Under the pieces are notes generated by a model that saw only the letters and a program-made list of their open reading frames with translations, made no database searches and was not told the DNA's origin. A DNA stretch of 29,875 bases. It comes from a virus. Both the position numbers and the translations under genes were made by a program. The stretch spans positions 1 through 29,875 of the IMG/VR virus record IMGVR_UViG_3300044844_000566; one strand, written 5' to 3'. Positions within the stretch are counted from its first letter, which is position 1. The number at the start of each line of letters is the position of its first letter. Below, one piece after another: positions 1 to 29,875 of the stretch.

Positions 1-195
1 GCGTGCGTTGCCACGGAAAAAAGACGCGAGCCGAGCAAAATTGCCGTGCCGCGCGAGCCGAAACGCAGCCAGCCGACCGGCCGGAGTCGGCGACGGCGCG
101 ACGGCAGGGTGGGTCGAATCACCCCAGGTTTGAAGAATAAACACGCCGGTCGTTTCCTCTGCGTGAGCGCCCGCAAGTTTCAGTGAGGTTTTTCC
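1..195. other. Left-edge region without a confident gene
   Basis: No confident gene is seen here. The first frame is open from the window edge to a TGA at 184-186, so the C-terminal end of an upstream gene truncated by the edge is possible. The implied peptide is very rich in Arg and Lys and resembles nothing I recognise. The segment precedes the small terminase, where phages often carry packaging sites or an HNH gene, but no specific motif supports either. No good promoter was found. Confidence 0.3.
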
Positions 196-669
196 GTGGG
201 TAAGCGTGGTCCGCCGCCGGCCCCTGCCGCCGTCAAACGCATGCTGGGCAATCCCGGCAAGCGCAAGATTCGGCCCGACCTCCCGTCCCCCCCCGGCGCG
301 CCGCCGATGCCAAAGCGGTTGATGGTGGAGCCGGTCGCAGTGGAGAAGTGGAACGAGCTCACGCCGATCCTGCTGACTCTCGGCACGCTGACGCAGGCCG
401 ATGGCGAAGCGTTGGCCACTTTGTGCGAGGTGTACGCTGCTACGCAGGCGTGCCTGCTCGAGCTGCGAGCCACCGGGCCGGTGATGCGGACAGACTTAGG
501 TGGCGTGAAACCGAATCCGGCAGGCCCGTTATATCGCAGTTTAGTGGCGCTCCAGGCGTCGTTAATGGGCGAGTTTGGCCTGACCCCGAGCAGTAGGACA
601 CGGCTAGGTGGCAAGGAAGAAAAGCCAACCGACGAAGTCGAAGAGTTCTTCAAGCTCCACGGTGCCTGA
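196..669 (+). CDS. terS: Terminase small subunit, P27 family
   Basis: This 157-residue protein is the probable DNA-recognition subunit of the packaging motor. Its N-terminus has the pattern typical of P27-type small terminases: GKRGPPPAPAAVKRMLGNPGKRK at residues 2-20 and just beyond, a Gly/Pro-rich start followed by 'LxGNPGKR'. A helical region follows (EKWNELTPILLTLGTLTQAD), then a C-terminal segment ending in a short acidic tail. In this family the protein binds the packaging start site and recruits the large subunit. It starts at GTG 196 and overlaps the large-subunit start at 608 by 62 nt, which suggests translational coupling. Family assignment rests on recognised motifs and on position directly before terL. 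Confidence 0.9.
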   Translation: MGKRGPPPAPAAVKRMLGNPGKRKIRPDLPSPPGAPPMPKRLMVEPVAVEKWNELTPILLTLGTLTQADGEALATLCEVYAATQACLLELRATGPVMRTDLGGVKPNPAGPLYRSLVALQASLMGEFGLTPSSRTRLGGKEEKPTDEVEEFFKLHGA

Positions 670-1168
670 CCTCTGCAAAGAGGGCCAGGCCAAGTACGAG
701 CGGGTGGTGCATTTCTTCGAGAAGATCCTGCGCCACAGCAAGGGGCAGAACGCCGGCAAGCCGTTCACGCTCCTGCCGTGGCAGCATCACGTCATGCGTG
801 AGCTGTTCGGCCGGCTGAACCCAGACGGCACGCGGCAGCATCGCGTTGGCTACATCGAGCTGCCCAAGAAGCAAGGCAAGAGCACAACACTCGCCGGCAT
901 CGCTCTCTACATGACGGCGTTCGACTCCGAGCCTGGTGCCGAGGTTTACGGTGCGGCCTGCGATCGGGAGCAGGCAGGCATCATCTACCGCGAAGCCGCG
1001 TCGATGGTGCGGGCTTCGCCTGCGTTGTCTCGGCATCTTGAGGTGATCGACAGCCGCAAGACGATCGTGCACAAGGCAAGCAATTCGTTCTACAGGGTAC
1101 TTTCTGCCGACGCCTTCAGAGCGGAAGGGCTAAATATTCACGCCCTCCTGTTCGACGAACTGGGTTGA
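608..1168 (+). CDS. terL: Terminase large subunit, N-terminal ATPase part (gene interrupted)
   Basis: This reading frame encodes the ATPase half of an HK97-type (Terminase_1-like) large terminase, which powers DNA translocation into the prohead. The Walker A-type motif is ELPKKQGKST at residues 84-93. The Walker B motif is HALLFDEL at residues 178-185, with the catalytic Asp183-Glu184. The frame then reads one Gly codon and stops at TGA 1166-1168, exactly where family members continue with His (DELH). The continuation, HAQRDRRLWDAL, begins at 1213 in another frame after a 50-nt insert. The probable full product joins residue 185 to the codon at 1213 and is about 533 aa long, a normal family length. 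The start is GTG 608, inside terS. No other damage is visible, which argues against simple decay. Confidence 0.9.
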   Translation: MARKKSQPTKSKSSSSSTVPDLCKEGQAKYERVVHFFEKILRHSKGQNAGKPFTLLPWQHHVMRELFGRLNPDGTRQHRVGYIELPKKQGKSTTLAGIALYMTAFDSEPGAEVYGAACDREQAGIIYREAASMVRASPALSRHLEVIDSRKTIVHKASNSFYRVLSADAFRAEGLNIHALLFDELG

Positions 1169-1201
1169 GCCCCTCGGGCTTCGGCTCGGGGGGCTCAACC
1201 C
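1162..1201 (+). other. 18-bp hairpin with UUCG tetraloop inside the terL insert
   Basis: Bases 1162-1179 pair with 1184-1201 over 18 bp, including two G-T wobbles (1174/1189 and 1177/1186). The loop is TTCG (1180-1183) closed by a C-G pair, the very stable cUUCGg tetraloop. The stem begins at the last base of the putative take-off codon. No T-tract follows, so this is not an ordinary intrinsic terminator. In T4 gene 60 a comparable UUCG-capped hairpin at the take-off site is needed for bypassing. Confidence 0.85.
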
Positions 1202-1212
1202 GGACAAGCCTG
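1163..1212 (+). other. 50-nt interruption in terL: candidate translational bypass element
   Basis: These 50 nt separate the codons for DEL (ending at 1162) from those for HAQ (starting at 1213). The last codon before the gap is CTG (1160-1162). The last three bases of the gap are also CTG (1210-1212), and this is the only CTG inside the gap. The gap contains an in-frame TGA at 1166-1168 and a strong UUCG-capped hairpin. Removing it restores the conserved DELH motif. Size, matched take-off and landing codons, an early stop codon and the hairpin all parallel the known T4 gene 60 bypass. A difference is that one codon (GGT) lies between the take-off CTG and the stop. A palindromic repeat insertion with a 3-bp target duplication would look the same at DNA level. 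Confidence 0.75.
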
Positions 1213-2259
1213 CACGCTCAAAGAGATCGCCGCCTGTGGGACGCTCTCCGCTACGGCGGCGCGGCTAGGCGATCGCCGCTCATTCTCTCGATCACCACGG
1301 CGGGCTACGACCGCAAGTCGATCTGCTGGGAGCAGCACGCATACGCCGAGCGGTGCATCGCCGATCCCGGCGTGGACCCGGCCTTCTTCGGGTGCATCTA
1401 CGCAGCCTCGCCCGAGGACGATTGGAAGGACTCCAAGACGTGGCACAAGGCCAACCCGTCGCTGGGCGAGACGATCACGGTGGAGTCATTTGCCGCCGAT
1501 GCACGAGAGGCCGAGCAGTCGCCGTCGAAGCTTAATAGCTTTTTGCGATACAGGCTCAATGTCTGGACCACCCAAGACGTTCGCTGGTTGTCTCCAGATA
1601 ACTGGGCGAAGTGCGGCAAGCCGCTGGCCGGCGACCTCGAGCACCGGGAGTGGTTCGCGGGCCTCGACCTTGCAACCACGTACGACCTTTCCGCATTCGT
1701 GCTCGTGAGCCAGGCGGACGATGGCACGTTCGACGTGCTGCCCTACTTCTGGGTGCCGCAGCAGAACGCAGCCGAGCGGGCACAGCGCGACAAGATCGAC
1801 TACCTCGGCTGGATTCGTGACGGCTATATCCGGGCCACGGATGGCAACGTTACCGACTACGAAGTGATTCGCCGTGACATCGTGGAGCTATCGCAGAAGT
1901 TCAACATTCGGCAGGTGGGTATAGATCGCTGGAATGCCACTATGCTCGCCACTGCTCTGCAAGGGGAAGGCGTCAACGTGACAGGCTACGGGCAAGGGTA
2001 CGGCTCAATGTCGAGCCCGAGCCGCGCCCTCGAAAACTACGTGCTGTCCGAAAGAATCCGCCACGCCAATCACCCTGTGCTGTCGTGGATGGCTGGCAAC
2101 GTCGCAGTGCAGACCGACCACCAGGGCAACATCAAGCCGAGCAAGGCTAAGTCAACCGAACGCATTGACGGCATCGTGTCGCTGGTTATGGCACTCGGGC
2201 TTCACGCAGCGGCAACCACAAAGCCAGCCGAACAATCTTGGGACATCCTGAGCATATGA
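1165..2259 (+). CDS. terL: Terminase large subunit, C-terminal part (coupling motif and nuclease)
   Basis: This frame encodes the rest of the large terminase. Homologous sequence starts at His (codon 1213-1215). It includes the ATPase coupling motif SITTAGYD and an RNase H-like nuclease domain with candidate acidic residues in FAGLDLATTYDLS, VGIDRWNA and ERIDGIVSLVMA. This domain cuts concatemeric DNA at the start and end of packaging. The frame is open across the whole insert, and a TTG at 1165 overlaps the upstream TGA (TTGA). A separate polypeptide could therefore start there by coupled reinitiation, carrying a 16-residue Ser/Gly-rich leader. A fused protein made by bypass, or by a -1 slip at G-GGT-TGA, are the alternatives. 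The end overlaps the portal start as ATGA. Confidence 0.88.
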   Translation: MSPSGFGSGGSTRTSLHAQRDRRLWDALRYGGAARRSPLILSITTAGYDRKSICWEQHAYAERCIADPGVDPAFFGCIYAASPEDDWKDSKTWHKANPSLGETITVESFAADAREAEQSPSKLNSFLRYRLNVWTTQDVRWLSPDNWAKCGKPLAGDLEHREWFAGLDLATTYDLSAFVLVSQADDGTFDVLPYFWVPQQNAAERAQRDKIDYLGWIRDGYIRATDGNVTDYEVIRRDIVELSQKFNIRQVGIDRWNATMLATALQGEGVNVTGYGQGYGSMSSPSRALENYVLSERIRHANHPVLSWMAGNVAVQTDHQGNIKPSKAKSTERIDGIVSLVMALGLHAAATTKPAEQSWDILSI

Positions 2260-3548
2260 GCGAACACGCCGCCGCCGACTTCAAGATGTTCGACCTTCGC
2301 GGCATCGACTGGCCCGAGGTGTCGCCGTCTCGGACGCCTTCTGGCATCCGCGTGAACGCCGACAACTCGATGGCGTGCTCGGCCTACACGGCCTGCATTC
2401 GCGTCATATCGGATGCGGTTTCAGCTCTGCCGCTCCACGTCTACGAGCGGATGGCGAACGGCGGCAAGGCCAAGGCCACGAGCCACCCGGTCTACCGCTT
2501 GCTGCACCAGCAGCCCAACCCGTGGCAAACGGCCCAAGAGTTCCGGGATTGGATGACGGGCATGTACTTGCACTACGGTGCGAGCTACGCCGAAATCCGC
2601 CCAGGTGCTCGAGGTGCCGTGTCGGAGCTGTGGCCGCTGCACAGTTCCCGCATGGAAGTCGATCGGCTCTCTGACGGCACGCTGCGGTATCGGTATCGTG
2701 AGCCGAGTGGGCGGGAGACGATCTATCCCCAAGAGCAGATTTTCGCCCTGCGGTTCACGACCGAGGACGGCATCAAGGCAATCCCGACATATAAGATTTT
2801 CCAGAACGCCATCGGTCTGGCCCAAGCGTTGGAGGCTCACGGGTCCACCTACTTCGGCAACGGTGCCCGGCCCGGCATCGTGCTGGAGTCAGAGAACCCG
2901 ATTCCCGTGGAGGCTGCCGAGCGTCTGCGTGAGCAGTGGGAGCGGATGCACCGGGGCGCTGATCGGGCGTTCCGCACGGCGGTCCTGCCGAACGGCGTGA
3001 AGGCTCACGAGCTCAGCGGCAGCAACGAGGCGGCCCAGTTCTTGGAAACGCGGCAGTACCAGGTCATTGAGATCTGCCGGGCGTTCCGCGTGCCGCCCCA
3101 CATGATCCAAGACCTGACCCGCAGTACGTACAGCAACATCGAGGTGCAGGGCACGGAGTTCGTGCAGCACTGCCTGCTGCCGCACCTGAAGAGATGGGAA
3201 GCAGCCATCAGCCGCGATCTGATCGTGGACGATGAGCGGTTCTTCGCGGAGCACTCGGTGAGCGGCCTGCTGCGTGGCGACCACGCGAGCCGGTCGGCCT
3301 ACTACGTCTCTGCCCTTCAGAATGGGTGGATGACCATAAACGAGATCCGCGAGCTCGAGAACCTGAACCCGATCGGGCCGGAAGGCGATCGGCACTTTGT
3401 TCAGCTGAACATGACCACGCTGGATCAGATGGGCCAGCAGCCGCCGGCACCGGAGCCGATGCCCGAGCCGCCCGCCGAAGTAGAAGACAGCCCGGCTGAT
3501 GCCGCCGAGGACCAGGCCGAACAGGAGGAGTACACCGATGGAAATTGA
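2256..3548 (+). CDS. Portal protein, HK97 family
   Basis: This 430-residue protein is the likely dodecameric portal at the capsid vertex, through which DNA is packaged and ejected. Recognisable family features are the early segment 'MACSAYTACIRVISDAVSALPLHVYER', the 'HPVYRLLHQQPNPWQTAQEFRDWM' region, and the central 'ARPGIVLE' and 'FRVPPHMIQD' motifs followed by an LE/STYSNIE segment. The C-terminus is Pro/Glu-rich and probably disordered. The start is ATG 2256, overlapping the terL stop as ATGA. Starting at the upstream TTG 2238 would only add residues inside terL. Length and gene order (terL, portal, protease, capsid) fit HK97-like phages well. Confidence 0.93.
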   Translation: MSEHAAADFKMFDLRGIDWPEVSPSRTPSGIRVNADNSMACSAYTACIRVISDAVSALPLHVYERMANGGKAKATSHPVYRLLHQQPNPWQTAQEFRDWMTGMYLHYGASYAEIRPGARGAVSELWPLHSSRMEVDRLSDGTLRYRYREPSGRETIYPQEQIFALRFTTEDGIKAIPTYKIFQNAIGLAQALEAHGSTYFGNGARPGIVLESENPIPVEAAERLREQWERMHRGADRAFRTAVLPNGVKAHELSGSNEAAQFLETRQYQVIEICRAFRVPPHMIQDLTRSTYSNIEVQGTEFVQHCLLPHLKRWEAAISRDLIVDDERFFAEHSVSGLLRGDHASRSAYYVSALQNGWMTINEIRELENLNPIGPEGDRHFVQLNMTTLDQMGQQPPAPEPMPEPPAEVEDSPADAAEDQAEQEEYTDGN

Positions 3549-4209
3549 ACGCCGCTGCCTAACCGTAGACGAGGCACCCGAGTGCGAGCTGCAGATCGAA
3601 ACACGCTCCAGCGGTCGCGAAGCGATCCGGGGGCTGGCGGTGCCCTACAACCGGCTATCCCTTGACCTTGGTGGCTTTCGGGAGCGAATCCTGCCCGGTG
3701 CCTTTGATAAGGTGCTGAACCGCCAGCGGGGCAAGGGCGAGATCCTGAGCTACTACAACCACAACAGCGACATGCTGCTGGGCCGGGAGTCGGCTGGCAC
3801 GCTCGAGATCATCGCTGACGATCGTGGCATCTCGTATGTCGTGGAGCCGCCGGATACCTCGGCGGGCCGTGACGTTCTCGCTTTGGTGCGTTCTCGGAAT
3901 CTGCGTGGCAGCTCGTTTGCGTTCACCGTGAGCCAGAAGGGCGAGCGGTTCACAACCGACGAAACTGGCAAGGCGATCCGCGAGGTGGTGGAGGCTTCGG
4001 GCTTGTACGAAGTCGGCCCCGTCAACGTCCCGGCCTACGGCAGCGCCACGTCTGCGGTTGTGGCCCAACGCTCGTACGAGGCGTGGCTGGCATCGCAGGC
4101 CGCAGCAGTCGAGGCAGATGCGGATGCCGAACCAGAAATGAAGAAGGCCATGCGTTCGCTGGTCCGTGACGCAGCTGCTGCGTGGGCTCTGAGGTTGCGA
4201 CGTGTCTGA
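3538..4209 (+). CDS. HK97-type prohead protease (S78 family)
   Basis: This 223-residue serine protease should cleave the scaffold-like N-terminal domain of the capsid protein and then itself during head maturation. Candidate catalytic residues are His75 in SYYNHNSDMLLGR, Ser125 or Ser126 in LRGSSFAF and Glu158 in LYEVGPVNVPAY, the order known for this family. The N-terminal 'GYAVPYN/LDLGGFRERILPGAF'-type segment is also typical. The start ATG 3538 is chosen because a full AGGAGG lies at 3523-3528, nine bases upstream. The gene overlaps the portal end. Its C-terminal 40 residues are Ala/Glu-rich and basic at the end, possibly a self-cleaved tail. Confidence 0.93.
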   Translation: MEIERRCLTVDEAPECELQIETRSSGREAIRGLAVPYNRLSLDLGGFRERILPGAFDKVLNRQRGKGEILSYYNHNSDMLLGRESAGTLEIIADDRGISYVVEPPDTSAGRDVLALVRSRNLRGSSFAFTVSQKGERFTTDETGKAIREVVEASGLYEVGPVNVPAYGSATSAVVAQRSYEAWLASQAAAVEADADAEPEMKKAMRSLVRDAAAAWALRLRRV

Positions 4210-4372
4210 AGCACGCTGCACTTGCGGCGAGAAACTCCGGTGCCGCTCCAGCCGTCCATGTGGCGACGAACGGCAGCGGTATCTGCGTTGCCCAAGGTGC
4301 GGGGCTCGCGCGGTGGCATTTGTGAAAACAACACTTTCCGAAGTGCGGTTCTGCAAGAGGCCCGCCCGCTAG
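4202..4372 (+). CDS. Small zinc-ribbon protein
   Basis: This is a 56-residue gene overlapping the protease end by 8 nt (GTG 4202, TAG 4370-4372). It encodes two cysteine pairs, CTCGEKLRC near the N-terminus and CPRCG around residue 32, followed by a hydrophobic strand. This layout suggests a zinc ribbon, loosely like the Mu Com-type small zinc proteins. The function is unknown. Regulation of translation or head assembly would be guesses based on its place between protease and capsid. The start could be disputed, because no strong ribosome-binding site is visible and translation may be coupled to the protease. Confidence 0.7.
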   Translation: MSEARCTCGEKLRCRSSRPCGDERQRYLRCPRCGARAVAFVKTTLSEVRFCKRPAR

Positions 4373-4420
4373 TGCGACTGTGAACCCTACGGCAATACCG
4401 CCGCAGGAGTCTCACCGAAC

Positions 4421-5734
4421 ATGGACAATCTCAAGCGCCTTCAGGACGAAGCGGCAACCCTTGCCAACCGGATCGACGCCGTGCGCGCGATCGAGGCAGA
4501 AGACACGACCGCCCGCGATGTCGAGCTCATCGACCTCAACAAGCGTGCCGACGAACTGACCGCCAAGATCGACTTTGAAAAGAAGGTGGTCGAGTCGGCC
4601 AAGAATCTCCGCAGCGTGGTCGAGCGTTGCTCGCCGGCTCCCGAGGTGAAGGAAGAGCGGAGTGAGAAGGTCCGCGTCGAGGCGGTTCCGTTCTCGGGCC
4701 GGCTCCGTGCGTTTGAGAACGCGAAGGACGCCTACTCGGTCGGCATGTGGTTCAAGGCCAAGGGCGGTGACGCCGAGGCCAAGCGGTGGTGCCAAGACCA
4801 CGGCGTTGAGGCTCGTGCCCAGGGTTCGACCGGTTCCACGACCGGTGCGGCCTTCGTGCCTGACGTGCTCTCCTCGACCGTCATCCGCCTGGTCGATCAG
4901 TATTCCGCCTTCGCTCAGAACGCCACCAACGTGGTGATGCCGAGCGACGTGCTCCTGTTCCCGCGTCGGACTGCCGGTGCGACGGCCTACTGGATCGACG
5001 AGAACTCGGCCATCACTGCCAGCGATCCCACCAGCAACCAGGTGACGCTGACGGCGAAGAAGGTGACGGGTGCGGTGGTCATCGCGTCGGAGCTCCTGCA
5101 GGACTCCATCGTGTCGATCGCCGACTGGATCGCTGCCGAGCTCGCCCTGACGCTCAGCAACGCCGTGGAAGCGGCTGCGTGGTCCGGCAACCCGAGCAAC
5201 GCCCCTGGCGTGGCCGGTCTTGTGACGAGCCACACGGGTGGCCTTCTCGCTGGCTCGGCTGCCACCTACGCCGCGTCGCTTGTGACGGCTGCCGGTGACA
5301 CGCCCGACGAGGTGACGAAGGCCAACCTTCTGGCGATGATGGCTGCGGTTCCGCAGCACTCGCGTCAGGGTGCCAAGTGGTTCTGCTCGCCGTTCTTCTT
5401 CGCTACCTGCATGCAGAATCTCGACCTCGCCCAGGGCGGGTCGGTGGGTCTCTCGCAGGGCATGGGTCCGACGTTCCTCGGCTCGGAAGTGGTCCTTACC
5501 GACCGGCTCCCGAGCGGTGCGGATTCCACGGGTGCGATCATGGCCCTCTACGGGAACATGGCGAACTCGAGCTACTACGGCATCCGCCAGGCCATCGAGA
5601 TCGCCAGCTCGGATCAGGTGAATTTCCTGAGCGACCAGACCGTGATTCGGGCGGTAGCGCGAGTGGCAATCACGCATGCAAATTTGGGCTCCTCGAGCGT
5701 CGCCGGCCCGATCATCGGCCTGGTTGGTGCGTGA
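4421..5734 (+). CDS. Major capsid protein, HK97 fold
   Basis: This 437-residue protein is the probable shell subunit. The first 70 or so residues are charged and helical (a coiled-coil delta domain acting as internal scaffold), which the upstream protease would remove. The HK97-fold core follows, with recognisable segments such as GAAFVPDVLSSTVIRLVDQYSAF near residue 145 and later, 'VTLTAKKVTGAVVIASELLQDS', and a late 'LGSEVVLTDRLPSG' followed by 'YYGIRQAIEIASSDQVNF'. The start ATG 4421 has a GCAGGAG ribosome-binding site about 10 nt upstream. An intrinsic terminator follows the gene, probably helping to set its high expression relative to downstream genes. Confidence 0.94.
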   Translation: MDNLKRLQDEAATLANRIDAVRAIEAEDTTARDVELIDLNKRADELTAKIDFEKKVVESAKNLRSVVERCSPAPEVKEERSEKVRVEAVPFSGRLRAFENAKDAYSVGMWFKAKGGDAEAKRWCQDHGVEARAQGSTGSTTGAAFVPDVLSSTVIRLVDQYSAFAQNATNVVMPSDVLLFPRRTAGATAYWIDENSAITASDPTSNQVTLTAKKVTGAVVIASELLQDSIVSIADWIAAELALTLSNAVEAAAWSGNPSNAPGVAGLVTSHTGGLLAGSAATYAASLVTAAGDTPDEVTKANLLAMMAAVPQHSRQGAKWFCSPFFFATCMQNLDLAQGGSVGLSQGMGPTFLGSEVVLTDRLPSGADSTGAIMALYGNMANSSYYGIRQAIEIASSDQVNFLSDQTVIRAVARVAITHANLGSSSVAGPIIGLVGA

Positions 5735-5762
5735 GCCTGACGGCTTGACTCGATGTGCAGAC

Positions 5763-5802
5763 TGGGCGGGCCGCTCCACTACGGGGCGGCCCGCTCTCTT
5801 TT
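5763..5802 (+). terminator. Intrinsic terminator after the capsid gene
   Basis: A perfect 9-bp stem (5766-5774 with 5786-5794) can be extended by a wobble pair and two G-C pairs to 12 bp with a 5-nt loop. It is followed by TCTCTTTT (5795-5802). It lies between the major capsid gene and the next ribosome-binding site. This is the clearest intrinsic terminator in the window. It also shows that the downstream gene starts at ATG 5813, not at the earlier in-frame ATG 5753, whose frame would run through the hairpin. Confidence 0.8.
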
Positions 5803-5812
5803 GGAGTCACGC

Positions 5813-6547
5813 ATGATCGTGCGAGTAGGTGGCACTGAGGCCGACATCCGGGTGGAGGCCATCCTGTCGATGCCCAGGCTGTCGTTTACGGCCAACCACT
5901 TCGCCTGGGCTCAGGCACTCATGCCTTTGGGGATTCGCCCCACGATGGGCACTGGTGCGTTCTGGGACCAAGTGAACACGCGGGTGATGGAGCAATTCAT
6001 AGACAAATGCGAATATTTGCTGTGCATTGATTACGACACGTTTTTCACGAAGGAAGACTGCGAACATTTGTTTGCCCTGGCGATGACGTTTCAGTGTGAC
6101 GCCATCACGGGGCTGCAGACCAAGCGGGAAGACGGCCGCCCCATGCTGACGTTGAAGGGCACGCTAGACAATCCGCCAGAGGGCGGCACCACAAGCCTGC
6201 CTGCGTCGTGGTTCGCCGAGCCTGTGCAGGAAGTGGACACGGCGCACTTTGGGCTTACCGTGATCTCCACGGCCGCCCTGAAGCGCGCGAAAAAACCTTG
6301 GTTCTGGAGCAAGCCCGGCCCAGACGGCTCGTGGAATGAGGGCCGCACAGATCCGGACATCTACTGGTGGCGCAACTGGCGCGAGAGCGGGAACCGTGTG
6401 TTCGTTACGCCCCGCGTGGTTCTCGGCCACGGCGAGTACGTGGTGACGTGGCCGGGCCGTGATCTCGGCAAGCCTGTTTTCCAATGGACAACCGACTTCA
6501 CGAACACAAGCAAGAAGCCCGAGACTGCATGGAGTGTGCCCCAATGA
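5813..6547 (+). CDS. Glycosyltransferase-like protein (GT-A fold)
   Basis: This 244-residue protein looks like a small GT-A glycosyltransferase, which would transfer a sugar from a nucleotide-sugar donor. It has a hydrophobic strand ending in a DxD-type metal and donor site (YLLCIDYDTFF, Asp73 and Asp75). It also has a segment HFGLTVISTAALKRAKKPWFW and late Trp-rich and GHGEYV motifs suggestive of the acceptor half. The start ATG 5813 follows TTGGAG just after the terminator. The gene sits between capsid and connector genes, so a virion protein is a plausible acceptor. The acceptor and sugar cannot be read from the sequence. The end overlaps the next gene as ATGA. Confidence 0.72.
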   Translation: MIVRVGGTEADIRVEAILSMPRLSFTANHFAWAQALMPLGIRPTMGTGAFWDQVNTRVMEQFIDKCEYLLCIDYDTFFTKEDCEHLFALAMTFQCDAITGLQTKREDGRPMLTLKGTLDNPPEGGTTSLPASWFAEPVQEVDTAHFGLTVISTAALKRAKKPWFWSKPGPDGSWNEGRTDPDIYWWRNWRESGNRVFVTPRVVLGHGEYVVTWPGRDLGKPVFQWTTDFTNTSKKPETAWSVPQ

Positions 6548-6780
6548 CGAAAATCACATTTACCCGCGCGTGGCGGTCCTACCGCAAGGGCCAGGTGGTG
6601 GACATCTCCGGCGGCTTGGCCACGCAGCTGCTCGCCCAGCGCGTGGCGGTTGAGGACACGCAGGGCCAACTGATCGAGACGGCAGCCGTCGAGCACGAAG
6701 CCGAAACGGCCGACGCCACACCCAGGAAACGCCGCCGTGCAATATCGAAGCCTGACTCGCCAGACCGCTCCAGCCGTTGA
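6544..6780 (+). CDS. Small head-module protein of unknown function
   Basis: This 78-residue protein starts at ATG 6544, overlapping the previous stop. The N-terminal half (ITFTRAWRSYRKGQVVDISG, then GLATQLLAQRVAVE) resembles small proteins often found between capsid and connector genes of siphophages, with a 'YRKGxVVxxxxGLAxxLxxxxVA' pattern. The C-terminal half is Ala/Glu-rich and ends in a basic stretch (PRKRRRAISK). Its role is not known; a minor capsid or joining role is inferred only from position. Confidence 0.65.
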   Translation: MTKITFTRAWRSYRKGQVVDISGGLATQLLAQRVAVEDTQGQLIETAAVEHEAETADATPRKRRRAISKPDSPDRSSR

Positions 6781-7351
6781 GCCTGTGACGCTTTCAGAGG
6801 CTAAGGCCCACCTGCGGGTCGATACGGCCACCGACGATGCCTACATCGGCTCGCTCATCACGGCGGCCCGTGAGTGGTGCGAGCAGTACCTGGATCGCAC
6901 GCTGGTGCATACCCAGTGGGTCATGCGGTTCGACTCGTTTCCGCCAGACGGCACCATGGACATCGAGCTGCCACGCCCGCCGATGGCGACGGCCGGCACT
7001 ACCACGGCGGTTGCCCTGACGTTCACGTACGAGAACGGCACCACGTCTACCTACTCGACGGCCAGTTACCGCGTGGACCGGGACGGCGTGCCGGGCACCG
7101 TGAAGACGCTGTACGGCCAGACGTGGCCGCCGCACCTGCAGGACGATAACGCGATCAGCGTGACCTGGTGGGGCGGATACGGTGCCAGCGGCACAAGTGT
7201 GCCGGCGGCGATCCGCCACGCCATCTTGATGCTTACTGCCCACTGGTACGAAAGCCGCCTGGCGGCTGTTGCCACGGGTGCCGTGCCGCAGGACGTGCCC
7301 TATGGCGTGAAGTCTTTGCTGGACTCGCAGAAGTGGGGCAGCTACCGATGA
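6737..7351 (+). CDS. Head-tail connector protein (gp6-like)
   Basis: This 204-residue protein is the likely first adaptor ring under the portal. The helical N-terminal half has the family signature 'VTLSEAKAHLRVDTATDDAYIGSLITAAREWCEQYLDRTL', seen in HK97 gp6 and SPP1 gp15 type connectors. A beta-rich insert and a final helix (VPAAIRHAILMLTAHWYESR) follow. The start GTG 6737 lies inside the previous gene, a 44-nt overlap. It ends at TGA 7349-7351, overlapping the next start as ATGA. Confidence 0.85.
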   Translation: MQYRSLTRQTAPAVEPVTLSEAKAHLRVDTATDDAYIGSLITAAREWCEQYLDRTLVHTQWVMRFDSFPPDGTMDIELPRPPMATAGTTTAVALTFTYENGTTSTYSTASYRVDRDGVPGTVKTLYGQTWPPHLQDDNAISVTWWGGYGASGTSVPAAIRHAILMLTAHWYESRLAAVATGAVPQDVPYGVKSLLDSQKWGSYR

Positions 7352-7665
7352 TCGACCCCGGCAAGCTCCGCGAGCGTGTCACGGTGCAGATCGCCAGCGG
7401 CACCACCAATGCCCTCGGCGAAACGGTGCTGGCCTGGGCTGACTCGTCGGCCGTGTGGGCGAGCGTCGAAGGCGTGTCTTCCCGCGAAGCCCTGGCGGCT
7501 GGCCAGCAGGATACGACAATCACGCACCGCGTGCGGCTCCGCTACCTGCAGGGCCTGACGCAGCGTGATCGGTTCTCGTGGCGATCTCGCACGCTGAACA
7601 TCGTCAGCCTGCTCGAGTACAAAAACCGGGCCGAGCACGTTGCCATCTGCGAAGAGGTGACGTGA
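7348..7665 (+). CDS. Head-tail joining / adaptor protein (SPP1 gp16-like)
   Basis: This 105-residue protein starts at ATG 7348 inside an ATGA overlap. It matches the head-tail joining family: it opens MIDPGKLRERVTVQI and then has 'ETVLAWADSSAVWASVEGVSSRE', a conserved RLRYLQGLTQRDRFSWRSRTLNI region and a short C-terminal strand. Such proteins form the stopper or adaptor ring that closes the head after packaging. Size, motif order and position agree with that role. Confidence 0.85.
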   Translation: MIDPGKLRERVTVQIASGTTNALGETVLAWADSSAVWASVEGVSSREALAAGQQDTTITHRVRLRYLQGLTQRDRFSWRSRTLNIVSLLEYKNRAEHVAICEEVT

Positions 7666-8393
7666 TGGCTGGCGGAATCGACGTGAAAGTTGAGTTTCCC
7701 GAGCTGCGGGAATTGCAGAAGGCTTTCCGCCAGTTCCGGCCGAGCCTTGCCAGGAAACACATGGGTGCGGCGATTCGTCGCAGCCTAAAGCCTGGGCTGA
7801 CTGCTCTTCGTGGCAACGTCACCAAAGGGCCGACCGGCAATCTCGCTCGTGCGATCACCAGCAAAGTCAAAACGTACGTGAGCGGAAATGCGGTTGGCCT
7901 GGTTGGATTTACCGCAGCCGGTAGCGGTAAAGCAAAATCGGCAGGCGGCGGAACCGTAAAGAAGGGGAAGGATCGAGCGTTCCACGCTGGCTTCGTGGAG
8001 TTCGGCACAAAAGAGCGAATCATAAAAACATCGTCACGGCGCAGCGGCGCGTCGATTGCGTCCAGCTTCAAGACGATGGGGCAGTTCAAGATTGCCCGAG
8101 TGGCCAAGCGTGGGAAGTTTGCGGGCGTTGTCAGGGTCAACACGTCCCCGAAGTATCCCAAGGCGTTCTTCAAGAAGGCTCCGCGTGGCGAGCTTTTGCG
8201 GATTCCAGAAATGCCGGTTGGCGGCAGGAAGGGGCAGCCGCCAGTGAAGACTGCCTACAAGGAGTCGCTAAGCACAATGCGCGGGCAGCTGGCCATTGAG
8301 ATGACCAATGCGCTCCTAAAGGCACAGAAAGACCTTGCCGCCAATTTCCCAGTAAGGCGAAACAATTCGGACGTGGGGCCAACACCCTTCTAG
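7665..8393 (+). CDS. Tail completion protein, HK97 gp10-like
   Basis: This 242-residue protein starts at ATG 7665, overlapping the previous TGA by one base. Its N-terminus (VKVEFPELRELQKAFRQF) and the central HAGFVEFGTKER motif are characteristic of the HK97 gp10-like family, which joins the tail to the connector. It is longer than many members (commonly around 120-160 residues), because of a Lys/Ser/Gly-rich region and an extended C-terminus. The sequence appears less GC-rich than its neighbours by eye. Confidence 0.8.
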   Translation: MAGGIDVKVEFPELRELQKAFRQFRPSLARKHMGAAIRRSLKPGLTALRGNVTKGPTGNLARAITSKVKTYVSGNAVGLVGFTAAGSGKAKSAGGGTVKKGKDRAFHAGFVEFGTKERIIKTSSRRSGASIASSFKTMGQFKIARVAKRGKFAGVVRVNTSPKYPKAFFKKAPRGELLRIPEMPVGGRKGQPPVKTAYKESLSTMRGQLAIEMTNALLKAQKDLAANFPVRRNNSDVGPTPF

Positions 8394-8395
8394 CC

Positions 8396-8812
8396 ATGTC
8401 ACTGAAATCCCCTGAAGCCGTTCTCCGCACTGCCCTGGTTGGCACCACGGCCGTCACGTCGCTCGTGAGCTCGAGGATCTACCCGGTGCTGGCCCCGGCG
8501 TCGGCGGCTCTGCCGTTCGTCACGTGGCGGCGCTCAGGCATCGACAGAGAGCAAACGCTAGGCGGGCCGATGGGCATGCCCCGCGTGAGCGTCGAGTACA
8601 GCATTTACGGCACGACCTACGAAGAGGCCCGTCAGGTGGCTGACGCCATGCGTCGCGTTCTGGATGGGTACGGCGGCACGTCGGACAATACAGAAGTCAA
8701 GCAGGCGTCGTTGGAAGACGAGTCCGACGATTTCGTGCAGCTGGCTGGAGCGGATCTCCCGCCGGTCTATCAGGTGACGCAGCGTTACGACGTGTGGTGG
8801 AGCGAGGGATAA
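8396..8812 (+). CDS. Tail terminator / DUF3168-like protein
   Basis: This 138-residue protein starts at ATG 8396, two bases after the previous stop. It resembles the DUF3168 family of tail terminator or completion proteins: an N-terminal helix (AVLRTALVGTTAVTSLVSSRIYPVLAP), a strand LPFVTWRRSG, then 'VSVEYSIYGTTYEEARQVADAMRRVLDGY' and a terminal strand (VYQVTQRYDVWW). These proteins cap the tail tube and set its end. The position between gp10-like and tail-tube genes supports this. Confidence 0.85.
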   Translation: MSLKSPEAVLRTALVGTTAVTSLVSSRIYPVLAPASAALPFVTWRRSGIDREQTLGGPMGMPRVSVEYSIYGTTYEEARQVADAMRRVLDGYGGTSDNTEVKQASLEDESDDFVQLAGADLPPVYQVTQRYDVWWSEG

Positions 8813-8815
8813 AGC

Positions 8816-9193
8816 ATGCCATATACGCCCCATGATTCCAGCGGCACGACGTTGTCCTTTGCCGGTTCAACGTACACCGTCACGAGCATCACCTACAGCA
8901 TCACAGACCAAGCTGCCGCCGATCAGATCGACGTTTCGCACCTCGGCCAAACGACCGGCAGCACGGTGCTCACGCTTTCCCGTCCGCTCAAGGGCTCGGC
9001 TGGTGACACTGGCAAGGAAGTCACCATCGAATACCTGGCAGCCTCGGGCACGCCAATCGCTCAGGGGCAGACGGGCACGCTAGCGATCACTGGCGGAATC
9101 ACGCTCAGCGTCACCGCCACCTGCAAGTCATCGAGCGTGACGCTGACAGTTAACGACGCCGTGCGTGGTTCTGCCGCCTTCCAGGTGCCGTAG
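8816..9193 (+). CDS. Probable major tail tube protein
   Basis: This 125-residue, Thr/Ser-rich, beta-strand-dominated protein starts at ATG 8816. The segment QIDVSHLGQTTGSTVLTLSR and the repeated TVTS/TLAITGGITLSVTA pattern fit a tail tube subunit. Its place just after the DUF3168-like gene and before the tail chaperones is where siphophages carry the major tail protein. The next gene encodes another small beta-rich protein, so which of the two builds the tube is uncertain. Confidence 0.65.
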   Translation: MPYTPHDSSGTTLSFAGSTYTVTSITYSITDQAAADQIDVSHLGQTTGSTVLTLSRPLKGSAGDTGKEVTIEYLAASGTPIAQGQTGTLAITGGITLSVTATCKSSSVTLTVNDAVRGSAAFQVP

Positions 9194-9211
9194 TCCCACA
9201 GGGAGGCCCCC

Positions 9212-9532
9212 GTGGCGAGCTATAGCGCTGGTGTGTCTGTGACGTGGAACGGCATTGAGTTCCAAGAAGTCACAGGCCTGACGTGGACATACGGCGGCGG
9301 TCCATCCAAGGGCCGCAGCGTCATCTGGACAGACGAAGCCGGCACGTGCAGCGTCGAGTGCCTGGGCGGCAACAACACTGCCACCAGCAACTACGGCGTG
9401 CGTGCCACGCTGGCAATCTCAGGCGGCGGGCAATCCTTGACGAACCCCGCAATATGGGAGTCACTGAGCGTGGCGAATGAGGTGAACGGCGTTACTCGTT
9501 ACACCGTCACGTTCAAACTTCTGGACAACTGA
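9212..9532 (+). CDS. Small beta-rich tail protein
   Basis: This 106-residue protein starts at GTG 9212 with a GGGAGG ribosome-binding site about 8 nt upstream. It is predicted to be mostly beta strands (VSVTWNGIEFQEVTGLTWTY, GVRATLAISGGGQSL, TRYTVTFKLLDN). It may be a second tail tube subunit or a tail tube-associated protein. No specific family was recognised. The gene lies between the probable tail tube gene and the tail chaperone. Confidence 0.6.
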   Translation: MASYSAGVSVTWNGIEFQEVTGLTWTYGGGPSKGRSVIWTDEAGTCSVECLGGNNTATSNYGVRATLAISGGGQSLTNPAIWESLSVANEVNGVTRYTVTFKLLDN

Positions 9533-9535
9533 CCT

Positions 9536-9889
9536 ATGGGACTCAAAGAGCAAATCCAGGCCGCCAGCGTCCGCAAGCCGCTGAAGGTCCACGTAAAGGA
9601 ATGGAACCTGGACGTGTTCGTTCGCGTGCTCAGCGTCGGCGAGCGTGACGATTGGGAGCTGGCTTGGCTCGACATCAGAAACAAAGGCGTCGAGAAGTTC
9701 CACAACTTCCGTGCGTTCTACCTGGCTCGCACCCTTTGCGACGAGCACGGCGTGCGGATCTACCAAGACAACGAACTGGATGAAGTGGCGAAGCTCGATG
9801 GTGCGGTGATGGGCGAATTGTTCGACGTGGCCCAGCGTCACAACAAACTCACGGAGGCGGACGTAGTCGAACTAGCCGGCGAGCTTTAA
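9536..9889 (+). CDS. Tail assembly chaperone, short form (gpG-like)
   Basis: This 117-residue protein is the likely gpG-type chaperone that coats the tape measure before tail tube assembly. Sequence features are a folded N-terminal part (LKVHVKEWNLDVFVRVLSVGERDDWE) and a helical C-terminal region ending KLTEADVVELAGEL. The frame ends at TAA 9887-9889 in the context CTT-TAA-C. An overlapping open frame continues directly from this point, as in gpG/gpGT pairs. The gene lies just before the tape measure, the expected place. Confidence 0.8.
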   Translation: MGLKEQIQAASVRKPLKVHVKEWNLDVFVRVLSVGERDDWELAWLDIRNKGVEKFHNFRAFYLARTLCDEHGVRIYQDNELDEVAKLDGAVMGELFDVAQRHNKLTEADVVELAGEL

Positions 9890-9890
9890 C
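9884..9890 (+). promoter_or_regulatory. Probable +1 ribosomal frameshift site CTT-TAA-C
   Basis: At the end of the short chaperone frame a Leu codon CTT (9884-9886) is followed by the stop TAA and a C. Slipping +1 from CUU to UUU lets translation continue with AAC (9888). The arrangement matches the CUU-stop-C slippery core of bacterial prfB (RF2). The stimulatory SD-like element of prfB is not evident here. Confidence 0.65.
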
Positions 9891-10196
9891 GCCAGACCAT
9901 CGCGGCGGTTCTTGTTCATGCTGGCCGGGCATCTCGGAATGACGGTTGGCGAGCTCGAGCAACGGATGGACAGTCGAGAGTTGAGCGAGTGGCTGGCGTT
10001 TGCCCGCTACTACCAGCCGCTCGACAACTCGTGGGCACAAACGGGAGTGATTGCTAGTGCGGTCCTGGCCCCGTACTCGCGGCGTGGCCACATACCAAAG
10101 CCTGCAGATTTCGTCCCAACCGAAGCCCCGCCGCAACACCGCTCGCAGCTGCTCGACGTGCTCGCCCAGATGAAAACCGACCTAGACGGGAAATGA
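9888..10196 (+). CDS. Tail assembly chaperone, frameshifted extension (gpT-like)
   Basis: This frame should be expressed as a fusion with the upstream gene by +1 frameshifting, giving about 219 residues. Immediately after the shift it reads NARPSRRFLFMLAGHLGMTVGE, then 'LEQRMDSRELSEWLAFARYYQP'. This is the 'TVxEL...xSxxELxEWxAF' pattern common in phage tail chaperone extensions, which bind the tape measure and tail tube subunits. The frame is open from 9876. Independent starts at TTG 9912 or ATG 9918 are possible, but they lack a clear ribosome-binding site and cut off conserved-looking sequence. It ends at TGA 10194-10196, next to the tape measure start. Confidence 0.75.
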   Translation, partial: NARPSRRFLFMLAGHLGMTVGELEQRMDSRELSEWLAFARYYQPLDNSWAQTGVIASAVLAPYSRRGHIPKPADFVPTEAPPQHRSQLLDVLAQMKTDLDGK

Positions 10197-10197
10197 C

Positions 10198-11535
10198 ATG
10201 AGTACGGCACTTGGATTGGCAATGCAGATCAGTGCCAACACGGCCCAGCTGGCTCAGGCTGTGGCCGATGTGAATGCCAAGCTCGACTCTATGGGCGAGG
10301 CTGGCAAGAAAGCGTCCAGCGATCTCGGCACGCTGAAGAACATCGAGATTGGCAAGCTAGCTCTGGGCGGCATCCAGGCGGCAACCACTGCTTTTCTCAG
10401 CCTGACGAGCGCGGTGACTGGGGCCGTCACGTCTGTGACATCGTTTGCCCTGAGCGTGGGCGAAGAGCTCGACGCACTGAACGACGTGGCCAACCGGACA
10501 GGCGTTGGCGTCGAGGCGTTGCAGGCGTATGCACGGGCCGCCGCCGATACTGGCGTCAGCGTCGAATCGTTCGCCAAGCAGATTCAGAAACTGACGGTCA
10601 ACATTGGTGCGGCCTCGCTGGACGATAAGGCCCAAAAGAAGTTCGAGGCCCTTGGCATCGTCTTTGAGGAGCTGAAGGCGGCGACCCCAGAGCAGCAGTT
10701 CGAGCAGGTGGTGGATGCGATCTCTCGGATTGCAGACCCTGCCGAGCGGGCCGCCACGGCGGTCAAGTTCTTTGGCAAGGGCGGCATCGAGCTTGGCGAG
10801 TTGTTCACGCTTGGCCCTGGTGCGCTCACGAATATGAGGCAGGAAGCCATCGCGCTCGGCCAGGTTGTCGATGCAGATGCCGTCAAGGCGATCGACAACA
10901 TGAACGATTCATTCGCTGCGGTGTATGCCACGGTCAAAGGCCTGACAGGCACGATTCTCGGCGAGCTTGCTGGCCCAATTAGCACGATCGCACAGGAGCT
11001 TCTTGGAGTAATTAGGCAGGCCGGGCCGCAGCAGATTGCCCAGCAGGTGGCCAGCGGCTTGCTCGATTTCATCAAGCTGGCTGGCAATGCGTTCTTCCAG
11101 TTGGCTGAATTTATCGAGGCGTTTGTAAAGAAGTTCGCTCCTGTCCTCGGGCTGGACATCCGCAACGAAGCCGAGAAAGAACTGGACGCACTGCGCACTC
11201 AGCAGCAGGCGGCAGCACAGGGGCAAGGCGCAGCTGTTGACGGCTTTGGCAGGCCGATCGCAAACGCTGCAGCCGTCCAGGAGGCGGATCGTGCGCGAGT
11301 CGAACGGATTGCACAACTCGAGGCGCAGATCGCCGCAGAGGCATCCAACAGCGTGCTTAATCGTTTCCAGGCCAACTTCAACGCAGCCATCGACACGGCA
11401 ACTCAATCACTGCAGCAGAAGATGGAGCAGAGCGCCGCAAGCACTGCACCAAACGCCGCCGAGGAAAAGCAGGTCACGCTGCTCGAGCAGATCAACCGAA
11501 ATGGCCAGATCGGAACCGTGGAGATCCTGAACTAG
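10198..11535 (+). CDS. Tail tape measure protein
   Basis: This 445-residue protein starts at ATG 10198, one base after the chaperone stop. It is Ala/Gln-rich and almost entirely helical. It has two hydrophobic stretches around residues 55-95 (LGGIQAATTAFLSLTSAVTGAV) and 235-310, and a long coiled-coil-like C-terminal half with many Gln and Ala. In siphophages this protein sets tail length at roughly 0.15 nm per residue, so a short tail of somewhat under 70 nm would be expected. The segment DALNDVANRTGVGVEALQAYARAA is typical of tape measure N-terminal regions. Confidence 0.85.
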   Translation: MSTALGLAMQISANTAQLAQAVADVNAKLDSMGEAGKKASSDLGTLKNIEIGKLALGGIQAATTAFLSLTSAVTGAVTSVTSFALSVGEELDALNDVANRTGVGVEALQAYARAAADTGVSVESFAKQIQKLTVNIGAASLDDKAQKKFEALGIVFEELKAATPEQQFEQVVDAISRIADPAERAATAVKFFGKGGIELGELFTLGPGALTNMRQEAIALGQVVDADAVKAIDNMNDSFAAVYATVKGLTGTILGELAGPISTIAQELLGVIRQAGPQQIAQQVASGLLDFIKLAGNAFFQLAEFIEAFVKKFAPVLGLDIRNEAEKELDALRTQQQAAAQGQGAAVDGFGRPIANAAAVQEADRARVERIAQLEAQIAAEASNSVLNRFQANFNAAIDTATQSLQQKMEQSAASTAPNAAEEKQVTLLEQINRNGQIGTVEILN

Positions 11536-11537
11536 CC

Positions 11538-12422
11538 ATGTCCGTACTTGCCTTCCGCGAAGTTCTGCCGCGCACGTTTACGCATCGGTTTGGCGAAAGC
11601 CCGACTGCAGAGCGGAAGTTCGTAGTCACGACCACGCAGCCTGTCGCGCACCAGCTGCTGCTGAACACCGTTGGCATCTTCCACGGTGCGAGCCATCCGG
11701 AATTCACCTACCTGCGTTGCACGGAAGGCAGCGTCACCGAGCCAGACCGGCAGCACGCCGAGATCACGTACCGCTACGAAGTGCCCAACGTAGGCACGGA
11801 AGACTACCAGCCCAACCCGCTGGCACGCCGTGACGTGTGGTCGTTCTCCGTGTCGAGTGCCGCCGTGCCCGCTTTGTACTACTACCACGGCTCCAGCAAT
11901 TCAGACATCCGCCCGCTCGTCAACGCTGCGGGCGATTACATCGAAGGGCTGCAGGCCGTTGAGGGCGAGATTAAGGCGACGATTACCGGCAACCGCCCGA
12001 CGTTCCCGCTTTCCGTTGCTGGCAGCGTCACAAACTCCATCAACTCCGCACCGTACCTTGGCGGCGCTGCATACACCTGGCTGTGCCAAGGCATCTCCGC
12101 TCAGCAGCAGCTCGAGGTGGTGAACGACGTTGAAGTGAAATACTGGAGCGTAAGCGTCGAGCTTGTGTACCGCTCTAGCACGTGGGTCATGAAGATCCCG
12201 CACGTGGGCTGGCACTACGTCACGGGCGGCAGCAAGACGAAATGCTGGGTGTATCAGGGCGAGGGCAGCGAAAAGGAAAGGGTAGATGCCTCTGCCCCGC
12301 AGCCGCTCACCGAATCCGGCAACATGAAATACCCCGGCGCGGAAGGCAACCCAGACCAGCTGCTGCGTCGCGTCCACCAGGCCATCGACTTCACAGGTTT
12401 TTTCGGCACCCCGCCGTTCTAA
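11538..12422 (+). CDS. Putative tail / virion structural protein
   Basis: This 294-residue protein starts at ATG 11538, two bases after the tape measure stop. It is beta-rich with many aromatic residues and no recognised family. Notable stretches are RTFTHRFGESPTAERKFVV, YRYEVPNVGTEDYQPNPL and HVGWHYVTGGSKTKCWVYQG. Its position after the tape measure corresponds to distal tail or tail-tip genes in other siphophages. A distal tail or baseplate role is an inference from position only. Confidence 0.6.
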   Translation: MSVLAFREVLPRTFTHRFGESPTAERKFVVTTTQPVAHQLLLNTVGIFHGASHPEFTYLRCTEGSVTEPDRQHAEITYRYEVPNVGTEDYQPNPLARRDVWSFSVSSAAVPALYYYHGSSNSDIRPLVNAAGDYIEGLQAVEGEIKATITGNRPTFPLSVAGSVTNSINSAPYLGGAAYTWLCQGISAQQQLEVVNDVEVKYWSVSVELVYRSSTWVMKIPHVGWHYVTGGSKTKCWVYQGEGSEKERVDASAPQPLTESGNMKYPGAEGNPDQLLRRVHQAIDFTGFFGTPPF

Positions 12423-12434
12423 GGAGCCCGCCCC

Positions 12435-12803
12435 ATGCCCGACATCAACTACACGATCAATGCCCAAGTGCAGAAAGGCGCTCTCTCGCAGCAGTTCGCC
12501 GCGTCTGGAATCACTGCCGACATCGCCACGGCCGGCATTCTGGCCGTAACGCTGAACCTCGGCACTGCCGTCACGCAGATCAGCACGGCAACGATGGGCA
12601 GCCTCGGCCTGTGCTTTGCCCGTTCGCTCGCCACGGAGACCACGCACACCGTGAGCTTCGGCCGGTTCGACGGCACGAACCTCCACGAGACTGTCAGCCT
12701 GCGTGCTGGTGAGGCTGCGATCCTGCGGCTGGCGGCTGGCAACTACGCCGCGAAGGCTGCCGTAGGTGGCTCCCGCCTGGTGCTCACCGTGCTCGAGGAC
12801 TGA
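12435..12803 (+). CDS. Putative small virion protein, beta-rich
   Basis: This 122-residue protein starts at ATG 12435, with AAGGAG about 8 nt upstream. It is rich in Ala, Thr and Gly with alternating hydrophobic strands (ADIATAGILAVTLNLGTAV, GEAAILRLAAGNYAAKAAVGG). No catalytic motif is seen and the family is unknown. It belongs to the tail-tip gene run, transcribed with its neighbours at spacings of 2-12 nt. It may be a tail decoration or fibre-associated protein. Confidence 0.55.
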   Translation: MPDINYTINAQVQKGALSQQFAASGITADIATAGILAVTLNLGTAVTQISTATMGSLGLCFARSLATETTHTVSFGRFDGTNLHETVSLRAGEAAILRLAAGNYAAKAAVGGSRLVLTVLED

Positions 12804-12805
12804 CC

Positions 12806-13399
12806 ATGGCCCAGAAGCCAGACGGCAAGCCTGCCCGCACAGAGCGCGTCACGTTCACGAAGCCGGCCGCAGAGCGGATCGCCAAGGTGGTGCGAGCCGT
12901 TGAGGGTGGCGACCGGGACACGGGGCCGCTGACGTTTGGCAACCGTGGCGTGGCTGGCAATCCCAAGCTCTTCCGCGTCTGCACCTTCACCGGCGCGTGG
13001 TCGATCAACGACACGAAAACGGTGACGTTCCGCAATCAGACGGCCACGCCGAATACCGTGGCGGCGGTGAATCTGTTCTTCCCGTTCCCCGCACCAGCGT
13101 CCGCCACTGACTGCGCTATCGCCAAAGACGGCACGGCCTGGTATCTGATCGACGTGCCCTTTGAGACGGCAACGGCCGTTTTCGCAGGGGCGACCACCAC
13201 AGGCATCGTCGTTTCGTCTACGCAATCCACGAGCCGCGTAACTGACGTGACGCTGTCGGCCACGCTCAATACATCAAACTGCACCATTTCAATCGGCAAG
13301 ACGCTTGTCACTGCGTCTACGATTTTCGTGACTGGAACAGCCACCAGCGTCTTTGTGCAGTCCACGTTTACGGCCACGTTCCTGCGGTTCAAGGTGTAG
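12806..13399 (+). CDS. Putative virion protein, Thr-rich beta structure
   Basis: This 197-residue protein starts at ATG 12806. After a basic N-terminus (RTERVTFTKPAAERIAKVVRAVEGG) it becomes a Thr/Val/Ala-rich series of predicted beta strands (VFAGATTTGIVVSSTQST and TLVTASTIFVTGTATSV). This composition is common in phage fibres and decoration proteins, and the many Thr/Ser residues could accept glycans. No family was recognised. Confidence 0.55.
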   Translation: MAQKPDGKPARTERVTFTKPAAERIAKVVRAVEGGDRDTGPLTFGNRGVAGNPKLFRVCTFTGAWSINDTKTVTFRNQTATPNTVAAVNLFFPFPAPASATDCAIAKDGTAWYLIDVPFETATAVFAGATTTGIVVSSTQSTSRVTDVTLSATLNTSNCTISIGKTLVTASTIFVTGTATSVFVQSTFTATFLRFKV

Positions 13400-13401
13400 C
13401 G

Positions 13402-13845
13402 ATGGCGTGTTGTTGTGGGCCTGATAAATGCAACTGCCCAAACTCTCCGCCAGCCACGGTCGAATGCACAGTCTCCGCTGCATATGACACGCTTTTTGGC
13501 ACAGACATTGCCTCTCTTATGGGCACGTACACGCTCACTTTCGATCGCACGGAATTTGCTGATTTATTTGGTGGAGGAAGACAGGTCAGATGGTTCTGGA
13601 AAATCTCCCTGAGTGATGGTGCTTTCGTGCAATATCAAGTTACATGCACTCCTTCAGGTGGTTCGAGGACTTTGCAATACAACTCGCTCGTCAGGCCGCC
13701 AAATACCGTTCGGGAATTTGGTGCGCCGATTATGGCAGTAACTCGCGGCGGCGGAGGTGACTGTAACTTCACCACCCCGAGCGTTCTCAGGGGCGGCCAA
13801 GGCGGCGCGGGTGGCGTCGTTTCCTATGACTTTACGTCTCCCTGA
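13402..13845 (+). CDS. Cys-rich-start virion-associated protein, unknown
   Basis: This 147-residue protein starts at ATG 13402. The first 13 residues hold five cysteines (MACCCGPDKCNCP), suggesting a metal site or disulphide cluster. The rest is beta-rich and ends in a Gly-rich segment (TRGGGGDCNF, LRGGQGGAGG). Its position at the end of the tail module suggests a tail-tip or appendage component, but no homologue was recognised. Base use looks more AT-rich than in adjacent tail genes. Confidence 0.55.
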   Translation: MACCCGPDKCNCPNSPPATVECTVSAAYDTLFGTDIASLMGTYTLTFDRTEFADLFGGGRQVRWFWKISLSDGAFVQYQVTCTPSGGSRTLQYNSLVRPPNTVREFGAPIMAVTRGGGGDCNFTTPSVLRGGQGGAGGVVSYDFTSP

Positions 13846-13849
13846 TGCG

Positions 13850-14233
13850 ATGTGCAGATACGGTGCAGACCTGCGCTGCGTGCGTTGCGGCCACGTCTCA
13901 AAGAACGCTAGACATAGAAGAGCGTGCGTTTTCGGCCCAGGCACCGAGCTAAAAACACTTCTCGCAAAGATCGGAATCACAGCCTCGCCCGACTGCAAAT
14001 GCACCAGCCGCGCCGCCTACATGGACGCCAAGGGCTGCGACTGGTGCGAGAGCGAGGAGGGCATGGACGAGATCATGGGCTTTCTGCGAGAGGCTGCCGA
14101 GGAGCGCGGCCTGCCGTTCCTTGACCTCCCCGCTAGGCTCCTCGTGAAGCGTGCGATTCACAACGCCCGCAAAGCGGAGGCGAAGCGTGCCAAAGAAGCC
14201 GAGCAAGCCGCAGCCGAAGGCCCAGCGGCCTAA
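13850..14233 (+). CDS. Zinc-ribbon protein, phage family of unknown function
   Basis: This 127-residue protein is taken to start at ATG 13850 (MCRYGADLRCVRCGH), where the Cys pattern typical of this type of phage protein begins. An in-frame ATG 13826 lies inside the previous gene. Features are a C-x7-C-x2-C ribbon, a GPGTELKTLLAKIGI segment, a second Cys set (CKC, CDWC) and an Ala/Lys-rich helical tail. Similar short proteins occur in other environmental phages as hypotheticals. A nucleic-acid or protein-interaction role is inferred from the zinc motifs. Confidence 0.65.
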   Translation: MCRYGADLRCVRCGHVSKNARHRRACVFGPGTELKTLLAKIGITASPDCKCTSRAAYMDAKGCDWCESEEGMDEIMGFLREAAEERGLPFLDLPARLLVKRAIHNARKAEAKRAKEAEQAAAEGPAA

Positions 14234-14372
14234 TCTCGCCGAGCTCGACTTCGAGGACGATGAGGCCACGGGCCTCGGCATCATCGACGATGACGGCAAC
14301 ATGGTCCTGCGGCGTGATGCCGCTAAGCGGAAGCCGAAGGCAACTGCACGGAGGAAGAAGCATGGCGGGTGA
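14187..14372 (+). CDS. Small basic protein, unknown
   Basis: This 61-residue protein is read from GTG 14187, which has GGAGG six bases upstream (14176-14180); an upstream GTG at 14151 is less supported. It is strongly basic at both ends (VPKKPSKPQPKAQR and RKPKATARRKKHGG), with an acidic centre (LAELDFEDDEATGLGIIDDDG). It overlaps the zinc-ribbon gene by 47 nt and the next gene by 11 nt. No family was recognised. Such composition could suit nucleic-acid binding. Confidence 0.5.
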   Translation: MPKKPSKPQPKAQRPNLAELDFEDDEATGLGIIDDDGNMVLRRDAAKRKPKATARRKKHGG

Positions 14373-15363
14373 CGTAATCACCGAGATGGCCCGACGGCTC
14401 GCGCAGAAGCACCCAGACGCACCCGCGCAGACACTGGCCCGGCGGCTCGTCAAAGAGGCCAACGGAGCGATCACGCTGCACCAGGCTCGCATGAGGATGC
14501 AGCGCCAGTTTGGCGTTCACGGAGCGAAGCACAGAAAGTACGTCAAGCCAGCAGCACCTCGGGCACCAAGAAAGTCTGGCGAGATCCTGGCCATGCCCAA
14601 GTCGATGGCCGAGGCGTGGTCGCCGCATCGCATGAACGTCATCGGCAACGTCGGCATCATGTCCGACGTGCATGTGCCGTATCACTCAGAGATCGCAGTG
14701 GCTGCGGCCGTGGGATTCCTCAAAGACCAGGAGCTGTCGGCCCTGCTTCTAAACGGCGACATCGCAGACTTCTATGCGATCAGCCGCTACATGAAAGACC
14801 CGAAGCAGAGGGACTTCAAAGGCGAGCTCGAGGCCGTGAGGGACTTCCTCGCCTACCTGCGGCAAGAGTTCCCCGACATCCCGATCGTCTACAAGACGGG
14901 CAATCACGAGGAGCGGTGGCAGCACTGGCTGTGGCAACACGCCGCCGAGATCAGTGACGATCCACGCATGAGCCTTACGGCCTGGCTCGGATTCACGGAG
15001 CACAACATTGAGCTAGTCGAGGACAAGCGACCCGTGCTGCTCGGGAAGCTGCCCGTGCTCCACGGCCACGAGTTGCCCAGCGGCATGGCCGCGCCGGTCA
15101 ACGTGGCCCGTGGTGCGTTCATGAAGACGCTCTCGACGGTAATGGTTGGCCACTCGCACCGGACGAGCAATCACGCCGAATCTGATATGTGGCACAAGGA
15201 AACCGGCTGCTGGAGCACCGGCTGCCTGTGCGATCTGCGGCCCGAGTACGCCCGCATTAACAGGTGGAACTGGGGATTTGCCATGGTCGCCATACATAAG
15301 GGCGGTGCCTTCGATGTGCATAACTATCGCGTGATGCACGACGGCACAGTGAGAACGGCGTAA
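14362..15363 (+). CDS. Metallophosphoesterase (calcineurin-like)
   Basis: This 333-residue protein has the ordered metal-binding motifs of calcineurin-like phosphoesterases: SDVHVPYH (D-x-H), LLNGDIAD (GD), YKTGNHEERW (GNHE), LHGHE and VGHSHR (GHxH). The core starts near residue 95. The N-terminal 85 residues form a basic helical segment (MARRLAQKHPDAPAQTLARRL) that may bind DNA. Members hydrolyse phosphomono- or diesters, and some phage relatives act on nucleic acid. The substrate here is unknown. The start ATG 14362 follows GGAGGA. Confidence 0.85.
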   Translation: MAGDVITEMARRLAQKHPDAPAQTLARRLVKEANGAITLHQARMRMQRQFGVHGAKHRKYVKPAAPRAPRKSGEILAMPKSMAEAWSPHRMNVIGNVGIMSDVHVPYHSEIAVAAAVGFLKDQELSALLLNGDIADFYAISRYMKDPKQRDFKGELEAVRDFLAYLRQEFPDIPIVYKTGNHEERWQHWLWQHAAEISDDPRMSLTAWLGFTEHNIELVEDKRPVLLGKLPVLHGHELPSGMAAPVNVARGAFMKTLSTVMVGHSHRTSNHAESDMWHKETGCWSTGCLCDLRPEYARINRWNWGFAMVAIHKGGAFDVHNYRVMHDGTVRTA

Positions 15364-15378
15364 CCAGAAAGGGACTAC

Positions 15379-15741
15379 ATGACAGCGGCATACTGTGAAG
15401 GGCGATGCCTCGGCGACTCGCTCTTGGCGGAAGACGAGAGCCAAGCGATTAGCCTGCCGCGTGGCTCGAGCGAATGGCGAAGGCTGCACGACGAGCTGCT
15501 GGCGTTACACGTCGAAAAGACCGGCCAGTACGGTCACGAGGATTCAGCGTTCGCCAACGTGGAGGCGTCGGCCCTCTGTGCGGTTGAGCCTTGGCGGCGT
15601 TGCCTGTGCGATCTCTCGGACTGCGTTGTGCGCATGCAGCGGTTCGCCAACGGGCAGCCAGTGGACTACGAGAACGCGCTGAAGGACGCCGCCATGTGGG
15701 CCATGATCTGCCTCGTCATGCTGCGGAGGGAACGTGGCTGA
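15379..15741 (+). CDS. Phage protein similar to DUF6378-type / unknown helical protein
   Basis: This 120-residue protein starts at ATG 15379 after AAAGGGA. The segment 'LHDELLALHVEKTGQYGHEDSAFANVEASALCAVEPWRRCL' followed by an 'ALKDAAMWAMICLVMLRR' end resembles a widespread phage hypothetical protein with an 'HxEKxxxYG' motif and a helical C-terminus. That family has no firmly known function. It overlaps the following small gene by 8 nt. Confidence 0.65.
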   Translation: MTAAYCEGRCLGDSLLAEDESQAISLPRGSSEWRRLHDELLALHVEKTGQYGHEDSAFANVEASALCAVEPWRRCLCDLSDCVVRMQRFANGQPVDYENALKDAAMWAMICLVMLRRERG

Positions 15742-15916
15742 GCCGCTGTCCGACGCCTACCTGCAGCAATGCGAATGGGACGCCCGCAAGTTCTCGGGCT
15801 GCTGGGACCAGGGCACCTCGGGCACGCTGGCGGCCCACGTCATGCGGTTGCTGGCCGAGCTGAGCCGCACGAAGGGCGAGGTGGCGGTGGAGCGGGCACG
15901 GCGCGTCGATTCATGA
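15734..15916 (+). CDS. Small hypothetical protein
   Basis: This 60-residue helical protein starts at GTG 15734 within the end of the previous gene. Its sequence (QQCEWDARKFSGCWDQGTSG, then a Leu/Glu-rich helix) matches nothing known to me. It is the last plus-strand gene before the convergent integrase region. Confidence 0.5.
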   Translation: MAEPLSDAYLQQCEWDARKFSGCWDQGTSGTLAAHVMRLLAELSRTKGEVAVERARRVDS

Positions 15917-15931
15917 GCCGGGCGGCGGGTA

Positions 15932-15969
15932 GAGGCGGCGCAGGGTCTCCCTTTCCCCCGCGTCGCCTC
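15932..15969. other. Stem-loop between convergent genes
   Basis: Bases 15932-15940 can pair with 15961-15969 (9 bp, one G-T). The loop itself contains a short AGGG/CCCT pairing. It separates the plus-strand late genes from the minus-strand cysteine-rich gene. It lacks a clear T-tract on either strand, so a terminator role is possible but unproven. Confidence 0.35.
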
Positions 15970-15983
15970 CCCGCTTGCTCGGT

Positions 15984-16202
15984 TCAGTAACAAGTCGCCT
16001 GTGCCATAGTCTTCTTTTCGGGCTTCTTGCACGCGCCGCACGTCTTGCCACCACGGCAGTGCGAGCACTTCTCGCAACTCTTGCAGGCTAGGCACGGATC
16101 GGCACCGACACACTTGGCGACGGACTCGATGGCCGAAGGCAACGCCGAGCTGGCCACGGCCCCCAGGCCGGCGAGCATCACAAACGAACACAGTAGACGC
16201 AT
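15984..16202 (-). CDS. Small exported cysteine-rich protein
   Basis: This 72-residue minus-strand protein starts at ATG 16202, with AAAGGAG 5 nt upstream. Residues 1-22 look like a signal peptide (MRLLCSFVMLAGLGAVASS). The mature part has nine cysteines, mostly in a regular array: CLACKSCEKCSHC, then CGAC, i.e. C-x2-C repeated with one x5 gap. This suggests a metal-binding or disulphide-bonded protein outside the cytoplasm. It lies downstream of the integrase on the same strand, a usual place for lysogenic conversion genes. No family was recognised. Confidence 0.7.
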   Translation of the reverse strand: MRLLCSFVMLAGLGAVASSALPSAIESVAKCVGADPCLACKSCEKCSHCRGGKTCGACKKPEKKTMAQATCY

Positions 16203-16228
16203 TGCCACTCCTTTCAGGGTGATGGCCC

Positions 16229-16258
16229 ACAGTAAGGCCGGGACGCTCTAGGCTTCAA
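16229..16258 (-). promoter_or_regulatory. Weak candidate promoter for the cysteine-rich gene
   Basis: On the minus strand, TTGAAG (16258-16253) and TACTGT (16234-16229) are 18 nt apart and lie upstream of the ribosome-binding site of the cysteine-rich gene. The -10 match is poor, so this is tentative. If active, it would express the gene separately from the integrase. Confidence 0.3.
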
Positions 16259-16279
16259 GCGGAAGGCGTTTCCGACGGA

Positions 16280-17167
16280 TCATCCAAGGTCGAGCGGTGG
16301 CAGGAAATCCAGGGCCGAAGCCTCGCCCACGATCTTTGGATCGAGGTAGTGATCCCTGGTTGTCTTGCTGTCTTTGTGCGTCAGGAACTCCGTGGCATCC
16401 CCTCCGGCTGCCTTCAGGTAGGAGCCGGCCGCCTTGCGGATTGCATGGAAGCCCCTCGGCTTTACGCCGGCCGACCGGCAGATGTAGCGGATCCGCTGGT
16501 AGATGGAGTTTGCCGCCCTGTGGTCTATCCAAGGCCACACAAGATCGTCAGAGGCTCGACGCCCGGCTTGGAGCATCGACGCCAGCTGCGGCGTGATCGC
16601 CCGTGTAATCGTCCGCCCGAGCCCCTTGCGGTGCTCAGAGAGAAACGTGATCGTGCGGCGGGCTGTGTCCACCTGCTCCCACCGCGTCTCGAGGTGCGAC
16701 CCGATCCGCTCGCCCGTGTACCAGTTCGACATCAGAAGCGTGGTCCAGAACCACGGGGCGGGGCACGGGCCGATCAGCCCTGAACGCCGCCTGGCCTGCT
16801 GCACCATGCGGCTGATCTCTTCCACCGTGTAGGCAGACGGCGAGCGGTGGGGCACCTTGACGATGCCACGGGGCAGGTCTGGGAACACCTCCACAAGCCT
16901 CTTGCGGGCGGCAGCGTTCCACAGGCTGACCAGGTGGGCCTTGTCTTTGGCAACGCTGGCGGCGGCACAGATCCGCCCACGGTGCGGCGTGACGGCCCGC
17001 CACCGAAGGAACTTGCCGATGGTCAAATCGTCAAAATCAGCCAGTTCCGGCTCGCGCCCGAGAAAGTCCCGCAGCCGGTCGATAGAGTGTCCGAAGATCT
17101 CGACGGTGCGCGGCTTCAGGTTGTGGAGCACGGCGTAGCGGTCATTCAGGAAATCACGCAACAGCAT
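16280..17167 (-). CDS. int: Tyrosine recombinase / phage integrase
   Basis: This 295-residue enzyme should integrate the phage genome into the host chromosome. It has an N-terminal SAM-like core-binding domain (residues 1-105) and a C-terminal catalytic domain. The catalytic set is present: Arg154 in YTGERIGSHLE, Lys181 in HRKGLGRT, His241 and Arg244 in FHAIRKAAGS, His264 in THKDSKTT and nucleophile Tyr274 in RDHYLDP. It lies on the minus strand, divergent from the excisionase-like gene. The start is ATG 17167. An attachment site is expected nearby but could not be proven. Confidence 0.93.
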   Translation of the reverse strand: MLLRDFLNDRYAVLHNLKPRTVEIFGHSIDRLRDFLGREPELADFDDLTIGKFLRWRAVTPHRGRICAAASVAKDKAHLVSLWNAAARKRLVEVFPDLPRGIVKVPHRSPSAYTVEEISRMVQQARRRSGLIGPCPAPWFWTTLLMSNWYTGERIGSHLETRWEQVDTARRTITFLSEHRKGLGRTITRAITPQLASMLQAGRRASDDLVWPWIDHRAANSIYQRIRYICRSAGVKPRGFHAIRKAAGSYLKAAGGDATEFLTHKDSKTTRDHYLDPKIVGEASALDFLPPLDLG

Positions 17168-17188
17168 TTCAAATCCTCCCTTTTGAAT

Positions 17189-17235
17189 GCGGAGTGTAGC
17201 ATGGTGTACAAACGTACAACCACCATGCCCTCCGC
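17189..17235. promoter_or_regulatory. Imperfect inverted repeat between int and the xis-like gene
   Basis: GCATGGTG (17199-17206) and CACCATGC (17221-17228) form a perfect 8-bp inverted repeat. It is flanked by a second pair, GCGGAG (17189-17194) and CTCCGC (17230-17235). The centre contains GTAC-AAAC-GTAC. The location between divergent int and xis-like genes suggests an operator, an arm or core part of attP, or an excisionase site. Confidence 0.55.
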
Positions 17236-17293
17236 TGTTTGGTCTGTTCAGTATGGTACGGCGGGCTGCGCCGAGGCGGCAAATCCGGCCAGG

Positions 17294-17321
17294 TTGACCA
17301 ACTGACGGCTGCCGGTAGTAT
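17294..17321 (+). promoter_or_regulatory. Candidate promoter for the xis-like gene
   Basis: TTGACC (17294-17299) and TAGTAT (17316-17321) are separated by 16 nt. A copy of the operator-like motif lies in inverse orientation at 17307-17319, over the spacer and -10. Transcription would start close to ATG 17329. Confidence 0.5.
17307..17319 (-). promoter_or_regulatory. Operator-like motif, copy 1 (inverse)
   Basis: Read on the minus strand this is ACTACCGGCAGCC, identical at 11 of 13 positions to ACTACCGATAGCC found twice downstream. It overlaps the -10 region of the candidate xis promoter, where a bound protein would repress. Confidence 0.5.
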
Positions 17322-17337
17322 CTGAGGGATGGTCACG

Positions 17338-17598
17338 ATGAGCCCGCAAAAGATCGACGGCGGCGAATACCTCACGGTCTCCGAGGCCGTGGACGCGATC
17401 GGCTGCACCGAAGGCTGGGTCCGCATGCTGCTCCGCGAGGGAAAGCTGCGTGGCCGGCGGTTCGGCGAGCGTATTTGGCTGATCCCGGCCGACGCCTGCC
17501 GGGAAGCTCGAGACGCCTTGACCACCAGGGCCAACGCCAAACGGCACCTCGCCAAGCGTCCTGCCGCACAGCGGAAGAAGGCGAAGCGGAAGAAGTAG
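17338..17598 (+). CDS. Excisionase-like / helix-turn-helix DNA-binding protein
   Basis: This 86-residue protein carries a MerR/excisionase-type winged HTH: 'YLTVSEAVDAIGCTEGWVRMLLREGKLRGRRFGERIWLIP' (about residues 11-50), followed by a very basic tail ending RKKAKRKK. Such proteins bend DNA to direct excision or act as regulators. The position divergent from int supports an excisionase role. The start ATG 17338 is preferred because GAGGG lies about 10 nt upstream. A 9-bp-upstream ATG (17329) would suit a leaderless transcript from the candidate promoter. It could instead be the repressor. Confidence 0.75.
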   Translation: MSPQKIDGGEYLTVSEAVDAIGCTEGWVRMLLREGKLRGRRFGERIWLIPADACREARDALTTRANAKRHLAKRPAAQRKKAKRKK

Positions 17599-17622
17599 CG
17601 TTTTCCCCGCAGAAAACGCCCC

Positions 17623-17635
17623 AAAAAAATTCCGA
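17623..17635 (+). promoter_or_regulatory. A-rich upstream element, copy 1
   Basis: AAAAAAATTCCGA lies 9 nt before the -35 box at 17645. An identical 13-mer lies 9 nt before the -35 box at 18212. The shared sequence and exact spacing suggest an UP-element or an activator site. Confidence 0.55.
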
Positions 17636-17644
17636 TTTATCTCC

Positions 17645-17673
17645 TTGACGCCTAACTACCGATAGCCTACATT
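17645..17673 (+). promoter_or_regulatory. Strong candidate sigma70-type early promoter
   Basis: TTGACG (17645-17650) and TACATT (17668-17673) are separated by the ideal 17 nt. An A-rich element lies upstream. The operator-like motif ACTACCGATAGCC fills most of the spacer and abuts the -10. It is placed to drive the small gene at 17726 and the early genes beyond. Confidence 0.7.
17655..17667 (+). promoter_or_regulatory. Operator-like motif, copy 2
   Basis: ACTACCGATAGCC lies between the -35 and -10 of the early promoter. It contains the short inverted repeat CTA-CCGA-TAG. The downstream copy at 18124-18136 is identical, and the identity extends to CTAC if the extra heptamer there is skipped. 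Confidence 0.55.
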
Positions 17674-17725
17674 ACGGGCGTCGGGCACATGAGACCTGAC
17701 GCAACGCCAACCGGGAGACGAAACA

Positions 17726-17896
17726 ATGAACGCCCTGATCAGCAACGACCGCGTGGTGGCCATCGAGGTTCGCGGCGAGACTCGCTACTTCATCGCCATG
17801 GGCCGCCCTGGCTTTAATCTTCCGGCGAACAACCGGAAGGGCTACGCCACGGCCAAGGCTGCCGAGGCCGCCAGCCTCCGCTGCGAGCGGGCCTGA
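17726..17896 (+). CDS. Small early protein, unknown
   Basis: This is a 56-residue protein starting at ATG 17726 with GGGAGA 11 nt upstream, directly after the strong early promoter. Its first half looks like beta strands (RVVAIEVRGETRYFIAMG) and its C-terminus is Ala-rich helical (YATAKAAEAASLRCERA). No family was recognised. As the first gene behind the promoter it may be an early takeover protein. Confidence 0.6.
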   Translation: MNALISNDRVVAIEVRGETRYFIAMGRPGFNLPANNRKGYATAKAAEAASLRCERA

Positions 17897-17976
17897 GAAA
17901 ACACAAAGGTGGGGCCACCCGGCCAGCCGACAGCAGCGAAACGGGTGGCACTTCTTTCACCGTCACGGAGGACACA

Positions 17977-18120
17977 ATGCACAAACGATGGAACGCAGCC
18001 CTGCACGCCCTTCTCTGCGTCAGGCTTGGCCAGGAACTCGGCACCTCGAGCGAGCTGGCCCAGACGATCGCCCACGGCATCGACTTCGCCCTCGGCACGG
18101 TCGCACGATTTTTCTCTTGA
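17977..18120 (+). CDS. Small early protein, unknown
   Basis: This 47-residue gene starts at ATG 17977 after CACGGAGG. The product is a single amphipathic helical peptide (MHKRWNAALHALLCVRLGQE and a second helix ending ALGTVARFFS). It ends with a TGA that is part of the downstream TTGACG box. An 8-bp inverted repeat (17914-17921 with 17942-17949) precedes it. The function is unknown. Confidence 0.55.
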   Translation: MHKRWNAALHALLCVRLGQELGTSSELAQTIAHGIDFALGTVARFFS

Positions 18121-18149
18121 CGAACTACCGATAGCCGATAGCCTACCTA
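18117..18149 (+). promoter_or_regulatory. Promoter-like element with operator copy 3 and extra GATAGCC
   Basis: TTGACG (18117-18122) is followed by AACTACC-GATAGCC-GATAGCC-TACCTA. Compared with the early promoter at 17645, this has lost three bases and gained one heptamer. The distance to the TACCTA box is therefore 21 nt instead of 17, probably too long for an active promoter. It may serve as an operator rather than a promoter. Confidence 0.45.
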
Positions 18150-18189
18150 CCGCTACCGCCACTCGCAAAAGCCCGGCACCGTTGGTCCG

Positions 18190-18202
18190 AAAAAAATTCC
18201 GA
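18190..18202 (+). promoter_or_regulatory. A-rich upstream element, copy 2
   Basis: This is an exact second copy of AAAAAAATTCCGA, again 9 nt before a -35 box (TTGACT at 18212). It is likely part of the same promoter architecture as copy 1. Confidence 0.55.
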
Positions 18203-18211
18203 CTCGGTTGA

Positions 18212-18239
18212 TTGACTCACGACTGCACATGCGTATATT
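18212..18239 (+). promoter_or_regulatory. Candidate sigma70-type promoter for the replication module
   Basis: TTGACT (18212-18217) and TATATT (18234-18239) are 16 nt apart, with the A-rich element upstream. It is placed immediately before the ribosome-binding site and start of the gene at 18265. Confidence 0.7.
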
Positions 18240-18264
18240 CCCCACCCCAAAGGAGATTTCCCCC

Positions 18265-18519
18265 ATGCAAAGCCCCCACGAAAACGAGTACGCCGCCGCT
18301 GTCGCCGGCATGCAGGAAACCTACGGCAGCCCGCGACACGCTGACACCTACGCCGTTGGCGATCACATCACGTTTCGCATGCGTGGGTGGTCGGATCGCT
18401 CGTACGACGATGGCCGCGTCATCAACCACCACGACGGCCGGCTGATCGTGGAGACGGCCAGCGACATCGTGGAGCTCGACCCGAGGCCGTGGCCCACGGG
18501 GAACGTGCTGCCGTTCTGA
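18265..18519 (+). CDS. Small early protein with a possible SH3-like domain, unknown
   Basis: This 84-residue protein starts at ATG 18265 with AAAGGAG at 18249-18255, nine bases upstream. The upstream in-frame ATG 18230 would overlap the promoter's -10 region. The second half (YAVGDHITFRMRGWSDRSYDD, then GRVINHHDGRLIVET) looks like a small beta barrel. It is the first gene of the replication operon. Function unknown. Confidence 0.6.
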   Translation: MQSPHENEYAAAVAGMQETYGSPRHADTYAVGDHITFRMRGWSDRSYDDGRVINHHDGRLIVETASDIVELDPRPWPTGNVLPF

Positions 18520-18531
18520 GAGACACAGGAG

Positions 18532-18546
18532 CCCGGCGGAGCCGGG
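18532..18546 (+). other. Short GC-rich hairpin after the early gene
   Basis: CCCGGC (18532-18537) pairs with GCCGGG (18541-18546) around a GGA loop. Its right part belongs to the 12-bp direct repeat CGGAGCCGGGAT at 18537-18548 and 18584-18595. There is no T-tract, so it may attenuate transcription or affect mRNA stability rather than terminate. Confidence 0.35.
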
Positions 18547-18622
18547 ATGACCAAGGAAGGGACCGCCCCGGCAAGGCAGGACGCGGAGCCGGGATTTCAC
18601 ATCGCAACGAAAGGGACGCGAG

Positions 18623-19474
18623 ATGACCACGGAAATCAGCACAAGCACGGCACCAGCGAGAGGGTTGGCTCTCGCCTCATTCGAGGACGCATTCCGGTTC
18701 AGCAAGATGGTGGCGGCTAGCGAGTTCGCCCCGAAGGATTTCAGGGGCAAGCCTGAGTCCTGCATGCTCGCCATCCAGCACGGGAGCGAAGTGGGCCTAT
18801 CCCCTATGCAGTCGCTCCAGAGCATTGCCGTGATCAACGGCAGGCCGACCATCTGGGGCGACGCGGCCCTGGCCCTGGTGCAAAGCAGCCCGGTCTGCGA
18901 GTACGTCCGCGAGTTCACCGAGGGCGAAGGCGAAGCCCTGGTGGCCGTCTGCGAGGCGAAGCGTCGAGGCTACCCGCAGCCCACCGTGGTGCGGTTCTCG
19001 ATGGCAGACGCTAAGCGGGCCGGCCTGGCTGGCAAGTCTGGCCCGTGGTCGCAATACCCAGCCCGGATGCTGACGCTGCGAGCCAGGGGCTTCGCCCTGC
19101 GTAACGCCTTCGCCGATGCCCTGCGTGGGCTGATCACGGCCGAAGAGGCTCAGGACTACCCGACGCCAGAGCCGACGCCTGCCACGCAGCCCGAGGCTGT
19201 GTATGCGAAGCCTGCCGAGCATGCGAAGCCCGAGGACATGACCAAGGCCCGGCGAGCGATCGCCGCAGCCAAGGCCGTCGATCGTCTGCGGCAGATCCAC
19301 GCCACCGTCAGCGAGCGGCTCGACGCTGGCTTCTACACGCCGACGCAGGCCAGCGAACTGGTCGAGCTCATCGACACACGCATCGAGCTGCTGACGCCAC
19401 GCGGCGATGCCTACGAGGACAGCGGCACCGAGCACTTCGACGCACAGGAAATCGAAGCGGAGGCCCGCGCATGA
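18623..19474 (+). CDS. RecT-like single-strand annealing / recombination protein
   Basis: This 283-residue protein resembles phage proteins often grouped with RecT-type annealing proteins. Recognisable parts are 'ASFEDAFRFSKMVAASEFAPKDFRGKPESCMLAIQHGSEVGLSPMQSLQSIAVINGRPTIWGDAALALV' (residues 18-85) and 'RAGLAGKSGPWSQYPARMLTLRARGFALRNAFADALRGL' (133-171). These would promote strand annealing during recombination-dependent replication. The C-terminal third is helical and variable. The start ATG 18623 follows AAAGGGA. Nearby replication and RusA genes support the role. The family link is from memory of the pattern and is not certain. Confidence 0.65.
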   Translation: MTTEISTSTAPARGLALASFEDAFRFSKMVAASEFAPKDFRGKPESCMLAIQHGSEVGLSPMQSLQSIAVINGRPTIWGDAALALVQSSPVCEYVREFTEGEGEALVAVCEAKRRGYPQPTVVRFSMADAKRAGLAGKSGPWSQYPARMLTLRARGFALRNAFADALRGLITAEEAQDYPTPEPTPATQPEAVYAKPAEHAKPEDMTKARRAIAAAKAVDRLRQIHATVSERLDAGFYTPTQASELVELIDTRIELLTPRGDAYEDSGTEHFDAQEIEAEARA

Positions 19475-19728
19475 ACGACGAACCAGACGAGGACCGGATG
19501 CAGGCACAGCGGCGCGAGTGGAAGCGTCTTGATGACTTGGCCGCTGAGATCGCATCAGAGCGGGCGAATATGGAAACGGACCTTGGGAAGGTGCTCGAGC
19601 CCAAGATGCCGCCCAAGCCCGAGCTGGTGATCAAGCCTGGCTATCAGCACGCTCGTCGTGCCTACGAGCTCGGCATGGATGACGAGTACAGCAACGCAAT
19701 GAAAGCCCGCTACGGCGGGGAATGGTAG
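19471..19728 (+). CDS. Small hypothetical protein of the recombination module
   Basis: This 85-residue protein starts at ATG 19471, overlapping the previous stop (ATGA). It is charged and helical in the first half (MNDEPDEDRMQAQRREWKRL), with a C-terminal segment containing HARRAYELGMDDEYSNAM. No family was recognised. Coupled translation suggests it works with the RecT-like protein. Confidence 0.55.
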   Translation: MNDEPDEDRMQAQRREWKRLDDLAAEIASERANMETDLGKVLEPKMPPKPELVIKPGYQHARRAYELGMDDEYSNAMKARYGGEW

Positions 19729-19799
19729 CGCACACCACCCCGGCACAGCCCTTGCCGCAGCGTCACCTCCGCATGGGCAAATACACGGAAAGGATTCCT

Positions 19800-20102
19800 A
19801 TGTCCGACTACTTCGCCGAATCGCTCGACACGCTGCCGCTCTTCCGACGCACCGACCCGGTGACGAGCAAGGCCGCAGCTGCTGACGCGAAGACGTTCAG
19901 AGGCGAGCACCACGCGGCGATCCTCGAGGCGCTGAGCCAAGGCCCGGCCGGGGCCAGCGGGATTGCGGCACGGTGTGGCCTGCTCGCCCACCAGGTCAAC
20001 AAGCGGATACACGAGCTCGCCAAGTGCGGGCGGATTGCGGAGACGGGCAACATCGTCACCAGCGCCAGCGGGCGCGGCGAACGGGAATGGAGGGTGTCGT
20101 GA
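19800..20102 (+). CDS. Winged-helix DNA-binding protein
   Basis: This 100-residue protein starts at ATG 19800 (GGAAAGGA just upstream). It contains FRRTDPVTSKAAAADAKTFR followed by a winged-helix core, 'HAAILEALSQGPAGASGIAARCGLLAHQVNKRIHELAKCGRIAETGN'. This 'DPxTSxxAA plus wHTH' layout is common in phage early regions. It could be a transcription regulator of early genes. The stop overlaps the next start as GTGA. Confidence 0.65.
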   Translation: MSDYFAESLDTLPLFRRTDPVTSKAAAADAKTFRGEHHAAILEALSQGPAGASGIAARCGLLAHQVNKRIHELAKCGRIAETGNIVTSASGRGEREWRVS

Positions 20103-21847
20103 GGTTGTTTACCAAGGCACAAAAGCAGGCAGTCGAGCTTGTCACTGGGAAGACAGGGCAAGGCGATCACGTGATTCCTCACAGCAAAGGAGGGCAGACT
20201 AGCGTGGAAAACTGTCAGTTGATTTCAGGCGCAGCCAACGCAAAGAAGGGCTCTTTCTTTTTTAAGCCGCGACGCTGGCAAGAAGAATTCTTCCGCCAAT
20301 GGATCGCGCGCACGATCAACACGTTTCTCTTGATCGTCATTCCCGGAGGCGGGAAGACAATGGCCGCCCTTGAGTCTGCGCGTCGATGGATGGCAGCAGG
20401 GTCAGACCGTCGCCTTATCGTTGTTGTGCCAACGGACAACCTTCGGGAGCAGTGGCAAGAAGAGGCTGTAAAGTTTGGTATCCAACTCCAGACCAAGGAG
20501 TTTGGCACGAACTTCAAGCACGGCTTTCAAGGCGGCGTTGTTTCTTACAGCCTCGTTGCCAGCCAGCCGCTGGTGTTTCGCAAGCTCTGCTCTGTAGCGC
20601 CGACAATGGTGATCTTTGATGAGATTCACCACTGCGGCGAGGAGGCCAGTTTTGGCCGAGGTGTCGGCCAGGCCTTTGAACTCGCGGCCGAGCGACTGCT
20701 GCTATCTGGCACCGCATGGAGAAGCGATGGGACCGCTATCCCGTGGGTTCAATACGACGGCAATGGGTTTGCCGTAGCCGATTACTCGTACGACTACCCG
20801 CACGCACTTACCGATGACGTTGTCCGGTTTCTGGTTTTTGACTACTCGCGCGGAACTATTACGCATGACCTGACTGGAGACAGTCAAACGCTTTCCAGTG
20901 AAAGCACAGAGGACGACGCCGCCCGACTGCTCCGAAGGCTGCTTGACGCTCGCGGCGAGTTTGTCCGCGAGCAGATACGACAGGCGCACCAGAGGCTTTT
21001 GGACGTGCGAGCATCTTTCCCGGACGCCGGGGCTCTGGCTGCCTGCATTGACCAGACGCACGCCGCCATGGTGGCAAATGTGATCCGCGAGGTAACTGGT
21101 TGCGAGCCAAGCGTTATCGTTAGCGACGACAAAGTTGAGAACGATACTGTTCGTTCGTTTCGTGACAGCAAGAAGGAGTGGATCGTAGCGGTTCGCAAGG
21201 TAAGCGAAGGCACCGACATCAAGCGGCTTCAAGTTCTCTGCTACCTAACGAACACAACTGCGGAACTGTTTTTCCGGCAACTTGTCGGCCGCGTTTCTCG
21301 TTATCGAGGCAATGAGGACCGCGAGGCGTATGTCTATCTGCCTGCCGATCCTCGCTTGATTGCCTGCGCACAGAACATCGAAAACGCACAGGTGCAGGCG
21401 CTAAAGAACCAGCGAGATGCTGATGAGGTCGAGCGGGCTCCGCTGGATCGCCAAACCGGGTCGCTGTTTGATTCTTTCTCAACGGCCCATGACGGCACCG
21501 ACCTTGTCATGATCGGAAGCGAGGCTGTGTCAGAGCACGTAGCAAGGCAAATCTCGCAGATCGCAGAGGCTGAGGCGATCCCGATGCAGAAGGTGCTGGC
21601 CGTCATGCAGCGGCTTGGAGTTGGCGGCCAGCAGTCGAGCCCGCAGCCCGTGGCCGTTCGCAGTAAAGAAGAGGAAATGGATGACCTTCGCAAGAAGTGC
21701 AACCAGCAGGCGTTTCGCCTTTCCAAGTTGGCTAAGTGCAGGCCGGACGAAATCAACGGCAAGTTCAAGCCACACAACCAAATGACGGAAGACGAACTGC
21801 GGCGCAAGCTTCGGGCGATCCTCTCGGAGATCGCAAAGTATGCATGA
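20099..21847 (+). CDS. HNH-domain fused SF2 helicase
   Basis: This 582-residue protein starts at GTG 20099, with GGAGG six bases upstream. Residues 1-52 form an HNH-like segment (GDHVIPHSKGGQTSVENCQL and NAKKG) that keeps the His/Asn framework but lacks the usual zinc cysteines. The rest is an SF2 helicase: motif I IPGGGKT (81-87), motif II DEIH (174-177), motif III SGTA (203-206), motif V SEGTDI (369-374) and motif VI QLVGRVSR (394-401). It probably unwinds or remodels DNA in replication, possibly with nicking. The gene is clearly less GC-rich than its neighbours. QTGSLF at 452-457 resembles a sliding clamp-binding motif. Confidence 0.85.
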   Translation: MRLFTKAQKQAVELVTGKTGQGDHVIPHSKGGQTSVENCQLISGAANAKKGSFFFKPRRWQEEFFRQWIARTINTFLLIVIPGGGKTMAALESARRWMAAGSDRRLIVVVPTDNLREQWQEEAVKFGIQLQTKEFGTNFKHGFQGGVVSYSLVASQPLVFRKLCSVAPTMVIFDEIHHCGEEASFGRGVGQAFELAAERLLLSGTAWRSDGTAIPWVQYDGNGFAVADYSYDYPHALTDDVVRFLVFDYSRGTITHDLTGDSQTLSSESTEDDAARLLRRLLDARGEFVREQIRQAHQRLLDVRASFPDAGALAACIDQTHAAMVANVIREVTGCEPSVIVSDDKVENDTVRSFRDSKKEWIVAVRKVSEGTDIKRLQVLCYLTNTTAELFFRQLVGRVSRYRGNEDREAYVYLPADPRLIACAQNIENAQVQALKNQRDADEVERAPLDRQTGSLFDSFSTAHDGTDLVMIGSEAVSEHVARQISQIAEAEAIPMQKVLAVMQRLGVGGQQSSPQPVAVRSKEEEMDDLRKKCNQQAFRLSKLAKCRPDEINGKFKPHNQMTEDELRRKLRAILSEIAKYA

Positions 21848-22430
21848 CCTCAATGAGATTGAGCGCGGCGAGTTGTGCCAGTCCACAATTGAGTCGCTCT
21901 ACGAAGCGACTGGTGGGCTGCGGCAGTTTCCGGCCTTACTGAAGAAGGTGATTGCTACCCGGGCGTGGGAGCGCCGCACCGTCCACGGAAAGGTGGTCGA
22001 ACTCTCTAGCCTTAGGGAACTCATCACGGCGAAGCCGGTTGGCGGGTGGGGAGAAGACCCGTCCAAGGTCGAGGCCGTGATCCGCGACGACCCGGAGGCG
22101 CTGTCCGCTTTTCGAGAGGCGATGGTTCAGCACGGAGGAGACCGCAAGTCAGATGCGATCAAGCGTAACAATGTAACAGTTGATCCAGAGAAGACCGGCA
22201 ACTCGCGCGCCTACTCCATCGCCCGCGTGCAACGCGAGTGCGACTCTAAGACTGTGGCCGCCGTCATGTCTGGCGACCTGTCCCCCAACGCTGCGCTGGT
22301 GAAGGCTGGCGTCAGGGAGAACCGCCAGGTCTACATTCCGCGAGACCCTGCGGCGGCGGTCGAAAAGCTGCGGCGGCAGTTTGGCGACGAGTTCATACAA
22401 GCCATGAGGGAGGCTATCCATGGCCGGTGA
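21840..22430 (+). CDS. ParB-like / DNA-binding protein of unknown role
   Basis: This 196-residue protein overlaps the helicase end by 8 nt. Its second half has a 'GGDRKSDAIKRNNVTVDPEKTGNSRAYSIARVQRECDSKTVAAVMSGDLSPNAALVKAGVREN' pattern. From memory this resembles a widespread phage and plasmid protein with a ParB-like HTH core. The first half (LYEATGGLRQFPALLKKVI, RAWERRTV) is helical. It shares the lower GC content of the helicase gene, suggesting they were acquired together. A DNA-binding role in replication or partition is inferred. Confidence 0.6.
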   Translation: MHDLNEIERGELCQSTIESLYEATGGLRQFPALLKKVIATRAWERRTVHGKVVELSSLRELITAKPVGGWGEDPSKVEAVIRDDPEALSAFREAMVQHGGDRKSDAIKRNNVTVDPEKTGNSRAYSIARVQRECDSKTVAAVMSGDLSPNAALVKAGVRENRQVYIPRDPAAAVEKLRRQFGDEFIQAMREAIHGR

Positions 22431-23256
22431 ATGGATTCCCCTGGACTGCAACCTTGGCACGAAGCCCGAGGTGCTCGAGCTGGTGGACGAAACAGGGCTG
22501 CCCGTTGAGGTAGTCGCCTGGCGTCTCATTCAGTTGTGGTCGTGGGCTGCCCTGAACTCATCTGACGGCACGATCCGGGCGACGCCCAGGCGCGTTGCTG
22601 CCGTGGCTGGTGGTGACGAGGCGTTCTGGCTCGCTGTTGAGCGAGTCGGCTGGGTGTCGTTTTTGAACGGCAGCCTGACGATCGAGGGCTGGGAACGCCG
22701 TTTTTCAGGGGCTGCAAAGGCACGTGCCATGCACGGCCGGCGGCAGGATTCGTACCGGAGGCGCTCCCGTGACGCTGAACCGTCACAGGGTGGTGGCGCA
22801 GCACCGTCACCAGAGGAGAAGAGAGGAGAGGAGAAGAGAGAAGAAATACAACCGGCTGCGCCGGTTCCGACGAGCAAGCCGCCAGCGGCTCGCACGCCGG
22901 CGAAGCCTTCGCTGTCGTGGTCTGCTGACGCAGGCTGGGCGGGCATCACAGAAGCCGACCGACAGGGCTGGGCCGTTGCCTACCCGGCGGCAGTGGTGAC
23001 GCAGGAGCTCGCCAAGGCGGAGGAGTGGCTGCGTGCCCACCCGTCTCGGGCCGTTCGCAAGAACTGGCGGAAGTTCCTAACGGGCTGGCTGAGCCGTTGC
23101 CAGGACAAGGGCGGCACGATCCGCGAGCAGGGCCGCAGGCCAGAGGACAGGCCGCCCCCAAAGGCGTGGAAGGACGAGTACCGGCCCGCCCAATACCGCA
23201 CCCCGAAGGAAGTCGCCGCGCTTGCGGCCGGGTTGAAACTCACGGAGGAGAACTGA
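22420..23256 (+). CDS. Putative replication initiator / primosomal protein
   Basis: This 278-residue protein overlaps the previous gene by 11 nt. Residues 1-95 form a winged-helix-like start (EWIPLDCNLGTKPEVLELVDETGLPVEVVAWRLIQLW) seen in phage replication proteins of the O/DnaD type. A disordered linker rich in Glu, Arg, Lys and Pro (about 115-165) follows. A helical C-terminal domain with HPSRAVRKNWRKFLTGWLSRCQ resembles the DnaD-like DNA/helicase-loader part. It probably opens the phage origin or loads helicase. A purine-rich stretch in the linker (22815-22850) could be part of an origin. Confidence 0.7.
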   Translation: MAGEWIPLDCNLGTKPEVLELVDETGLPVEVVAWRLIQLWSWAALNSSDGTIRATPRRVAAVAGGDEAFWLAVERVGWVSFLNGSLTIEGWERRFSGAAKARAMHGRRQDSYRRRSRDAEPSQGGGAAPSPEEKRGEEKREEIQPAAPVPTSKPPAARTPAKPSLSWSADAGWAGITEADRQGWAVAYPAAVVTQELAKAEEWLRAHPSRAVRKNWRKFLTGWLSRCQDKGGTIREQGRRPEDRPPPKAWKDEYRPAQYRTPKEVAALAAGLKLTEEN

Positions 23257-23498
23257 TGACCACCACCACCCCAATACGTCCGCTCACCGATCGCCAGCGC
23301 GAGATCTACCGCTGGATCGTGAACTACATCGCCGGCCACGGGTTCAGCCCAACGATCCGCGAGCTGTGCCTGGCGTTCGGCTTCGCCTCAACCGAAGGTG
23401 CCATGTGCCATCTGCGCCCGCTTCGCAGCAAGGGATTCGTGGTCTGGAACGAGCGTCAGTCGCGCACGATTCGCCCGCTTCAGGAGGTGGACGCATGA
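23256..23498 (+). CDS. LexA-type HTH protein without protease domain
   Basis: This 80-residue protein starts at ATG 23256, overlapping the previous stop, with GGAGGAG 5-6 nt upstream. It is almost entirely a LexA N-terminal winged HTH: 'LTDRQREIYRWIVNYIAGHGFSPTIRELCLAFGFASTEGAMCHLRPLRSKGFVVW', ending in RTIRPL as in LexA. The autoproteolytic C-terminal domain is missing. It may regulate phage genes or compete with host LexA for SOS boxes. It ends overlapping the next gene (ATGA). Confidence 0.8.
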   Translation: MTTTTPIRPLTDRQREIYRWIVNYIAGHGFSPTIRELCLAFGFASTEGAMCHLRPLRSKGFVVWNERQSRTIRPLQEVDA

Positions 23499-23689
23499 GC
23501 TGCGAGAACCCGTACGAGCTGCCGCCCCCGTCGATCGTGGCTGACCTCTGTGCTCAGCGTGCGTGGGCGGACGACGTGGACGATGACACACGGCTGCGAC
23601 TGGAGTTTGCGGCCGACACGATCCGGCACCTGATGCGGCGGCTGGTCCGCCAGGCGTTGCACCTCGAGCGAGCGGAGGCTGCCCGATGA
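23495..23689 (+). CDS. Small hypothetical protein
   Basis: This 64-residue acidic-helical protein starts at ATG 23495, with AGGAGG 8 nt upstream. It contains CENPYELPPPSIVADLCAQR and a Arg/Leu-rich helix (RHLMRRLVRQALHLERAEAAR). It overlaps its neighbours at both ends by 4 nt. No family was recognised. Confidence 0.55.
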   Translation: MSCENPYELPPPSIVADLCAQRAWADDVDDDTRLRLEFAADTIRHLMRRLVRQALHLERAEAAR

Positions 23690-23829
23690 CCGTGCGCGAC
23701 TTCGTGATGTTGAGCCTCGGAGAGATTGTCCTCGTGCTGACGTTCGGCATTGGGATTTTGGTGGGTTGTTCTTTGAAACGAAGGGAATCTGACAATGGCA
23801 ACCGCGACGAAGAAGAGAACCGGAATTGA
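23686..23829 (+). CDS. Small single-span membrane protein
   Basis: This 47-residue protein starts at ATG 23686 in an ATGA overlap. After MTVRDFVMLSLGE it has a hydrophobic helix (IVLVLTFGIGILVGC) and a charged tail (LKRRESDNGNRDEEENRN). It overlaps the sliding clamp gene start by 35 nt. Short membrane genes here could be anti-holin-like, but nothing specific shows it. The function is unknown. Confidence 0.55.
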   Translation: MTVRDFVMLSLGEIVLVLTFGIGILVGCSLKRRESDNGNRDEEENRN

Positions 23830-24898
23830 ACTGGCGTCGGCTGACTTGAAATCTGCGCTGGCCGCAGTCTCACCGGCTGTGCCGACGCGCAGCCCGAAGC
23901 CGATTTACCAGGCCGTGCGCCTTGGCGACGGTCTGCTCACGGGATCGGACGGCGAAGTGCGCATCGACGTGACCGTGGACTACCACGGTGACGCGATCCT
24001 GCTGCCGCATGGCAGGCTCTCGCAGATCCTCGGGGCAGCAACGGGCGAGACGGTGACGTTGGAGCCTGGCGATACGTCCTGCGTGGTGCGGGCGGGCTCT
24101 GGCACGTGGACGCTGCCCACAGAGAACGCCAGCGAGTACCCGCTCTGGGAACCGACCGACGCGAAGCCCGTGACACGGCTGCCTGCCGATCAGTTCTGCC
24201 GCGCCGTGCGTGGCGTGAACTTCGCCACGGATGATGACTCCAGCAGGTTCGCACTTGGGGCCGTGCTGATCGAAGTGCAGGGCGAAACGGTCAGCTTCGT
24301 GGCAACAGACGGCCGGCGGCTCTCGCTTGTGGAGTGCGAGCACGACCTGGCCGTTGATGACTCGCAGACGCTCGTGCCGAGTCGGGTGATGGCGATTCTG
24401 TCGCGGCTTGCCCTGGCCGACTCCGATGGTTCGATCCAGCTCGAGGCGACGGCACGCGAGATCGTGGCCACGATCGGCACGGCGACTGTCACGGCCCGGC
24501 TGATCGAAGGGCGCTTCCCCCGGTGGCGCGACGTGGTGCCGGACCTCGACTGCGAGCCCACCACCGTGCTCGCCGAGCAGCTGCTGGCGGCGGTGAAGGC
24601 GGCGGCGATCGTCACCACCGAGGCCAGCCGGGGCATCGACTTCGCCTTCAGCGACAAGGGCCTGTGGCTTCACGGTAAGAGCAGCGAGGCCGGCGAGTCC
24701 AGCGTGACGTGCGATCTCGTTGAGGCCGGCACGGCATGCGTGGTGAAGCTGGACCCTCGCTACGTGCGGCAGTGGCTGGAAGGGCTGCCGGCGGACGGCG
24801 AGCCAACGGTGAGCGTCCAGGCTAAGGACGGGCAGTCGGCTGTGATCCTGCGGACGGATTGCAGCACAGGCGTTGTCATGCCTATGGCAGCGGAGTAA
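23795..24898 (+). CDS. dnaN: DNA polymerase III sliding clamp (beta subunit) homologue
   Basis: This 367-residue protein has bacterial DnaN length (about 366) and typical motifs: FATDDDSSRFALGAVLIE, FVATDGRRLSLVE and ARLIEGRFPRWRDVVP. The C-terminal GVVMPMAAE matches the conserved clamp end (usually VVMPM plus 2-3 residues), which forms part of the partner-binding pocket. The clamp would tether polymerase to phage DNA. No phage DNA polymerase is visible in the window, so it may recruit host polymerase III. The start ATG 23795 follows a GAAGGGAA ribosome-binding site. Confidence 0.92.
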   Translation: MATATKKRTGIELASADLKSALAAVSPAVPTRSPKPIYQAVRLGDGLLTGSDGEVRIDVTVDYHGDAILLPHGRLSQILGAATGETVTLEPGDTSCVVRAGSGTWTLPTENASEYPLWEPTDAKPVTRLPADQFCRAVRGVNFATDDDSSRFALGAVLIEVQGETVSFVATDGRRLSLVECEHDLAVDDSQTLVPSRVMAILSRLALADSDGSIQLEATAREIVATIGTATVTARLIEGRFPRWRDVVPDLDCEPTTVLAEQLLAAVKAAAIVTTEASRGIDFAFSDKGLWLHGKSSEAGESSVTCDLVEAGTACVVKLDPRYVRQWLEGLPADGEPTVSVQAKDGQSAVILRTDCSTGVVMPMAAE

Positions 24899-24902
24899 CG
24901 CC

Positions 24903-25229
24903 ATGGGAGTTTGTAAGAACATCGACGTGCCACTGCTGTACCAGTTGTGGAACGATCGCACGCTCACTCGGGCAGAGATCGCCAGCAGGCTCGGCATCAG
25001 CCACACGTTTCTGACTCGGCTGGTGGCGAAGCACAAGCTGCCGCCACGCCAGGCAGAGCACAAGCGCAACGTTGTTGATCCGACGCCTGACGAGATTGAG
25101 CGACTAAAGGCAGAGCTAAAGGCCAAGCACATGGCCGAGCGGCGTGCGGAGCCGTACGAAGTTACGGTGTCGAAGGTCAGCAAGTGGCGGGCTGGCGTGT
25201 GCCTTCCCGGCGGAGGCCGTCACGCTTGA
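24903..25229 (+). CDS. HTH protein of a phage regulator family (paralogue A)
   Basis: This 108-residue protein starts at ATG 24903, four bases after the clamp stop. It has an HTH (LTRAEIASRLGISHTFLTRLVAKHKLPPR), a 'VVDPTPDEIERLKAELKAKH' segment and a basic end. The same layout (HTH, basic hinge, DPTPxEI, helix) occurs in the product of 27957, so the two are paralogues. A DNA-binding regulator is likely; the target is unknown. Confidence 0.65.
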   Translation: MGVCKNIDVPLLYQLWNDRTLTRAEIASRLGISHTFLTRLVAKHKLPPRQAEHKRNVVDPTPDEIERLKAELKAKHMAERRAEPYEVTVSKVSKWRAGVCLPGGGRHA

Positions 25230-25250
25230 CGCCGTCGCCATGCTGCGTGC

Positions 25251-25400
25251 ATGGCACCGTGGCTCATAGCACTGACGGGCGGCATCTATCTCGTGGTGGC
25301 GGCAGACCTGGCCCTGCATGGCAAAGCGGGGCTGGGTCTGGCGTACCTCGGGTATGCGTTCGCCAACGTCGGCCTGTACCTGGCGGCGAGGGCATCGTGA
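25251..25400 (+). CDS. Small two-span membrane protein
   Basis: This 49-residue gene starts at ATG 25251 and ends at TGA 25398-25400, overlapping the RusA start. It encodes two hydrophobic helices, MAPWLIALTGGIYLVVAADL and 'GLGLAYLGYAFANVGLYLAA', linked by a short HGKAG turn. Similar 45-60 residue membrane proteins are common hypotheticals in phages and proteobacterial prophages. The role is unknown. Confidence 0.6.
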   Translation: MAPWLIALTGGIYLVVAADLALHGKAGLGLAYLGYAFANVGLYLAARAS

Positions 25401-25804
25401 ACGCCATCACGTTCAGCGTGCCGGGCGATCCGGTGCCGCAGCCACGGGCTCGCATCACCGTCAGAGGCAAGCACGGGCACGCCTACACGCCATCAGCCCA
25501 CCCGATCCACGCCTACCGGGCAGCGATTGCAGCCGCAGCGATCGAAGCCGGTGCAACGCCGACCGACTCCGCACCAATCACGCTGATCGTTGATCTCGTG
25601 TGGACCCGGCCGAAGAGCCACTTCCGCAAGAGCGGGCTGCGAGACGATGCCCCGAAGCTGCCACGGCCCGACTGCTCGAACGTGCTGAAGGGGCTGGAGG
25701 ACGCCTTGAACGGCGTGGCCTGGGTGGACGATTCGCAGATCGGGCGGGTGATTGTCGAGAAAACGTACGGCACGGAGGCACGGACCACCGTGCGGATTAC
25801 ATGA
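25397..25804 (+). CDS. rusA: RusA-type Holliday junction resolvase
   Basis: This 135-residue endonuclease starts at GTG 25397 (overlap GTGA). It opens with the family motif SVPGDPVPQPRARIT and has the central PRPDCSNVLKGLEDALNGVAWVDDSQI (residues 89-115). In E. coli RusA the corresponding Asp70, Asp72, Lys76 and Asp91 are catalytic. Here Asp92, Lys98 and Asp111/112 are kept, but the second Asp position is Ser94. It should resolve branched DNA made during replication and packaging, in line with the RecT-like and helicase genes. Confidence 0.88.
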   Translation: MNAITFSVPGDPVPQPRARITVRGKHGHAYTPSAHPIHAYRAAIAAAAIEAGATPTDSAPITLIVDLVWTRPKSHFRKSGLRDDAPKLPRPDCSNVLKGLEDALNGVAWVDDSQIGRVIVEKTYGTEARTTVRIT

Positions 25805-26322
25805 CGTGGCAGGAGTACCTGGCGACGGTGGACTGCTCGCACCAGATGACCACGGCGCGCGAGCACATCGCCGAGCTGTGCGAACTGGTGCAGGGCCGAG
25901 AGTGGCGTGTGCTCGAGCTCGGCAGCCACGCCGGGATCTCGACGGCCGCCATGGCGATTGCAGCCCCTGAGTCCACGATCGTGAGCGTTGACCTGTGCGA
26001 CACGATGCCAGAGGCTAGCCGCGTGGCGTATTGGGAGACGGTTGGCGTGGCCAACATTCAGCCGGTGGCCGATGACGCCAGGCGGTTCCTGCGAGACTGC
26101 CAGCTTCATCTCGACTCGTGGGATTTGATCTTCCACGACGCAGCCCACGGCGACGCTGTTCTACCCGAGTACCTGACGGCGGCTGGCATCGCCAGCATCC
26201 TGGCGATCCACGACTGGGAGCAGCTGTCGAGCTCGTCGCAGGACGCCGTGGCCAGACGCTTTCAGCGGCACACGGTGACAACCGACACACAGGGGCGGGC
26301 GTTGTTCGTCGGCCATGCCTGA
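25801..26322 (+). CDS. SAM-dependent methyltransferase (class I)
   Basis: This 173-residue protein starts at ATG 25801, overlapping the RusA stop. It has a Rossmann-like motif I VLELGSHAGIS (37-47), an acidic end of the second strand in VSVDLCD (61-67), and WDLIFHDAAHGD and ILAIHDWEQ motifs as in the Methyltransf_24-like group. Such enzymes often modify sugars or small molecules. It is followed by two glycosyltransferase genes, so methylation of a glycan is plausible. A DNA target cannot be excluded. Confidence 0.78.
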   Translation: MTWQEYLATVDCSHQMTTAREHIAELCELVQGREWRVLELGSHAGISTAAMAIAAPESTIVSVDLCDTMPEASRVAYWETVGVANIQPVADDARRFLRDCQLHLDSWDLIFHDAAHGDAVLPEYLTAAGIASILAIHDWEQLSSSSQDAVARRFQRHTVTTDTQGRALFVGHA

Positions 26323-26932
26323 CCTGGTGCTGACCGGCTGGGCCGGCGTGGAGTTTGCCCAGATCGCAGCTCACACGCTGCCACGCATCCACGCCTACGC
26401 TGCCCGGCACGGGCTGGCCTGCGGGTGTGCCAACCTGGCCGGCGAGCGGCCGGCTTCGTGGATGAAGGTCCGTGCTCTGATCCAGGCACTGCAGACGCAC
26501 GAGCGTGTGGCGTGGATAGACGCTGACGTGGTGATTCTCGACGGCTCGGCGAACATCGTGAGCGAGTTGGGCAGTGCGTGGCAGGGGATCGTGGAGCACG
26601 AAACAGAGTGCGGCCTAGTGCCCAACTGCGGCGTGTGGGTTGTGACGCAGCAGATGCTGCCCGTGCTCGTGGACGTGTGGAACGCCGAGCACTGCGTCGA
26701 TCATCCGTGGTGGGAGCAGGCGGCGCTGCTCGAGCAGATGGGCTATCGGGTGGACGGCGTTCGCTCCACGCTTGACAAGCCGACCACGCTGTACGGGCTG
26801 ACGAAGTTCTTGCACCCGACGTGGAATCATCACCCGTCTGACCGGCGGCGAGTCGATGCGCCACGGTTCTTGCACGTGACGCAATATGCCGACCGACTCG
26901 GAACAATCCGCTCGCTCTGTGACGGTGCCTGA
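26315..26932 (+). CDS. Glycosyltransferase (GT-A, galactosyl-transferase-like)
   Basis: This 205-residue protein overlaps the methyltransferase by 8 nt. It has RPASWMKVRALIQALQTHERVAWIDADVVILD (45-76), where Lys/Arg-rich and DxD (Asp69, Asp71) positions bind nucleotide-sugar, as in GT34/GT8-like enzymes. Later motifs are NCGVWVV and DHPWWEQAALLEQMG, with FLHPTWNHHP and FLHVTQ near the end. The sugar and acceptor are unknown. Transfer to a virion protein, DNA or host surface are all possible. Confidence 0.78.
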   Translation: MPDLVLTGWAGVEFAQIAAHTLPRIHAYAARHGLACGCANLAGERPASWMKVRALIQALQTHERVAWIDADVVILDGSANIVSELGSAWQGIVEHETECGLVPNCGVWVVTQQMLPVLVDVWNAEHCVDHPWWEQAALLEQMGYRVDGVRSTLDKPTTLYGLTKFLHPTWNHHPSDRRRVDAPRFLHVTQYADRLGTIRSLCDGA

Positions 26933-26977
26933 TTGCTTCGCCTAGCTCTGAAATCTTAATTCCAGGAGGCACTGAAG

Positions 26978-27982
26978 ATGGTGGACATTGCTAGCGAGTT
27001 CGAGGGCATCTCTGTCCGCAAAGACATTGACGATCTAACGAAGGAAACAGCGGCCTCCCTTTCGAGGTTTGAAAAGGGGCGCACGCAGCAGGCAATCGAA
27101 CTGGATCAATCAATCACGCCAGATAAAGTCCTGCCAGTCGACCATGAGTTCGCTGCCCAGTATGCGGACGTTACGTGCGAGGGCGCGACGATAGCCGCTC
27201 GGTCGAAGGTCGTATTCATTGGCATGGCCCGGCAGATCGGCGGCATCCTGCCGATGACGCTGAGCCGAATTTCAGACCTCAGCAAGCATTTCAAATCGAC
27301 GTGCGTTGTCGTTGTTGAGAACGACTCGACAGACTCAACGAAAGAAGTTCTTAGTGCGTTTGCGGCCGACAATCCGAGGACAGTTGTTGTCGAGTCAAAA
27401 GACAACGGTAGGCCGCACCTGCATGGCTTTGAGCCAAGCCGAGTCCAGGCGTATGCCGAGTACCGGAACCGAGGCAGAGAACTTGCCCTGGAACACTTCG
27501 GCGACGCTGACTATGTGATCGTCGTGGACTTCGACGCATGGGGCGGGTGGAGCGCTCACGGGCTGATCAACGGCATCGGCTGGCTTGAAAGAATTAAGGA
27601 CGCCGCGTGCATGGCAAGCACTTCCCTTTTCCAGCACCCAGGCAACTTCGTAGATGGCAAGCAGGTGTGGTGCCACTATGACCAATGGGCGTTCCGTTGG
27701 CATGGGTGGAAGGCGCGCATGGAAGCCTGGTTCACGTTTTGGCTTCCGCCGCCTGGGGCTCATCCGATTCGCGTCTTGTCTGCGTTTGGTGCTGCGGCGA
27801 TTTACAAGGCGGAGCCGTTCTTCGCCTGCAAGTACGAGTCGATTAATGGAGACATTGAGCACGCCGGCCTGCACAACAACATGATCGCCAAAGGCTGGTC
27901 TATCTGGCTCAACCCTGCACAACGAACGCTGATGCACTGGACGCCGGAGACCACGGATGGCGGGCAACACGGCGGCAATTAG
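26978..27982 (+). CDS. Glycosyltransferase (GT2/CAP59-like)
   Basis: This 334-residue protein starts at ATG 26978, with AGGAGG at 26963-26968. It has VVFIGMARQIGGILPMTLSR, the donor-site strand VVVENDSTDSTKEV (about 111-124) and a DxD motif in VIVVDFDAWGG (Asp184, Asp186). This resembles capsule-type mannosyltransferases (CMT1/CAP59). The gene is noticeably less GC-rich than the adjacent methyltransferase and GT genes (28/60 versus 40/60 G+C in sampled lines), pointing to separate origin. Confidence 0.78.
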   Translation: MVDIASEFEGISVRKDIDDLTKETAASLSRFEKGRTQQAIELDQSITPDKVLPVDHEFAAQYADVTCEGATIAARSKVVFIGMARQIGGILPMTLSRISDLSKHFKSTCVVVVENDSTDSTKEVLSAFAADNPRTVVVESKDNGRPHLHGFEPSRVQAYAEYRNRGRELALEHFGDADYVIVVDFDAWGGWSAHGLINGIGWLERIKDAACMASTSLFQHPGNFVDGKQVWCHYDQWAFRWHGWKARMEAWFTFWLPPPGAHPIRVLSAFGAAAIYKAEPFFACKYESINGDIEHAGLHNNMIAKGWSIWLNPAQRTLMHWTPETTDGGQHGGN

Positions 27983-28316
27983 CCTGACAGAGTTCCGCGC
28001 CGACTGGGACACGCACATGCCCATGCGGGCACTGTGCGAGCGCTACACGATTACCCGCGACCAGGTGATCCGGCTGCGCGACGTGTGGCATCTGCCGTTA
28101 CGCAATGACCGGCGGCTGCGGTTCAAGCCGAAGCGCTGCGACATGCGCGACCCCACGCCGCGCGAGATCATTCAGGCGTGCAAAGAGATCCAGGCCAAGT
28201 GGGACGCCCGCACGCGCGAGGAGCGGGCGGTGATTAAGACGCAGCACGTCCACTTGCGGCGCGTCGAGATGACCGACGAGGCCCGCGAAGCGTTCGGCCA
28301 GTTCGAGGACGAGTGA
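27957..28316 (+). CDS. HTH protein of a phage regulator family (paralogue B)
   Basis: This 119-residue protein starts at ATG 27957 within the end of the GT gene. It has an HTH (MRALCERYTITRDQVIRLRD), WHLPLRNDRRLRFKPKR, then 'MRDPTPREIIQACKEIQAKWDARTREER'. The DPTPxEI element and overall plan match the product of 24903. A regulator is likely. Confidence 0.65.
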   Translation: MAGNTAAISLTEFRADWDTHMPMRALCERYTITRDQVIRLRDVWHLPLRNDRRLRFKPKRCDMRDPTPREIIQACKEIQAKWDARTREERAVIKTQHVHLRRVEMTDEAREAFGQFEDE

Positions 28317-28585
28317 TGCAGCACCAGGACCACATCGAGCGGCGGATCGTTGTCGAGTACGGCCGGCGCTACGTCTACCTCACCATGCAGGACGCTGACG
28401 GCAAGCTGGTGCCGGGCTTTGAGGAAGTCTTTACGCAGCCCTTCCTGCTCGACCGGAAAGACGCCCACGAGGAAGCGGGCGACTGCTGGCAGGACGTGTA
28501 CCAGTTCGTTTCAGACACGTGCGTGTGGCCTCTGCCAGAGACGGGAGGCGACTCGGCACAATCGGGTGAGGAGGACTCGACATGA
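28316..28585 (+). CDS. Small hypothetical protein
   Basis: This 89-residue protein starts at ATG 28316 (TGATG overlap with the previous stop). It contains a short strand RRIVVEYGRRYVYLTM, a PFLLDRKDAHEEAGDCWQDV segment and an acidic tail. No family was recognised. It overlaps the next gene (ATGA). Confidence 0.55.
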   Translation: MQHQDHIERRIVVEYGRRYVYLTMQDADGKLVPGFEEVFTQPFLLDRKDAHEEAGDCWQDVYQFVSDTCVWPLPETGGDSAQSGEEDST

Positions 28586-28890
28586 CCATGCCGAACTACC
28601 AGGGAACTGCCGACGAGTACGCCAAGTTCGGGCCGATGCTGAACATCTGGCAGCAGCTGGCCTTGCTGCAGGCCTGGGCTCCCTTGATCGGCTACGGCCA
28701 ACGCTTCGTCAATGAGATCGACCCGTACCGCAAAAGCCTCGTAGTGAGTGACGCCGCCGAATGGCTCGCAAGCAAAACAAGCGCTCAGGTAGACGATCAG
28801 CTCGTGCGGCTCCTGGCCGACATCCTGAAGACGAAGGAAGGCGAAGCACTCGTCCGGTTCCTGCTGCTGCAAGCCGAGGCCGCGAAGTGA
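28582..28890 (+). CDS. Small helical hypothetical protein
   Basis: This 102-residue mostly helical protein starts at ATG 28582. It contains MLNIWQQLALLQAWAPLIGYG and a Leu-rich C-terminal helix (LVRLLADILKTKEGEALVRF). No family was recognised. It precedes a membrane protein in the same run. Confidence 0.55.
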   Translation: MTMPNYQGTADEYAKFGPMLNIWQQLALLQAWAPLIGYGQRFVNEIDPYRKSLVVSDAAEWLASKTSAQVDDQLVRLLADILKTKEGEALVRFLLLQAEAAK

Positions 28891-29495
28891 ATGACTCGCT
28901 CCTACGCGCCTGCTGTGTCGTTGCCGCAGCTGCTCTCGCAGCTTCGCCGTACTGGTCGGAGATCCGAGCTGCGGCCGAGCGTGCCGCCAAGACCGTGCGA
29001 GCCAGCGGCGGCGGGCTGATGCGTTGGGGCGCTGTTGCCTTGCTGCTCGCTGTAGCGTCTGGCGTGCAGCTGCCGAGGCTGCCGCAGCTGCCGAGCGTGC
29101 CTGTGCCGCAGATCACCGTGGAGACGCCGAGCGTGGAGATGCAGACGAGGGTGGCGGGCGTTGCTCGAGCACTGGCCGGGGCCAACCCTGCCGAGCGTGC
29201 CATCTGGGCATCAGTGTGGGAGAAGGCCGCTGTGGTGGTCGCTGCCCCAGAGGGGAAGGAAGCCGTCTTCACCGACAGCCGCTCGCTGCGTGGCTTCACC
29301 GTCTTGTCGCTCGACATCGCCTGGCGGCGTATGGCTGGCGTTCAGCCTGGCACCATGCCGGGGCTGCGTGAAGCCGTTGAGGCCGTCATGAGCGAGGCCG
29401 TGGGGCTCGACGTGAAGCCTGTGGATGCCGAGATGAAGCGACGGTATGCCGAGGCGTGCCGAGCGATCGCGTGGGCTGGCATCGGGAGGGGCTGA
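28887..29495 (+). CDS. Membrane-associated hypothetical protein
   Basis: This 202-residue protein starts at GTG 28887, in a GTGA overlap. Two hydrophobic stretches occur near the N-terminus: LLRACCVVAAAALAAS and LMRWGAVALLLAVASGVQ. A Pro-rich segment (LPRLPQLPSVPVPQITV) follows, then a folded, Ala/Glu-rich soluble part. Membrane proteins of this size before the last genes of a phage sometimes belong to the lysis region, but nothing here identifies a holin or spanin. Confidence 0.6.
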   Translation: MNDSLLRACCVVAAAALAASPYWSEIRAAAERAAKTVRASGGGLMRWGAVALLLAVASGVQLPRLPQLPSVPVPQITVETPSVEMQTRVAGVARALAGANPAERAIWASVWEKAAVVVAAPEGKEAVFTDSRSLRGFTVLSLDIAWRRMAGVQPGTMPGLREAVEAVMSEAVGLDVKPVDAEMKRRYAEACRAIAWAGIGRG

Positions 29496-29497
29496 CC

Positions 29498-29875
29498 ATG
29501 GCCGCTCACGCCTTTGGATACGAGCCCGATCCCGAAGGCGCTGCTGCCTTCGTTGCCACCTTGGCACGCCCGACGCTGGCGCAGGCTGGGCCGGATCTCG
29601 CCACGGACGAAAAGACCGACGTGTTTCTGTACGAGGCTTTGCTGAAGTGCCATCCCTCATGGCAGCGTGGCTCGCAGGGTTCGGTGGGCTCGTGCGTCGG
29701 CTGGGCCGCAGCCCTTTGCGTGGACGTGCTCGCAGCCTGCGACATCGTTTACCGCAAAGAGCCCGAGACGTGGGGAGGCCGAACAATCGAGGCGAGCCTG
29801 TACGGCCTAAGCCGGGTGGAAGCTAGGGGCCGCACTTCGAACCCAGGAGGCGATGGCAGCACGGGATTCCATGCC
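29498..29875 (+). CDS. Papain-like (C1-type) protein, truncated by window edge
   Basis: This frame opens at ATG 29498 and is still open at the right edge (126 residues visible). The segment WQRGSQGSVGSCVGWAAALCVDV, with Cys in a QGSxGSCVGxA setting, resembles the active-site helix of papain-fold (C1) peptidases. ASLYGLSRVEARGRTS follows. The expected catalytic His and Asn would lie beyond the edge. It might be a virion-associated or lysis peptidase, or a structural protein with an inactive peptidase fold. Evidence is limited to the N-terminal part. Confidence 0.6.
   Translation, partial: MAAHAFGYEPDPEGAAAFVATLARPTLAQAGPDLATDEKTDVFLYEALLKCHPSWQRGSQGSVGSCVGWAAALCVDVLAACDIVYRKEPETWGGRTIEASLYGLSRVEARGRTSNPGGDGSTGFHA

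Follow-up and report, generated by a model that had tools for sequence, protein, structure and literature searches.

How a phage could make full-length large terminase subunit (TerL) from a gene whose reading frame is broken at its Walker B motif is the question raised by the window analyzed here, a stretch of 29,875 bases corresponding to positions 1 to 29,875 of IMG/VR virus record IMGVR_UViG_3300044844_000566. In this window the terL gene (608-2259, + strand, as are all features given below) is interrupted after CTG 1160-1162, the proposed take-off codon at the end of the terL 5' part, by exactly 50 nt (1163-1212). The upstream frame (608-1165) encodes the ATPase half of TerL, ends LLFDEL-G and is closed by TGA 1166-1168; its ATPase domain, containing both Walker motifs and extending as far as FDEL (608-1162; Pfam TerL_ATPase, E 1.3e-14), shares 99% identity with the corresponding part of uninterrupted relatives. 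The nuclease half (1213-2256, with its stop at 2257-2259; Pfam TerL_nuclease, E 7.6e-46) begins HAQRDRRLWDALRYGG in a frame displaced by 50 nt and has no ATG or GTG within 53 codons past the seam. At the level of sequence, no transcript data being at hand, the two TerL parts flank a non-coding gap that is exact relative to uninterrupted relatives and whose last triplet, CTG 1210-1212, repeats the codon preceding it, just as the original prediction had described.

The best reading of these 50 nt is that they are a single copy of a small, mobile RNA element over which translation skips, the skipping itself being inferred. More broadly, we propose that such inserts are mobile translational-bypass cassettes that resemble T4 gene 60 but constitute a separate, multi-site family, and, in the absence of protein, peptide, RNA-seq or reporter data, we assign this interpretation a probability of about 0.7.

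Two other IMG/VR contigs hold the identical insert with 100% protein identity, and homologous inserts occupy the same position, referred to as site A, in four diverged relatives (L019, L086, L436 and L437); the insert is therefore neither a product of chance nor the misassembly that had been feared. The original prediction had called for a search of related phages for the same insert in terL. Such a search, performed with the downstream half of the gene, yielded 285 related loci. The best 80 were retained; these are mostly gapless, with 14 interrupted by exactly 50 nt at one of three positions. Further scans, together with a frame-break scan using 146 uninterrupted reference TerLs, showed that homologous inserts interrupt otherwise intact terL genes at five places next to the Walker A and Walker B motifs: sites D (YIEL/PKKQGKS, the slash marking the insertion) and E (PKKN/GKS) at Walker A, site A of the window (FDEL/HAQ) at Walker B, and sites B (FRAEGL/NIH) and C (RRLW/DAL). 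By hand count there are about 74 carrier contigs (47 for C, 21 for A or B including the window, 5 for D and 2 for E), among which 33 distinct hairpins are found; L088, a single carrier with two inserts, is entered under both B and C. The majority of relatives are without any insert, 251 related loci being uninterrupted (some contigs counted twice).

The element is present once per whole phage record (twice in L088) and only in terL; all 46 matches to the C-type pattern lie within this gene, and no copies were found in 13 non-carrier records. Since copies are not scattered, a transposon or REP-like hairpin repeat was rejected. The remaining pattern-scan matches were set aside as ordinary terminators or chance, with the exception of L350, which revealed site D; those in Planctomycetota genomes are hairpins unlike the terL copies and appear to be intergenic.

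Each copy comprises a hairpin of ~20 bp, whose start lies within the final codon of the upstream exon or adjoins it, and a tail of 5-12 nt that is mostly A/C-rich. In the window, nucleotides 1160-1203 fold into 20 bp capped by a UUCG loop (-43.5 kcal/mol; z = -7.6 versus shuffles) and match covariance model R1 with 59.2 bits, leaving the unpaired 9-nt tail ACAAGCCTG. This hairpin begins at the first base of the take-off codon, which is involved in the first three pairs and whose C and T are paired too; its start and loop had been anticipated correctly, whereas the stem, thought to be 18 bp long, measures 20 bp by fold. Among the other copies, the stem starts at the take-off codon at sites A, B and D and overlaps it at C and E. 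In every A to D copy it spans 20 positions, 18-20 of them paired, a constancy from which we infer that a geometric constraint may operate. In three site C copies (L314, L325 and L337), the upper stem is replaced (CTCTGAG-GAGA-CTCAGGG) with the lower stem kept, and a stop lies directly before the resume codon.

Evidence that the fold is maintained as RNA comes from covariation. Across 26 distinct hairpins, 95% of cells are paired and changes on both sides have occurred in 14 of 20 pairs, a level reached in none of 500 shuffles and far above that of a slid-partner control. When all 33 hairpins are considered, 546 Watson-Crick cells are accompanied by 100 G.U and only 3 A.C cells, and this tolerance of G.U but not of A.C indicates that the hairpin acts as sense-strand RNA.

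If the insert is bypassed, the ribosome would arrive at the take-off codon (CTG at site A) and be stalled by the hairpin, positioned in or against its A site; the peptidyl-tRNA would then release, the ribosome would pass the hairpin, and the tRNA would re-pair with the matching triplet that closes the tail (CTG 1210-1212), so that decoding could restart at CAC 1213 and produce full-length TerL. Re-pairing of a single peptidyl-tRNA predicts that the last triplet of the insert should be the take-off codon or a synonym of it. This is met at A (CTG to CTG in all copies), B (CTG to CTG, once to CTA in L118), E (AAT to AAC) and most of D (CTG to CTG and, in L395/L399, to CTT), and unmet in L375/L376 (CTG to CCG) and at C. 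The latter, which is the commonest site, is the weak point: its take-off codon would be TGG, the resume codon is always GAY and is preceded by AGA, CGC, CGA or TGA, and re-pairing of tRNA-Trp would be poor. The title of a 2004 study by Herr, cited in PMC3014915, indicates that minimal pairing can suffice. Three alternative landings at site C were considered and rejected: GCT to GCA, with loss of the Asp, because GAY is invariably retained and L435 has GTC; CTC to a Leu codon, with loss of W-D-A, because L339 has ATT there; and CGC to CGN, with loss of L-W, because the AGA and TGA variants do not fit. Were bypass to be borne out, the unmatched landing at this site would amount to a new landing mode.

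Skipping of the insert by ribosomes, as opposed to its removal from the RNA, remains an inference. The alternative, a new and very small RNA-level intervening sequence, in which phage or host removes the hairpin from the mRNA and rejoins the flanking ends ahead of translation, fits the seamless and frame-independent restoration of TerL, the sense-strand covariation and the mobility of the element equally well; moreover, as it needs no matched codons, it also covers site C and L375. However, it does not predict that Leu and Asn codons at the insert end should match the take-off codon, and the cut points that it implies vary relative to the stem, falling within stem bases 0-3 at A and B and after base 4 or 5 at C. 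A search with Rfam models gave no match to the element up to E = 1, so that membership of group I, group II or other catalogued introns is not supported, and no intron class is known to be this small and made of a hairpin only. We therefore regard excision as unlikely, while not excluding it.

Other ways of reading the gene are constrained by the reading frames of the copies. Inserts measure 46 nt at E, 48 or 50 nt at B, 50 nt at A, 49 or 52 nt at D and 50, 51 or 52 nt at C, and all three reading frames are represented among these six lengths (frame INDEPENDENCE: 46/48/49/50/51/52 nt); the in-frame copies (48 and 51 nt) all contain stop codons. In L095 (TAA-CTG), L395 (TAG-CTT), L015 and L314 (both with TGA before GAC), the downstream frame is shut at the seam or one codon before it and the nearest ATG or GTG lies 34-47 codons past the seam, yet the codons right past the seam, which belong to the Walker A or Walker B regions, are conserved as protein and variable in DNA. 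Decoding must thus come from upstream and resume at the seam, and neither readthrough nor simple frameshifting nor re-initiation can serve as a general explanation. A split TerL, whose halves would be made separately by termination and re-initiation and subsequently assemble, is accordingly very improbable: a TTG overlapping the TGA of the window (1165-1168) could couple re-initiation, but in many copies the open downstream frame has no start codon upstream of the seam, and the conservation of post-seam codons in the four copies with seam stops also speaks against it. As for the stop expected just after take-off, the TGA is present in the window, where it is the second codon after take-off with one sense codon between (CTG GGT TGA); it is not common to the copies, in which this distance ranges from 1 to over 100 codons.

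Whether terL is simply inactivated, being a dead gene, part of a decaying prophage or an assembly error, has to be asked since 50 nt break the frame and uninterrupted relatives exist. Downstream of the insert, the median pN/pS of carriers relative to the nearest non-carrier is ~0.10, with values of 0.04-0.24 between same-site carriers; judged by these ratios, the downstream codons are under purifying selection. Carriers have a somewhat higher pN/pS to the nearest non-carrier than non-carriers do (0.099 versus 0.057), which we attribute to their larger distance to the nearest neighbor, although mild relaxation is not excluded. Together with the low pN/pS and intact halves of the carriers, recurrence of the insert in about 74 contigs and the state of the remaining window genes make inactivation scarcely credible and dispel the earlier concern about a dead prophage: in addition to the neighboring terS (small terminase, 196-669; Pfam Terminase_4, E 2.3e-18) and portal (2238-3548; Pfam Phage_portal, E 6.5e-106) genes, those for protease, capsid, RecT, helicase and beta clamp are intact. 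Finally, we give practically no credence to the insert being read through or -1 frameshifted so as to add about 16-17 residues to TerL, for although the downstream frame is open across the insert in the window and some other copies, this is contradicted by the lengths in all frames, the stops in every 48- and 51-nt copy, those at the seams of L095, L395, L015 and L314, and the lack of a shared slippery site, on which grounds programmed -1 frameshifting was rejected.

Through their presence at five sites, with matching end codons at four, and through their lengths in all frames, seam stops, RNA covariation and purifying selection, the inserts of the relatives strengthen the case for programmed bypass in an intact, selected terL, with the choice between ribosomal skipping and RNA removal still resting on inference. 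The original picture is extended or contradicted on three points: the inserts form a mobile family, the stop near take-off is not shared, and site C breaks the rule of matched codons.

Mobility is suggested by a tree of the nuclease half, in which carriers are single tips or small clades dispersed among non-carriers, implying frequent movement, or frequent gain and loss, of the element. All carriers at site B share the same 39 nt on the 5' side of the insert, even though their TerLs are down to 57% identical to that of the window, and the 3' flank diverges from the first codon. Synonymous identity is raised on the 5' side only (0.79 versus 0.51 at C), and in the window the synonymous codons of the 5' flank (1100-1162) appear to travel with the insert, the flank being common to carriers L001, L019 and L086 nearly base for base, albeit in a small site A sample. 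The symmetric tract expected of homing was thus not observed, and flank sharing could also reflect recombination alone. Recombination may carry the element, with a stretch of its 5' flank, from phage to phage, and a terL-targeting nuclease could perhaps drive this process, although none was identified. No carrier-specific homing endonuclease was detected, HNH genes being found in carriers and non-carriers alike, and no GIY-YIG gene was found in 38 records, many of them fragments; a homing-nuclease-linked cassette, comparable to mobA next to gene 60, was rejected for want of a carrier-specific nuclease. Separately, the window encodes a helicase-like protein (19973-21847) with a weak HNH match at residues 63-84, possibly a nuclease-helicase fusion.

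The site B 5' flank also folds, into an 8-bp stem-loop that ends 10 nt before take-off and is built by codons that non-carriers do not use; its folding is stronger than that of non-carriers (p = 0.0006). Apart from site B, a 5' stem-loop, expected to be general, is strong only at E (n = 2) and absent at C. A downstream stem-loop lacks general support, C carriers being less structured there. The flanks of site C are far less structured than the same codons of non-carriers (5', -7.3 versus -13.6 kcal/mol; 3', -11.7 versus -21.4 kcal/mol), and this lack of structure may be part of the signal. With regard to a nascent-peptide signal, the peptide upstream of the insert is conserved TerL sequence, alike in carriers and non-carriers.

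One of the closest known systems is T4 gene 60, in which a 5' stem-loop helps drive bypass (PMC5009743, PMC11194080) and sliding stays processive for gaps up to 56 nt (PMC11194080); every terL insert is shorter than 56 nt, and a 5' stem-loop is shared by the terL element at site B (PMC3014915, PMC11194080). Gene 60 has a UUCG hairpin, and a ribosome with the terL CTG in its P site would likewise face a hairpin starting at the A site. In contrast to gene 60, which is another gene and a single case, the terL element has lengths of 46-52 nt and five insertion sites, without a conserved post-take-off stop and, at site C, without a landing match. Its hairpin fills ~80% of the gap, and the ~20-bp stem is far stronger (-40 to -50 kcal/mol) than the 10-bp stem of gene 60; this strength counts against bypass.

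The byps of Magnusiomyces capitatus mitochondria are likewise many short frame-breaking inserts in essential genes, some with imperfect landing matches (PMC5009743). They are, however, mitochondrial, occur at 81 positions across 12 genes and seem not to depend on mRNA context (PMC5009743), whereas the terL elements lie in one gene, have a conserved hairpin and involve phage and the bacterial ribosome; this comparison is mechanistic and not one of sequence. The candidate bypass of Streptomyces phage Hau3 is also in a phage large terminase gene, but its gap is much shorter and tied to a UUA codon (PMC5009743). The phiHau3 record (L456) annotates the broken terL (2329-3995) as a misc_feature, and besides this marks another possible recoding event ahead of the tape measure gene (11108-11832). 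Gene 60, the yeast byps and the Hau3 candidate can thus be regarded as relatives in mechanism, translation over the terL gap not having been demonstrated, and the element has no sequence match to T4 or Hau3 with model R1, or to Rfam.

Related terL genes can also carry TerL inteins (L396, L425, L430 and L339) in the Walker A region that hosts hairpin inserts, at GK/S, indicating that the same conserved region attracts insertions; unlike the non-coding ~50-nt elements, the inteins are protein-spliced and ~0.4-1 kb long (~1 kb in L396, 729-1744, and L425/L430; a ~0.4-kb remnant in L339, 2996-3381). L339 has both an intein-like insert and a site C hairpin. Two Planctomycetota genomes (L448 and L449) encode TerL relatives with open frames of more than 700 aa, versus the usual 520-570, and these too may contain inteins. 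Planctomycetota MAGs are also the nearest relatives seen in this analysis, which is only weak evidence on the host.

No copy of the element was found by blastn in annotated phages or plasmids, and no report of such elements in a literature search that left subscription journals mostly outside its scope. We lean towards considering the inserts the first family of mobile bypass elements in bacterial viruses: selfish RNA hairpins of ~50 nt that insert into conserved codons within a single essential gene and are kept silent because ribosomes jump across them, at site C even landing without a matching codon. From such a family one could learn how a mobile element that breaks the reading frame is able to survive inside an essential gene, and gene finders would be labelling as broken some terL genes that may be functional. 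Efficient bypass has so far rested on one case on bacterial ribosomes, T4 gene 60, plus yeast mitochondria; with dozens of natural variants, at five sites, in six lengths and with compensated stems, the rules of take-off, hairpin length and landing would become readable from evolution, and testable.
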